From positions 2,661,175 through 2,716,477 of the forward strand of contig CP070638.1 of assembly GCA_020354025.1 (NCBI GenBank): a DNA stretch of 55,303 bases, written 5' to 3'. How positions within the stretch are numbered: position 1 is the stretch's first letter; each line of letters opens with the position of its first letter. Both the position numbers and the translations under genes were made by a program. Under the pieces are notes generated by a model. That model was not told where the DNA came from, searched no databases, and was given only the letters and a program-made list of their open reading frames with translations. The stretch is from Fidelibacterota bacterium. GTDB taxonomy: Bacteria; Fidelibacterota; Marinisomatia; SCGC-AAA003-L08; TS1B11. Below are positions 1-55,303 of this stretch, one piece after another.

Positions 1-75
1 CTCCCGCATGACCTCACCGGACAGGTTGGCCGTGTCCGGCACCTGTTTCACCAGGACGATGGAATTGTAGCTCAT
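1..75 (-). CDS. etfB: Electron transfer flavoprotein beta subunit, N-terminal fragment
   Basis: Only the first 25 codons lie in the window; the rest runs off the left edge. The peptide begins MSYNSIVLVKQVPDTANL, and the VKQVPDT signature is the conserved start of ETF beta (FixA/EtfB) proteins, which form an FAD-binding heterodimer with EtfA and carry electrons from dehydrogenases to the quinone pool or in bifurcating complexes. A Shine-Dalgarno-like GGAAGGA sits just upstream of the ATG. Identity rests on this short signature only, so the subunit call is good but the EtfB subtype cannot be determined. Confidence 0.72.
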   Translation of the reverse strand, partial: MSYNSIVLVKQVPDTANLSGEVMRE

Positions 76-177
76 TAGATTCCTTCCACCATCTGAATAG
101 CAGGAAGTTTAAAGAAATGTTGATTTGAGAAAAACACTAAAATGACCCCAATCGCGGCCGACTGGACTGATCTGTCA

Positions 178-397
178 CCCAGCCATTCATGGCTGGGACA
201 CCAAGCCTTCCAAACCAGCCCACGCCGTTCACGGAGTTATCTTTGTAAGGGGGGCGCAGATGCCCTTTTTTTCACTATTTTGATCCTTTTGGCCCAGTCG
301 TAAACGACTCGGCTAATTGTAGATTAATCAGTAACCCAGCCATTTATGGCTGGGACACCAAGCCTTCCAAACCAGCCCACGCCGTTCACGGCGTTAT
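178..397. repeat. REP-type palindromic repeats, left cluster
   Basis: Two near-identical 63-bp units (178-240 and 335-397) share the same layout. The first hairpin, CCCAGCCAT-TC-ATGGCTGGG, has 9-bp arms (the second unit carries TTT in the centre). A common linker follows, then a second hairpin ACGCCG-TTCA-CGGCGT, which is damaged in the first unit. A degenerate relative, CCCAGTCGT-AA-ACGACTCGG, lies between them at 293-312. They flank the 3' end of the neighbouring RAYT transposase, the classical REP/REPIN arrangement. The 76-177 stretch before them shows nothing recognisable. Confidence 0.8.
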
Positions 398-825
398 CCC
401 TTAATACCATAAGCCTTCAGGAATTTTTCAACTTCCTCCTGATAGGTTAGCTTTCTATGATGCTTCTCCTGATTCCTGATATACTCCCGCACTTTTGGAG
501 CTCCAGTTGCGCTGACAGAAAAGACACTGTATCCATCTTGCCAGGCAAATTTCCCGCTGATGAAGTTGTTCTTATTGATCCAATTTGATGATTCCCCTTT
601 CAACAGGTTTACCACTTTTGCCGGTGCTATGGTTGGGAGAAGTCCCACAAGGCAATGAAGGTGGTCTGCGACTCCATTGATGGTATCAAGGTGGATGTCG
701 TTTTCCTCAGCGTATTGTTTGATGTGCTGGAATAGCTTTGCTTTGAATTCCTTGTGCATCAATCTCTGCCGATCCTTCGTTGACCAGCTGAAATGCAGCC
801 AGATCTTGTGGTATGAATGAGCCAT
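394..825 (-). CDS. REP-associated tyrosine transposase (RAYT, IS200-like Y1)
   Basis: A 143-residue single-domain Y1 transposase. The HUH metal-binding motif is His55-Leu-His57 in GVADHLHCLVGL, and the likely nucleophile is Tyr115 in VREYIRNQEKHH; the block WQDGYSVFSVS between them is typical of the TnpA_REP family. RAYTs nick and rejoin single-stranded DNA at REP hairpins and are usually single-copy domesticated enzymes rather than ordinary insertion sequences. I start at Met 825 (GAGAAG-type ribosome site upstream). The open frame continues 60 codons further upstream but there it only translates REP repeats. The stop codon lies inside a repeat unit. No terminal structures of a full IS are visible. 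Confidence 0.88.
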   Translation of the reverse strand: MAHSYHKIWLHFSWSTKDRQRLMHKEFKAKLFQHIKQYAEENDIHLDTINGVADHLHCLVGLLPTIAPAKVVNLLKGESSNWINKNNFISGKFAWQDGYSVFSVSATGAPKVREYIRNQEKHHRKLTYQEEVEKFLKAYGIKG

Positions 826-881
826 CTTATTCTTCTCAAACGGGCATAAACGCGCTTCTTTCGCTCTTTTGATCCTATTAG

Positions 882-1013
882 CCCAGCCATTCATGGCTGG
901 GATACTAAGCCAGCCAAGCCAACCCACGCCATTCATGGCGTTACCCTCGTAAGGGCATAAACGTCCCTCTTTCGCTGTTTTAGTCCTATTAGCCCAGCCA
1001 TTCATGGCTGGGA
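882..1013. repeat. REP-type palindromic repeats, right cluster
   Basis: A full unit (882-945) and the first hairpin of another (993-1013) lie upstream of the RAYT gene. In the full unit the second hairpin reads ACGCCA-TTCA-TGGCGT, whereas the copy on the other side of the gene reads ACGCCG-TTCA-CGGCGT: a compensatory pair change that keeps the stem. Each copy is preceded by a related stretch containing GGGCATAAACG and TCCTATTAG, so the repeated unit extends beyond the hairpins. Confidence 0.78.
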
Positions 1014-1039
1014 CTCTGTGAGCCTCGACAAGCTTTTAA

Positions 1040-1065
1040 CCCCCCTCCCTTCAAAGGGAGGGGGG
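1040..1065. repeat. GC-rich perfect inverted repeat
   Basis: CCCCCCTCCCTT and its exact complement are separated by two bases (12-bp arms). It lies about 170 bp beyond the 3' end of the leftward tail-collar gene. No T-run follows on either strand, so it is not a standard intrinsic terminator. A looser relative with the same C-rich/G-rich composition is at 46488-46512. The remaining 1066-1232 stretch holds nothing I can assign. Confidence 0.55.
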
Positions 1066-1232
1066 AAAGGGGGGTGGGTTCCTCCTACTCCTGCACCGCA
1101 ACCTTCACCTGCGCCTCCAGGCTGGCAAGTGGCGAGGCCTGCCGAAACGATGTTAACACGCCCTAGTTTCCCCCCGGCTCGTCGTGCCGACGCCAACGTT
1201 GGCCAAAATTACACTCCTGTCCCCCTTCCCTT

Positions 1233-4049
1233 TTATAATTTCATGATATAGGCCAAGGCATAATAAGGTGGTCTGTTTTCGTGGGCTTGGGTGCCACCAG
1301 TAGAACCAGTATATTTATCAACAGGTGGAATACTACTCGATTCATCCATCCAATGATTTTGGGTATAGGCCGGTCCAGTCGAACCCCACCAGTTATTATC
1401 CATCAAGTGTGTATGTGCTGGCATTTCAGCTACAGATAGAATATGCGATGCTTCTCCGCCAGTAGCACCAACACCATATCCACTTCCAGCACCGACTACA
1501 AATCTATCTCTCAAATCTGGGGTTCCGTTAGTTCCATCACACAAAGCCCAGGCTGAAGGTATATTAGCAAGCGAGCCACTCCACATTACAATTACGCCAG
1601 AAGGGATACCGGTAGCTGCTGTGGCCTGCACGGTCCCATCAGGGAACTGGAAGCCCCCGGTGGTGGAATGGATTGTATCGGCCACGGTGAGCAGCTGGTC
1701 GGGACTCTCCGTCCCTATGCCCACGCTGCCACCGCTAATTACCATATTTGTGCCCCATGTCCCATTATCCGCTGTCATAAACTCCACTAAACTAGTTCTT
1801 GAACCGTCTGTAATGTTTGAGAAGCTGGACTTAATGTTCAATACGTTACGGTCTGAAGTACTTGTTTTTAAGTGGTGAACTAAGGATACACAGTTTTCAG
1901 TTGCAGCTGCGCCAGTGTTATACATATGAATAACTGGGTTATCTGCAGAGTGAATCTCAAGGATGCGGCTTGGACTCGTCGTCCCGATGCCGACGTTACC
2001 GTTTATATCCAATACCAAATCTGGACTGCCGCCATTGCAGAAGAAGCCGAAATTGCCACCTGAACGGTTGTCAAGGTATGCATTAATACCTGCTCCCATA
2101 GCCCCTCCCTGGTCAATACCAAGGTAAATCGCCTCTGACCCTCCAGTGCTAATCATTATGTCCTGCCTGCGATTTGCTCCAGTGTTCACATTCTGGAAGG
2201 TAGAACGGGCATAACCATTAACATCATCTTGAACAACCAGTTTCCCATTAGGACTCGTAGTCCCGATACCGACGTTGCCGCCTTGTAATACAGTAAATAC
2301 TTCTGTTCCACTTGTATTCTGGAGCCCAAAGTAGTCGGTACTACCCTCATTTAGTCCTACCTCCCATTGCGTCGTGCCTGCGGTTTGGAATAGAATCTGT
2401 CCTAAGGAACCAACTAAGTTGTTTCTGTCAATGAGTAGTTGAGCTGAGGCATTTGTTTCTACACCATCAAGCCTAAGCCCAGCTGACCCGGATGAGGGAG
2501 CTATGTCTAGCGTATAGCTCGGCTCCGTTGGGCCGATGCCCACGTTGCCGTCGGTATCTATCGTTAATCGACTTGCACTACCTGTCAGATCATGTATGGC
2601 AAACTTGTTGTCATCGGTAGCCTGGTCATCAACCAGTATTCCCCACGTACGCAGATTGTTTCTATTCGTGATCTTTATTCCATAGCCGCCGGTTGAGCTC
2701 TCGCGAATATGAAGCATGGCACCTACTGGGCTGTTCGTCCCGATCCCCACGCCCCCCGCGGCGCGGATCAGGAACTGGTTTGCGGCCGTAGAGCCGAAGT
2801 CGGCATCGGTGCCATCCGCCCATACGAAGGCACCGTCGTCGTTGGCCTTGGCCCGTCGTCCCGCCGCGAAGCTGTAGTGACCCACAGCTGCATTCTGATA
2901 GCCCCCCGGTACTGTGGCGGCGTTGCCGCTGGCGGCGTTGCTGTAACCCCCGCCTATGGTGGCATAGCCGACGCTTGCATCGTTACTATAGCCCCCACCC
3001 ACGGTGGATTCACTACCGCTGGCGGCGTTGTAGGAGCCCCCGCCCACGGTGGCTCTAGCGCCGCTGGCAGCGTTTTGATCACCCCCGCCCACGGTGGCGC
3101 CGCTGGCGCTGGCAGTGTTGCCGCCACCCCCTCCAACGGCTGCGTAGTCCATACTGGCAGTGTTGATCATACCCCCCGAAACCGTGGAGTAAGTGGCGCT
3201 GGCACTGTTTCCATGGCCACCGCCTACAGTGGCATTAGCGCCGAAAGTAGTGCCATCATTATTCCCAGCCTGGTTGTTACTTCCGCCTCCCACTGTCCCA
3301 TGATCATCGGTGACCCGGTTAGTGTTAGCATCATACCCCCCACCACCGATAGTGGCTCCACGGACGCCACTGGGTACCGAGTTAGCCCAGTAGCCGCCGA
3401 TCAGGTTAGAACTGAAATCACCGGGTTCCAGGCGCAGGGCGCGGGTGCCGTTGACCTTCAACTCCAGGGCCACGTTGTCGATGGTGCCCAGGAAGTTGGT
3501 ACCGGCGGTGGTGCCGCTGTTGCCGGTTAGCGACCAGCCGCTGGCTTGCAGGTTTGTAAGTCCCGAGCCATCCCCGGAGAAAGCGGTGGCGGTAACAGTA
3601 CCTTTCACGTCCAATGCCGTGGTCGGATTGGTCGTCCAGATACCCACGTTACCGTAGCCGGGGAAGACATTGCTGAGACCAAAGACCTGATTGGCGTTTA
3701 GACTATAGGGCGAAGACGTAAACGGAGTACGAGGTGAGAGCGGAACACCATTGACCGCAATTTCCAGCAAATACTGGACATCAAAGTTAAGGACTAAGGG
3801 ATTGCTGCTTCCCAGAACCACGCTGAAGACGCCATCGGTCACTGTGGTGGCGGAATGGAGTTCCGACCACAATGGAGTCTCGCCAAAAATAGCGTATATT
3901 TTGAAGGTGAGGTTATACTGTCCATCCAATGGATTACCGCTGTCGTCTTTCAGGATCCCTTGATAACTGATATCTAGTGGAATTTGCCCCCAACCGGTCT
4001 GCAGGAAGCAAAGGACTGCGATGGACGCGAGGACGATGGTACGTTTCAT
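1233..4049 (-). CDS. Secreted surface protein: YadA-head-like repeats plus phage tail-collar domain
   Basis: 938 residues. Start chosen at MKRTIVLASIAVLCF, with AAGGAG upstream and a clear signal peptide (cut near GWGQ); the open frame extends 20 codons further without support. The N-terminal 130 residues form a beta-rich domain. Roughly residues 225-400 hold about ten 14-residue repeats of the type TVGGGxxNxASGxxS, matching the left-handed beta-roll of trimeric autotransporter heads. Then come several blocks each containing a VGIGTTSP-like linker. The C-terminus (about 835-938) is a phage tail-collar domain (IPSGVIVMWSG, WALCDGTNGTPDLRDRFVVG, AEMPAHTH, NRPPYYALAYIMKL). No YadA membrane anchor is present, so how it is surface-held is unknown. 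Probably an extracellular adhesin or fibre, trimeric by family analogy. Confidence 0.82.
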   Translation of the reverse strand: MKRTIVLASIAVLCFLQTGWGQIPLDISYQGILKDDSGNPLDGQYNLTFKIYAIFGETPLWSELHSATTVTDGVFSVVLGSSNPLVLNFDVQYLLEIAVNGVPLSPRTPFTSSPYSLNANQVFGLSNVFPGYGNVGIWTTNPTTALDVKGTVTATAFSGDGSGLTNLQASGWSLTGNSGTTAGTNFLGTIDNVALELKVNGTRALRLEPGDFSSNLIGGYWANSVPSGVRGATIGGGGYDANTNRVTDDHGTVGGGSNNQAGNNDGTTFGANATVGGGHGNSASATYSTVSGGMINTASMDYAAVGGGGGNTASASGATVGGGDQNAASGARATVGGGSYNAASGSESTVGGGYSNDASVGYATIGGGYSNAASGNAATVPGGYQNAAVGHYSFAAGRRAKANDDGAFVWADGTDADFGSTAANQFLIRAAGGVGIGTNSPVGAMLHIRESSTGGYGIKITNRNNLRTWGILVDDQATDDNKFAIHDLTGSASRLTIDTDGNVGIGPTEPSYTLDIAPSSGSAGLRLDGVETNASAQLLIDRNNLVGSLGQILFQTAGTTQWEVGLNEGSTDYFGLQNTSGTEVFTVLQGGNVGIGTTSPNGKLVVQDDVNGYARSTFQNVNTGANRRQDIMISTGGSEAIYLGIDQGGAMGAGINAYLDNRSGGNFGFFCNGGSPDLVLDINGNVGIGTTSPSRILEIHSADNPVIHMYNTGAAATENCVSLVHHLKTSTSDRNVLNIKSSFSNITDGSRTSLVEFMTADNGTWGTNMVISGGSVGIGTESPDQLLTVADTIHSTTGGFQFPDGTVQATAATGIPSGVIVMWSGSLANIPSAWALCDGTNGTPDLRDRFVVGAGSGYGVGATGGEASHILSVAEMPAHTHLMDNNWWGSTGPAYTQNHWMDESSSIPPVDKYTGSTGGTQAHENRPPYYALAYIMKL

Positions 4050-4240
4050 GAGACTTTCTCCTTGAGAGTAGACGTTACCACCTGGTGGCTGCTTGTAGAG
4101 TGGGCGCAAGCGGTCCCGGGCACAGATGTGGCATATAAAGGACAGTGCAATAGCATTTCTCCTATGGAGGCTATCACCATCGATAATATAAGCAATCTTT
4201 GCCAGACCCTCTAGTATAAACGGACATTTAAATAGTGTGG

Positions 4241-4256
4241 TCCGTCAGCTGACGGA
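4241..4256. promoter_or_regulatory. 16-bp perfect palindrome in divergent intergenic region
   Basis: TCCGTCAGCTGACGGA is a perfect dyad in the roughly 680-bp gap between the leftward surface-protein gene and the rightward TPR gene. It could be a dimeric regulator operator, but no second copy was noticed and no regulator gene is adjacent, so the role is a guess. Confidence 0.3.
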
Positions 4257-4337
4257 TTGAGGATTGTGGTGATATGCGTGTGAAGCGGGCTTTCTTTTTG
4301 AAAAAATCCCGCTAGCCTCGACCTTGAAAAAAAATCC

Positions 4338-4579
4338 TTTTCGCGCACCAGGCGCACCAGGCGCACCAGACGCACCAGGCGAACGACAAGCAGCGTCTCG
4401 GAGCTTATATTCCGGCACTATGCTGACGCTGTCACCATATAGCCCCGGGGGTACTGCTCAAGGCTTTATCTGCCTCTTGCACTTCACCTTTTGCACTTTG
4501 CCTTTTTTCCCCGGCTTCCTGTCGGGAAAAAACTCTATAATGCAGAATTTTGGTGGGGTTTTGCGGAATTTTGCGCCGG
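4338..4579 (-). repeat. Dispersed ~240-bp element, copy 1 (reverse orientation)
   Basis: Read on the minus strand it has the same module order as copies at 19.3 and 46.2 kb. The order is: a block AATTCCGCAAAAC-CCCAC; then TTCTGCATTATAGAGTTTTTTCCCGAC; a variable middle with GCAAAGTGCAAAAGG; TAGTGCCGGAATATAAGCTCC; GTCGTTCGCC; and tandem 9-mers TGGTGCGCC (four units, one with a T variant) ending GCGCGAAAAGG. No protein is convincingly encoded. It sits just upstream of the TPR gene. Function is unknown; a MITE-like or other non-autonomous element is one possibility. Confidence 0.75.
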
Positions 4580-4622
4580 TCCTTGGCTCCCCGTCTGCCC
4601 CAGAAGGCCACCTCCCTTTTCC

Positions 4623-4665
4623 TGCCAACTGCCAACTTCCAACATCCAACTTCCAACTTCAAACA
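4623..4665. repeat. Degenerate heptamer/octamer run (CCAACTT type)
   Basis: Six loosely tandem copies of CCAACTT/CCAACAT lie between the dispersed element and the TPR gene. Low-complexity runs of this kind occur in intergenic DNA of many uncultured bacteria. No function can be read from it. Confidence 0.5.
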
Positions 4666-4729
4666 TTGTCCCGCTATGAACGATTCGATGTTGTTTCCCG
4701 ACGGGGTTTCTTCTAAATTGCCGGATATC

Positions 4730-6316
4730 ATGATGCACCTGATCCAGCGTTGCGCCGCGCTTCTCTTGCCGGCTTTCATGTTACTGGTTCCTCTTAGCGG
4801 TCAGGAATCCGGGACCGCAGCGAAGCAGTATGACAGCCGCGCCCTGTCTCACTACCTGGACGGCGATCTCTACATGATGCAGGAGGACTACCGGGCTGCC
4901 GCAAAAGCGTATAAGCTGGCCCTCAGCTACGATTCAAGCTCTGCGACTATTTACCTGAGCCTGGGAGAGGCTCTGCTGCGGCTGGGCCTGCTGGAAAGCT
5001 CGCAGAAGGCTGGAGAAAAAGCCTTGCGGCTACAGCCGGATGACCCGTTGGTCTATGAGTTCCTCTCCCGCAACGCAGCTGCCCGGGAAGATATGGACAT
5101 GGTTATCCGGTATCTGGACCGATGGGTGGATCTGGATCCCTCCGATCTTGAGCCCCTGTTCCGCAAGGCCGGTTTCCTCCTCCGACAGAAGAAATTCGCC
5201 GAGGCGGTCGATAACTACCTGATTATTTATGACCGCGATCCTCTCCAGCAGCAGGTCCTGAACCGGGCCGGCGAGATCGCTCTCTCTACCGGAGATCTTG
5301 AGCGTGCCTTCCAGGTCTACCTGAGGCTTTACCGCTCACGGCCGGCTGATCATCGGGTGATCCGGACCTATGCCGAGATCAGCGTTCAAACCGAGCGCTT
5401 CGCCGAGGCTATTGAGGCCTATGAACTCCTTGAGCAGTCCGGTGGAACAACCCTGCCCGCTACCCTGCAGCTCGCCTGGCTCTATCTGAAGGTGGATAGT
5501 CTCGATAAAGCCCAGGCTGTCATTGTGTCCCTAATTGATGAAGGGCATCGGCAGTGGGATGTGCTCAGCCTCTCAGGGCACGTCGCCGAGAAACAATCCA
5601 ACTACGAGCAGCTCGCCAGGATCTCTACTCTTATGGTGGAGGTTTATCCCGACAGCGTCGGAGGCTATACCGGCCTCGCTATCGCCAGGAATTACCTGGG
5701 GGATAAATCGGGGGCCATTGAGGTACTTGAGGATGCGGTCCTCCGGTTTCCCGCCGAACCTGATGTCAACTATCTACTGGGCAATTTATACTTCAAAGAT
5801 GATAGATATCCCGAAGCCGAACGCCATCTGCTGACGGCCCTCAAACACAGACCCTCGGCCAGCCACATCAGACACCTTCTGGCAAGCACCTGGTCCGGCA
5901 TAGGCAAATACGGGGTCTCGGATTCCCTGTATGAGGTAGTACTGAAAGCCGACAGCAAGGATGCTGTGGCAATGAACAATTATGCCTACAGCATTGCTGA
6001 CCGGGACCAGGTGTCCAAGGCACAGCTGCGGTATGCCCGCAGGCTATCTCGCAAGTCCCTCAAACAGCAGCCGGAGAACGCCGCCTTCCTCGATACTTAC
6101 GGCTGGATCTGGTATCGGCTGAAGTGGTATCGGACCGCCCGGAAGTATATCGCCAGGAGTATTGATATCAAGCCGCATAATCCGATTGTACTGGATCACC
6201 TTGGTGAGGTCTATCGGAAGTTGGGCGACCAGGAGAAGGCGAAAGAGTACTTTGAGCTGGCTGAGCAGCTCCGACAGGAGAAGAGTCCCTCTCTCGTGCG
6301 GGTCAACGAGGATTAG
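4730..6316 (+). CDS. Secreted/periplasmic TPR-repeat protein
   Basis: 528 residues from the ATG at MMHLIQRCAALLLPAFMLL, an N-terminal signal peptide ending near LSGQES. The rest is a continuous solenoid of about a dozen tetratricopeptide repeats. Clear ones are DYRAAAKAYKLALSYDS, RYPEAERHLLTALKHRPS and DQEKAKEYFELAEQL. Near the C-terminus, MNNYAYSIADR and AAFLDTYGWIWYRL resemble a TPR subfamily common in Bacteroidota-like lineages. TPR solenoids bind protein partners, so it is probably a scaffold or outer-membrane-associated assembly factor; the partner is not visible. The ribosome site is weak, and alternative upstream starts fall inside low-complexity DNA. Confidence 0.8.
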   Translation: MMHLIQRCAALLLPAFMLLVPLSGQESGTAAKQYDSRALSHYLDGDLYMMQEDYRAAAKAYKLALSYDSSSATIYLSLGEALLRLGLLESSQKAGEKALRLQPDDPLVYEFLSRNAAAREDMDMVIRYLDRWVDLDPSDLEPLFRKAGFLLRQKKFAEAVDNYLIIYDRDPLQQQVLNRAGEIALSTGDLERAFQVYLRLYRSRPADHRVIRTYAEISVQTERFAEAIEAYELLEQSGGTTLPATLQLAWLYLKVDSLDKAQAVIVSLIDEGHRQWDVLSLSGHVAEKQSNYEQLARISTLMVEVYPDSVGGYTGLAIARNYLGDKSGAIEVLEDAVLRFPAEPDVNYLLGNLYFKDDRYPEAERHLLTALKHRPSASHIRHLLASTWSGIGKYGVSDSLYEVVLKADSKDAVAMNNYAYSIADRDQVSKAQLRYARRLSRKSLKQQPENAAFLDTYGWIWYRLKWYRTARKYIARSIDIKPHNPIVLDHLGEVYRKLGDQEKAKEYFELAEQLRQEKSPSLVRVNED

Positions 6317-6357
6317 TTATCCCTGTTGCTGCTATACCCCGGCAGGAAAGTCCTGAC

Positions 6358-7284
6358 ATGAATATATCCGCTGTCTTGCCCGTCTATGACGAAGTTGACT
6401 CCCTGGGTCAGCTCCATCGGGAGCTGGCCGCCATCCTTCCCGCTGACGGCGGGCACGAGATCATTTACATTGATGATGGCAGCAGCGATGGGTCGGCAGC
6501 GGCCCTCAAGGAGCTCGCCGATGGGGATGCCAGGGTAAAGGTCATCTCCTTCTATCGCAATTACGGCAAGGCCGCTGCTTTGGCCGCGGGATTTGAGGCC
6601 GCCGCCGGTGATATTGTCGTCACCATGGACTCAGACCTGCAGGATGACCCGGCGGAGATCCCGGCCATGATCGACTTGCTCAACCAGGGGTGGGATATGG
6701 TGAGCGGCTGGAAGAAGGTCCGCCACGACCCTCTGAGAAGGCGATTGCCATCCAAGTTTTACAACTTTGTCGTGCGGCTCATGACGGGAGTCCCCATCCA
6801 CGATTCCAATTGCGGGCTGAAAGTCTACCGGGCTGAAGTGGTGAAAAGCGTGGAAGTCTACGGCGGCCTGCACCGGTACATTCCCGCCCTCGCAAAGTAC
6901 AAGGGCTTTAAAGTAACCGAGAAAGTGGTCCAGCATCGGCCGCGACAGCATGGCAAGACCAAGTACGGGCTCACCCGCTACCTCCATGGCCTTCTGGACC
7001 TGTTCACCGTTCTATTCGTCGGACGCTACTTCCAGCGTCCCCTCCATTTCTTTGGACTTGTCGGGCTCTTGCTTTCAATAGCTGGTCTTGTCATATCTGT
7101 ATACCTGACCATCAACTGGTTCGCAGGCATTCCCATAGGCAACCGTCCCCTCTTCTTCCTGGGAATACTCCTGATCATCGTCGGAATTCAGTTTTTCTCC
7201 CTGGGACTGCTGGCGGAACTGTTCGTTCAACGGCGGCACAGGGAACAGCAGCTGGTAAAGGACGTCTACTACCAGAAGCGCTGA
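6358..7284 (+). CDS. Family 2 glycosyltransferase, polyprenyl-phosphate (DPM1/GtrB-like)
   Basis: 308 residues. The GT-A catalytic domain has the nucleotide-sugar site YIDDGSSDG (Asp39-Asp40) and the metal-binding MDSDLQDDP (Asp91-Asp93). The SNCGLKVYR and HRPRQHGKTKYG blocks are typical of enzymes that transfer a sugar from a nucleotide donor to undecaprenyl/dolichyl phosphate. Two C-terminal transmembrane helices (about 228-255 and 262-290) anchor it in the inner membrane. AGGAAAG lies upstream of the ATG, and the gene follows the TPR gene by 41 bp. The product probably feeds glycan decoration; sugar identity cannot be read. Confidence 0.88.
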   Translation: MNISAVLPVYDEVDSLGQLHRELAAILPADGGHEIIYIDDGSSDGSAAALKELADGDARVKVISFYRNYGKAAALAAGFEAAAGDIVVTMDSDLQDDPAEIPAMIDLLNQGWDMVSGWKKVRHDPLRRRLPSKFYNFVVRLMTGVPIHDSNCGLKVYRAEVVKSVEVYGGLHRYIPALAKYKGFKVTEKVVQHRPRQHGKTKYGLTRYLHGLLDLFTVLFVGRYFQRPLHFFGLVGLLLSIAGLVISVYLTINWFAGIPIGNRPLFFLGILLIIVGIQFFSLGLLAELFVQRRHREQQLVKDVYYQKR

Positions 7285-7398
7285 TCCCCTTATAGAAGCT
7301 GTCCCTTCACCCGGCGATATTTTCAAGGTCCGGTAGCACTGATAAACAACCGGGATTCCATACCTTATGACCGGGGATCAGATAATCCTGTTACGCAA

Positions 7399-8091
7399 TC
7401 ATTCAGTAATCTCGATCGCCATTTGATCGTACGGTCCGCTGGAAGCGATAGCCCTATAGCGCCGGTTACATACGCGTGTGAAATCAACAAATGCCCTGAA
7501 CTCGTGATCAACTGTGAAGAATTCATCGAAGAGAATAATGGTCCCCGGTACTATATACTGGTTCATGATGGTAAGAGGATAGAGGGTGGAAGAGTAGAGG
7601 TCAGCGTCGCAGTGGACTAACAACCTGTTCTTTGGCTGGTAGTTCTTTATGCTGGGTACCAAGGTATCTTGAAAATACCCTTTGATCAAGCTCAGCCGCT
7701 GGTCTTCGATGTCAGGGACCTCTCCGCCTGTGCTGAAGGTCCCCTTTTTTAAAATTACTGCGAAGTGTCCCCAGTCCTCTGGGAGACCCTCAAACGAATC
7801 AAAGCCATAAAAACGGGACTCGGGATGCTTGTTGAGATCCAGCCAAGCTCTCAGGGATTTTCCTTGCCATACACCAAACTCGAAATAATCAACGGGTGCA
7901 TCCCCGATCACCTCCTTCTGGAGGTAGGTATATAGCTCTGTTGTATTATCCAATACAACAGGTACCTTGTGAGTCCTTAGCCACCGGCCAAATTCCAGGA
8001 TGCCGTTGAGGAAGCCTATGAGACGAGAGGGAGGTAGGCCGCTTTTTGCCAGCATGAGCTTCACTGTTCGGAAAATTCTTGGTCTAGCCAC
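7399..8091 (-). CDS. TylF/MycF-like SAM-dependent O-methyltransferase
   Basis: 230 residues. The Rossmann SAM-binding motif is YFEFGVWQGKS (about 69-79), followed by RFYGFDSFEGLPEDWG, LVHCDADLYSSTL (metal-binding Asp cluster) and ILFDEFFT. This order matches the macrocin-O-methyltransferase (TylF) family, Mg2+-dependent enzymes that methylate sugar hydroxyls. In a glycan cluster a polysaccharide or nucleotide-sugar methylation is likely (inference). Start is GTG with AAAGGA about 8 bp upstream. It is convergent with the GT2 gene and leads into a run of leftward glycosyltransferases. Confidence 0.82.
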   Translation of the reverse strand: MARPRIFRTVKLMLAKSGLPPSRLIGFLNGILEFGRWLRTHKVPVVLDNTTELYTYLQKEVIGDAPVDYFEFGVWQGKSLRAWLDLNKHPESRFYGFDSFEGLPEDWGHFAVILKKGTFSTGGEVPDIEDQRLSLIKGYFQDTLVPSIKNYQPKNRLLVHCDADLYSSTLYPLTIMNQYIVPGTIILFDEFFTVDHEFRAFVDFTRVCNRRYRAIASSGPYDQMAIEITE

Positions 8092-8231
8092 TGCCGGTTC
8101 CTTTTTTCGATAAGTGGTTACCTGCCTGCCACCATTTTGCTTTACTCGTGTAGGATGTGGGCAAGTGAAATCTCATTTCTATTTCATGCCTGTTAAGGTA
8201 ATGTGAAAAGTTGATTATTGCTGGTCCCCGG

Positions 8232-9365
8232 TCAGTCCTTCATAGCTGACGAGGCCAGATCAATTATGGTGCCGACAAAAGCCGGCCAGCTGTAGCGTTG
8301 CTTCTCACTGGCGATATGTCGGGCAAGGCTCTCCCGGTCTGATTCTCTGAAGTAACTGACGATTGCCTCAGCCAGGGCCTGAGGATCGTCGGGGGGCACA
8401 ACCAGTCCCGTCTTCTCGTGATGCACTATTTCTGGAAGACCACCCACATTGGTAACAATACAAGGGAGGTCGTAGTTGAGAGCGATAGAAACAATACCAC
8501 TCTGGGTGGCTGACAGATAGGGTAGGACGACCACATCGGCGGCAGAGAAAAAAAGGTTCACTTCCTCGTCAGGAATGAACCTGTCGGCCAGTGTGACGTG
8601 GGGGTCCAGGCTATGGGTCTCGATTTTCGCCAGATAGGGTTCCTTGTCTTCATAGAACTCACCGGCGATAATCGCCTTCGCTCCCAGCTGTTCCACCACT
8701 TTAGGCAGGGCATCCAGGAGCGTCAGCACACCCTTATACCTGCGGACATAACCGAAATACAGGAGCAGGGGCTCCTTGCCGAGACCCAGGCGGCGCCGGG
8801 CTGTTTGCTTTGGCAGCCGCTCGCCAAAGTTTTCGTACAATGGATGGGGATTGCGCCGGAACCTGGCACTTGGCTTCAGCTGCAGCAGCTCCGCTTCCAC
8901 CGTAGCCGACATGCAGACGAACATGTCCGTGTTGGAGACCAGGAATCTGTTCAACCATCGATCACCCACTCGCGGCTCGTGAGGGACCAGGTTATCGATG
9001 ATACACAGAGACTTGGAGCGGGTGTTCTTTCTCAACAGGTAGCCGATTGTACCGAAGGTAGGGGCAAAGAAGGGCATCCAGTACTTGAATATAACCAGCC
9101 TGGGCGCTATGAACTTCAGCCGCTGATAGGCCTTCAGCCAGGTAGCGGGATTAACCGGGTCCAGCAGCCGGTAGTGAAAAGCAGGGTCAATAGGAGCGCC
9201 GGAATCGAACTGGCTTGTTCCGGGAAACAGCAAATTGGGATATTGGCGGGCGAAATTGATGACCGAAACCCGGTGGTCAACCTTCAGATGATGGTAGAGT
9301 AAGGTGTTGAAATGTTGAATGCCTCCCCGGAAGGGTGGGAAGACCCCGAGCATAGCGATCTTCAT
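8232..9365 (-). CDS. Family 4 glycosyltransferase
   Basis: 377 residues, GT-B fold. The N-terminal acceptor domain starts MLGVFPPFRGGIQHFN with the glycine-rich loop. The C-terminal donor domain carries LLYFGYVRRYKG, VVVLPYLSATQSGI and GLPEIVHHEKTGLVVPPDD, the E-x7-E region that binds the nucleotide sugar in retaining GT4 enzymes. Its start overlaps the stop of the GT9 gene in an ATGA junction, so the two are translationally coupled. Probably adds a sugar during lipooligosaccharide or capsule synthesis; donor unknown. Confidence 0.88.
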   Translation of the reverse strand: MKIAMLGVFPPFRGGIQHFNTLLYHHLKVDHRVSVINFARQYPNLLFPGTSQFDSGAPIDPAFHYRLLDPVNPATWLKAYQRLKFIAPRLVIFKYWMPFFAPTFGTIGYLLRKNTRSKSLCIIDNLVPHEPRVGDRWLNRFLVSNTDMFVCMSATVEAELLQLKPSARFRRNPHPLYENFGERLPKQTARRRLGLGKEPLLLYFGYVRRYKGVLTLLDALPKVVEQLGAKAIIAGEFYEDKEPYLAKIETHSLDPHVTLADRFIPDEEVNLFFSAADVVVLPYLSATQSGIVSIALNYDLPCIVTNVGGLPEIVHHEKTGLVVPPDDPQALAEAIVSYFRESDRESLARHIASEKQRYSWPAFVGTIIDLASSAMKD

Positions 9366-10420
9366 TTTGCAGGCTGGAGCGCGGTCACCGCATTCAGTAT
9401 CTCGGATACCTTGAGGTCTTCCATGCAGCCCTTGTCGCAGGTTTGAGCGAAGTAACAGGTGCAGTTGGGAGGCTCTAATATCTGTCCTAGTCCGTACAAC
9501 TCGAATTCGTGGCGGTTGAAGATATTATTGAGCAGCACAATCTTCTTCTCGAGGGCGATGGCTAGGTGCAGAGCCATGGTAACGGTCGTAACTACCAGGT
9601 CGCATTGATTGATAAGGCTTACGAACTGTTTGAGTGGGAAGGTTCCCTGGTATAAGGCGCCCGAGTCGGCCTGGATACGCAGGTTTTTTTCGTGTTCATC
9701 AGGACCGCCTAGCAGCAGAACCCGGTAGCCCTTCTTCAGCAGTTCATCGGCCAGCTCCGCCCAGTAAGCTTCCGGCCACAGGCGAGTGAGCCAGCGGCGC
9801 CCGCAACCTGTATTCAACCCGATTACAGCGCCCCCTTTCGGCAAGGACCATTGGAAGGAGTTTTCCTCGAAGGCGAGGGCATATTTTTCACCATTGAACG
9901 TATACCCGCATATTTCAAAGATTTCCTGGGGATAAGACTTGGTGTTGCTCTGGCCTATATCATCGAAGAGGCCGGTTTGAAACTTATGCTCAGCCAGTTC
10001 ATTTACCGGTGCAGGGACTCCATTGTGAAGTGTGAAGCCGAACCTTTTTTCCGCCTTTAGCTGCCGGGCTAGGGCACAGGCTTCTACGTCCTTATCCAGG
10101 TTGATCAGGATATCAAACGGGACTTGCTCAAGGTAGGTGATGCTCTCCAGTGTAAAGGGAAGTCTCCTATCAACCGTAGAAGGTAGGAACTCAGGGGAGT
10201 AAGTCAACCAGAACAGCTGGCTTTTCGGGTGAGCCGCCTTCAAGGCCTCGATCAGGGGTGTAGTGCGAATAACATCTCCTAAGGCTCCCAGCTTGATGAT
10301 AATAATTCGTTCGATCACCTGGTCATAGTGGGGACAACCTTCACAATGAATCCCATCAAGCTTGTGATAACTGCACGGGATATGGCCCTTGAAATGACGG
10401 CAGTCGTAATTAATGATCAT
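9362..10420 (-). CDS. Family 9 glycosyltransferase (heptosyltransferase-like)
   Basis: 352 residues from the chosen Met. The core motif is IIIKLGALGDVIRTTPLIEAL, and the donor-site region is VIGLNTGCGRRWLTRLWP and VLLLGGPDEHEKN, characteristic of the ADP-heptose:LPS heptosyltransferase family. An unusual N-terminal Cys-rich segment (CRHFKGHIPCSYHKLDGIHC) and a C-terminal Cys cluster (CTCYFAQTCDKGC) resemble a subgroup of GT9 proteins with metal-binding-like cysteines. The frame is open to 10519 but those 33 extra residues look like intergenic DNA; neither start has a good ribosome site. Consistent with heptose use, rfaE2 is also in this window. Confidence 0.85.
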   Translation of the reverse strand: MIINYDCRHFKGHIPCSYHKLDGIHCEGCPHYDQVIERIIIIKLGALGDVIRTTPLIEALKAAHPKSQLFWLTYSPEFLPSTVDRRLPFTLESITYLEQVPFDILINLDKDVEACALARQLKAEKRFGFTLHNGVPAPVNELAEHKFQTGLFDDIGQSNTKSYPQEIFEICGYTFNGEKYALAFEENSFQWSLPKGGAVIGLNTGCGRRWLTRLWPEAYWAELADELLKKGYRVLLLGGPDEHEKNLRIQADSGALYQGTFPLKQFVSLINQCDLVVTTVTMALHLAIALEKKIVLLNNIFNRHEFELYGLGQILEPPNCTCYFAQTCDKGCMEDLKVSEILNAVTALQPAK

Positions 10421-10579
10421 GACAGAGAAAATTAACCAGGCATAGGGTACCGGGGGCAACAATAGATTCCTTAATCCACTGGTAGCCCTGCCGGGCCAGA
10501 AAAAGGCTTCCATCATCATACCGCCGATAAAAATCCCTGGGAGTATTAATCACCTTTTTATAGTATATTTCACACCTGA

Positions 10580-11437
10580 ATGCTTACCGAACCTTCACAA
10601 GAACCCAGGATTGTTATTATCGTACTGAACTGGAATGGGCGGGAGATCACCCTCCAATGCCTGCGTTCGCTTGAGCGATTAAAGTACGGAAACTACGCAA
10701 CCATTCTAGTAGATAACGGCTCGCGGGATGGCTCGGTTGAGGCTGTTAGTACGGATTTCCCTCAAGTAAAGGTACTGTCCTTACCAGTGAATCTGGGCTT
10801 TGCTGGGGGCAACAATGCGGGACTGGAGGTTGCACTGCAGCAGAACCCCGATTGGATCATGTTCCTAAATAACGACACCGAAGTAGCCCCAGATTTGCTG
10901 ACGGCGCTTACAAGCGGGATTAAGCGGTTTCCCGACGGCGCTGTTTTTGGCCCAAAAATCTATTATGGTGAGGAAGAAGATTTGATCTGGTATGCCGGTG
11001 GGGAGATGAACCTGCCCCTAGGTCGTCTGCGACACCGCGGCATCCGAGAGCGGGATCAGGGCCAGTACAATCAGGCCGGCCCCACCGATTTCGTCAGCGG
11101 CTGCTGCTTGCTCATCCGCGCAGACTTGGTTCGTCAGCTGGGCGGCTTTGATCCGAGCTATGTCATGTACACAGAGGACGCAGACCTGTGCTATCGGGTT
11201 CGACAGCTTGGGTTTAGCTGTTATTATCTGCCTGATGGTCGGATTAAGCACTACCTTTCCAGTAGCATAGGCGGGGAACTCTCTCTGAGAAAGGTATACC
11301 TTAAATGGCGGTCCGGCATGCGATTCCTGCGACTTTACGCCAGTCCCTGGCACTGGCCATCAATCATTGTGTACCAGCTCCTGTATTATAGCGTGTTGGG
11401 CCCGGCCAGATATATTCGCCGCCGACGGGGGAAATAG
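10580..11437 (+). CDS. Family 2 glycosyltransferase (rhamnosyltransferase-like)
   Basis: 285 residues. GT-A motifs are VLNWNGREITLQCLRSL, LVDNGSRDGS, NLGFAGGNNAG and the DXD-like FLNNDTE; the acceptor/catalytic region is YTEDADLCYRVRQLG (ED base). This layout is that of WcaA/RfbN-like inverting transferases. There are no strong membrane helices. It is divergent from the GT9 gene, sharing a short intergenic region of about 160 bp that must hold both promoters. Confidence 0.87.
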   Translation: MLTEPSQEPRIVIIVLNWNGREITLQCLRSLERLKYGNYATILVDNGSRDGSVEAVSTDFPQVKVLSLPVNLGFAGGNNAGLEVALQQNPDWIMFLNNDTEVAPDLLTALTSGIKRFPDGAVFGPKIYYGEEEDLIWYAGGEMNLPLGRLRHRGIRERDQGQYNQAGPTDFVSGCCLLIRADLVRQLGGFDPSYVMYTEDADLCYRVRQLGFSCYYLPDGRIKHYLSSSIGGELSLRKVYLKWRSGMRFLRLYASPWHWPSIIVYQLLYYSVLGPARYIRRRRGK

Positions 11438-11622
11438 CGATCAACCCAACTCGATGCGAGAAGCCGCTGCCCAGGCTGCATGCCCTCAAGCAGCGGGGGA
11501 ATAAACGGTTTCCGACCTGATAGACTGACATGTAACTTAGAGGAGAGCAACTCCCCATTGCCTTTTCTTTGCATTATTTGTTGGGGGATTCATCTAACTA
11601 TTCCTACGTTTTTGATAGAGGT

Positions 11623-12348
11623 ATGAAAGCTGTTATTCTGAACGCGGGCGTTTCAAGACGGCTGCTTCCCTATACAAAGGACACTCCCAAGTGTCTGCTT
11701 AACCTTGGTGACATGACCATTATGGATTATCAACTGTCCGCCTTGGACCAGGTGGGGATCCGGGATATTGTCATGGTAGTTGGTTATCGGCGGGATCAGA
11801 TCATGGAAGCAGCCCGTCAGCGGTTCCCTCAGATGAGCTATACCTTTATCACCAACCACCGCTACGAAGAGACTAATACGGCCTATTCGCTCTGGCTGGC
11901 GGCGGAACACTTTCTTGACCATGACTTCGTATATCTTAACGGCGATGTGCTGTTCCCGCCGGAATTGTTGCACAGGTTGGTTGAGTCACACCTGCCCAAC
12001 GCTTTGGCCGTTGAGATAAAAACTTGTGGCCAAGAGGAGGTTAAGGTACTGACTAACGGTGCCGGCCGTATCGTTGATATTGGGAAAGAGCTTGATCAGG
12101 CAGAGGCTTTAGGTGAGTTTATCGGTGTAGCCCGCTTCTCAGCAGCCTACTCCCGGCCTTTTTTCACGGCATTGAATAGCGCGGTCGATGCAGGCATGGA
12201 TATGGCCTATTTTGAGCACGCTCTGCATGAGACTATCACCCGCCACGAGCTGCAGCTTATTGATGTGACCGATATACCTTGCATTGAGATTGATTTTCCT
12301 GAGGATCTGTTTCAAGCCCGTGAAAAAGTCAAGCGGATGAGGGTGTAA
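11623..12348 (+). CDS. Sugar/alcohol-phosphate nucleotidyltransferase (LicC/IPCT-like)
   Basis: 241 residues from MKAVILNAG (AGAGG just upstream; the frame is open 18 codons earlier). Nucleotide-binding loop NAGVSRRLLPYT with PKCLL, then NTAYSLWLA and the metal-binding YLNGDVLFP. The NTAYSLW block is characteristic of LicC-type phosphocholine and inositol-1-phosphate cytidylyltransferases rather than RmlA. The next two genes are CDP-alcohol phosphotransferases, so a CDP-activated polyol or choline-like product is the likely output (inference from context). Same strand as its neighbours, 64 bp upstream of the next gene. Confidence 0.82.
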   Translation: MKAVILNAGVSRRLLPYTKDTPKCLLNLGDMTIMDYQLSALDQVGIRDIVMVVGYRRDQIMEAARQRFPQMSYTFITNHRYEETNTAYSLWLAAEHFLDHDFVYLNGDVLFPPELLHRLVESHLPNALAVEIKTCGQEEVKVLTNGAGRIVDIGKELDQAEALGEFIGVARFSAAYSRPFFTALNSAVDAGMDMAYFEHALHETITRHELQLIDVTDIPCIEIDFPEDLFQAREKVKRMRV

Positions 12349-12412
12349 GCGGTCTTAATAGACTGGGTGCACATACTCTCCAGGTAATTGGCCTTGCATA
12401 GCGGATAAAGCG

Positions 12413-13111
12413 GTGGCACACATCTGGGCGAAGATTGTCTCCAACTATCGTACGTCCTTCGATCAGAGGGAAAGTGACGATTTCTACACTCGCTTTATAA
12501 GTCGACCAATTGCAGCAGTGCTTGTTATCTTACTGGCCTACTTGCAGGTCTCACCTAACCTGGTCACCTTGATTTCACTAGGAATACATGCGATCAATAT
12601 TGTGATGCTGCTCAGAGGCCAGTTTTTCCTTGCGGGTCTTGGATTCATTGTTGTCTATATACTCGACTGTGCGGATGGGCAGTTAGCTCGTGAAAAGAAC
12701 CAGACATCCCAGTTTGGAATGCACTTTGACCTGACGGTGGATTTTACTCGGGAGACCACTTTTTTCACTGTCCTTCTGTATATGGCCTACCCCGATAAGG
12801 AAGGCCTATTAGTCCAGGCGCTGGCGCTTCTGGTAGTGGTGCATTCCTTCTATGCCGATTGGCTGCGGAAGCAGCTACATCCGACAGACTTGGCAAAAGT
12901 GAGTGAAAGCCCGGGTGCCTACACGACGTTCAAGAAGAAATTGGGAATTCGGTTCTGGAACATCGGTGCCCGTCATTTTGTGTATACCGTATGCCTTCTT
13001 GCGGAGCGGCCGGATTTTATCGCCTATTATGTACTCACGATAGGTACGGTTCTGACGGCGCAGAAGTTCTATCGCATTTTCTTTAAAATGTTGACAGCTC
13101 GAGTAGATTAG
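12413..13111 (+). CDS. CDP-alcohol phosphatidyltransferase family protein, intact motif
   Basis: 232 residues, GTG start, several membrane helices. The full family signature is present: Asp85, Asp88-Gly89, Ala92-Arg93, Gly102, Asp106 and Asp110 (DCADGQLAR...GMHFDLTVD). These residues bind the CDP and two metal ions while the enzyme moves a phospho-alcohol from CDP to an acceptor hydroxyl. It is followed after 12 bp by a second member of the family. With the upstream nucleotidyltransferase it forms a likely three-gene module for an inositol-, glycerol- or ribitol-type phosphodiester. The start has a poor ribosome site. Confidence 0.82.
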   Translation: MAHIWAKIVSNYRTSFDQRESDDFYTRFISRPIAAVLVILLAYLQVSPNLVTLISLGIHAINIVMLLRGQFFLAGLGFIVVYILDCADGQLAREKNQTSQFGMHFDLTVDFTRETTFFTVLLYMAYPDKEGLLVQALALLVVVHSFYADWLRKQLHPTDLAKVSESPGAYTTFKKKLGIRFWNIGARHFVYTVCLLAERPDFIAYYVLTIGTVLTAQKFYRIFFKMLTARVD

Positions 13112-13123
13112 CCGAAGATTTCC

Positions 13124-13966
13124 ATGCCACATCCGTCGCTGAAGAACCTCAAACGGGTAGTTCGTAAATCCTACGAGCCGGAGCCATATGCCCGATATGT
13201 CGTGCGACCGATCTGCATTTACTTCACCTGGTTTTTTGTAAGGACGCCTATTTCAGCGAATCAGGTTACGGTTATGCAGGAGGTAATCGGATTCGCGGGG
13301 GCGGTGCTATTAGCGCTTGGCCATGTTGAGTGGGCTGTCGTAGGAGTACTGCTTTTACAGCTGGGTTATATTCTCGACTGCTCTGACGGCGAGGTAGCCC
13401 GCTGGAAAGACCAGAAATCCATTGACGGGGTATTTCTTGATCTGGTGGGGCACATGATCATCATCCCGGCCTATATGTTTGCCCTTGGTTTCGGTGCCTG
13501 GATGCGAACGGGGCATATCGAAGTCCTGGTTAGCGGCTTCCTATCGGCTTTATTTGTTGAGCGGATAGAAAGAGATACACTCCTGAATGTGGTGGATACC
13601 CTGGCTACCAACGCTGGAACGGAGCAATACACTTTCGATCATCTCCGCAGCAAACTGGACGAGCCTATTGAGCAGATCGATATGGGCAGCGCCGGTGGTG
13701 TAGGCAGACGTTCATGGATACAGGTTCTGTTCAGGTATCCAGATTCAATGAATGTAATCACAATCGCCGTTCTGCTTGACCTGATTTTCCAGGGGATCGT
13801 ACTGGGCAACAGATTCTATCCGTTTACTTCCCTACTGAGTATTATCTATGGCGCGGTACTGACAGCAGGGCGGCTCTGGCAGATAAGAAGGGTCTTCAGG
13901 CACAGCCTCACGGAGCTGAGATTCCTGCAGATCGTCAAGCTGGCGAGAAGGATCTATCGGGATTAG
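13124..13966 (+). CDS. CDP-alcohol phosphatidyltransferase family protein with Asp-to-His change
   Basis: 280 residues, multi-helix membrane protein. The signature aligns residue-for-residue with the preceding paralogue: Asp85, Asp88-Gly89, Ala92-Arg93, Gly102, Asp106. The final position is His110 (GVFLDLVGH) instead of Asp. In characterised members that last Asp is thought to act as the base or metal ligand, so the paralogue may have altered chemistry, another acceptor, or no activity. It also has a soluble insertion around residues 165-205. Possibly the two proteins work as a pair on the CDP-alcohol made by the upstream nucleotidyltransferase. Confidence 0.8.
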   Translation: MPHPSLKNLKRVVRKSYEPEPYARYVVRPICIYFTWFFVRTPISANQVTVMQEVIGFAGAVLLALGHVEWAVVGVLLLQLGYILDCSDGEVARWKDQKSIDGVFLDLVGHMIIIPAYMFALGFGAWMRTGHIEVLVSGFLSALFVERIERDTLLNVVDTLATNAGTEQYTFDHLRSKLDEPIEQIDMGSAGGVGRRSWIQVLFRYPDSMNVITIAVLLDLIFQGIVLGNRFYPFTSLLSIIYGAVLTAGRLWQIRRVFRHSLTELRFLQIVKLARRIYRD

Positions 13967-14110
13967 CAGCACCGCCTTATCCGTTTCTGGTTGTTTCCGG
14001 CAGTGGACATGGGTCTAAAATGGTAGAGTGGCTCCAGCTTGCAGATTACCCCGGATCTGCTAGGATCGGAACGAGGTGGGCTTGTTTGAGTTCACTCCTA
14101 TACTGGGATC

Positions 14111-15619
14111 ATGGATAACTCCCTTCCAGACGAGCTGAAAATCGCCAGAGAGGCTTCCATTACAATGGGGGGGAGTGCCGTTGGTGGAATTCTTCGATAC
14201 CTTTTTAACGTATTTGTAGCCCGCTTCCTGGGGATTGAAGTCCTAGGTTTCTATGCCATCGGTAACGGTGTAACGCAAGTAGCCTCCGTCATCGGCAAGC
14301 TTGGCCTCGATTTGGGTGTTGTTCGGTTTGTCTCTCGTTTACGGGCATTGGATCGTATTCCGGAGGCAACCGCTACCATCCGACTGGCAGTTAAATATGG
14401 TCTATTCAACGGGCTGCTGATAGCATTGATACTCATTGCTAATGCCGGACGCATGAGCATTGGTCTGTTCCATGCTCAAAGCGAATTCCCCGGTCAACTG
14501 TTCGTCTGGTTTTTTGCAGTCATCCCACTAATGGTGCTAGCGCAGATTGCTGTCGGAGGCAGCCAGGCCTTCAAGGTTCTGAAGCACCGCGCGCTGGCGC
14601 TCGACGTCCTGCCTGCGATTTTTCTTTGTGTGATCCTACTGGGGCTAGCGGGATGGGCTGGTTCCCTCTGGTCCCTGGCGGCAGCGTTTGTCGGCTCGCA
14701 AGTTATTTCGGTCCTGGCCGCCTTCTACCTCCTGACGAGACTGGTACCCGTTCACCGGCCGGTCAAAGCTGCTCCCGAAACCGGACTGCTGCGTTTCTCT
14801 CTCCCCCTGGTATTGGCTGCCGTTATGTCCATGCTTATCCACTGGAGTGATATCCTCATGCTGGGAGCCCTCACCGATGGGCGGACGACCGGACTATACC
14901 AGCCGGCCGCCAGAACCGCCGGTATGATGCTCCTCTTCACAGCGTCCTTCTCCTGGATCCTGGCCCCCATGGTTTCTGACCTTGACGCTCGGAAATTGAA
15001 TCACAGAATTCATCACCTACTTAAGTTGGCCGCCAGATGGAATTTTTCCTTTACCTGGCCTGCTTTCCTCTTCCTGTTGCTGTATGCCTCCAAGGTCATG
15101 TTGGTCTTCGGCGCCGATTTCCTTCCTGGCCGGGTAGTCCTGCAGATTCTGGCATTGGCTCAGGTGATTGTATCTCTCGCTGCGGGTAATGCTTTTGTAT
15201 TGACGATGACCGGCTACCCCAAGGCCGCGCTGATCAACAATACCCTAACCCTCACGGTAAATGTATTGGCCAATCTTTATCTGATTCCAAGATACGGTAC
15301 CTTGGGCGCGGCCCTGGGAACTCTGGCCGCCTTGGGAACCCTTACTCTTCTGCGGGTGGTAGAGGTGTGGATTCTGTATCGCATGCATCCTATGACATGG
15401 AATCATGTTAAGCCCCTTCTGGCAGGGGTGGCTGCTTTTGCCGTGTGTACTGCTGCCAACAGATTTATATTTGACTGGCACACTATTATCGTCCTCCTCC
15501 TTGGAGCGACTATTTTCCTGACAGTCTATGCCAGTGCCACCTATCTGCTAGGTCTAAGCCAGGATGATATCTCTGTATTACGAGCGGTCCGTCGTAAGCT
15601 AGAAAGGGGGCTCCCTTGA
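14111..15619 (+). CDS. Polysaccharide flippase (Wzx/MATE-type, MOP superfamily)
   Basis: 502 residues with about 14 predicted transmembrane helices. The N-terminal ITMGGSAVGGILRYLFNVFVARFLG is the usual start of oligosaccharide flippases of the PST/Wzx group. They move lipid-linked sugar units across the inner membrane. It lies after the CDP-alcohol module and overlaps the next gene's TTG start by 4 bp, so it belongs to the same rightward operon. Confidence 0.87.
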   Translation: MDNSLPDELKIAREASITMGGSAVGGILRYLFNVFVARFLGIEVLGFYAIGNGVTQVASVIGKLGLDLGVVRFVSRLRALDRIPEATATIRLAVKYGLFNGLLIALILIANAGRMSIGLFHAQSEFPGQLFVWFFAVIPLMVLAQIAVGGSQAFKVLKHRALALDVLPAIFLCVILLGLAGWAGSLWSLAAAFVGSQVISVLAAFYLLTRLVPVHRPVKAAPETGLLRFSLPLVLAAVMSMLIHWSDILMLGALTDGRTTGLYQPAARTAGMMLLFTASFSWILAPMVSDLDARKLNHRIHHLLKLAARWNFSFTWPAFLFLLLYASKVMLVFGADFLPGRVVLQILALAQVIVSLAAGNAFVLTMTGYPKAALINNTLTLTVNVLANLYLIPRYGTLGAALGTLAALGTLTLLRVVEVWILYRMHPMTWNHVKPLLAGVAAFAVCTAANRFIFDWHTIIVLLLGATIFLTVYASATYLLGLSQDDISVLRAVRRKLERGLP

Positions 15620-18048
15620 ATCCCGGGATAAGCTGGAAAACTCCAGGATGGGTCCTTGCGGCCTTGATTATAATAGGTATTGGTCTTGTGTTGTACTACA
15701 AGCCAATGCTGGGAGGTCAGCTCTTCGTGGGGCCAGATACACTTGCCCCGGCGGCCACTTATAAAGCCCTGGGCAACGTTGAGGAGGAGACCGGGAAGAG
15801 ACTATCATGGCAGCCCTGGATTTTCTCGGGAATGCCTACTGTTCACGCTTTCTCTGACATATCCAGACTATACCTGCCAAATCCAATTGGTGAGGCGATT
15901 GTATCACTTGGCCTGCCCAGGCTATGGTTCTATTTCCTACACCTCGTCTTGGCCGGACTTGGGTGCTACTTTCTGCTTAGACGTCTAGGAGGGTCGTTCG
16001 CGGCAGGACTATTAGGGGGCACCGGCTTCATGCTAATGCCCTATATCAACACCATGCTGGTCCATGGACACGGTAGCCAGATGATGACCCTGGCCTACCT
16101 GCCGTGGGTGATCTGGGCTGCAGTGCGGCTCTACGACCGGACCACTATTGCATCGGCGGCACTTCTGGCGCTGCTGGTGGGTTTGCAGCTCCAGCGGGGT
16201 CACGCTCAGATCGCTTATTACACCCTGCTGCTCCTGGGACTGTTTTTCCTAGTAATGGTGGGCAGATCGTGGCGGGATTCGGAGCGAGGCGCTGGCCGTA
16301 ACTGGCGCTTCATACTCTTGTTCGCCCTGGCCATGGTAGTAGGTTTCGGCTTGGCTACTGCTCTGTTCCTACCGGTCATGAGCTACACTCCTTACAGCAT
16401 TCGTGGAGGTCGGATAGGCAGCGGTACCGGCTTTGAATATGCCACTCAGTGGTCTTTTAGCTTCAGGGAAACCGTAACATTCCTACTGCCGGCATTTCTT
16501 GGCTTCGGAGGCATTACCTACTGGGGCAGTATGCCCTTTACCGATTACCCCAACTATATGGGTATCCTGTTACTCCTTCTTGCTATCTGGGCAGTAGCTA
16601 CCAAGCGTTCATGGTTTGTCTGGACCCTGGCTGCCGGGGGATTCCTGGCTTACCTGCTGAGCCTGGGACATAACTTCTTCTTATATAAACTGTTCTATAA
16701 TCTCTTCCCTTATTTCAATAAGTTCCGCGTCCCGGTCATGGTGCTGGTTCTGACGCAGTTCAGTGTGGTTGTGCTGGCGGGGATCGGGCTTGATTCATGG
16801 CTCAGCTGGTTAATGGATCGGAAGGTGGAAAAGGCACGCCGTATCCTGCTGTGGGTAGCTGGCGGATTAGTTGTTCTGGTCATACTATTCCTAATCTCCG
16901 GATCTATGCTAGAGGGAGCCCTCCCGGCGGCCAGAGGTATCCCCGCGCAGATGGCCTCCCGGATAGATAGCCTGCGCCTATCTCTGATCCGAACTGATGC
17001 TCTATTGCTCCTGGTTATCGGAGGCCTGACGATAGGTTGCTTATATTTTTGGCGGCAGGGACGCCTCCCACATCGTTGGCTGCTGGGAGCGTTAGTAGTG
17101 CTGAGCGCAATAGATCTAGGCCGTGTTGACCGCCAGATCATTGAACCCTCACGCGATAGCATGCGCGTTTCCGTCTTGCAGCCTGAAGCCTATGTGAATC
17201 GCTACCTGAATAGCGATCCGGTACTGGATTTTCTCAGCGGCGATACATCGACCTATCGGATTTTACCTCTTGGCAGGCAGCTCGCAGGTGAAAATCGCTG
17301 GGCTGCTGTGGGAGTAGAATCGGTAACCGGCTATCATGCGGCTAAGCTTGTCAATTACGACCGGTTCATGCAAGCTACCGGATTCCAGAGCGAGGGTATT
17401 CTGCGGATGCTCAATATCAAATACCTAGTAAGCCGACAGCGGTTTAGCGATGCCCGCTTCAAGGAGGTGTTCGTAGGGAACCTCTACGACGCGGGCAGCT
17501 ATCAACCTGCTGCTGTGTATGAGTTCACCACTTTTCTAGACCGGGCATGGTTCCCACGCAGGATCGAAATCAAAACCACGGTTGAGGAGATATTCGGACT
17601 GCTCCGCGATCCCGGATATGATCCCGAGGAAGTGGTGTACATTTTTCAGGCGGATATAACCGATACCCTGGCGGTTCCACTAGCGGGTGGATCAGGCCGG
17701 ATTCTGGAAGCAGCCTGGCAGGCAGACCGCCTCCGGCTAAAGGTAGAAACCGATAAACGGGCCTTCCTGGTGCTAAGCGAGATCTACTACCCCGAAGGCT
17801 GGCTGGCACGGGTGGATGGTGAATCCACGCCAATATACGAAGTAAATACGATCCTGCGGGGCATCGTAGTGCCCACCGGGACCCACGAGATCGCAATAGA
17901 CTTTGAGCCGGCGGACGTCCGGCTGGGACGTATTATCAGCAACCTTTCCTTGCTGTTGATCATGCTGGGATTCATACCCGCAGCTGTTATATTAGTGCGC
18001 TCCCGTATGTTCCGTCATGAAAATAAATCTCTGAGAGAAGAGGGTTGA
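15616..18048 (+). CDS. YfhO-family integral membrane protein
   Basis: 810 residues, TTG start overlapping the upstream stop, with AAAGGGGG before it. It is built of 11-13 helices in a GT-C-like membrane portion. The early luminal loop GGQLFVGPDTLAPAATYKAL and RLSWQPWIFSGMP is typical of YfhO, followed by a periplasmic C-terminal domain and a last helix. Members are linked to glycosylation of lipoteichoic acid or surface glycans, using undecaprenyl-phosphate sugars. Here a role in decorating the glycan exported by the neighbouring flippase is plausible. Confidence 0.83.
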   Translation: MNPGISWKTPGWVLAALIIIGIGLVLYYKPMLGGQLFVGPDTLAPAATYKALGNVEEETGKRLSWQPWIFSGMPTVHAFSDISRLYLPNPIGEAIVSLGLPRLWFYFLHLVLAGLGCYFLLRRLGGSFAAGLLGGTGFMLMPYINTMLVHGHGSQMMTLAYLPWVIWAAVRLYDRTTIASAALLALLVGLQLQRGHAQIAYYTLLLLGLFFLVMVGRSWRDSERGAGRNWRFILLFALAMVVGFGLATALFLPVMSYTPYSIRGGRIGSGTGFEYATQWSFSFRETVTFLLPAFLGFGGITYWGSMPFTDYPNYMGILLLLLAIWAVATKRSWFVWTLAAGGFLAYLLSLGHNFFLYKLFYNLFPYFNKFRVPVMVLVLTQFSVVVLAGIGLDSWLSWLMDRKVEKARRILLWVAGGLVVLVILFLISGSMLEGALPAARGIPAQMASRIDSLRLSLIRTDALLLLVIGGLTIGCLYFWRQGRLPHRWLLGALVVLSAIDLGRVDRQIIEPSRDSMRVSVLQPEAYVNRYLNSDPVLDFLSGDTSTYRILPLGRQLAGENRWAAVGVESVTGYHAAKLVNYDRFMQATGFQSEGILRMLNIKYLVSRQRFSDARFKEVFVGNLYDAGSYQPAAVYEFTTFLDRAWFPRRIEIKTTVEEIFGLLRDPGYDPEEVVYIFQADITDTLAVPLAGGSGRILEAAWQADRLRLKVETDKRAFLVLSEIYYPEGWLARVDGESTPIYEVNTILRGIVVPTGTHEIAIDFEPADVRLGRIISNLSLLLIMLGFIPAAVILVRSRMFRHENKSLREEG

Positions 18049-18053
18049 TAAAG

Positions 18054-19265
18054 ATGGCACTCTATCGCTATACAGTCAATCTAAAGACGGGATTGTTCGC
18101 CCTGGGTATTCTCATAGTGGCGGCTCTTCTTTGGTACTCCCAAAGTCTGGTGCGAGAGATCCAGACCAACGAGCGCCGTCTGCTGGACCTGTACGCCAAC
18201 ATGATCGCCAAGGCTGCCTCCGAAGAGAGCGGGGAGGAGCTGAGTTTTGTCTTCGACGAGGTGATTCGACATATCCAGTTCCCAGTGGTAATAACTTCTC
18301 CGGAAGGAGATGCAGTAAGCTGGCGCAACGTGGAAGTGGCCGCGGGGATCTCCCCTGATGAAGAACAGGCATATCTGGCGAAGATCATCGAGCGTATGGA
18401 TCGGGTTCACAATCCGGTGGATGTGCGCTATGGAGATCGGGTTGTTACCCGCATTCACTACGGTGACAGCAGCATCGTCAGCCGCCTGCGGTGGCTGCCG
18501 TACGTGGAGATCGCCGTAGTCGGGCTGTTCATACTGTTGGGATTTGCCGGCTTTACTATGATCCGCAATAGTGAGAAACGGTCTATCTGGGTGGGCATGG
18601 CCCGGGAGACCGCCCACCAACTGGGTACACCGGTTTCCTCCCTGATGGGGTGGATTGACCTCCTACGGGGCAAAGCGCCGGATAAGGCTGAAGCCCTGGA
18701 CGAGCTGGAGTCGGACGTGCACCGTCTGGAGCAGATCGCTGACCGCTTCCACAAGGTAGGCAGCTCTCCCGCTGGTGGATTCGAGCCTTTGGACCTGCGG
18801 CTGCTGGCCGAGTCCTCCGCCGCCTACTTCCGCCGGAGGTTGCCCGCTTCCTCGGAGACTACAATCAATGTCAGCGGTGAAAGCGTTACCATCCCGGGAG
18901 CCGAAACCCTCCTGCAGTGGGTCCTGGAGAACCTCATCAAGAATGCCCTGGATGCCTGCCAGGGGAGGAAGGGGATTATCCAGGTGCAGGTCGGGTCGTC
19001 TGCCCCTCCGGGTGTAGCCCGACGGGCGAGTCGGTCAGAAGGGCCTGGCGTCGGCTTAATAGAGGTGCGGGATAACGGCATGGGTATCAGTACCCGTGAT
19101 CGCAAGAACATCTTCCGCCCCGGCTACAGTACGAAAGCCCGAGGCTGGGGTCTTGGCCTATCCCTTGCGCGCCGCATCGTGGAGGACATCCACCGTGGTA
19201 AACTACGACTGGTCTCATCGAAGCCAGGGGAGACGGTGATCCGGGTGATACTGCCAGCCTCGTAG
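18054..19265 (+). CDS. Membrane sensor histidine kinase
   Basis: 403 residues. Two transmembrane helices (about 13-31 and 157-177) enclose a sensor region. The H-box is ARETAHQLGTPVSSLMGW with phosphoacceptor His188. The ATPase domain has the N-box ENLIKNALDAC, G1 DNGMGIS, F-box IFRPGYSTK and G2 GWGLGLSLARRIVE. The ATG at 18054 is preferred over the overlapping TTG at 18045 because GAGAAGAGGG gives normal spacing. No response regulator is adjacent, so the partner is elsewhere. It is the last gene of the rightward glycan operon, suggesting envelope sensing. Confidence 0.87.
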   Translation: MALYRYTVNLKTGLFALGILIVAALLWYSQSLVREIQTNERRLLDLYANMIAKAASEESGEELSFVFDEVIRHIQFPVVITSPEGDAVSWRNVEVAAGISPDEEQAYLAKIIERMDRVHNPVDVRYGDRVVTRIHYGDSSIVSRLRWLPYVEIAVVGLFILLGFAGFTMIRNSEKRSIWVGMARETAHQLGTPVSSLMGWIDLLRGKAPDKAEALDELESDVHRLEQIADRFHKVGSSPAGGFEPLDLRLLAESSAAYFRRRLPASSETTINVSGESVTIPGAETLLQWVLENLIKNALDACQGRKGIIQVQVGSSAPPGVARRASRSEGPGVGLIEVRDNGMGISTRDRKNIFRPGYSTKARGWGLGLSLARRIVEDIHRGKLRLVSSKPGETVIRVILPAS

Positions 19266-19337
19266 TTACCTGGAGCGGGAAGCTTTATGCCGGGCGCTGC
19301 TAGATTGATATAGCCAAGAGGAAATCGGTAGGCGGGT

Positions 19338-19553
19338 ACCGGCGCAAAATTCCGCAAAATCCCACCAAAATTCTGCATTATAGAGTTTTTCCCCGACGGG
19401 AGGCGTGAATCCGGGGTTATGACTTTTCCACACCACATCCAGCGGAGAAGTGGCGGTGGTAACGAAGCGACAGGGGGCATCATTATCATGGTGCCGGAAT
19501 ATAAGCTCCAGGACACGGTTTGTCGTTCGCCTGGTGCGCGAGATGCGCGAAAA
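19338..19553 (+). repeat. Dispersed ~240-bp element, copy 2
   Basis: Same module order as the other copies: AATTCCGCAAAATCCCAC, then TTCTGCATTATAGAGTTTTT and CCCGACGGGAGG, a variable middle, ATCATGGTGCCGGAATATAA, GTCGTTCGCC, and one TGGTGCGCG plus one degenerate 9-mer, ending GCGCGAAAAC. It sits about 70 bp after the histidine kinase stop. The following 19554-19791 stretch holds no recognisable gene, and overlapping short reading frames are not supported. Confidence 0.75.
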
Positions 19554-19791
19554 CGTCTGAAATATCCCAGGGACCAGATCCTTCGACGAGCCGGAAGAGA
19601 CCTTTTAAGTCACTTCAACAACACTGGAATCAATTTACGGACGACCTTGTTCATTGCCCGGTTGTCCAAGCGGGGAAGAGAAGCCAGTATACCCATAAAG
19701 GCTGTAAGAGAACATGGTCGGCGTGACTGTCAGTGATAACGTTTTCTCAGGGGAATAGGCCCTTGAATCCAACACCGTACTCCTCATCTCC

Positions 19792-20658
19792 GTGAGTCTT
19801 TTCCCTGGTTGTGAAAATCTCTTAGGACCTGAAGAGGAGAAAATACCTTTCGGGTGCGATCCTGATTTCGATTATCTGTCTATCTTGAAATCGAGTCCCG
19901 TATATGCTTACGAAGCAATCGATAGCCTTCCTGACTTTACCTATCAAGATTCGACAGATGAGAATCTGCGTGAATTGAGAAATACCTATAGGCTTGAAAA
20001 TGCAGCCGGCGGCGGGGATGAATTATCAAAGATATTCAACCTATTGAAATGGGTTCATCAAACGATAAGACATGCTGGAGGGAATTCCGGTCCTGGCCCT
20101 GAGAATTCACTGAGTATTCTTCAGTATTGTCAGGAAACGGGGAATGGCGTGAATTGCGTCATGATGGCCATCGTGTTGAATGAGGTCTATCTTGCCATGG
20201 GATTTCAATCACGAGTTGTTCACGGCAATGCCAAGAAGCTCATATTCAACGGCGACTGGCGCGCGTTTAATATGGTCTGTTCCACAACGCTGAGCAAATG
20301 GCTGTTCGTAGATTCAACCTATCAGGCTTATTTTTCGGATGAAAACGGGAATCTGCTCAGTATCGCTGAGCTATGAGAGCATTTGATACAGGATGAGCCC
20401 CTTTTACTAAACGACGGCGCGGATTACAACGGGCAAGAGGCTGAGAGGGTCAGCTACCTTCATTATCTGTCGAAGAACCTATATCGATTTTCGTGCGCTG
20501 TTCAATCAGCGTTTGGTAATTACTGGATTTTTAATGTTCCCGACGTTGTACGCAGAACATTTTTTCTTTTAGATCCGAAAAATACCAGACAAGAGGGGCT
20601 GGGACTTGCCGAGAACCACTTTACCAGCAACCCGACGTATTACTGGTCTGATCCATAA
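19792..20658 (+). pseudogene. Transglutaminase-like lipoprotein gene, interrupted by an in-frame TGA
   Basis: The frame encodes 194 residues, then TGA at 20374, then continues in the same frame for 94 more codons (…SIAEL-stop-EHLIQDEPLLLND…). A CGA-to-TGA change would explain it. The first part has a lipobox-like LFPGC and a transglutaminase-like core: Cys in GVNCVMMAIVLNEV, then RVVHG and WLFVDSTYQAYF for the His/Asp. No good start codon precedes the lipobox in frame, while a TTG with AGGGGAA lies in another frame, suggesting a second lesion (frameshift) near 19765-19790. The UGA is not next to any redox Cys, so recoding is unlikely. Confidence 0.65.
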
Positions 20659-20901
20659 ACGACAGCCATCTAATCAATTCAGAGACCTGACAGTCTCCTG
20701 CCAATTATCATAGTCTTATATCAAGCTCCATCCGGTTCCATACGGGCAGCGGTGAAAAGGTAGGCGAGGAAGGGGGGCGACACGCAGTGTCGGGAATGGA
20801 TTATTCCACCATCTTGATTGACTTGGCATACCCGGTATCATTAAGATGGGTGAAGATCACGCACAGGTTACGTGAGATACATGCAAATAGAGGATACTAA
20901 C

Positions 20902-21564
20902 ATGAAACGAACAGTCTGGTCCATGATAGCTGGGTCTATCCTGCTTTCAGCCTTTACGGCTCAACCTGTGTTTGCTCAAGTACAGGGCGGCGATCTACTG
21001 AATGAGGCGCCGCTAACCAAAGTCCCCGCTGAGATGACATTCGAGGAATATCGGGATATGAATCGTCGTCTAACCATCGGATTAGCACTGGCTGCTATCC
21101 CCGTTCCCGGAATGATCCATTTCTACGCTGATGAGAAGAAAACCGGCTGGCTGGTCCTCGGTACTGCTGCGGTTGGGCTTACAAGTATATTAGCGGGTGC
21201 CGCCATTGCCGATGAGGGCGATTTCCCCGATTCCGACTTCGATGTCCTGGTACTAAATCCTGATGATAAGGATAAAGAGCGGCGGTTTGAAAAAATCCCC
21301 GTCCAAATCACGGATACTGAAACGACCTACCAACTCCAGGAAATCCATAGAGAAGTGAGTGGTGCGGGTATTGCGCTGGTCGCGTTGGGCGCCGCGATAT
21401 TGATAGGAGACATTGCGTTCGATCTCATTCACGGTATAAAGATCATAGAAGAAAAACGGGACAGGGTCCGCTTCAAATACGGAAAGACGCTAGGTATCAG
21501 CATCGAACCCGACTTCGATCTGGGGATGAATTCAGCCGGTTTACAGCTGTCTTTTAACCTTTAA
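20902..21564 (+). CDS. Secreted/membrane protein of unknown function
   Basis: 220 residues from MKRTVWSMIAGSILLSAFTAQPVFAQ, a clear signal peptide with an AQ cleavage site; AGAGGA lies upstream. After cleavage there are three hydrophobic helices (about 55-70, 80-100, 155-178), a charged Asp-rich loop between them, and a C-terminal strand pattern ending LQLSFNL that could be an outer-membrane-type terminus. I do not recognise a family. The layout resembles small P13/P44-like envelope proteins in some diderms, but this is weak. Confidence 0.6.
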   Translation: MKRTVWSMIAGSILLSAFTAQPVFAQVQGGDLLNEAPLTKVPAEMTFEEYRDMNRRLTIGLALAAIPVPGMIHFYADEKKTGWLVLGTAAVGLTSILAGAAIADEGDFPDSDFDVLVLNPDDKDKERRFEKIPVQITDTETTYQLQEIHREVSGAGIALVALGAAILIGDIAFDLIHGIKIIEEKRDRVRFKYGKTLGISIEPDFDLGMNSAGLQLSFNL

Positions 21565-21756
21565 GCGCAAACACTATTGCAGATATATTAGATCTTGTTC
21601 GCCTCAGCGCTCTCGGTAAGGAGGCGGCCCGTTCGGTGGTGCAGGATCGTTGCCTCAAGACCGAATACCAACTGCTGGGGTATTAAGAAGGTGGTTGGTC
21701 TATCCGCGAGAAATTGAACTTGTCCCCTACACTCCTGTTCTTCCACTATCCCCCTA

Positions 21757-23487
21757 TCAGTGAACAAATTCGTCAACAAAGTATTTCGGCGTCAAGGGCT
21801 CCCCTGTTGCCCGCTCGATCATTTCATTCCAGTGATAGACAGCTCCCGGCTCGAATACATTTTTACGAAGGAACACTCCAATATCGGATTCGACGACATA
21901 GCCGACGTTCTGACCGACCTCGAGCCCCAGCACTTTTGACACCAAGTGGTGATGTAGCTGCGAGGCGAGTAATTCGCCCAGTAAATAGTTGTGATAATAA
22001 CAGGGAGCGATTGCGAAATGAATCTTGGCGGCCCAATCCGGCGCGGCCCGGCCTTCCGGTTTTTTAACGAGCTGATATTTCTCAACCATTTCCCACCAGA
22101 GAGCGTCCAGATCCTGATCGGGATTAGCATATAATTGCTTCTCAAAGTTGTACATTACCAGGTCCCACCGGGCGAAGATGAGCTGTTTTAGCTGAGAATA
22201 TTTGCTGCTTACCTCCTTGATTTCTGCCTGCTGTTGGTCAGACAGTCCCAGCATGGCTTGCATCCAGACCGCATTTCGGCTTAGTCGGCCAAAAAACATG
22301 GCGATGGCTTCAGTCGTGAAGATGTGTGCCGGGGTTCGCAGAATAAAAGGAACATCCGGATCGTTGAACTTGCCATAAACCGCATGCCCCAATTCATGCA
22401 GCATTGTCTCCATCCAGGACTCATTGTTTTGGAGGTTACATAGAATGCGGACGTCACCCTCACGGTCAATATTAGTGCAGAAAGCGTGTGGATTTTTACC
22501 CTCGCGTTCGTATAGATCGCTACTGGCGATGATGGATTCCACTGGTAATCCGATGTCGGCGAAATACGCTACTGCCAGGTCCTTGACATCCTGGTTCTGG
22601 TAATAGGTGTCAAGATCCAAGTCATAGACCAGCGGGGTTTCCTGGAAAAACGGATCGTGGTAATGCCAGGGGGCTAGATGTTCCACCTTCACTTCATACA
22701 GGTCCGCCAGACGGCTATCCAGTTCGGCTTTCAGTTCGGCGAAGGGTACGTTGGTCAATTCCTCCAGTTCGCCCAGAATGCGATCCAGATCTTCGACCTT
22801 TTGTTCGGAGGTTGTCAGAGAAAGGGTGTGAAAATTGTCAAAACCGACCTTGCGGGCGGCTTCATTCCGCAGCTTTACCAGTCGTATTAAGTCCTCCGCG
22901 ACGATCTTTCCCACCTGCTTGCTGGCCAGCCAGGCTTCCTTTCTCTTTTCGGAATCGGTTTCAGTCTTCAATATTTCCTTGATCTGGTTGTCTGTTACAT
23001 TTTCTCCGCCGATAGTAGCCCTGTGAGTGCTGAAATTCTTCTGAATTTCGTTGCTTAGATCGACTATTTTCTTCAGCAGCTCGGGTTCAATCTGATCCTC
23101 AAGATAGGAGTTATACAAACCTTCTACCTGCCGGGCAAGCAGCCTATCCTTCACCTTTCCCGATTCTTTTAATCCCTTGACAAGAGTATACTCTTCTTGA
23201 TCGCTGTAGATCTGGCGTACTTTCAACTCCAGCGCACTGACTTTATCATAGTCCTCAGCTTTGCCACTGTTGGCGGCCTCCCAGTAAGCGAGATTGCTCT
23301 CTTTTATGAGGGGTTTTACTGCTTCAATATGTGCTTTTATAAAATCTGCAGATTGCTGTTCTACAGTGTTGTATCCACAACCGGGAATGGCAAGGATCAA
23401 AACAGAAGCTATGGTTGTGCCGGCTAAGATTCGCACAACGTGGGCTACATAACAGCTGTTCTGAACTTTACTGTTAATAGCTTTCAT
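21757..23487 (-). CDS. Zinc metallopeptidase lipoprotein (M2/M3-like)
   Basis: 576 residues. Lipoprotein signal with lipobox-like LAIPGC after a hydrophobic stretch. Helical throughout, with the gluzincin motif HELGH at 364-368 (METMLHELGHAVYGKF) and the third ligand Glu in HIFTTEAIAMFFGRL about 28 residues later. The block HAFCTNIDREGDVRILCN precedes the active site. This layout fits bacterial M2 (ACE-like) and M3 dipeptidyl/oligopeptidases; I cannot separate the two reliably. Probably a periplasmic or outer-membrane-tethered peptidase for short peptides. It is monocistronic, with an AT-rich 300-bp upstream region. Confidence 0.82.
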   Translation of the reverse strand: MKAINSKVQNSCYVAHVVRILAGTTIASVLILAIPGCGYNTVEQQSADFIKAHIEAVKPLIKESNLAYWEAANSGKAEDYDKVSALELKVRQIYSDQEEYTLVKGLKESGKVKDRLLARQVEGLYNSYLEDQIEPELLKKIVDLSNEIQKNFSTHRATIGGENVTDNQIKEILKTETDSEKRKEAWLASKQVGKIVAEDLIRLVKLRNEAARKVGFDNFHTLSLTTSEQKVEDLDRILGELEELTNVPFAELKAELDSRLADLYEVKVEHLAPWHYHDPFFQETPLVYDLDLDTYYQNQDVKDLAVAYFADIGLPVESIIASSDLYEREGKNPHAFCTNIDREGDVRILCNLQNNESWMETMLHELGHAVYGKFNDPDVPFILRTPAHIFTTEAIAMFFGRLSRNAVWMQAMLGLSDQQQAEIKEVSSKYSQLKQLIFARWDLVMYNFEKQLYANPDQDLDALWWEMVEKYQLVKKPEGRAAPDWAAKIHFAIAPCYYHNYLLGELLASQLHHHLVSKVLGLEVGQNVGYVVESDIGVFLRKNVFEPGAVYHWNEMIERATGEPLTPKYFVDEFVH

Positions 23488-23783
23488 GGGATTACCTCAT
23501 TGTTTATAGTAAACGGGATGAAGAAGGATGCTCCCTTTGAGCAATCCAAATATAGTTACGAATAGATCTGAGATGTCAAAATATACTATTTTATCTATAC
23601 AATTGGTGGTTCTGAGTGCTGTGTCCCCTATTTCTTTATCTTTTTATTTCACTGTAAATTACGGACACAACTACTGTGTTAACATTCTGTCTGCTTTGAA
23701 ATACATTTTTCCTTAATGTGCCTACGATACCCTCTATGGCATTAAAAGGCAGTATTGTTTCTTCCCCCGCTTCCCTCATCTCC

Positions 23784-24665
23784 TTACCCCCGGACTCCCC
23801 GGGCTTCTCCTGACCAGCCCATTTTTGTTCGCAGGATTTGGAAGTAATCGCTGTCGGGCAGGCGAACCATCTTGATATTCCAGTTGGCCCGCCGGGTAGT
23901 GACTACAGCAGCGCTATCGATCTCAAATCTTACTTGCCCGTCAAGAGTCAGAGCGACGCCCTCCTCGGACTCCTCGAAGCGGATGACGATTTTGTCGGTG
24001 CTGGGTACGACAATAGACCGGGCCGAGAGCGAATGCGGGCAGATGGGTGTTATGGTGAGGGCTTCCAGGGCGGGCACCACGATGGGGCCTCCAGCCGCGA
24101 GGGAGTAGGCTGTAGAACCGGTAGGAGTGGCCACGATCAGGCCGTCCGCCACGTAGTCGTTGAGCCGCCGCCCAGTAACCTCCACCCGGGTGTGCAGCAG
24201 CCGGGGAGAGCCACCCCGGTCCACTACCACATCGTTGACGGCGTAATAGGTCTCAACCTTCCCCCCGTGCTGCAGGTCCACAGCTAGCACCATGCGTTCT
24301 TCCAGGCGATACTTACCATCAATGACCATCTTAAGGGCCTTGAAGGTATCGGCTGTGGGTACCTCCGCAAGGAAGCCGAGGCCGCCCATGTGGATGCCCA
24401 GAATGGGGACTTTAGCCTTGCCGATAATCCTGGCGGTGGAGAGAATGGTGCCATCGCCGCCGATGGAAAGCATCACGTCCACGTGCCGGACAATTGTGGC
24501 GGTAGAGTAGACCTTTACTTCCTCGGGTGGTTGATAGTGAGTGCCTGCAAGACGGTCGGTAACCGCCACGGAGCAGTCCCGCTCCAGCAGCCAGTCCACC
24601 AATGGGGGCAAGAGACTCCACAGGTCGGGCTTTCGGTAGTTGGCAACAATACCGAAGGATTTCAT
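23784..24665 (-). CDS. nadK: NAD kinase
   Basis: 293 residues, the usual length. Catalytic and ATP-binding GGDGT (MLSIGGDGTILSTAR), NDVVVDRG, and the NAD-binding TPTGSTAYSLAAGGPIV region are all present. It phosphorylates NAD to NADP in the cytosol. It ends a leftward housekeeping operon and overlaps the xseB stop by 4 bp (ATGA junction). Confidence 0.95.
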   Translation of the reverse strand: MKSFGIVANYRKPDLWSLLPPLVDWLLERDCSVAVTDRLAGTHYQPPEEVKVYSTATIVRHVDVMLSIGGDGTILSTARIIGKAKVPILGIHMGGLGFLAEVPTADTFKALKMVIDGKYRLEERMVLAVDLQHGGKVETYYAVNDVVVDRGGSPRLLHTRVEVTGRRLNDYVADGLIVATPTGSTAYSLAAGGPIVVPALEALTITPICPHSLSARSIVVPSTDKIVIRFEESEEGVALTLDGQVRFEIDSAAVVTTRRANWNIKMVRLPDSDYFQILRTKMGWSGEARGVRG

Positions 24666-24916
24666 TGGTCAGCTCCGGTTTCCGGCCCCGGCAGGCCTGG
24701 TTGCTCCTCGAAACCCTCCGGGGTTTTTATCAGGGTCTTCACTTTATCTTCCGCTTCAGCCAGCTGGTCCTGGCAGAACTCGACTAATCGTTTGCCCTCG
24801 GCGAAGAGCTCCAGCGAGCGATCCAGGCTAACCGACTCCGACTCCAGTTGGGCCACGACTTCGTTAAGCCGTTCCAAGGCTGCTTCGAAGCTAAGATCTG
24901 ATTTTTCCTCAGGCAT
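24662..24916 (-). CDS. xseB: Exodeoxyribonuclease VII small subunit
   Basis: 84 residues. LSFEAALERLNEVVAQLESESVSLDRSLELFAEGKRLVEFCQDQLAEAEDKV is the canonical helical XseB pattern; several copies bind each XseA in the ssDNA-specific nuclease. The C-terminal tail is Pro/Glu-rich and dispensable-looking. It lies 3 bp after xseA and overlaps nadK. Confidence 0.93.
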   Translation of the reverse strand: MPEEKSDLSFEAALERLNEVVAQLESESVSLDRSLELFAEGKRLVEFCQDQLAEAEDKVKTLIKTPEGFEEQPGLPGPETGADQ

Positions 24917-24919
24917 TGG

Positions 24920-26134
24920 CTAACTCTCCTCCAGGCGGGTAACCTCCACGCCGGCCTCGCCGTCATTAAATTGCAGGGTCAGGGCCTGATGGAGCTCCAG
25001 TTGGCTGCGATGGGTCACAATCTGTCCCGTTTGGTCGTCGGTAGTGATGGTATATCCCCGCTCGAGCACACTACGGGGATTTAGGGCGTGCAGCCCTGCA
25101 GCCGCCACTTCGAGCGTCTGCGTTTTGCGCTCAACCAGGTGGGTCATACTAATCCGCAGACTACCGGTAAGCTGCTGGATCTGTTCCCGTCGATATTCGA
25201 TGAGGATCAGCGGCCGACGGAAAGCATAGCGTTGCTGTAGCTGGGCTAGCTGCAGCCTGGTATCGTGCAGCCGTCGCCGTAGAAGCTGTTCCATGGTTGT
25301 AGCGCGCTCGTCCAGAAGCTGGAGGTACCCCTGCCGATCCTCCACAGCCAGCTCGGCCGCTGCCGATGGTGTTGGTGCTCGAAGGTCGGCTATCAGGTCA
25401 CAGATGGTTATGTCTGTCTCGTGGCCCACGGCCGACAGGGTGGGCAGAGGACAGCCAGCCACAGCCCGGGCTACTACCTCCTCGTTGAAAGGCCACAAGT
25501 CCTCCAGCGATCCGCCGCCTCGGGCCAGTATCACCAGGTCCACCCGGTCGCAAGCGGCGAACTCCTCCAGCGCCGTGGCGATGTCTTCAGCTGCTCTCTC
25601 GCCTTGTACTAGCGTGGGACGTACCACCAGCGTTACATGGGGTGCCCGACGGTTGATCACCTGTATGATGTCCCGCACCGCCGCCCCCGTGGGTGAGGTC
25701 ACCACACCAATACGCCGGGGAAAGGCGGGCAGGGATTGCTTACGCACCGGGTCGAACAGGCCCTCGGCATGCAATTTTCCCTTAAGGGCCTCGAAGGCCA
25801 GCCACAGCTCGCCTGTCCCGGCGGGATAGAAGTTCTGCACCGCCAGTTGGTACTGCCCCCGGGCCTCGTACAGGGTGAGATTCCCCCGGGCCAGGACCTT
25901 CTGGCCATTGGCCGGTGTGAAGGTCAATGACACGTTATGGGATGCGAACATAACGGCGGCTATTTCGGCGCGGTCGTCCTTCAGGACAAAATACATGTGC
26001 CCCGAGGTATGGTGCTTGAAGTTGGATAGCTCTCCCTCTACCCAGACGGGAGTAAAGCGGGATTCCAGCAGCTGTCTGGCCTGGCGGTTCAGCTGGGAGA
26101 CGGTGAAGATCTCGAGAGGGCTGGCCGGGGACAT
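24920..26134 (-). CDS. xseA: Exodeoxyribonuclease VII large subunit
   Basis: 404 residues. N-terminal OB-fold (FTVSQLNRQARQLLES, VWVEGELSNFKHHTSGHMYF), then the catalytic domain with FPRRIGVVTSPTGAAVRDI, VDLVILARGGGSLEDLWPFNEE and SAVGHETDITI, and a coiled-coil region with a C-terminal RGYTITTDD segment. The enzyme degrades single-stranded DNA from both ends into oligonucleotides. It starts directly after the upstream gene's stop. Confidence 0.95.
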   Translation of the reverse strand: MSPASPLEIFTVSQLNRQARQLLESRFTPVWVEGELSNFKHHTSGHMYFVLKDDRAEIAAVMFASHNVSLTFTPANGQKVLARGNLTLYEARGQYQLAVQNFYPAGTGELWLAFEALKGKLHAEGLFDPVRKQSLPAFPRRIGVVTSPTGAAVRDIIQVINRRAPHVTLVVRPTLVQGERAAEDIATALEEFAACDRVDLVILARGGGSLEDLWPFNEEVVARAVAGCPLPTLSAVGHETDITICDLIADLRAPTPSAAAELAVEDRQGYLQLLDERATTMEQLLRRRLHDTRLQLAQLQQRYAFRRPLILIEYRREQIQQLTGSLRISMTHLVERKTQTLEVAAAGLHALNPRSVLERGYTITTDDQTGQIVTHRSQLELHQALTLQFNDGEAGVEVTRLEES

Positions 26135-27013
26135 CTACTGAGGGGGAGTTGGTTTACCGGCTTCCTCCCAGGCTCGGAGCCACAACGCGGTCAGCCTGGT
26201 GGTGGCCCGGGAAATACGACGCCAAGCCATCGGGCCGGTTCGCGCGTAAAGCTCGTTGATGTAAGCCGGCGATACCGCGTCAGGATCAACGGAAAAACCC
26301 TGGGCCACTACCTCCTTATCCGCTTCTGTGAGCCTCCTCCTGGCCAGACGGTCGGCCTTCAAAATCCCGGGCACCTCATGGAAGCTTTCCAATAGCCAGC
26401 CGAATACCATCGCGGAAATGCAGCCTGTCGCAGCCGAAATTTCGTCGGGGGATTGGTAATCGCCCAGGTGCTGTTCCAACATAATGTTTTCGAACATATG
26501 GTGGATGCCTTCATTCCCCGTTTGCTCGCCATCATAGTTGGCAGTAGTATGCAGGGGCTGGTGAGCGTCGGCCACATAATGTCCCAGGTCGGCGGCCAAT
26601 ACCACAGTCCTCTCCCACTCGCCTGCTGCCAGGGCCTCCTTCAGTGCGGTAGCAACGGCCACGATATGCCAGGGAAGTATACCCCACTGGGCAAGATTCT
26701 CAGTGCCGTACTTCTCATCCGCCTCCCGCCGGTCATGGGGGATGGAGGTGTAGGGCGGTTCGCTGAAATATTCGAGATCGATGTAGTGGTTAGGTTCCTC
26801 TGCCTTATCGTACTCGCGTCGCTGGTCGGGATCAGTGGAAAGGGCTACGATCCAGTTACGCCTCTGCTGAAGGAAGGTGCCCAGTGGACCAGGAGTCAGG
26901 TCCACGGCCTGCCCGTTAATCAACCTGTGGACCTCGAATCCCCAGCTCCAGAGGGGTGCCGCAGGTATACCGGCCCAGAGGACCGCAGCCAGGATAAGGT
27001 GTCGTAGTGCCAT
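26135..27013 (-). CDS. S1/P1-type nuclease, secreted
   Basis: 292 residues. A signal peptide ends before WSWGFEVHRLI, giving the N-terminal Trp and His that ligate zinc in this family. Further ligands are in NHYIDLEYF, DLGHYVADAHQPLHTTANYDG and GIHHMFEN. The trinuclear zinc fold is shared with zinc-dependent phospholipase C, so a lipase activity is the alternative, but the spacing suits S1/P1 nucleases, which cut single-stranded nucleic acid and 3'-nucleotides in the periplasm or outside. It overlaps nothing but abuts xseA by one base. Confidence 0.88.
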   Translation of the reverse strand: MALRHLILAAVLWAGIPAAPLWSWGFEVHRLINGQAVDLTPGPLGTFLQQRRNWIVALSTDPDQRREYDKAEEPNHYIDLEYFSEPPYTSIPHDRREADEKYGTENLAQWGILPWHIVAVATALKEALAAGEWERTVVLAADLGHYVADAHQPLHTTANYDGEQTGNEGIHHMFENIMLEQHLGDYQSPDEISAATGCISAMVFGWLLESFHEVPGILKADRLARRRLTEADKEVVAQGFSVDPDAVSPAYINELYARTGPMAWRRISRATTRLTALWLRAWEEAGKPTPPQ

Positions 27014-27049
27014 CGGTGCCTCATACGCCCCGGGCGAGAGACCAACCGG

Positions 27050-27145
27050 CTAGTGCACCTTTTTCTTGTGGCGGTTGGCGCGCAGCCGCTTCTTGCGCTT
27101 ATGCGTGTTTATCTTGCGGCGCTTTCGCTTGCGTCCACAGGGCAT
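27050..27145 (-). CDS. AURKAIP1/COX24-domain small basic protein
   Basis: A 31-residue Arg/Lys-rich peptide, MPCGRKRKRRKINTHKRKKR then LRANRHKKKVH. The KRKRRKINTHKRKKRLR core is the AURKAIP1/COX24 signature, a motif shared by a mitochondrial small-subunit ribosomal protein and by tiny proteins of Bacteroidota-like bacteria. It probably binds rRNA. GGAG lies upstream of the ATG, and it sits in the operon between the HU gene and the nuclease gene. It is easily missed because of its size. Confidence 0.88.
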   Translation of the reverse strand: MPCGRKRKRRKINTHKRKKRLRANRHKKKVH

Positions 27146-27196
27146 AATTACTCCTTCGTACGCTGACTAATTATCAAAATATCCATACCAAACTGA

Positions 27197-27529
27197 TCAC
27201 TTATCCAGGGCTTGGTCCACCGCATCCCTGAGGGCTTTGGAGGGTTTGAAGACCGGAACCGAGCGCCGGTCCAGCATAACAGTCTCCTGGGTGGCCGGAT
27301 TGCGAGCCTCCCGCGGCTGGCGGACACGGACCAGGAAGGTGCCGAATCCCCGTAGCTCAACCTTCGTTCCCATTGTTAGAACTTCCTGGATTGTATCTAG
27401 CAGGCCATCTACGACCGTCTTGGTTTCTACCCTGGTTAATCCGGTTTTTAAAGCTAGAAAATTGACCAAATCACTCCTGGTCAAACCGGTGTGATTTCCC
27501 AGAAGTTGTTTCAGCTCACTTTGAATCAT
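27197..27529 (-). CDS. HU/IHF-family DNA-binding protein
   Basis: 110 residues. Core: LTRSDLVNFLALKTGLTRVETKTVVDGLLDTIQEVL, then ELRGFGTFLVRVRQPREARNPATQETVMLDRRSVPVFKPSKALRDAV. The beta-arm RxxRxARNPxT pattern is typical of DNA-bending HU/IHF dimers. It is about 15-20 residues longer than HU at the N-terminus. Leftward operon, 14 bp after sppA in sequence but upstream of the basic-protein gene in transcription. Confidence 0.93.
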   Translation of the reverse strand: MIQSELKQLLGNHTGLTRSDLVNFLALKTGLTRVETKTVVDGLLDTIQEVLTMGTKVELRGFGTFLVRVRQPREARNPATQETVMLDRRSVPVFKPSKALRDAVDQALDK

Positions 27530-27542
27530 TTCCTCCTTCTCC

Positions 27543-28424
27543 TTATCTCATGAGGTATTGCGGCAGGAGCTGGGGAAACCAGGTAGTGCGGGAACGGTTC
27601 CCCAGAAAATAGTCCCAGAGGGAGATACGCCGGCGTTCCACCGGGCGAACAACCACCGGACGCCTGGTGTCCCCGGTAAGCTGGCCCGTCAAGGTAACGG
27701 CATCTTCGAATCCGCCCAGGATGTCCACTAGGCCCAGCTCCAAGGCCTGGCGTCCGGTAAACACCTCTCCGGTGGCTAGCTCCCTGACTTGCTCCAGGGA
27801 TAAATCCCGCTCCGCTGCTATCACCTCGGTGAACTGGGCGTGGAGGTCGTCGATCACCCGCTGAAAGCTGCGGCGGTCACTGTCAGTGGGAGAACGGAAA
27901 GGCGAGCCGGCGTCCTTCAAAGAACCACTCTTGATCACCTCCATCTGCAGACCGAGCTTATCCATCAGCTCAGCGGCCACCGGGTAATTGAGGGTAACTC
28001 CAATGGACCCGGTAGTGGTCCCCGGGTTGGCCATGATGGTGTCGGCGCCCACGGCCACATAATAACCCCCGGACGCGGCCACCGTACCCAGGGAGGCTAC
28101 AACCGGCTGGGACCCCTGATCCCTTAGTTTGCGCAGCTTTCCGTAAATCTCTTGGCTGGCAGCTACCACACCACCCGGCGAGTTAATCTGCACCAGGATA
28201 GCATCGATATCTTTCCTTTGGTGGAATCGGTCAAGCTGGCGGATAATCCGCTCACTTTCGACAATCTGCCCCTCGACCTTTACTACCCCGATCCGGGGGC
28301 CGTCACCGGTCTGCCAGGTCTCGGCTGGTGGACGGCGAAACAGGGACATGACCAGCAGGACCAGGAAAAGACCGACGATCCAGAGTATCCACTTAAGCAC
28401 CCGGTCGTAGCGGCTGACGCTCAT
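27543..28424 (-). CDS. sppA: Signal peptide peptidase SppA, single-domain type
   Basis: 293 residues. N-terminal membrane anchor (ILWIVGLFLVLLVMSLF). S49 peptidase core with INSPGGVVAASQEIY, the nucleophile Ser in VAASGGYYVAVGADTI, and the general-base Lys in SGSLKDAGSPFR. It degrades cleaved signal peptides in the membrane. Half the size of the E. coli duplicated enzyme, like the Bacillus form. It overlaps the lytic transglycosylase stop by 4 bp. Confidence 0.93.
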   Translation of the reverse strand: MSVSRYDRVLKWILWIVGLFLVLLVMSLFRRPPAETWQTGDGPRIGVVKVEGQIVESERIIRQLDRFHQRKDIDAILVQINSPGGVVAASQEIYGKLRKLRDQGSQPVVASLGTVAASGGYYVAVGADTIMANPGTTTGSIGVTLNYPVAAELMDKLGLQMEVIKSGSLKDAGSPFRSPTDSDRRSFQRVIDDLHAQFTEVIAAERDLSLEQVRELATGEVFTGRQALELGLVDILGGFEDAVTLTGQLTGDTRRPVVVRPVERRRISLWDYFLGNRSRTTWFPQLLPQYLMR

Positions 28425-30274
28425 CCCCCCTGCTTCCAGATGACCAACCGCTGTCCTACCCGGATATAACCGGATTTACCCGTGATGCCGTTCCAGCGGC
28501 GTAGCATCGACAGACCAACGCCGTGAGCCTCAGCGATCTGGCCTAAGGTGTCTCCCGGACGGACGGTATAGGTATATTTCTCCATTCCTTCTACATTTGC
28601 CGGGGGCTGACCGGCCAGACGCGGGGGCTGGGGCGAGGCCGGTACCCAGATCACCAACTTCTGCCCCACCCGGATATAGCTGGACCCGGGGCGGAGACCG
28701 TTCCAGCTACGAATTCTTGAGAGACCAACTCCATGAATTTCGGCGATCTCGCTCAGGGTATCCATGGGACGAACAGTGTAGTAAATCTTCTTCGTCCCCG
28801 CTCTGGGCGGGACCTCTGCCTGACGGGCGGCCACTCCGGATGAAGGAATAGGGATACGCAACCGCTGGCCGATACGCAGCAGATGTCGGTTCCTGATATC
28901 GTTTGCTTTGGTAATAGTGGGGATAGGGATACCGTAACGTCTCGATATAGAGTAAAGCGTTTCACCGCGACGAACACGGTGGGTCCTTACCGTGACGGAG
29001 GTCACCGGACCGACTTGAGCCATAATCGGGTCGAAGTTGCGGGTGAAAGCTTCCCTGTGTCCCTTTGGAATTCGCAACATATACGGCTGATTTCCGGCTT
29101 CCGGTGGTGGGATAGCCCCCTGCCGCAGCTCCGGGTTCAGGAATTTAAGGGTGTCAATACTGGATTCTGCAATCTGCGCCAATATATTGAATGTCAGATA
29201 CCGATCCACCGGTACTACGTCCCACTGCAGGTCCGGTTCGGGATCGACAGTGAAACCATACTTCTCCGGGTCTTGGGCTATGAGAAAGGCGGCCATTATC
29301 TTTGGAATGTGGTTCCGAGTCTCCCGCGGCAGGAGATACAGTTTCCAGTAATCACGGGACTGATGTACTCGTATGGCTCGATGAACCCTGGTTTCACCAG
29401 TGTTATAGGCAGCCAGAGCCAGATACCAATCGCCGAATTCGTTGAATAGTTTCTTCAAGTGACGGGCTGCTGCCCGGGTGGCTCTCTCAAAGTCCCGACG
29501 TTCATCTACCCACCAGTCCTGTCTAAGCCCATAAAGACGGGCAGTGGATGAAATAAATTGCCAGGGACCGACGGCGTGTTTCCACGAGTATGCCCTTGGA
29601 TTCAGACCGCTTTCAACTACAGCATGAAAAAGCAGCTCCCTGGGAACCCCTTCCTCCTCCAAGATCGGTTCAATAATCTTGGAGTAACTGGGTAGACGGT
29701 TCAGCCATATCTGCATGCTGCGGTGGCCTTGAGTGCGAAAAAATTGAATAATGCGCCCTACCTGATCGTTATACACGATTGGCAGGTGTCCCTCCCCATT
29801 GTAATCCACCAGAGTGATGTCGCCGAGCTCGGTCGGAAGCGAACGGGTATATCGGCTCAGCTCATCACGCAGGGCGGAGACGGTCAAGGAGGTCTCCACT
29901 CTTTGCAGGGTATGGCTGTCGTCTTCATAGTAAGTGATAGTGGCATTCAGAAAGCGGTTCAACTCCAAGTGTTGGAGCTCATCCAGCAGCGGTAGCTGTT
30001 CTACATCTGCCAGGGCCTCGAACAGCAGGTCAAAGTAGAAAGCCGCCTCGAGGGTGTCGCCCGACTTATCGGCTACTACCGCATCCACGAAGATGAGGCG
30101 GGCCTCGGCCAGGAGTTCGTCGAAACGGGACTCCTCACCGTCACGGGAGGCCAGATCCACCGCTACGACACCATCCCCCAGCGGGGTCCTGGCCGGGGTT
30201 TCTTGGGCGGTCAACGCCGACGGTAGGCATCCGAACAAGATCAGGATGATAAACTCTGTTTTCATTGCGCGCAT
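28421..30274 (-). CDS. LysM-containing lytic murein transglycosylase (MltD-like)
   Basis: 617 residues from MRAMKTEFIILILFGCLPSALTAQ, a signal peptide. An SLT catalytic domain lies in the middle: Glu in HAVVESGLNPRAYSWKHAVGPWQFI, and ALAAYNTGETRV. Three C-terminal LysM modules follow (VRRGETLYSISRRYG, VRPMDTLSEIAEIHG, VRPGDTLGQIAEAHG) for peptidoglycan binding. It cleaves glycan strands with 1,6-anhydro product formation in the periplasm. Met at 30265 is an alternative start; GGA at normal spacing favours 30274. It follows rfaE2 in the operon. Confidence 0.92.
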   Translation of the reverse strand: MRAMKTEFIILILFGCLPSALTAQETPARTPLGDGVVAVDLASRDGEESRFDELLAEARLIFVDAVVADKSGDTLEAAFYFDLLFEALADVEQLPLLDELQHLELNRFLNATITYYEDDSHTLQRVETSLTVSALRDELSRYTRSLPTELGDITLVDYNGEGHLPIVYNDQVGRIIQFFRTQGHRSMQIWLNRLPSYSKIIEPILEEEGVPRELLFHAVVESGLNPRAYSWKHAVGPWQFISSTARLYGLRQDWWVDERRDFERATRAAARHLKKLFNEFGDWYLALAAYNTGETRVHRAIRVHQSRDYWKLYLLPRETRNHIPKIMAAFLIAQDPEKYGFTVDPEPDLQWDVVPVDRYLTFNILAQIAESSIDTLKFLNPELRQGAIPPPEAGNQPYMLRIPKGHREAFTRNFDPIMAQVGPVTSVTVRTHRVRRGETLYSISRRYGIPIPTITKANDIRNRHLLRIGQRLRIPIPSSGVAARQAEVPPRAGTKKIYYTVRPMDTLSEIAEIHGVGLSRIRSWNGLRPGSSYIRVGQKLVIWVPASPQPPRLAGQPPANVEGMEKYTYTVRPGDTLGQIAEAHGVGLSMLRRWNGITGKSGYIRVGQRLVIWKQGG

Positions 30275-30324
30275 CGCTAATTCCGTAAAACGCGCAAATT
30301 TAGGGGTGGTTTTCACTGGAATCA

Positions 30325-30852
30325 CTAATCAAAACCAGCATTCCCACCATTTATAACTAGGTCAAGTTGCCGAATAATACGGCTGGTACTCCGACCGTCC
30401 AGCAGGGGAACGATCTGCACCTCCCCGGCAAACTCCCGTCCCACAACGTCTTCGGGTAGGTAATCGCCTCCCTTCACCAGAACGTCGGGGCGTAACTTCT
30501 GTAGCAGGGCATGGGGCGTGTCCAGCAGGCTCGGCTCAAGCCTCTCAGGGGGCATCGCAACGGAGGGGAAGACCACCAGGACATCCACAACTGTAAGGGC
30601 TTCCAGGATGCGCAGCCGGTCTTGCAGCGGTGTTATGGGACGCCCTGAGCCCTTCAGTCGCTGAACCGACTCGTCGCTGTTCACCCCCACAATCAGGCAG
30701 TCACCCAGCCGGTTGGCTTCCTCCAGCAAGTGAATGTGACCGGCATGTAACAGGTCAAAGCAGCCGTTGGTGAATACCACCCGCTGCCCTTCTTTCTGGC
30801 GCGACCGAATCCACCTGGCACAGGCATCCCAGTCCAATTCTTTAGAGGCCAC
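30325..30852 (-). CDS. rfaE2: D-glycero-beta-D-manno-heptose-1-phosphate adenylyltransferase
   Basis: 175 residues, the cytidylyltransferase-like half of HldE as a stand-alone gene. The nucleotide-binding motif is TNGCFDLLHAGHIHLLEEA with HxGH, then VGVNSDESVQRLKGSGRPI and PDVLVKGGDY, and the C-terminal GRSTSRIIRQ. It makes ADP-heptose for LPS core synthesis, supporting a diderm cell and matching the GT9 gene elsewhere in the window. It overlaps the DUF2851 gene by 11 bp. Confidence 0.93.
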   Translation of the reverse strand: MASKELDWDACARWIRSRQKEGQRVVFTNGCFDLLHAGHIHLLEEANRLGDCLIVGVNSDESVQRLKGSGRPITPLQDRLRILEALTVVDVLVVFPSVAMPPERLEPSLLDTPHALLQKLRPDVLVKGGDYLPEDVVGREFAGEVQIVPLLDGRSTSRIIRQLDLVINGGNAGFD

Positions 30853-31954
30853 TCATAGCCCCGGCTACCGGGCAACAGTCGCATTCAACCGGCTTGCAGA
30901 GGGATTCAATCCACTCCAGCAGTCCCTGTTGCTGCCCGAAGTTCGATGGTCTTTGAAGCCCCAGCCGCTCTACGTGTCGTCTCACCCGGCCGTAACTCCA
31001 GCCTAGGGGAAGCAGGTACCACTCATCAAACCGGTCAGACCCCGTTTTTACACTGCCGAGGAACAGCAGCCAGTTACCCACCACTTCTATCAGAAAAGAC
31101 CGGGTGGGAGTCGGCCAGCTCCCTGCCTGCAGGTCCCGAGCCAGCTGCTGGATTTCATCCAGAGACCATGATGCAAGAGTCCGGGGCTGTCTGTGGTAGC
31201 TGAAGGCCAGCGCGCTAAGGAAAAGCACGCGGCCGGGTAGTTCTTTCCTGATGCTGCCGATCGTCTCGACCGGCAGGCAGGCCATTACATTTGACAGGAA
31301 AGAAAAGAGGTTCCCTTCACCTGGCAGGGAGGCCAGCCAGAGATTCGCCAGGGCTAGTCGGTGATGGTCAGGCCCCAGACGCCGCGCCAGAATTTTCAGT
31401 ATATCCTGGCTGTCACGGCCGCTCCAATCCGCCAAACGGCGCCACCACCTTTGCATTGCCAGAGTGCGTAGAAAATCAGGTTGGGCCCGAAAATCGGATA
31501 AGGTCAGTGGTATGGTCTCACATAAGGATTGTAACGAGGCCGGCTCTCCGGGCAACAATAGCGTTGGTACCGCTCGCCACCACTCCTGTGGCACGGCTTC
31601 AAGCGAGCCGGTTGAGATCACATGTAGGATTACCTGACGATAGCGTGGATCCCACTGGTGTCCGTGCTGACGCCACCCTTCTCTCCGCAGGTGGATTTCA
31701 ACATCCCCACGCCGCATCCTGCCGTCAGGGAATAGAATCACCGCATCCAGAAAGTCGGGTCCGGGTCCCCCGTTGCGCTTGCCCTGGTGAACAATCTGAT
31801 ATTTGCCCCCTAAGCCCCACACATTGCGACCGGCAATCCGCTCCCACCGGGTATGAAGGTCCGCTTCCCGGTCAGAGATTGCACCGACGATCTGCGGCCC
31901 GTAATGCTGACCTTCACGTCGAACTGCTGTCCAATAGGGATTGGATTCGATCAT
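30842..31954 (-). CDS. DUF2851 family protein
   Basis: 370 residues. Signature: IVHQGKRNGGPGPDFLDAVILFPDGRMRRGDVEIHLRREGWRQHGHQWDPRYRQVILHVI. It carries the conserved GPDF, GDVEIH and HGH blocks, a nuclease-like acidic/His pattern. Family members occur mainly in Bacteroidota, Chlorobi and related phyla and have no characterised function. It overlaps plsC by 41 bp at the 5' end and rfaE2 at the 3' end, so it is embedded in the envelope/housekeeping operon. Enzymatic role cannot be stated. Confidence 0.88.
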   Translation of the reverse strand: MIESNPYWTAVRREGQHYGPQIVGAISDREADLHTRWERIAGRNVWGLGGKYQIVHQGKRNGGPGPDFLDAVILFPDGRMRRGDVEIHLRREGWRQHGHQWDPRYRQVILHVISTGSLEAVPQEWWRAVPTLLLPGEPASLQSLCETIPLTLSDFRAQPDFLRTLAMQRWWRRLADWSGRDSQDILKILARRLGPDHHRLALANLWLASLPGEGNLFSFLSNVMACLPVETIGSIRKELPGRVLFLSALAFSYHRQPRTLASWSLDEIQQLARDLQAGSWPTPTRSFLIEVVGNWLLFLGSVKTGSDRFDEWYLLPLGWSYGRVRRHVERLGLQRPSNFGQQQGLLEWIESLCKPVECDCCPVAGAMSGL

Positions 31955-32633
31955 GGGCGTCCTTGAGGAGTTGTGTACAATCCTTGTCCGTTAGAGCCTT
32001 CGTTTCAATTGGTTGGCCAATTGTAACCTGAATTGGCGTATGTGTCAAGCTCATTGCGTTAGGAGGCATAGCCTCGAAAGACCCGTGCACAGCTACCGGG
32101 ACCAGAGGCAGTCGGCTGTGAAGCGCGATATGAAACACGCCCCGCTTGAAAGGCAGGAGCCGGCCGTCATCGGTCCGGGTACCCTCCGGGTACAGGATAA
32201 GAGATATGGCTTTGGTCTTCATAGCTTTCAAGGCTCGATCCATTGATTGGCGGGCCTTGAATGCGTTTGACCGATCGACCGGTATATAGCCCGCGGCCCA
32301 CATACTCCATCCGAAAAATAAAATCCGAAACAGTTCTTTCTTGGCCATAAACACTACTGTGCCCGGCAGGACCGCCAGGGCAAGTGGGATGTCCAGGGCG
32401 CTGGAATGATTGCTCATATAAATGTACTGTCGCCCTTTCTGGAGCAGCTCTTTTCCCCGGATGATTATAGGCAGCCCCGTGGACCAGAGAATCCAGCGAG
32501 CCCAGAGCCTAGGATGCCAGCCGATAAACCGCTTGGAGCGGTCAAACGGTGCAGTGAGCATGGTGAGGGATCCGAATATCGTAGTGGCCGCCGCCACATG
32601 AAAGTAAATCCATGCCATGCGTAGCCATTTCAT
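31914..32633 (-). CDS. plsC: 1-acyl-sn-glycerol-3-phosphate acyltransferase
   Basis: 239 residues. Acyltransferase motif I NHSSALD (HX4D), motif III YPEGTR, then VPVAVHGSFE. An N-terminal hydrophobic helix anchors it at the inner membrane. It makes phosphatidate from lysophosphatidate. Start overlaps the serS stop (ATGA). The 3' end overlaps the DUF2851 coding sequence by 41 bp, an unusually long overlap. Confidence 0.92.
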   Translation of the reverse strand: MKWLRMAWIYFHVAAATTIFGSLTMLTAPFDRSKRFIGWHPRLWARWILWSTGLPIIIRGKELLQKGRQYIYMSNHSSALDIPLALAVLPGTVVFMAKKELFRILFFGWSMWAAGYIPVDRSNAFKARQSMDRALKAMKTKAISLILYPEGTRTDDGRLLPFKRGVFHIALHSRLPLVPVAVHGSFEAMPPNAMSLTHTPIQVTIGQPIETKALTDKDCTQLLKDAHDRIQSLLDSSST

Positions 32634-33907
32634 GGCAGGATCAGTTCCTCTTCACCATAGTATGGCACCAATGCCTCGGGCAAGGTCACTGAGCCATCGG
32701 GCTGCTGGCAGGTCTCCAACAGTGCAGCTAGCAGCCTGGGAGTGGCCACACCGGAACCATTGAGCGTATGAACATGATCCAGTTTACCGGTGTCTTTTCG
32801 CCGAAAGCGGATGTTACCACGGCGCGCTTGGAAAGCTTCAAAATTACTGCAGCTGCTCACCTCCAGCCACTGGTCCGCGACCGGAGCGTATACTTCCAGG
32901 TCATAGCACTTGGTCGCGGCGAACGAGAGATCACCAGTGCACAGTTCAACCACCCGGTATACCAGGCTCAATCGCCTAAGGACTTCCTCGGCATCGTCCC
33001 TGAGGGTTTCTAGTTCATCGTAGGAAGCGGCAGGGTGGACCAGTTTGACCAGCTCCACCTTGTTAAACTGGTGGATTCGCAACAATCCCCGGGTTTCCTT
33101 GCCATAGCTGCCCGCCTCCCGTCGAAAGCAGGCGCTAAAGGCTACGTATTTGCGGGGCAGGTTATTCTCCAGAAGAATCTGGTCCTGATGGATACCGGTC
33201 AGGGGAACCTCGGCGGTGGGGATCAGGAACATATCGTCGCTGTCGGTAATGTACATGTCATCTTCGAGTTTCGGCAGCTGGCCGGTCATCAGGGTGGTCT
33301 GCCGCGTGGCCATGAATGGGGGATAAATTTCGGTATAGCCTCGTTCCCGGGTATGCAGATCCAACATGAAGTTGATCAGTGCCCTCTCAAGGAGAGCGCC
33401 CCGATCTGTGTAGAGCGGGAATCCCCGACCTGCGATGCGTGCTCCAGCTTCGAAATCCACCAGTCCAAGCAACGTAAGCAGATCCAGGTGATCCCGGGCC
33501 TCAAAGGCGGGTTGGACTGCTTCTCCCACTGTACGCAGTACTCGATTATGAGAGGGATCAGGACCAATCGGGGCCAATGGATGGGGTAGGTTTGGTACCC
33601 ATAGCAGGTGCTGTTGGATCTGCTCCTGCAGTTGGTGAATCTCCTGATCCAGTGCTTTGATCTGCTGGGACAGATCGCCCATGGCGGCGATTTCACGCTC
33701 TGCCGTTTTCCCTGCCTGTTTCAGTTGGCCGATCTCCTGGGAGGCCTGGTTCCGTCGTGCCTTGAGATTCTCTACCAGGCTGATTTTCTTTCGCACTTTT
33801 GTATCCAGGTCGAGCAGCTCATCTAACCTGTTTTCCGCAACGCCCTTACTCTGCATCCCTCGTCGGACAGTTTCCTGGTTCTGGCGAATGAATTTTAAGG
33901 GAATCAA
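32630..33907 (-). CDS. serS: Seryl-tRNA synthetase
   Basis: 425 residues, normal length. The N-terminal tRNA-binding coiled coil lies at about 30-105. The class II core has the TAEVPLT serine pocket, motif 2 FRREAGSYGKETRGLLRIHQF, and motif 3 GSGVATPRLLAALLETCQQPDG. It charges tRNA-Ser, and also tRNA-Sec in selenocysteine-using bacteria, which is relevant to the UGA-containing gene at 46.7 kb. First gene of the leftward operon. Confidence 0.96.
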   Translation of the reverse strand: MIPLKFIRQNQETVRRGMQSKGVAENRLDELLDLDTKVRKKISLVENLKARRNQASQEIGQLKQAGKTAEREIAAMGDLSQQIKALDQEIHQLQEQIQQHLLWVPNLPHPLAPIGPDPSHNRVLRTVGEAVQPAFEARDHLDLLTLLGLVDFEAGARIAGRGFPLYTDRGALLERALINFMLDLHTRERGYTEIYPPFMATRQTTLMTGQLPKLEDDMYITDSDDMFLIPTAEVPLTGIHQDQILLENNLPRKYVAFSACFRREAGSYGKETRGLLRIHQFNKVELVKLVHPAASYDELETLRDDAEEVLRRLSLVYRVVELCTGDLSFAATKCYDLEVYAPVADQWLEVSSCSNFEAFQARRGNIRFRRKDTGKLDHVHTLNGSGVATPRLLAALLETCQQPDGSVTLPEALVPYYGEEELILP

Positions 33908-34256
33908 CTAGACCATATCTCCACGGATTCGATCCTGCCGGAGCGAAAATCAGGTATATTATTGTTCATGTGCTGTGCTCATTTTATCCGGTCTTTCAAT
34001 ACCCTCCCGGATTAAAATTTACTCCCTCAAGGCATGGATGACCACTTAAACCGATTAAGGTAGCCCGGCACCAACCAGCTGCAGATTTTCTTCAATTTCG
34101 CCTGCAATATTACTTGAAGGTAATCCCTTTTATACTCCATTTGAATCACCTTTTCTAGTTGAGAATACGGCTAGATAAACTGTATTTACTGAGGTGCCAG
34201 CCCTGCTATTATCTGGCAAGATAAAATATTACATTATCCTGGTTGCACAAATATGT
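33908..34256. other. Intergenic stretch, AT-rich, no gene found
   Basis: 349 bases between serS and the polysaccharide operon's last gene. It must hold the serS-operon promoter on the minus strand. I saw no coding signal, no repeats shared with other parts of the window and no clear terminator for the converging-side operon. Base composition becomes clearly AT-rich at about 34.1 kb. Confidence 0.6.
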
Positions 34257-35483
34257 TTATTGTTCGATGCTTTCTATTATCTTAATATAGTCCTGAGCGA
34301 GCTTTTCTGCTGAAATATTCTTGCTGACATATCGATAACCATTTCCCCCTAATACCTTTCTCTTTTCTTTACTCTGATATAATTCTAGAATCGCGTTTTC
34401 GAATGCTTCTTTATTACCGGGATTAACTGCAATTCCACAGTTCGCTTCGTCGACGACCAGCCTGGCACTAGCTCCTTCTGCCGCTATTACGATGGGCTTC
34501 TTCAGGGCCATGTAATCAAACAATTTGGTAAAGAAGCAATATTGTAAAAACTTGTGATGTTTTACCGGAACAAGGCAAATATCAGCATTATTGATATGCT
34601 TTGTTATTTCCGTTTTCGTTACTGGTGGCAGGAGTAGAACGTTCTTTATATCATGCTTATTTATATACTCATGGATATACTGCTTTTGGCGACCGTCTCC
34701 GATTAAAACAAATAATATTTCACTGTTTTTATCAAAGCTTTCGGCAACAGATAAAAGGGTATCAAAGTCATAAATGGCGCTATGGGCACCACTATACATA
34801 ATTATGAATTTTTTTTCCCATTCCTTGTTTTTTTCCCACAACTTGGGCTTATTGGAATTTAGTGTTTCAAAGTCCACCGGATTAGGAATCAGACCTATTT
34901 TCTTATTAGTCACTCCCTTTTCTGTTATTAAATATTTCAACATACCTGATGAGTTTACAACTGTATGCGATGATTTGCGATAAATGTAATTTTCCAGCAA
35001 ATAACTAAGGCGAATTAATATCCGGTTTTTTACAAATCCCAGCTCCACCGCCGCAACAGGCCAGGGATCTCTGACATCAAAAATAAATGGTATTTTCTTT
35101 AAGGCGCTTATTATAATTGCTACAATACCAACAAAGAGTGGTGGAGAAGAAACAATAATAAGATCTGGTCGCTTAATAGTGATCCCAGCGCACAATGAAG
35201 AGAAGGTGTAGGTAAAATATGAAAACATTCTACCTAAAAATGTACTGTAACCTATAACCGTATCGAAAACACGTAATACAGTTATCCCTTTTTTAATTCT
35301 TTCGGGAAAGAATATTTTTCTTTTGTAATTATGAGGTTTATGACCAGACACATAGTTGATCATACCTGATACAACAGTTACGGAGTGGGCCTCTCTAGCC
35401 CAATATTTTGCAAATATGTTGAATCTGGCTATCCCGGGATCCTTTTCGGATGTATATCTTTGCTCAAATATTAATATCTTCAT
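34257..35483 (-). CDS. Family 4 glycosyltransferase (WbuB-like)
   Basis: 408 residues from MKILIFEQRYTSEKDPG. GT-B donor domain with KKIGLIPNPVDFE, FIIMYSGAHSAIYDFDTLL, IGDGRQK and KPIVIAAEGASARLVVDEANCGIAVNPGNKEA. WbuB-type enzymes transfer amino-sugars such as L-FucNAc to lipid-linked sugars. A longer TTG start adds 14 residues without support. The codon use is clearly AT-rich compared with the housekeeping operon, suggesting recent acquisition. Last gene of the polysaccharide operon. Confidence 0.86.
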   Translation of the reverse strand: MKILIFEQRYTSEKDPGIARFNIFAKYWAREAHSVTVVSGMINYVSGHKPHNYKRKIFFPERIKKGITVLRVFDTVIGYSTFLGRMFSYFTYTFSSLCAGITIKRPDLIIVSSPPLFVGIVAIIISALKKIPFIFDVRDPWPVAAVELGFVKNRILIRLSYLLENYIYRKSSHTVVNSSGMLKYLITEKGVTNKKIGLIPNPVDFETLNSNKPKLWEKNKEWEKKFIIMYSGAHSAIYDFDTLLSVAESFDKNSEILFVLIGDGRQKQYIHEYINKHDIKNVLLLPPVTKTEITKHINNADICLVPVKHHKFLQYCFFTKLFDYMALKKPIVIAAEGASARLVVDEANCGIAVNPGNKEAFENAILELYQSKEKRKVLGGNGYRYVSKNISAEKLAQDYIKIIESIEQ

Positions 35484-35643
35484 GTCAGGAACAGTGGCTT
35501 TATGAAAATAATCGTCCTTCGGCAATTCAAGGTCCTGGGAAAAATCCGGAACAGGGCAGAATAGTTTTGTCGCCCGATATGCGATAACAGCTGGCTGAAT
35601 CGGTCCGAGAAATCTCTAAGTGCTAGCAATATGGGAGCGATCT

Positions 35644-36867
35644 TCATGTAGTCGGTAAATGCCCCTGCGATGTAAAATATTTTCGAGGCTGATATCCTTC
35701 AGGTTGAGTATAAGAACTGGAAGTGGAGCGTTCAGACAAGATGGATTGGTAGATCTTGCTCAGTATTTTTTCTTCATTTTCCCAGTTATAGCTGCTTTCT
35801 ACAGCTTTTCTACCCTTTTTGCCCATTTCTTCAGCAATGCGATTATTCTCCAATAGGAATTTAATCGCTTCCACGATTTCGTCAGGATTCTCAGGATTAA
35901 CACAGATACCGCAATTGTGCTTGTCAATTACTCTCTTCCACGACGGGAAATTGGAAGCAATAACCGGTATGCCAGCTGACATATATTCAAACATTTTATT
36001 AGAACGCAGGTCTATATGATTGGGAAGAGGTAAAAATGTAACTATACCAATTTTTGATATAGCCATTATATTCGCCACTGTTTGTCTGTCTGCCCATCCC
36101 CATTCTCTGACTTGTTCCCAGCCCTTGCATTTCAGCAGCTCCTCACGGAATTCCTGCGAAAAGCAATTCCCTGCTAAATTCAGAGTCACTCCTTCAACAT
36201 TTTCCAGTGCCTGTACAACCTGTTTTACTCCTCTAATTCTGGTGATATTTCCAATAAAGCATATTTCTTTTCTTTTTTCCTTCCAAGCGGTTTGAATATC
36301 AAGCTCATGGCACAACGGGTAATTGTGAAGGACTTCAGTCATGGGATTTATTTTAATAAAGCGTTCTTTTAAGAGTGGGCCTGCCGTTATTAGGAAGCGC
36401 ACCCTTTTTGCAGAAAAATTTTCAAGCCATAAAAAGAGCGTTGATAAAGGTTTCCTTAATAATTTAGTTATCCATAGTTTACATAAGATTTGAGCCGGAT
36501 AGTCCTCGTGAATATCGTAAATAACGTGCTTGCCTCTCAGTTTGGCAAGCCAGCCAATCGGAATCAGTTCCGGATCGTGAAAGTGGAAAACGTCATATTT
36601 TCCATTCAGGACACTCTTCATGATCATCCCCATACGCTTGAGGCGTAGGAAAATAGATTCCCCATTGCCCGGCTGGAATCCATTCACCGGCAGGAATTCA
36701 ACGGTCACACCGCCGTTGGGAACTTGAGATGATTCACGGTTCTGGACGGCAACCAGATGCACATCGGTGAACTTGGCCAGAGACTGTGCCTCTTTATGGT
36801 ATATCCGCACATCATTCCAGCGATGGACGGAGGAAGCCACAAGCACTCTTGCCCCGTTTGGCTTCAT
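35644..36867 (-). CDS. Family 4 glycosyltransferase
   Basis: 407 residues. GT-B: VLVASSVHRWNDVRIYHKEAQSLAKF, DVFHFHDPELIPIGWLAKLRGKHVIYDIHEDYP, EICFIGNITRIRGVKQ, then GIPVIASNFPSWKRVIDKHNCGICVNPENPDEI. The HDPELIP and DIHEDYP blocks are typical of polysaccharide-cluster GT4 enzymes. It overlaps the flippase stop by 4 bp. The C-terminal ~30 residues are Ser/Thr-rich and unlike the family, perhaps a decayed end. AT-rich like the next gene downstream. Confidence 0.87.
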   Translation of the reverse strand: MKPNGARVLVASSVHRWNDVRIYHKEAQSLAKFTDVHLVAVQNRESSQVPNGGVTVEFLPVNGFQPGNGESIFLRLKRMGMIMKSVLNGKYDVFHFHDPELIPIGWLAKLRGKHVIYDIHEDYPAQILCKLWITKLLRKPLSTLFLWLENFSAKRVRFLITAGPLLKERFIKINPMTEVLHNYPLCHELDIQTAWKEKRKEICFIGNITRIRGVKQVVQALENVEGVTLNLAGNCFSQEFREELLKCKGWEQVREWGWADRQTVANIMAISKIGIVTFLPLPNHIDLRSNKMFEYMSAGIPVIASNFPSWKRVIDKHNCGICVNPENPDEIVEAIKFLLENNRIAEEMGKKGRKAVESSYNWENEEKILSKIYQSILSERSTSSSYTQPEGYQPRKYFTSQGHLPTT

Positions 36868-38345
36868 CGGGTCGTCACCAGCGAGCGGAAATCAACAATC
36901 CAGGCAGATCGGGATTTCATGAATAACAGTCCGAGGGCTAATAAAAGGGTAATACCACCTAGGAGTAAAGATAACAAGCCCGAAACCAGGGCATTGATAG
37001 AGCAGACTAAAATAATTGAGAATGTGACCATGCCCAGTACCGTCATCAGGTACCAAGGGCTGGTGATATTTATCCCATAGAATTTATAAGTGTAGTATAA
37101 GCTGGCGACACTACCGGTCATGTGCCCTCCAATAAAGCTGATCGCACCGGCCACGGTGCTGTCCACCCCGGCGAGCTTCAACCCATAAAATATAGTCAGC
37201 AGAGCCAGGGCGGCCGCGCCGTAGATAAGTGAATTATATCCCCGGACTGAGGCCGCATCTATGGGCGCGCGGAGCACCGCCATCAACAAGTAGAATGGTA
37301 GGGCTAGGACAATGAGCGCTACGATATCAGCCCCCGCTGTGCTTTCGCTTCCCAACCAGACTCTCATCAAAGCTTCACTGTTTATGCTCAAGAAAATCGC
37401 CAGTGTAACACCAACGAGGAAAGTGGTCTTCACCAACGCCTCCAGACCATCTATAATCCTGGCTTTCTGATCGGCCGCAAGTGCTTTTGACAGCCGGGGA
37501 AGCAGCACGACACCCAGCGGTCCCACTACTACCATAAAAAGGCGTATGAGGCTTATCCCCGAGTTGACGAACGCAATTTCGGCTTTGCTGGTGCTGCTGA
37601 GGATGAGTAGTGGTACTCCCCCCAAAAGGATGAAAAAAGCCAGGGAGCTCGGAACCCGCTGCACTCCATAGACCAGGAGCTGCGCGATTTTGCGACCATC
37701 CACCCCAGACCAGCCGTCCCGCAGTTTGATAATGCCTGCCAACCCGGATAAGATGAGGGTTCCCAGGCCGAAGGCCATCAGAAGGGAGGGTATTCCCCGG
37801 CGATACAATAGGAAGAAAAGACCGACGGGGATAAGCCCGGTACCAATCAGTTGCAACAGATTAGCTCCCAGTATATTCAGGTGACCCCGAAACAGTCCAT
37901 AGACCAGGAACTGCAGGGCATACCCGACCGCGAAGATAAAGAAAGGGAGCGCAAGCGTGTGAGGAAAGCCACTTAAAACGCCGTAGTGTAAAGCCACTGA
38001 TGCCAGACTGATAAGGGGGAGAGTCAGTAGCCCGAAGAGGAGCAGGGCAGCGGATCCGTAAGCATTGTCTCCAAGCCGAGAAACGTAATAGGGAAGACCG
38101 GTAGTCATGCCCACCAGCAGTATGCCCATCAGCGGAAAAGTAATTCGGCGTACCAAGAGAAATTCCCCGAGGGCTTCTACACCCATGAATCTGGCGATCA
38201 AGCCATAGAGAACCAGAACTCCGGCAATCACTCCGATTCCATTCAGCAGGGTGATGAATACGTCCCCTCTGAAACCCATTTCATAAGCGAAGGGATTCAG
38301 GCGCACTTTATCAATCACCACAAGGTCCTTCCGTGCAACGGCCAC
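36864..38345 (-). CDS. Polysaccharide flippase (Wzx-like)
   Basis: 493 residues, about 13-14 transmembrane helices. N-terminal RGDVFITLLNGIGVIAGVLVLYGLIARFMGVEALGEFLLVRR is the usual flippase start. It carries the lipid-linked repeat unit across the inner membrane. A GTG at 38318 or 38321 behind AAGGA may be the true start, shortening it by 8-9 residues. With the export, chain-length and polymerase genes it completes a Wzx/Wzy pathway. Confidence 0.87.
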   Translation of the reverse strand: MAVARKDLVVIDKVRLNPFAYEMGFRGDVFITLLNGIGVIAGVLVLYGLIARFMGVEALGEFLLVRRITFPLMGILLVGMTTGLPYYVSRLGDNAYGSAALLLFGLLTLPLISLASVALHYGVLSGFPHTLALPFFIFAVGYALQFLVYGLFRGHLNILGANLLQLIGTGLIPVGLFFLLYRRGIPSLLMAFGLGTLILSGLAGIIKLRDGWSGVDGRKIAQLLVYGVQRVPSSLAFFILLGGVPLLILSSTSKAEIAFVNSGISLIRLFMVVVGPLGVVLLPRLSKALAADQKARIIDGLEALVKTTFLVGVTLAIFLSINSEALMRVWLGSESTAGADIVALIVLALPFYLLMAVLRAPIDAASVRGYNSLIYGAAALALLTIFYGLKLAGVDSTVAGAISFIGGHMTGSVASLYYTYKFYGINITSPWYLMTVLGMVTFSIILVCSINALVSGLLSLLLGGITLLLALGLLFMKSRSAWIVDFRSLVTTR

Positions 38346-38476
38346 TGCGTCAGGATATGATCATGACGGCCGGACCTCTCTGACTCGCCTGGACCTATAT
38401 TTTCCAGGGATAAAACCAGAGTCAGTTTCCGGATATTCACATACACGTTACAATTGACACTTGAGGTTGTTATTAT

Positions 38477-39445
38477 TCAGTTTCCCACTCCCTGCGGAAC
38501 CTTGTAGGAATTATCTCTCCATAAAAGCCAGCGTGTTGCGCCGTTGTAAATATACCGCTTGGACATCACCTCGGGCGTGCGACTGACAGCAGCAGCGATA
38601 TTCCAGACCAGAAACCTAATGAAAATGCCCAGAAATATAAGGAACCGGATAAGGTTTGTTTTCCGGGGGGTATCAAATTTCTGGTGAAATAGGACCATGC
38701 TTTTTTTCTGCTCGATAAACATTTCCAAGGTATGTTGTCGGGTGCTGACTCTGCCTATGTGGATGATTTCGGCCTGGGGATAGAAGTATACCTTCCAACC
38801 TGTTGCCTTGGCACGGTAGCAGAAGTCACGCTCTTCGGTATAAATGAAATAGCGTTCGTCCAACAGCCCGATATCATCCATCACCGCCCGCTTGAACATG
38901 AAAAAGGCTCCCGACACCACGTCAACTTCCGCCGGTTCGGTAAACCGGGTATTAGTGAGGTATAGCCGGCCAAATAATCTGCTGCCGGGAAACAACCTGG
39001 TCAGGAACAGGCTGTCGAACAGGTAGTCCCATACGGTTGGAAACGTGCGACATGAATTCCACGGGCGGCCGTCGGTATTGAGCAGTCGGCAGCCAGCAAT
39101 CCCCGCCTCCGGTGTACGGGTGAGGAATTCCATAGTGTCTTTCACTGCGCCGGATTGTATAATCGTATCGGGATTCAACAATAGAATGTTTCCGCCACGG
39201 GCCTCCCGGAGGCACTGGTTGCATGCCGCAGCGAAGCCCATATTTCGGGAATTGGTAAGGATTTTCAGATCAGGAAACACTTTGGACACCAGCCTTATGC
39301 TATCGTCAGTGGAGGCATTGTCAATAATAATCACCTCTATTGGAACCTCGCCTGCGTTTTTAATGAGGGATTGGATACACGCCGTCAGATGGTGATCAGA
39401 ATTATAATTGACAATGATGACAGAAAGTATGTCCTGCTCTGCCAT
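38477..39445 (-). CDS. Family 2 glycosyltransferase
   Basis: 322 residues from MAEQDILSVIIVNYNSDHHL. GT-A motifs are IIDNASTDDSI, NSRNMGFAAACNQCL, LLLNPDT, and EERDFCYRAKATGWKVYFYP. A single C-terminal hydrophobic helix (FLIFLGIFIRFLVWNIAA) may tether it to the membrane. An upstream GTG/ATG start would overlap the polymerase stop. AGAGGG sits close before the chosen ATG. Probable rhamnosyltransferase-like enzyme; donor unknown. Confidence 0.87.
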   Translation of the reverse strand: MAEQDILSVIIVNYNSDHHLTACIQSLIKNAGEVPIEVIIIDNASTDDSIRLVSKVFPDLKILTNSRNMGFAAACNQCLREARGGNILLLNPDTIIQSGAVKDTMEFLTRTPEAGIAGCRLLNTDGRPWNSCRTFPTVWDYLFDSLFLTRLFPGSRLFGRLYLTNTRFTEPAEVDVVSGAFFMFKRAVMDDIGLLDERYFIYTEERDFCYRAKATGWKVYFYPQAEIIHIGRVSTRQHTLEMFIEQKKSMVLFHQKFDTPRKTNLIRFLIFLGIFIRFLVWNIAAAVSRTPEVMSKRYIYNGATRWLLWRDNSYKVPQGVGN

Positions 39446-39464
39446 ATTCCCTCTATCGCCGGTA

Positions 39465-40841
39465 TTAGGCATGCTCACTGCTAGGTTGGTGAATAGTAGT
39501 GTTGATATTCATGGTCGCCAGCAGGCCTCCTAAAAAGAACCACAACATGCGGTTATCATTCAGGTCTCCACTGACAAGCGTGGCGAAAAACATAGTGAGG
39601 GATCCAATCAACCACTGCATCTCTTCACGATGGAGGCTTAGCCGGCATCGATGGTAGATCTGTTTTGTGATTAGCAGGATATGCAGACTGAATACACCAA
39701 GGCCGATAAGACCGAATTCGGCTAAGAGCTCTAACGGCAGATTATGGGGATATTCCATGTCCCGCCAGGGAAAAGCCATGATGTAGCCAGCAGTACCGGT
39801 GCCGAGAAGTAAATGAGGCAGGTCTTGGGTCCAGAGGACCAGTGCTTTACTCCATAGCATAATCCGATAATTGACGGTGTTAAGTACCATCAGACCTTGT
39901 TGCGTCGCAGCCAGCTCCCCTTCCATATACAGCCGGTACCTGGATGTGAGTTCTTCGGGAGACAGGATGAATACCAGCATGATCACCGCTGCTATTACGA
40001 CGCCGTAATAGACAGTCCGGCGTCGGGCTTTTCCCCCCAGAAATAAACCCAGCAAGGAGACAGCCACTATAAAACTCAATACCGGCCCGCGGGAGCCGGT
40101 AAAAAGAGATGTAACCAGAAACAGGATCAGGAGCGGGCCCCAATAGCGCGCCCTGCCCATTTTAGTAATTATCAAAATAGTAGCCATAGCGGCGCAAATT
40201 GACAGGATCCTACCGGCCGCGATAGGATTTGCAGTGAGAATGGTCAGGCGTACCACACTCTGCAGGGAAGAAGTCGAGCCAAGCGCGGACCATCCCTGGC
40301 CTACCAGAAAGACAGCCCCCAAAAAGCCTATGCCAAGAAAAATGTTGAGCAGAGTCCTGCTCTCTTCCCGCCGCTGAATCAATACCAGGGGACCCAGAAA
40401 CAGTATAGTGGTAAAGAGGGCGAATCGGAGACTTTTTTCAAAGGCCCAGTCCAGGCGTGGCGCATACAGGGAGGAAATGATCATCCAGACTGCCCAGACC
40501 GCGAAAGCGGCAATGATAACCCGATATCGCATTACACGCTTGCGCACCAGGGGATCAGTTAGTTTCCAGGCCAGTGCAAATAGAATCAGTACACTCAAAA
40601 GAACGGTAAAATCGATGGTCTCAAATATCGGGAACTGTTCGATCAACGCCCCTTTTACCAGACCCACGTCGGCCAGCAGGACAAGCAAAACCTGGCTGTA
40701 AAATAACACGATCAGGGTAGTTATCAGACAGGCTGAGAGAATGAAGGGCATGAAGGGATGGATAGCGGTAGAGATGACTGCCCCGCCTTGCAGGCCGAGA
40801 AGTAAAAGCGGAGCTCGAATGAGTCGTAATCGCTGTAGCAT
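39465..40841 (-). CDS. O-antigen ligase/polymerase (Wzy/WaaL-like)
   Basis: 458 residues, about 12 transmembrane helices. The Wzy_C region reads SLFTGSRGPVLSFIVAVSLL followed by a large periplasmic loop, then YPHNLPLELLAEFGLIGLGVFSLHI, the HN/EFG signature of O-antigen ligases. It joins or polymerises glycan units in the periplasm; whether ligase or polymerase cannot be said. Starts directly after the chain-length gene (TGAATG). Confidence 0.85.
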   Translation of the reverse strand: MLQRLRLIRAPLLLLGLQGGAVISTAIHPFMPFILSACLITTLIVLFYSQVLLVLLADVGLVKGALIEQFPIFETIDFTVLLSVLILFALAWKLTDPLVRKRVMRYRVIIAAFAVWAVWMIISSLYAPRLDWAFEKSLRFALFTTILFLGPLVLIQRREESRTLLNIFLGIGFLGAVFLVGQGWSALGSTSSLQSVVRLTILTANPIAAGRILSICAAMATILIITKMGRARYWGPLLILFLVTSLFTGSRGPVLSFIVAVSLLGLFLGGKARRRTVYYGVVIAAVIMLVFILSPEELTSRYRLYMEGELAATQQGLMVLNTVNYRIMLWSKALVLWTQDLPHLLLGTGTAGYIMAFPWRDMEYPHNLPLELLAEFGLIGLGVFSLHILLITKQIYHRCRLSLHREEMQWLIGSLTMFFATLVSGDLNDNRMLWFFLGGLLATMNINTTIHQPSSEHA

Positions 40842-41999
40842 TCAGGTTACACGATCTTGTTGTTCCCGGTCCTTTACCAGCTGCAGCTGAGGTCTTACGA
40901 CAACCCACACACTTGAGATCAATAGGCTGAACAGACCACAGGTCAGCACAATCATTGCTCGTTTGGGCTTGTCCTTTTTTTGAGGAACCCGGGGATAATC
41001 CAGGGCAAGCAGCGTTGGCTCATCTTTGGCCTCTTGCAGTCGTGCCTGTTCGTACTGGGGATACAGGAACTCAAGCAGCGCGCTCAGAATTTCCACATCG
41101 CGTGTCAACTGTGCGTACTCTACAGCCACATCAGGAAGCTCTTTAAGGTTAGGCAGCAAGTTGGATTTCCCCTTGCCTGCCATCAGATCTTCGACTTTTG
41201 CACTTATCTCGTCACGTTGAATTCGGAGAAAATCGAGCTGGGGGTGTTTCTCATCCAGACTGGCGGAGGCGATGTCATACTCTAATTCGGCGTCGGCGAG
41301 CGCAACTTCCATCTGGATCAACTGGTCAATCACACTCACAAGCTGAGTAGGCAGGTCAAAAGTGCCATAACGGGCCGTGAAATCACGCATGGCCTGCTCT
41401 ACTACGGCCAGCTCTTCCTTTACAGACACGATGCGGGAATGAATAAAGCGGCGGTTCCGTTGACCGGCTCTAGTCCCAAGGCTAATAGTTGTTGCTCCCA
41501 ACTCATTCAGTATGGCATCGGCCATGAGCTTTGCCTGGAGAGAATCGCGGTCGAGTATGCTGAATTTGAGGGCCCCCTCATCTGTAACCTCCAGGTCAAT
41601 TTTGCTGTCCAGTTGCTTAAGAGCGCTTTCTATCGTCTTGGCTTTATATTTTTCCATGAGGTTAAACTCACGGATAATGACCTCTTTCAAGCGGCGGCTT
41701 TTCAATATGGTTATATAGTTGTTAATCTCCTCGCTGGCGCCTCCGAACCCGAGGGCTGACAGAGGATTAGCAGTACCCGCGCCCCCGATAACAATCTCAC
41801 CGCCACCGGCTGAAGGGGGCAGTATGGTAGCGGAGGATTTATACCATACCGGCAGCAGGAGAGAGAACCCAGCCGCCAGGAATGAGACCACAACAAAATT
41901 GATGATAATAAATCTCTTAGCACGCCACAGCTCACGGATGATACTTGCGGGCATAAAATGTATTCCGTCTGCGGCTGGACCCGTAGTGGTGTCATTCAT
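40842..41999 (-). CDS. Polysaccharide chain-length regulator (Wzz/GumC N-terminal type)
   Basis: 385 residues. A helix at about 27-50 precedes the Wzz domain motif LLPVWYKSSATILPPSAGG, then a long periplasmic coiled coil (about 170-300), a PRVPQKKDKPKRAMI proline-rich segment and a second helix at the C-terminus. No kinase domain is fused. It sets chain length and partners the outer-membrane exporter. It overlaps the exporter stop by one base. Confidence 0.88.
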   Translation of the reverse strand: MNDTTTGPAADGIHFMPASIIRELWRAKRFIIINFVVVSFLAAGFSLLLPVWYKSSATILPPSAGGGEIVIGGAGTANPLSALGFGGASEEINNYITILKSRRLKEVIIREFNLMEKYKAKTIESALKQLDSKIDLEVTDEGALKFSILDRDSLQAKLMADAILNELGATTISLGTRAGQRNRRFIHSRIVSVKEELAVVEQAMRDFTARYGTFDLPTQLVSVIDQLIQMEVALADAELEYDIASASLDEKHPQLDFLRIQRDEISAKVEDLMAGKGKSNLLPNLKELPDVAVEYAQLTRDVEILSALLEFLYPQYEQARLQEAKDEPTLLALDYPRVPQKKDKPKRAMIVLTCGLFSLLISSVWVVVRPQLQLVKDREQQDRVT

Positions 42000-43207
42000 C
42001 AGCCAGTCCTCACCGCCGCCAGATATGCCAGGTAAATATTCAGGAATGTAAGGGCAGCCTGGATCATCCCCAGCTGTCCCAGGAAGACGCTGTTGAAGGA
42101 GCGGGGGACATAAATGGTATCCCCGGCCTGCACCTGTGTATCGCCGCCGCGTGCGGTCCGTCCGTCGCCCCGGGTGATCTCGACCTTGCGCGATGAACCG
42201 TCGCGGGTAATGCCCCCTGCGAGGACAACATAATCGTCGGCTGTCAGCCCCGGCTGAAAAGCGAACCGCCCGGCTGCGCGGACCTCGCCCACTACTGCTA
42301 TTTCGGCGATAGTATTGATATAGAGCACATCACCCGGTTGCAGCGTGGTTGAGGAGAATTGATCCGCTGGAACAACCCGCTGTTCCGGCTGGTCAGCACC
42401 CTGCTGGCGCTGGAGGGTGACATCGCCCCGGTCAGCATTCTTGCCATGGGCAATCCTTTTCATCAATGAGGCTAAGGTCTCACCCGGTTTTATAGCCTGG
42501 TAGGTGACGCCGGTCCCAAGTCCCCGCACGAGCACAAGGTCGGATGTTATTTCGCCATAGGGCACAATAACCTGGTCGCCGGCCTTCAGGTACAGATTCT
42601 GGGACAGGTCACCTTCGTGGTAATAGCTGGTGAGGTCCAGGACCCGCTCCTCCTCCGAGTCCCGGATCAGCCGGATTCGATGAAGTACCGCATTTGGCTG
42701 GACACCACCGGCGACATCGAGCAGGTCCGTCAGCCGGGACAGCTGGGTCACTTCACGGAAACCGGGCCGTTTTACTGCGCCGGTAACGCTCACACGAATC
42801 CCCCGGATGCCATATAAGACGCAGGTCGCCTTATAGCTAGGAAAGATTTCCTTGAGATAGACCAGTATCCGCTGGCGAGCTTCCTCGGCGGATAAACCGG
42901 CAACGGAGAGCACTCCGATTTCCGGTATGACAATGTCCCCGGTGGGAGTAATCGTCATTATCTCGAGGTACGGTTCCGAGCTGAGGATGGAGATGATGAA
43001 TCTGTCCCCCGGCCCTACCAGATAGTCGCTCGGTACTATCGTACGTTCAAGTGCGGTTCCCTTTACGGGGACCTGATAGGGAGGTACGGTCTTTACTTGC
43101 CGTTTTGGAGTAGTTTGGCTATCGCGGTCAAGCAACCGGATCTGTCCCGGCAGCAAGTTCACCGTAATCAGTGTAACTATAAGCACATGCAATATTCTTA
43201 AAGCCAA
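41999..43207 (-). CDS. Polysaccharide export protein (Wza-like, SLBB domains)
   Basis: 402 residues, TTG start with GGAGG 8 bp upstream. After a signal peptide (ILHVLIVTLITVNLLPGQ) comes the Poly_export domain YLVGPGDRFIISI...GDIVIPEIGVLSVAGLSAEEARQRI. Then SLBB repeats follow (VSVTGAVKRPGFREV, VAVVGEVRAAGRFAF) and a C-terminal amphipathic helix. No lipobox Cys is evident, unlike classical Wza. It forms the outer-membrane channel for capsule/EPS. First gene of the leftward operon. Confidence 0.88.
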   Translation of the reverse strand: MALRILHVLIVTLITVNLLPGQIRLLDRDSQTTPKRQVKTVPPYQVPVKGTALERTIVPSDYLVGPGDRFIISILSSEPYLEIMTITPTGDIVIPEIGVLSVAGLSAEEARQRILVYLKEIFPSYKATCVLYGIRGIRVSVTGAVKRPGFREVTQLSRLTDLLDVAGGVQPNAVLHRIRLIRDSEEERVLDLTSYYHEGDLSQNLYLKAGDQVIVPYGEITSDLVLVRGLGTGVTYQAIKPGETLASLMKRIAHGKNADRGDVTLQRQQGADQPEQRVVPADQFSSTTLQPGDVLYINTIAEIAVVGEVRAAGRFAFQPGLTADDYVVLAGGITRDGSSRKVEITRGDGRTARGGDTQVQAGDTIYVPRSFNSVFLGQLGMIQAALTFLNIYLAYLAAVRTG

Positions 43208-43337
43208 CTTATAATCCTCCGCCAGCCTACCTTTCGCCGGCTTGAACAGCGCCGGGACCCTGCGATATACTCAGGCAGAGGGACTGACGCAACGTTTTCC
43301 GATATGCAGGTTGACAATGTCCAATTGCTCATAAGAT

Positions 43338-43370
43338 TAAAAAAAAACCGAATGCCGATACATTCGGTTC
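43338..43370 (-). terminator. Intrinsic terminator in the leader of the polysaccharide operon
   Basis: On the minus strand the perfect 9-bp stem AACCGAATG-TATCGG-CATTCGGTT runs straight into about nine T residues. It is 131-170 bp before the export-gene start and about 75-100 bp after a promoter candidate, so transcripts entering the operon must read through it. No gene lies between it and the promoter, which is the layout of an attenuator or of a small leader RNA. Confidence 0.72.
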
Positions 43371-43444
43371 CACACAACCTCATGTAAGGGCAAACCTGAT
43401 CCACTATAACAGAATTAAAAGATCAGTTACCCTTAACGAAGTTG

Positions 43445-43472
43445 TATATAGACTCCTTTATGCTGTTGACAA
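43445..43472 (-). promoter_or_regulatory. Candidate sigma70-type promoter for the polysaccharide operon
   Basis: On the minus strand TTGTCA and TATATA are separated by 16 bp. The start would be about 75 bp upstream of the intrinsic terminator at 43.35 kb. This is a motif match only. The remaining 43473-43715 intergenic stretch holds no other signal I recognise besides the ribosome site of the next gene. Confidence 0.42.
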
Positions 43473-43715
43473 TTTCAACGGAAGTTATATGCGGGAAACG
43501 GGGATGTCAACCACAACGACTCGCATAGGTTCCCGTGCCAAAAGGAATGTCGTTCGGGGCATGGCTGGCGAATCACGGCAGTTTTGGGGCGAGTAAAACC
43601 TTGGATACACAGCGTTTCGCCCGTAGTTTTTCGCTAATGGGTTCCCAGTTCATTGTGTCGATGTGATCCAGCAGAACCGAGATATCACTATTATCATAAC
43701 CAGGAGGGGATATCA

Positions 43716-45938
43716 ATGCGGGTAGCGACAGCATACGTGATTCTGGCGCTTTTTCTGTTCGGCTGCGCCCGGGAGAAGGGGCCCGAGATATCGGAGCTTC
43801 CCAGGGCAGAGATCAGCGATCTGACCAGCGTCTATCCGGCCGAAAGCCTGGAGCAAAGGGACGTCGCCTTCAGGGATAACCGGCTGCTGAGCATGCGGCA
43901 TACCGACGCCAGGTATGAAATGCCGGCTTACAAGACCAGGGGCGAGTGGGAGGAGCGGGCGGCATATATCCGTGACCGGGTGCTCGTCTCCGCCGGGCTG
44001 CTGCCCCTGCCGGAGAAAACCCCCCTGAATGCCAAGATTTCCGGAAGGATCGACCGCGATGACTACAGCGTGGAGAAGGTCTATTTTGAGAGCTATCCGG
44101 GTTTTTATGTCACGGGGAACCTTTACCGGCCGCAGGGTCGGCCGGGGCCGTATCCGGGCATCCTGGCACCTCACGGTCACTGGAGCCAGGGCCGGCTGGC
44201 CCACGAGGAGCGCGGTTCGGTGCCGGGGAGGTGCATCAACTTCGCGCGGCAGGGGTACGTCGTCTTCTCCTACAGCATGGTCGGTTATAACGACAGCAAG
44301 CAGCTCGACCACAAGTTCGCCGCTGACAGCCTGTCGAGTGTCTGGGGCATCAACCTGCTCGGGCTGCAGTTGTGGAACAGCATCCGGTCGCTGGACTTTA
44401 TCACATCGCTGCCGGAGGTGGACCCGGAGCGGATCGCCGTCACCGGCGCTTCCGGGGGCGGCACCCAGACCTTCATGCTGACGGCGGTGGATGATCAGCA
44501 GCGGATAAAGGCGGTAGCGCCGGTCAACATGATATCGGCCCATTTTCAGGGCGGCTGTCTGTGTGAGAACGCGCCCGGGCTGCGGCATGAGGTGTTCAAC
44601 GTCGAGGTTGGCGGCCTGGCGGCCCCCCGGCCGCTGCTCATGGTGTCGTGTACCCACGACTGGACGCTGAACACGCCCAGGGTGGAGTATCCGATGATGA
44701 GGACGATCTACCGGCTGTACGGCGCGGACGACAGGCTGAAGTACGTGCAATTCGATTATCCGCACAATTACAACCGGGCCAGCCGCGAGGCCGTGTACGA
44801 GTGGTTCGGCAGATGGGTGCTGGAAGCCGAAGATCCCGCCGCGCTGAAGGAAACGCCTTTCGAACCCGAGAAGGACGAGGACCTGCTGGTCTTTCCGGAC
44901 ACCGGTCCCCCCGGCGACCTCGACGCCGGTGGGCTTACCAGGTACCTGCGGCAGAAGGCCATCGAGAACGTACAGAGGTACTGGCCGTCCGACCGGGGGA
45001 GCCTGGAGAGGTTCCGTGATGTCTACGGGAGCATCTACCGGTACGTGATCGCCGCCGAAGTCCCGCCGGAGGTGACGGCGGTAGAGACCGGTCTGGCCGC
45101 GGGAGAAGGCTATATTGTCAGCCGCCTGCTGATAGCGCGCAGCGGCCGTAATGACTGGATACCGGCGATCTGGTACCGGCCGGCAGATGGAGCCCGGAGC
45201 GCCGCCGTGGTCGTCCATTCGCGGGGCAAGGTCTTGCTCGCCGGGCTCGACAAGGCCGCGCTCGCCGGGCTCGACAAGGTCGCGCTCGCCGGGACCGACA
45301 AGGTCTTGCTCGCCGGGCTCGACAAGGTCTTGCTCGCCGGGCTCGACAAGGTCTTGCTCGCCGGGCTCGACAAGGCCGAGCCGGTGGGGCTGGTCAAGGG
45401 ACTGCTCGAAAGAGGCCAGGGTGTCCTGGCAATCGACGTCTTCAAGACCGGCGAGCACGTGCTGCAGGAGGGGACCGAGACCCAGCGCGATGAGAGCTTC
45501 AGACACTTCACCACCTTCAACCGCACGGACACCCAGGAACGGGTGCAGGACATACTGACGGCGCTGGCGTTCCTGCGAGATAACCGGGGCCTGAAGGAAG
45601 TGCACCTGGTAGGACTGGAGGAGGCCGGAGCGTGGGCCATACTAGCCGGCGCCGTGGCTGGAGACCTGGCCGGCCAGGTGGTCGCCCAGGGAGCGAACCT
45701 GGACCATCACAATGACGCCGAGTCGTTGAGACTGTTCGTGCCCGGGCTGGCCCAGGCCGGAGGTATCCAATCCGCCATTGCGCTGTCCGCGCCGCAGGCA
45801 ATAACGCTGCATAACGTCGGGGCCGAGTTCGGGCTTGAGGAAATCGAGCAGGTCTACGGGATAACGGGCGATCAGGACCGCTTCCAGGCCTTCCAGGAGG
45901 AGCTCTCCGAAGCGGATATTGCCGCCCTGCTGGAGTAG
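43716..45938 (+). CDS. Alpha/beta-hydrolase lipoprotein (acetyl-xylan-esterase/dienelactone-hydrolase type)
   Basis: 740 residues, CAGGAGGGG before the ATG. Lipoprotein signal with lipobox LFGC. The hydrolase domain has GPYPGILAPHGHW and the nucleophile Ser246 in VTGASGGGTQTFM, with VSCTHDW and YPHNYNRASREAVYEW later giving the Asp/His. The second half (about 430-740) is a related, degenerate domain without a clear nucleophile. At residues 506-561 there are six copies of V-LLAGLDK (24 nt each) plus a diverged seventh, an obvious late expansion. GC-rich with G/C-ending codons, unlike the AT-rich genes nearby. Substrate unknown. Confidence 0.8.
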   Translation: MRVATAYVILALFLFGCAREKGPEISELPRAEISDLTSVYPAESLEQRDVAFRDNRLLSMRHTDARYEMPAYKTRGEWEERAAYIRDRVLVSAGLLPLPEKTPLNAKISGRIDRDDYSVEKVYFESYPGFYVTGNLYRPQGRPGPYPGILAPHGHWSQGRLAHEERGSVPGRCINFARQGYVVFSYSMVGYNDSKQLDHKFAADSLSSVWGINLLGLQLWNSIRSLDFITSLPEVDPERIAVTGASGGGTQTFMLTAVDDQQRIKAVAPVNMISAHFQGGCLCENAPGLRHEVFNVEVGGLAAPRPLLMVSCTHDWTLNTPRVEYPMMRTIYRLYGADDRLKYVQFDYPHNYNRASREAVYEWFGRWVLEAEDPAALKETPFEPEKDEDLLVFPDTGPPGDLDAGGLTRYLRQKAIENVQRYWPSDRGSLERFRDVYGSIYRYVIAAEVPPEVTAVETGLAAGEGYIVSRLLIARSGRNDWIPAIWYRPADGARSAAVVVHSRGKVLLAGLDKAALAGLDKVALAGTDKVLLAGLDKVLLAGLDKVLLAGLDKAEPVGLVKGLLERGQGVLAIDVFKTGEHVLQEGTETQRDESFRHFTTFNRTDTQERVQDILTALAFLRDNRGLKEVHLVGLEEAGAWAILAGAVAGDLAGQVVAQGANLDHHNDAESLRLFVPGLAQAGGIQSAIALSAPQAITLHNVGAEFGLEEIEQVYGITGDQDRFQAFQEELSEADIAALLE
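45231..45398 (+). repeat. In-frame 24-nt tandem repeat within the esterase gene
   Basis: Six 24-nt units of GTCTTGCTCGCCGGGCTCG-ACAAG type (45231, 45255, 45279, 45303, 45327, 45351) plus one diverged unit at 45375. Three copies are identical at the DNA level; others differ by one to three bases. Each adds the octapeptide VLLAGLDK, so the reading frame is preserved. Confidence 0.9.
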
Positions 45939-45947
45939 CCGGCCCTG

Positions 45948-46117
45948 CCCGGCAAGTGCCGGGTGGGGGCCCGACAGGAGTCGGGTGGGGGCCCGACAGG
46001 AGTCGGGTGGGGGCCCGACAGGAGTCGGGTGGGGGCCCGACAGGAGTCGGGTGGGGGCCCGACAGGAGTCGGGTGGAGGCCCGACAGGAGTCGGGTGGGG
46101 GCCCGACAGAAGTCGGG
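45948..46117. repeat. Array of eight 22-bp tandem hairpins
   Basis: Units begin exactly every 22 bp at 45948, 45970, 45992, 46014, 46036, 46058, 46080 and 46102. Each is CCCGAC-AGGA-GTCGGG (6-bp stem, 4-nt loop) plus the 6-bp spacer TGGGGG. Unit 1 reads CCCGGC-AAGT-GCCGGG, changing both sides of one base pair so that the stem is kept. The last loop is AGAA. It starts 10 bp after the esterase stop codon. There are no variable spacers, so it is not a CRISPR. Role unknown. Confidence 0.9.
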
Positions 46118-46198
46118 CGGGGGCCGGTGAGAACCATAGCCGGCAGGCGGGCAACCGAGCCCAGCCTCCCCGGTTAAAAGTCCGTACAAAACCCGTAC

Positions 46199-46440
46199 AA
46201 AATTCCGCAAAATCCCACTATTTTTCTGCACTATAGAGTTTTTTCCCGACGGGAGGCCGTAAAAAAATGCAAAGTGCAAAATGCAAAGTGCAAAGTGCAA
46301 AATGAGGAAGGGACCCTGAGCGGCGGGACAGGGGCGATATGGCGGCAGCGTTATCATAGCGCCGGAATATACAGAAGTAGTTGGGATTTGTCGTTCGCCT
46401 GGTGCGCCTGGTGCGCCTGATGCGCCTGGTGCGCGAAAAA
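46199..46440 (+). repeat. Dispersed ~240-bp element, copy 3
   Basis: Same order as copies 1 and 2: AATTCCGCAAAATCCCAC, then TTCTGCACTATAGAGTTTTTT and CCCGACGGGAGG, a middle with tandem GCAAAGTGCAAAAT-like runs, TATCATAGCGCCGGAATATA, GTCGTTCGCC and four TGGTGCGCC units (one TGATGCGCC) ending GCGCGAAAAA. It begins about 80 bp after the hairpin array. Confidence 0.75.
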
Positions 46441-46715
46441 TCACTCACCCCCCTCACTTCCCCGCCGCTGGCGGGATAAACGTGAGGCCCCCTCTCTCAG
46501 AGATAGAGGGGGAAGAGGGCGGCGATCAGGCGAAGGCGTCGTCACACTTCGACGAGGTCGAAGGTGCGATGAGGCTGAGGGGATAGCAGGACCGCATCAG
46601 AGGGTATCAGGGCGATTCGGGATGCAATCAGGAGGTGGCCGGGTTAACTTCCCGGGAGAGGGAAAAATCAGGCCCGGGGAGGGTCATCCGGTAACTTCAA
46701 GGCGGGAGGTGCGAT
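46441..46715. other. Intergenic stretch after the dispersed element
   Basis: GC-rich DNA with a C-rich/G-rich inverted repeat at 46488-46512 (CCCCCTCT and complement, 9-nt loop) and no coding signal. The last 20 bases hold the ribosome site GGGAGG of the next gene. Confidence 0.5.
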
Positions 46716-47372
46716 ATGGCGTTTCTCAACGAGGCAGCGGCCGCGGAAGTAAGCAAGCAGCTCGAGGGACTGGACCAGCCGGTGAGACTGATCAATTTCA
46801 CGCAGACCATCGAATGCACCTACTGCGAGGACACGCGCAGGCTGATGGAGGAGCTGGCGGCCTTGTCGGACAAGGTCAGGCTGGAGGTGTACAACTTCAT
46901 CGAGGACAAGGACAAGGCGGAGGAGTTCCAGGTGGACAAGATCCCGGCGACGCTGATCCGGGGCGAGCAGGACCCGGGCATCCGCTTTTTCGGGATACCG
47001 TCGGGCTACGAGTTCCCCAGCGTGCTGGAGGCGGTAATGATGATCTCCAAGGGCGATTCCGGCCTGTCCAAGGCCACCAAGGAACGCCTGGCGGCCCTGA
47101 CCCAGCCGCTGCACCTGCAGGTGTTCGTCACCCCCACGTGACCGTACTGCCCCCAGGTGGTCCACCTGGCGCATCAGTTCGCGATGGAGAGCGGGAAGGT
47201 GGTGGCCGACATGGTGGAGGCGACGGAGTTCCCGCACCTGAGCCACCGCTACAACGTCCGGGGCGTGCCCAAGACGGTGGTTAACGACCAGAGCGCTGTT
47301 GAGGGCGCGGTGCCGGAAGCGGTCTTCCTGGAGCAGGTGCTGGCGGCCGCTGAGAAGGCGCCTTCGGCGTAG
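46716..47372 (+). CDS. Selenocysteine-containing protein disulfide oxidoreductase (two thioredoxin-fold domains)
   Basis: 218 residues if UGA at 47139 is read as selenocysteine (residue 142). Without recoding, the gene appears as two pieces. Domain 1 has the active site CTYC (34-37) and cis-Pro in KIPATL. Domain 2 has VFVTPT-U-PYC (Sec142, Cys145) and cis-Pro in RGVPKTVV. In homologues of this PDO/glutaredoxin-like family the position is CPYC, so Sec replaces the first, nucleophilic Cys, the usual place for selenocysteine. A SECIS-like hairpin follows at 17 nt. GGGAGG lies upstream of the ATG. Likely cytosolic thiol-disulfide exchange, possibly electron supply to peroxidases. Alternative: a Cys-to-stop mutation in a recent pseudogene, but the downstream frame is intact for 77 codons. 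Confidence 0.83.
47139..47169 (+). promoter_or_regulatory. Candidate bacterial SECIS element
   Basis: After UGA come 11 nt, then a 7-bp stem CCAGGTG / CACCTGG (47153-47159 with 47163-47169) around a GTC triloop. Opening the top pair gives a GGUC-containing apical loop, the sequence used by the E. coli fdhF SECIS, which SelB recognises. The loop begins 17 nt after UGA, within the normal bacterial range (about 16-37 nt). The stem lies in codons, so the peptide is constrained too. Confidence 0.75.
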
Positions 47373-47716
47373 TATCGCGCTGCACTAGCCCGCCGCCCGA
47401 CCTCCTTAAGGGATTTAGACTATCCTTGATGGGCTGAATTACATCTGTTCAGGTCATCTATATAATTTATAAGAATACATTTTTTATATAAGTGATTATT
47501 TTCAACGGTATATATTGATTCAGTGATAAGACAGAATTACATTCTGTCAAGGATACGGAGACAATAGCAGGCTTCGACTGCCGGGGGATTTAAAATAAGC
47601 AGCAGCCAGGTCGCTCGTTCGGTAGTAGTGGTCAGAAGCTTTTATGGAGAAGGCCAATATTTAAAGGTAATCGTTGTTTATTTTAGTCTCATGTCAAGAG
47701 GTAGCAAGGTGATGCC
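47373..47716. promoter_or_regulatory. AT-rich intergenic region with two dyad sequences
   Basis: 344 bases between the selenoprotein and ankyrin genes, with a sharp drop in GC. GACAGAATTACATTCTGTC (47530-47548) is a perfect 8-bp-arm dyad, and CTGAATTACATCTGTTCAG (47434-47452) shares GAATTACAT with it. Both could be operator sites for the ankyrin-gene promoter. No gene is visible here. Confidence 0.45.
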
Positions 47717-48919
47717 ATGAAGAAGCAAAACACTCGATTCGATAGAATTATTTCGCGGATTAAAAATAATCCTGTAGCTGCTTCGGTAATCGTGCTGGGA
47801 ACAATAATCATAGCTCTGGCTACATTTACCGATGCAACAAAGAACCTTCTCAGTATGATCAAGGGAGATCGACCAGAGGAAGCCCGCGCCGAGCTGGCTC
47901 AGTTATCCCTGGAGTATAGTCCGGACGTTTTTGTCAAGGCCGCAGAGAAGGGCGATGTACATGCGGTAAAGTTATTTCTAACCGCGGGGATGGACCCTGA
48001 CGTAAAAGACGAAGAAGGGAATACTGCCCTTTTGTACGCGGCGATGGAAGGCGATATCCCGATAATTAACGCTTTGCTTAAAGCAAACGCTAACGTCAAT
48101 GAGGAAAGCGGGTGGGGTGAGACAGCGTTGGATTGGGCGGCAGCTAGGGATGACGAGAGTATGTTGCGCACATTTTTGGAAAACGGCGCTGCTACCGAGG
48201 CAATAAACAAAGCCTTAATCACCGCGGCGAGAAGGGGACATATTGAGATCTTGCGCATCCTCCTGGACAACGACGCTACTACCGAGGCAATAAACAAAGC
48301 CTTTATCACCGCGGCGAAAGAGGGACATCTTGAGAGCTTGCGTATCCTCCTGGATAGCGGCGCTGAGGTAGATAAGGTCGGGGGCGAGGCACTGCTAAAA
48401 GCGGCAATTTCGAATACTTCGGGTAACGATAGAGAACTAAGTGAGATAGTGGATTTCTTGCTGAAGCAAGGCGCCGATGTGAATGCAAAAGACGAGGATG
48501 GATGGGTACCTTTGCATTATGCTGCGTTGCGGGGGAGCGCAGCCGTGGTTCGAAACCTTTTAGACGCGGGAGCGGAGGTCAATGAGAGATGTGAGTGCCT
48601 AAACGATAAACGAGGATGGACACCGCTATTGCTAGCCCTTGACAATGGGTACGATGAGGTAGCAAAAACCTTGCTCGCTACAGGCGCTGATGTAAACGCG
48701 AAGCAAAATCGAGGGAGGACAGCCTTGATGTATGCAGTAGATCGGTTTGACAAGGGCCTCATTCAGGCTTTGCTGGATGCGGGCGCCCGTGTGGACGAAA
48801 AAGACAGTGAGGGATACACTGCTTTAGAGTATGGCGGATACAGAAAAGACCGCGACGAAATCAAGCAACTTTTGCTAGACGCGAAGGCTCGCGCTGTAAA
48901 GGCAACCAAACCACGGTGA
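47717..48919 (+). CDS. Ankyrin-repeat protein with N-terminal membrane anchor
   Basis: 400 residues. A hydrophobic helix at about 18-37 (VAASVIVLGTIIIALATF) is followed by a short linker and about nine ankyrin repeats. Examples are EGNTALLYAAMEGDIPIINALLKANANV, GWVPLHYAALRGSAAVVRNLLDAGAEV and GRTALMYAVDRFDKGLIQALLDAGARV. Two repeats (about 155-205) are near-identical (ATTEAINKA.ITAA), showing recent duplication. Ankyrin solenoids bind protein partners; here the domain could be either side of the membrane. Partner and function not visible. Confidence 0.85.
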   Translation: MKKQNTRFDRIISRIKNNPVAASVIVLGTIIIALATFTDATKNLLSMIKGDRPEEARAELAQLSLEYSPDVFVKAAEKGDVHAVKLFLTAGMDPDVKDEEGNTALLYAAMEGDIPIINALLKANANVNEESGWGETALDWAAARDDESMLRTFLENGAATEAINKALITAARRGHIEILRILLDNDATTEAINKAFITAAKEGHLESLRILLDSGAEVDKVGGEALLKAAISNTSGNDRELSEIVDFLLKQGADVNAKDEDGWVPLHYAALRGSAAVVRNLLDAGAEVNERCECLNDKRGWTPLLLALDNGYDEVAKTLLATGADVNAKQNRGRTALMYAVDRFDKGLIQALLDAGARVDEKDSEGYTALEYGGYRKDRDEIKQLLLDAKARAVKATKPR

Positions 48920-48941
48920 CCAAACCCGTAATAATCATGGA

Positions 48942-49007
48942 AGCCTAAGATAGGCTAGAGTTGACGGAAGAGCTGCTGCGCTCCGCCTCACCCGCATTCG
49001 GCTAGGC
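48942..49007. repeat. Imperfect palindrome, attC-like in shape
   Basis: About 66 bp beginning GCCTAAG and ending GCTAGGC, with further partial pairing of GTTGACGGAAGAGC with GCGCTCCGCCTCACC inside. Length and bulged pairing recall integron attC sites, but the terminal R-boxes do not match the GTTRRRY consensus well. No integrase is in the window. Confidence 0.3.
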
Positions 49008-49049
49008 TCTGGACCCCACCGCATCAGGACTGAAGAGCGAGTCCTAGCG

Positions 49050-49095
49050 ATCATATTGATGTTGCATGGCGGTTAATTTTTGTATCAACCGGGAG
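49050..49095 (+). repeat. GATCATATTG repeat, copy a
   Basis: First of three related intergenic segments (others at 50401 and 52006) with GATCATATTG, TGCATGGCGGTTAATTTTTG and TATCAACCGGGAG. CGGTT and AACCG can pair across it. It precedes the small membrane-protein gene. Confidence 0.65.
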
Positions 49096-49160
49096 ATTGC
49101 TTCGTAAACGGCAGTCAGGTCGGATGTTGATCCCTGGCACTACCACGAAGGAGGCATGAC

Positions 49161-49556
49161 ATGCGTCTTCCGAAAATGAGCCGTTCTGGCACGCTCAGGA
49201 CCGTCATAATGGCCTTGAGGGCCATCACAGCCAGCCTGGGGGGCCTGATGGCTTTCGGACTCCTGCTTCTCGGGATTATCAACCTTATCAATCCTGACGT
49301 TTCCGATGAATACCTGGCGCTGAATACCCGCGTCTGCATAACGATGATCGTCACCGGAGTGGTTCTGATCTACGCGATCTTCCTTCCTTTTTCCGGCGGC
49401 ATCCTCCTGGGCATCTGTGCCGTGGCCTTCGGCCTCATTTCCGGTGTCTTCCTTAATCCCATAACCATCGCGGAGCTACCGCTGGCTGTGCTGTTCGTCA
49501 TCAGCGGCCTTCTCTGGCGACGGATATTCCCGAAAGAACCCGAACAGACTTCCTGA
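49161..49556 (+). CDS. Small integral membrane protein of unknown function
   Basis: 131 residues, GAAGGAGG before the ATG. Four predicted transmembrane helices (about 14-44, 57-75, 78-98, 104-121) and a charged C-terminal tail (WRRIFPKEPEQTS). I do not recognise a family. A diverged copy of its last codons and downstream DNA recurs near 50328-50390, showing local duplication. Confidence 0.68.
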   Translation: MRLPKMSRSGTLRTVIMALRAITASLGGLMAFGLLLLGIINLINPDVSDEYLALNTRVCITMIVTGVVLIYAIFLPFSGGILLGICAVAFGLISGVFLNPITIAELPLAVLFVISGLLWRRIFPKEPEQTS

Positions 49557-49595
49557 GGGAGTGATAGCAGCTGAGCGTTGGCTTCGGCGGGGTTT

Positions 49596-49632
49596 CGACT
49601 GACCAGGAGGTTTCTTTATGAATAGTAGTTAG
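49596..49632 (+). promoter_or_regulatory. Strong ribosome site with 4-codon mini-ORF (leader copy 1)
   Basis: AGGAGG-TTTCTTT-ATG AAT AGT AGT TAG: a perfect Shine-Dalgarno followed by MNSS-stop, 36 bp before the next real gene. The same leader is repeated at 50501. It may be a translational leader or the scar of a replaced gene start. Confidence 0.5.
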
Positions 49633-49668
49633 TTGCCAATGCTAATAAATTATTAAGAGGAGGCTATT

Positions 49669-49977
49669 ATGTTAAAGCATTATGGAAAACGGTTTCTTGC
49701 CATATTTAATTTATTATTTATATTGTCGATCTCTCTTGCTTTTTTAAAATGTGAAGATGATGAAGCAGAAGAGGAGAAACCGATCATTACTGGATGTCGC
49801 ACATTCACTTATAAAGGTATATCATATACTTCAGGCCTGTGCGAAAGATATCTTGGCGGCACCGAATGGGTCTCGATTTGGCAATATGAATTTTATATTG
49901 AATGTTATCGTTCAGGAGGATGCCTCAAATCCGTTACACTTATTGGTCCTCGAGAGGATGGTGTATTAAATCCGTAA
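49669..49977 (+). CDS. Small putative lipoprotein
   Basis: 102 residues with GAGGAGG before the ATG. The hydrophobic signal ends with a Cys (LAFLKCEDDEAEEEKP) after which the chain is acidic, a lipoprotein pattern although the lipobox is not ideal. The mature part has four more Cys residues (GCRTF, LCERY, ECYRSGGC). AT-rich. No family recognised; start and signal are well supported. Confidence 0.68.
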   Translation: MLKHYGKRFLAIFNLLFILSISLAFLKCEDDEAEEEKPIITGCRTFTYKGISYTSGLCERYLGGTEWVSIWQYEFYIECYRSGGCLKSVTLIGPREDGVLNP

Positions 49978-50569
49978 AAATAATTATTTACTAGAATAAA
50001 TAATTTACATCAAATATTTGAAATCGCCTAATAGTTGGTGTCACTGCATGACTGCAATTGGATCGAGAACAAGTATCGTGAAATAGGATGGTTCATTCTT
50101 GATCTGGAGGTGAAGAAATTGCCGTCTATGGCTACAATGAAAGAAACAGCGGGGGCCATATTGTGCTCAGCGCCCTGGGAACCTAGAGCCAATTGCAGGA
50201 ACAACGAAACGCATCTTGAAATTCATCGGCATTAAATACGATTAATGAATACAGCATTGTTTCCGTATGTCGTCAACACGCTCCCATCAACATCCAGGTG
50301 TAACCGACTTTCATCAAGAGATAGAAGCTCCCGGAAGAACCCGATCAACCTTCCTGAATGAGCGATGGTGGATGAGCATAGGCTCCGGCCAGGCTCATTC
50401 GATCAAATTGATATTGCTTGGCGGTTAATTTTTGTATCAGCCGGGAGTGGGGACTACATTCGGGTGTGGGTAGAGATATGTCATCAGACTTCAACGGCCA
50501 GGGAGGTTTCTTTATGAATAGTAGGTGGGCGGCAAACGGTGGAGTTCCAATGAGAAAGGAGAAAAAGAC
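49978..50569. other. Decayed intergenic region with gene remnants and repeats
   Basis: 592 bases without an intact gene. One frame near 50114-50191 reads EIAVYGYNERNSGGHIVLSA, with stops close by, and may be a gene remnant. At 50328-50390 there is a diverged copy of the 3' end of the membrane-protein gene at 49.2 kb. At 50401-50470 is copy b of the GATCATATTG repeat, ending GGGGACTACATTC. At 50501-50573 is leader copy 2: GGGAGGTTTCTTT then a 19-codon ORF whose TGA overlaps the next gene's ATG. Confidence 0.6.
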
Positions 50570-50573
50570 ATGA
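50514..50573 (+). CDS. Short leader ORF coupled to the ABM-domain gene
   Basis: 19 codons starting MNSRWAANGG and ending KKT, behind GGGAGG. Its stop TGA overlaps the ATG of the monooxygenase-like gene (ATGA), so it could couple translation. The start matches the MNSS mini-ORF at 49618. Likely a scar plus leader rather than a functional peptide. Confidence 0.35.
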   Translation: MNSRWAANGGVPMRKEKKT

Positions 50574-50893
50574 TCAGCCGAATCTGGCAGGGCTGGACAA
50601 GTCCCGCCAACGCAGACGTGTACGAGGCAATGCTCAAGGAGGAGATCTTTGTCGGGATCGAGGACCGACATATCCGGGGCTTCAAGGGCATTCAATTACT
50701 TCGGCGCGATGCCGGGGAAGAGGTGGAGTTCGTCACGATCATGGCGTTTGAATCACTGGATGCCGTGCGGGAGTTCGCGGGCGAGGACTACGAACTGTCG
50801 GTCGTCCCGGATAAGGCGAGAGCGGTACTCTCCCATTTCGATGAACGCTCGCGGCATTACGAGGTCAGAGCCGAGAGGAAGGGAGCGGGCTAA
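50570..50893 (+). CDS. Antibiotic-biosynthesis-monooxygenase (ABM) domain protein
   Basis: 107 residues, AAGGAG before the ATG. A single ferredoxin-like ABM fold: MISRIWQGWTSPANADVYEAML at the start, GFKGIQLLRRDAGEEVEFVTIMAFESLDAVREFAG in the middle and DERSRHYEV at the end. Related small proteins act as cofactor-free monooxygenases or haem-degrading enzymes, but many have no known activity. No catalytic residue can be assigned from sequence. Confidence 0.8.
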   Translation: MISRIWQGWTSPANADVYEAMLKEEIFVGIEDRHIRGFKGIQLLRRDAGEEVEFVTIMAFESLDAVREFAGEDYELSVVPDKARAVLSHFDERSRHYEVRAERKGAG

Positions 50894-51078
50894 AGCGGGC
50901 GGGCCGTCACATCTATCCTTCGCGAAGAGCCTGCCTGACATCAGGGTATCGGTGGCTGCCCAATAAGACACCGCACCCGGCCGGGTTATCGTATGGCGCG
51001 TGAGCTCGTCGTTATGGGGCTTAAATTTGATAACAGAATCCCGTAATTATTCTTTAGAACCGGGAGGATACAACTATT

Positions 51079-51966
51079 ATGAAATTTCGAAACATACTCA
51101 CATTTGCCATTCTTTTTCCTTCTATTGCCTGGTCTCAAGGGAATTCAAGCAAATCACAACTGCAGGGTCCTTATCTGGGGCAAAAGGCCCCCGGGAACAC
51201 GCCCCAAGTATTTGCACCCGGCATCGTATCTACCGATGCTCACGAATTTTCCTGTTCGTTCACACCGGATGGGAAAGAATTCTATTTTACCAGGAGAGGT
51301 CCAGAACTGAACCGAAATCTGATTATGGTAGCAAAGCAGATAAAAGATACCTGGACAGAACCTGAGGTTGCACCGTTCATTGAAAACAGGGTTGCATTCG
51401 AACCAATAGCAACGCCCGACGGCAAACGGCTTTACTTCAGTGTTCAAGAGGGAATGCAAATGAATATGTGCTATGTGGAACGTGAGGGCGATAACTGGAA
51501 GGCCATTAAAAATCCGGGTCATCCTTTCAATCCGATGAAATCGATGTATGTGTCGATGACACTGGGAGGTACGATATATACAACGGATATTTCAGAAGGT
51601 CCGGGGAGAGAGGGTATAGCCGTCATAAAAAGGATCAATGGCCAATACAGGGAACTGGAAAGATTAGGACCTCCGATAAACGTCGGTAAACAGGAGATGT
51701 ATCCCTTTATAGCCCCGGATGAAAGTTATCTGATATTTAATTCAACAAGAACGGTAGAAAAAATCAACAGCGGTCTGTTCATTTCATTCAAAAAACAGGA
51801 TGGGACCTGGAGTGATCCCCAGGCAATTGATGTTGGGATGGACGCCGGTTGTCCGATTGTTTCACCAGACGGGAAATATTTTTTCTTCACCGCCGGTGAA
51901 CGGAAGAAGAGTGACATTTACTGGGTTGACGCAAAGTTCATTGAGGAACTGCGACCTAAAGAATAA
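51079..51966 (+). CDS. Secreted PD40/TolB-like beta-propeller protein
   Basis: 295 residues, GGGAGG upstream. A signal peptide ends at SIAWSQGN. The mature part carries WD40-like PD40 blades: SCSFTPDGKEFYFTRRG, EPIATPDGKRLYFSVQ, YPFIAPDESYLIFNSTR and CPIVSPDGKYFFFTAGE. This propeller is common in secreted proteins of Bacteroidota-like phyla. It lacks an OmpA or TPR partner domain. Function unknown; probably periplasmic or extracellular binding. Confidence 0.85.
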   Translation: MKFRNILTFAILFPSIAWSQGNSSKSQLQGPYLGQKAPGNTPQVFAPGIVSTDAHEFSCSFTPDGKEFYFTRRGPELNRNLIMVAKQIKDTWTEPEVAPFIENRVAFEPIATPDGKRLYFSVQEGMQMNMCYVEREGDNWKAIKNPGHPFNPMKSMYVSMTLGGTIYTTDISEGPGREGIAVIKRINGQYRELERLGPPINVGKQEMYPFIAPDESYLIFNSTRTVEKINSGLFISFKKQDGTWSDPQAIDVGMDAGCPIVSPDGKYFFFTAGERKKSDIYWVDAKFIEELRPKE

Positions 51967-51968
51967 AT

Positions 51969-51984
51969 GCGGTTTTAAAACCGC
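51969..51984. repeat. 16-bp perfect palindrome after the propeller gene
   Basis: GCGGTTTTAAAACCGC lies 2 bp after the stop codon. No T-run follows, so it is not a standard terminator by itself. Confidence 0.4.
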
Positions 51985-52005
51985 CAGGGCTACAACTCAT
52001 TCCTT

Positions 52006-52069
52006 CGATCATATTGCATGGCTGTTAATTTTGGCATCAGCCGTGAGAGGGGACTACATTCCAGCATGG
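52006..52069 (+). repeat. GATCATATTG repeat, copy c
   Basis: GATCATATTGCATGGC, TGTTAATTTTGGCATC and AGCCGTGAGAGGGGAC, matching copies at 49050 and 50401. Shares GGGGACTACATTC with copy b. GGCTG and CAGCC pair across its centre. Confidence 0.65.
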
Positions 52070-52084
52070 TTACAGATAAAAAAT

Positions 52085-52112
52085 CGGGTTTCAAAAACCC
52101 GGGATGTTTTTT
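52085..52112 (+). terminator. Putative intrinsic terminator
   Basis: Stem CGGGTTT / AAACCCG with a 3-nt loop, then GGATG and six T residues. It would end rightward transcription from the propeller gene before the AhpD-like gene. The gap between stem and T-run is slightly long. Confidence 0.5.
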
Positions 52113-52145
52113 CATAGATAGTAATTAGTCGGCCGGGAGAACCTC

Positions 52146-52487
52146 ATGAGCAAACTGGACGATATGACGCGCAGGCGGAAGGAGGCGCACAGGAAGCTCC
52201 TCGCGGCCAAGTCGCGGGTCTACGAGGCGTTCCTCGAGATGGAGCGGGCTGCCTTCGCGGATGGAGCCCTTGCCAAGAAGCACAAGGAGCTGATCGCAGT
52301 GGGCATTTCGGTCGCGACTGACTGTGAGTCGTGCATGCAGTGGCACATCGAGCAGGCGGCGGCCGCAGGCGCCACCGAGGCCGAAGTCCTGGAAGCCGTG
52401 GAGGTCGGGATCGAGATGGCGGGCGGCCCGGGGACGGTGTCGGCCCGGTTCGCCCTCGAGGTGATGGAGAGCGTCTTCCCAAGGTAG
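52146..52487 (+). CDS. AhpD-like / carboxymuconolactone-decarboxylase family protein
   Basis: 113 residues. All-helical CMD fold with the redox motif DCESCMQWHIEQA (CxxC plus His), as in AhpD alkylhydroperoxidase, followed by GATEAEVLEAVEVGIEMAGGP. The Cys pair marks it as a likely thiol peroxidase or disulfide reductase partner. A truncated copy of its gene lies at 53.7 kb. GGGAG is upstream of the start. The DNA after its stop contains an attC-like GC-rich segment, also repeated there. Confidence 0.88.
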   Translation: MSKLDDMTRRRKEAHRKLLAAKSRVYEAFLEMERAAFADGALAKKHKELIAVGISVATDCESCMQWHIEQAAAAGATEAEVLEAVEVGIEMAGGPGTVSARFALEVMESVFPR

Positions 52488-52560
52488 TGTCGTCCGGTAG
52501 CCGGCTGCCGAATAAGCCGCTGGAGCGGACGGCGAGGGCGCCGCCGTTGAGCTAATTCGT
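52488..52560. repeat. Imperfect GC-rich palindrome, attC-like
   Basis: Downstream of the AhpD-like gene: GCCGAATAAGCCGCTGGAG, CGGACGGCG and, further on, CGCCGCCGTTGAGC ending TTCGTTACGC. The layout recalls integron attC sites, but the terminal boxes are only partly conserved (GTTACGC instead of GTTRRRY). A shorter copy follows the truncated AhpD remnant at 53794. Confidence 0.38.
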
Positions 52561-52612
52561 TACGCGGCTGCTCTGATCAGCGGTCTATCAGCAGCAAAAA
52601 GTGGAGGAAAAA

Positions 52613-53701
52613 ATGCAGAAGATAAAACGACGCGAATTCCTAAAGGCAAGTGTTGGGACCGCAGTCGCCCTGGGCACACCATGGCTTTTCACGAGGTGTT
52701 ATAAAGCGCCTGCCCAGGGTCCTTCACAGGAGATAAACGCGCAAGTAGCCGCAATTCGCGGGGACAATCTGGATTCGATAACCCGAGACGCCATAGACGC
52801 GCTGGGGGGGATGCAGACCGTTGTCAATGAAGGCGAGACAGTTTTTATTAAGCCCAATTTTGTTTCTTTCCCCTGGGCGCAATATAATAACTGTTTTCAT
52901 ATCGGTGAGTGCACTAAACCTGAAATCATCATCGCTGCCACAGAAGAGTGTCTGAAGGCAGGTGCTGCGGAAGTCATTATTGGCGAAGGCTCTCACTTGC
53001 CAACATTCGACTGGCAATATGCAATCACTCTGGATGGCAGCACTAACCTGGTAAAGGAAGCAGAACGTCTCAGTTCATTGTATGACGGAAAAGTTACTCT
53101 GGCATGTCTAGAAACCGATTCTCCGGGCTGGGTCGAGGTTCCTTCCAAAACGTCGCTGGACAAGATAGCCATTTCAAGCCTGGTTGCCAATGCAGACAGG
53201 GTAATTTCAATTCCCGTGGCTAAAACACACTCATGGGCCCAGCTTACGCTGGCCTTGAAGAATTTCATCGGTATCACACCGCTGTCCCGCTATGCCCAGT
53301 TGGTAGATAATACCTGGTGGAATCGTGGTACCTTCGATCACAGCAGCCCGCAAGCAATCGGACAGGTATACCTGGATATTGTAGAAAGCATAAGACCTGA
53401 CCTTTCCATCATTGATTTTTCTATCGGTATTGAAGGTGACGGCCCCACGATGAACCTCGGTGGCACCACTTTGAATGTGAAAGAACGTCTTGGCTCGTGG
53501 GCAATCATAGCCAGTAGCGACATCATGGCGGCAGACGCAACAGCAGCACGCATCATGAGCCACGATACTGACGAAGTGAAGCACCTCGCGATGGGTTTCG
53601 AGATGGGCCTGGGGGAGATACGGGAAGAGTCGATTGAAATATTGGGTGAAAAACTCGACAATTTGCGTGTGACATGGAATTCCGCCCGGTTAAAGGGATA
53701 A
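52613..53701 (+). CDS. DUF362 family protein with Tat signal
   Basis: 362 residues. Start at MQKIKRREFLKAS, the twin-arginine motif (KRREFLK), with GGAGG 6 bp upstream; an upstream GTG is possible but weaker. The mature part has the DUF362 core: GETVFIKPNFVSFPW, CTKPEIIIAATEECLKAGAAEVIIGEGSH, IPVAKTHSWAQLTLALKNFIG and IDFSIGIEGDGP. No ferredoxin-type [4Fe-4S] motif follows. Exported folded, probably with a bound cofactor, by family analogy. Function unknown. Confidence 0.87.
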   Translation: MQKIKRREFLKASVGTAVALGTPWLFTRCYKAPAQGPSQEINAQVAAIRGDNLDSITRDAIDALGGMQTVVNEGETVFIKPNFVSFPWAQYNNCFHIGECTKPEIIIAATEECLKAGAAEVIIGEGSHLPTFDWQYAITLDGSTNLVKEAERLSSLYDGKVTLACLETDSPGWVEVPSKTSLDKIAISSLVANADRVISIPVAKTHSWAQLTLALKNFIGITPLSRYAQLVDNTWWNRGTFDHSSPQAIGQVYLDIVESIRPDLSIIDFSIGIEGDGPTMNLGGTTLNVKERLGSWAIIASSDIMAADATAARIMSHDTDEVKHLAMGFEMGLGEIREESIEILGEKLDNLRVTWNSARLKG

Positions 53702-53730
53702 TAAGAAAGAGTGATACAGAATAGCCGCAA

Positions 53731-53793
53731 GTGACTGACAAGGCGTGCTTGCAGTGGCACATCGGAGTGATGGAGAGCGTCTTTCCAGAGTGA
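53731..53793 (+). pseudogene. AhpD-like gene remnant with internal deletion
   Basis: A 20-codon frame (VTDKACLQWHIGVMESVFPE) joins the middle of the AhpD active-site region directly to the last codons of that gene. It matches the intact gene at 52146 in CMQWHI and VMESVFP but lacks about 35 codons between them and one of the CxxC cysteines. The DNA after its stop resembles the DNA after the intact gene for about 50 bp. Confidence 0.72.
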
Positions 53794-53862
53794 TATCGTC
53801 CGGTCGCCGGCCGCCGAACAGGCCGCCCAAGAAGAGCGTCGGGCGGAACAGAAGGAGTACTG

Positions 53863-54591
53863 ATGAAAGAGACTATTACGCTGGGTACGCTTGCGAAAAT
53901 GATAGACCATTCGCTGCTGCATCCGACAATGACGGATGAAGATATTGTCAGAGGATGCGAGGTATCGAAGAAGTACAATGTTGCCACTGCCTGCATCAAG
54001 CCGTACTGCATCCCCATGGTCAGAGAATTGCTATCCGATTCCGAGGTAGGAGTGTGCCCGGTGATTGCCTTCCCGCACGGGAACAGCGCGACTTCCATCA
54101 AGGTCAAGGAAGCTGAAGCGGCTGTACTGGCGGGCGGGAGCGAGATCGACATGGTCGTGAATGTAGGGAAAGTGTTAAGCGGTGACTGGGACTATGTGTC
54201 AGCGGAGATCAGAGCCATCAATGATGCCGTCACCGCGAACGGGGCCATACTGAAGGTCATATTCGAGAATGATTATCTCCAGGATGAGCAGATAATCAGA
54301 TTGTGTGAAATCTGTTCCGAGCATCAGGTCGCTTTCGTGAAGACTTCCACGGGCTACGGATTTGTCAAGCAGGCCAGCGGGATGTACAGCTATCGAGGCG
54401 CTACGGAGCATCACCTCAAGCTCATGCGGAAACATTCCTCAGCATTAGTTCAGATAAAGGCGGCGGGGGGCCTCCGTACGCTCGACGATCTGCTGCAAGC
54501 CAGAGAGCTCGGCGCTACGCGAATAGGAGCCACTGCCACTGAAGCGATCCTCGAGGAGGCAAAACAGCGAGGCATACAATCAGCCGCCTAA
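53863..54591 (+). CDS. deoC: Deoxyribose-phosphate aldolase
   Basis: 242 residues, GAAGGAG before the ATG. TIM-barrel aldolase with IDHSLLHPTMTDEDI, VCPVIAFPHGNS, EIDMVVNVGKVLSG, the Schiff-base Lys in AFVKTSTGYGF, and the proton-relay Lys in VQIKAAGGLRT. It cleaves 2-deoxyribose 5-phosphate to glyceraldehyde 3-phosphate and acetaldehyde. Convergent with, and overlapping by 12 bp, the next leftward gene. Confidence 0.95.
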   Translation: MKETITLGTLAKMIDHSLLHPTMTDEDIVRGCEVSKKYNVATACIKPYCIPMVRELLSDSEVGVCPVIAFPHGNSATSIKVKEAEAAVLAGGSEIDMVVNVGKVLSGDWDYVSAEIRAINDAVTANGAILKVIFENDYLQDEQIIRLCEICSEHQVAFVKTSTGYGFVKQASGMYSYRGATEHHLKLMRKHSSALVQIKAAGGLRTLDDLLQARELGATRIGATATEAILEEAKQRGIQSAA

Positions 54592-55303
54592 CACATTGAG
54601 TTCATTCAGTCCCTCCTTCGAATTCAATTTTGACATGAAATACCTGGCGATCTGTTTGTGATGTTTCATTGTCTCGGTAAGGAATAAAGCGACCTTCCTT
54701 TTTTCATGGTTAGGAGACAGGAAGGTCACCTTTCCGTTCACCAGAAAATCCTGGTCTTGCTCCGGACTGATGTCCTCTCCAACAATTTCGTTTGCATAAT
54801 CCGCGGTGAGCTGATGTCCAGCCATGGCTACTATGTACTCCTCCAGCGGGAAACTTAAAACATTGGAGTCATCCTGAAGTTCATTCACCAATCCGTGGGT
54901 AATTTCGTGCAAGATCCTTTCGAAGGATCTCAGGATCGAGCCCTGGCTATCGTTCATGCCCTCAAGACTCCCGGCAAGTAAGGGATGAACCAGGCAGGTC
55001 TTGAGAACATTGGAATAAAGACAGTCCTTCACCTCAGAGATATTCGAAAAATAATGTATATTGTTTCCCTTTTTTTGGGTGTGTTCCAGTAGCTTATTGT
55101 TGAATTCAGCCTCGTCAGCTGCCCAGGAAATGTTTGGTTTATAGCTGGTGTTATAGCCCCGCTGCATTATACCGGTTATTTTCTTCACCAGCTTTTGCCT
55201 GGCGACGACCTCCGGCCGTTCCGCGACTGCTTCCGGAGGGAAGAGGGAGAGGCAGAAGTACGCTCTCTCTCCCAGTCTCAGTCTGGGATGATAGGGAGGA
55301 TCC
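54580..55303 (-). CDS. Putative HExxH metallopeptidase-like protein, partial
   Basis: At least 241 codons; the frame is open to the right edge, so the start lies outside. A GTG at 55188 would give 202 residues but the upstream frame is also free of stops (YHPRLRLGERAYFC). The zincin-like motif HEITH sits in RSFERILHEITHGLVNEL, and LEEYIVAMAGHQLTADYANE follows about 35 residues later and could hold a third ligand. I do not recognise a named family; a chance HExxH is possible. Confidence 0.5.
   Translation of the reverse strand, partial: DPPYHPRLRLGERAYFCLSLFPPEAVAERPEVVARQKLVKKITGIMQRGYNTSYKPNISWAADEAEFNNKLLEHTQKKGNNIHYFSNISEVKDCLYSNVLKTCLVHPLLAGSLEGMNDSQGSILRSFERILHEITHGLVNELQDDSNVLSFPLEEYIVAMAGHQLTADYANEIVGEDISPEQDQDFLVNGKVTFLSPNHEKRKVALFLTETMKHHKQIARYFMSKLNSKEGLNELNVLGG

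Follow-up and report, generated by a model that had tools for sequence, protein, structure and literature searches.

A probable selenocysteine-containing protein disulfide oxidoreductase in a Fidelibacterota bacterium

A gene in a 55,303-nucleotide stretch of the genome of a Fidelibacterota bacterium (the window; contig CP070638.1, positions 2,661,175 to 2,716,477, assembly GCA_020354025.1) very probably encodes a protein disulfide oxidoreductase (PDO) of two thioredoxin-fold domains, with UGA142 decoded as selenocysteine (Sec) by SelB and Sec-tRNA(Sec) under the direction of a downstream hairpin. The first-pass annotation of the sequence had proposed a selenoprotein PDO with a Sec-Pro-Tyr-Cys motif, a reading now strongly supported by the Sec machinery of the genome, a TGA at the same codon in relatives, selection, codon bias and the hairpin. 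The features are as follows, in window coordinates.

46716..47372, + strand: predicted PDO selenoprotein, complete coding frame, 218 aa with U142 (TGA read as U; TIGR02187 match; PDB PDOs 1j08 and 1a8l; ribosome site)
46815..46826, + strand: domain 1 redox motif C34-T-Y-C37, ordinary cysteines (both retained in 80 of 80 relatives)
47139..47141, + strand: in-frame TGA, inferred Sec codon U142, in place of the first Cys of the domain 2 CPYC (TGA in 9 Sec forms, the window included, vs Cys in 74)
47139..47150, + strand: domain 2 redox motif U142-P-Y-C145, with TGA read as U (translation, PDB PDO alignments, relatives)
47153..47169, + strand: putative bacterial SECIS hairpin CCAGGUG-GUC-CACCUGG, 7 bp stem, 3-nt loop (folds; bSECIS model; Sec vs Cys forms; alignment)

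The ATG at 46716, which has a GGAGG-like ribosome site immediately upstream, opens the frame in which the TGA at 47139-47141 lies, and this frame closes at a TAG at 47370-47372. The TGA had been placed where the first Cys of a CPYC motif is expected; the frame translation agrees, and both 1j08 and 1a8l have Cys there. The frame was also said to continue intact for 77 codons past the TGA; it does continue, with 76 sense codons and the stop. The normal CTYC of domain 1 was read correctly, as was GVPKTV, which follows U-P-Y-C in the translation. Translation table 11 yields two ORFs from the gene, 46716-47141 and 47157-47372, as foreseen for conventional gene calling, and a longer out-of-frame ORF (46622-47284, 220 aa) overlaps it, making miscalling possible.

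Throughout the window, 47 TGAs are flanked by an open frame of at least 50 codons upstream and at least 40 downstream. The TGA at 47139 is alone among them in that GC3 is strongly coding-like both before and after it (0.89/0.91), and the 7 bp stem that follows it is the longest among the 30 TGAs listed; the open frame is therefore not due to chance. The other TGAs of the window were rejected as Sec candidates, none showing both a long hairpin and strong coding bias.

The protein matches NCBIfam TIGR02187 (PDO_seleno_TRX) with 282.2 bits (E 1.9e-84; curated cut-off 185) over residues 6-210, or profile positions 2-208 of 209. It has the two thioredoxin-fold domains, each with a CxxC-type motif, that characterize this family, CTYC at 34-37 and UPYC at 142-145. 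Thioredoxin-type domains are also recognized by Pfam, and the alignment with the PDOs of solved structure, 1a8l, 1j08, 2ayt, 2ywm and 2hls, is nearly full length.

Relatives were drawn from a species-level genome collection, which gave 80 loci. A TGA stands at exactly codon 142 in seven of these and Cys in the other 73; the full set holds nine Sec forms, with the window included, and 74 Cys forms. The expectation that homologues would have Cys at position 142 was thus confirmed in all 74 non-Sec relatives compared. The identical TGA codon is found in two congeners (G001 and G002), in Chloroflexota, in Zixibacteria and in one unclassified bacterium, and the third congener, G003, has TGC. G001 is the same genome as that of locus L010, labelled Candidatus Neomarinimicrobiota.

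Comparison with the congeners also bears on the part of the gene past the TGA. Against G001, G002 and G003, pN was 0.182, 0.093 and 0.151 after the TGA and 0.205, 0.204 and 0.215 before it, with pS of 0.70-0.82, close to saturation of synonymous sites. Purifying selection past the TGA matches in strength that ahead of it, and the rarity of nonsynonymous differences there indicates that the downstream part is translated and useful.

The first-pass annotation had called for selA, selB, selD and selC in the same genome, and all were found. In the source genome (G000; 3.40 Mb, one contig, 95% complete) SelA lies at C1:2770168-2771265 and is adjoined by SelB about 100 bases downstream; a canonical tRNA-Sec with anticodon TCA is present, as is SelD (C1:1667777-1668703). 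The SelD gene has one in-frame TGA at the active site (HGAGUACKL), followed by a strong hairpin (-21 kcal/mol; TGA at 1531 of locus L096), and by its sequence pattern this SelD is itself a selenoprotein. A peroxiredoxin-like (Prx-like) protein with GGW-U-PPC, of the known Prx-like UxxC type, is encoded on the minus strand at C1:2343893-2344201 (L151:1501-1809). At least three genes with the pattern of selenoproteins are thus visible in the genome: PDO, SelD and the Prx-like protein. A full SelA (E below 1e-100) is encoded in each of the six Sec-form genomes that lie outside the genus; among 14 genomes with a Cys form that were searched, a full SelA is present in 11, and in three the match is weak or missing. 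SelA and tRNA-Sec occur in all four genomes of the genus, and SelD was not found in G001, a genome about 70% complete.

Bacterial SECIS elements have been modelled with a loop of 3-9 nt, a stem of 4-16 bp, a G in the first two loop positions, a spacing of 16-37 nt and an MFE at or below -7.5 kcal/mol (PMC13188914). The window hairpin, whose GUC loop begins with G 18 nt after the UGA and which folds with -13.3 kcal/mol over 39 nt, lies within all of these limits. Stems are 5-8 bp in all nine Sec forms, those of the Cys forms being mostly 1-5 bp long (Mann-Whitney p 7e-6), and folding energies likewise differ (p 3e-4), both p-values being optimistic in that they ignore the kinship of the sequences. 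Stem sequences vary by lineage (CCAGGUG/CACCUGG, GCAC/GUGC, CCGGGC/GCCUGG) with the pairing retained. When the region was recoded synonymously, about 7% of recodings equalled the window hairpin in stem and energy together, which makes it unexceptional when taken alone. The corresponding figures were 0.15-1.4% for loci L031, L050, L010 and L051, about 4-10% for the window, L052, L033 and L022, and 20% for G002, whose 5-bp hairpin is weak (-8.6 kcal/mol). Extending the folded SECIS region to 71 or 111 nt gave no stability beyond that of shuffled sequences (z -0.43 and -0.33), so that the short hairpin alone stands out, and a scan of the window at Rfam gathering level gave no RNA family match. 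The hairpin is good supporting evidence for the Sec reading, short of proof.

Other explanations of the TGA have to be weighed against decoding as Sec. A single base change from TGC or TGT would suffice to produce it through a sequencing or assembly error, and the genome was probably assembled from a metagenome; such an error would, against this, have had to recur independently at one codon in nine sequences from several assemblies and phyla. With the same TGA in separately assembled congeners and in other phyla, an error at 47139-47141, which had been named as grounds for rejecting the selenoprotein, is excluded in practice and its probability is vanishingly small. It is also extremely unlikely that the gene is a pseudogene or truncated, with a nonsense mutation stopping the protein at residue 141 so that the first domain alone is complete. 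The two ORFs under table 11 would fit such an event, and so would the departure of the gene from the neighbourhood kept by its congeners, but the TGA is shared among several species and phyla, the sequence beyond it still shows codon bias and purifying selection, and the genome has the complete Sec machinery.

Could UGA instead stand for a different residue (cysteine or tryptophan) owing to an altered code or a suppressor tRNA? The frame is open whenever TGA is a sense codon, and Cys would suit the motif. Long genes of the window nevertheless stop at TGA, for example those on the minus strand with ends at 28423, 36866 and 40844; canonical tRNA-Sec, SelA and SelB are present, and SelD and the Prx-like protein of the same genome show the standard Sec pattern. 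This reading is accordingly very unlikely, and decoding of UGA142 as Sec is preferred.

On a quick tree the Sec/Cys state requires at least five changes, which implies that Sec has been gained or lost repeatedly. G003, with Cys, is nested in the Sec-bearing clade of the genus (clade support 98; pairing with G001 84). Its PDO gene (L101, 1456-2112) has TGC at codon 142, yet it carries a SECIS-like hairpin with a 7-bp stem and a G-first loop; for this hairpin alone, about 3% of synonymous recodings match stem and energy together. The G003 genome has SelA, tRNA-Sec and a TGA-containing SelD. These sequences suggest a recent change from Sec to Cys that left a SECIS remnant, as has been described for FdhA and HesB-like proteins (PMC1794560), and there is a moderate probability that within the genus the PDO made this switch in G003 while the SECIS-like hairpin and the Sec machinery were kept. 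Such a switch would provide, within one genus, a natural pair in which to study why a Sec-capable lineage abandons Sec at site 142.

SelB with Sec-tRNA(Sec) would decode UGA142, insertion being directed by the hairpin directly downstream. The catalytic role of the residue and the partners of the protein are predicted from sequence together with established knowledge of PDOs and Sec enzymes. Sec142 would be the nucleophile that attacks a disulfide or other oxidised substrate; it would form a selenenylsulfide with Cys145, or mixed bonds to substrate molecules, and would be resolved by Cys145. Dithiol-disulfide exchange and reduction by thioredoxin reductase are predicted for the protein by homology; electrons may come from that reductase, perhaps relayed through the CTYC of domain 1, and may pass onward to protein disulfides or peroxiredoxins. 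A thioredoxin reductase gene is present at C1:1996704, adjoining a thioredoxin-like gene and away from the PDO locus.

No reductase or peroxiredoxin gene adjoining the PDO gene was found in the window, where its neighbours are genes for an esterase-like protein, an ankyrin-repeat protein and polysaccharide export. The position of the gene differs from that in the three congeners, in all of which it is next to the gene of a GTPase called YchF-like on sequence alone; this is not so in the window. GC3 of the PDO gene is about 0.9, most genes of the window lying at 0.35-0.7; it is also high, 0.81, in the esterase-like ORF upstream (43653-45938). Directly upstream of the PDO gene there is a repeat-rich stretch (45960-46434), with a 22-bp unit repeated 7.5 times at 45960-46125, 7/14-bp units at 46264-46301 and 9-bp units at 46396-46434. 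Elsewhere in the window, ORF 34257-35525 (422 aa) has a GC of 0.36 vs 0.53 for the window and is possibly a foreign gene.

Sec forms of the PDO family have been predicted since 2006 (PMC1794560, PMC9312934, PMC13188914), some Asgard archaea also have one (PMC11227280), and NCBIfam's own family name already marks Sec. A literature search of titles and abstracts gave no report of a Sec PDO in Marinimicrobia, and one in this lineage was apparently unreported before. The present protein adds a sound further case to a selenoprotein family already predicted; it is not new in kind, and the general understanding of selenoproteins is unchanged by it. It corrects the annotation of a gene that a standard gene caller would split, adds a well-supported Sec PDO to a lineage for which no such report was found, and provides a same-genus Sec/Cys pair usable for studying Sec-Cys exchange.

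Among known proteins, the archaeal and Aquifex PDOs 1a8l, 1j08, 2ayt, 2ywm and 2hls share with it two thioredoxin-fold domains and two CxxC-type sites, with CPYC in domain 2; in the two alignments inspected, 1j08 and 1a8l differ in having Cys at position 142 in place of Sec. AhpF homologs (TIGR03143, TIGR03140) resemble it distantly in their double-thioredoxin N-terminal part (E 1e-29 and 3e-22), but the window protein is without the fused flavoprotein reductase domain and its scores are far under the curated cut-offs of both models. The closest likeness in kind is to the known Sec-form PDOs, among them ABB15282.1, in which the Sec may likewise lie in the second domain; these belong to TIGR02187, have a UxxC motif with one Sec and are predicted in Sec-using bacteria; the difference is one of lineage, the nearest named relative of the window protein being labelled Candidatus Neomarinimicrobiota.
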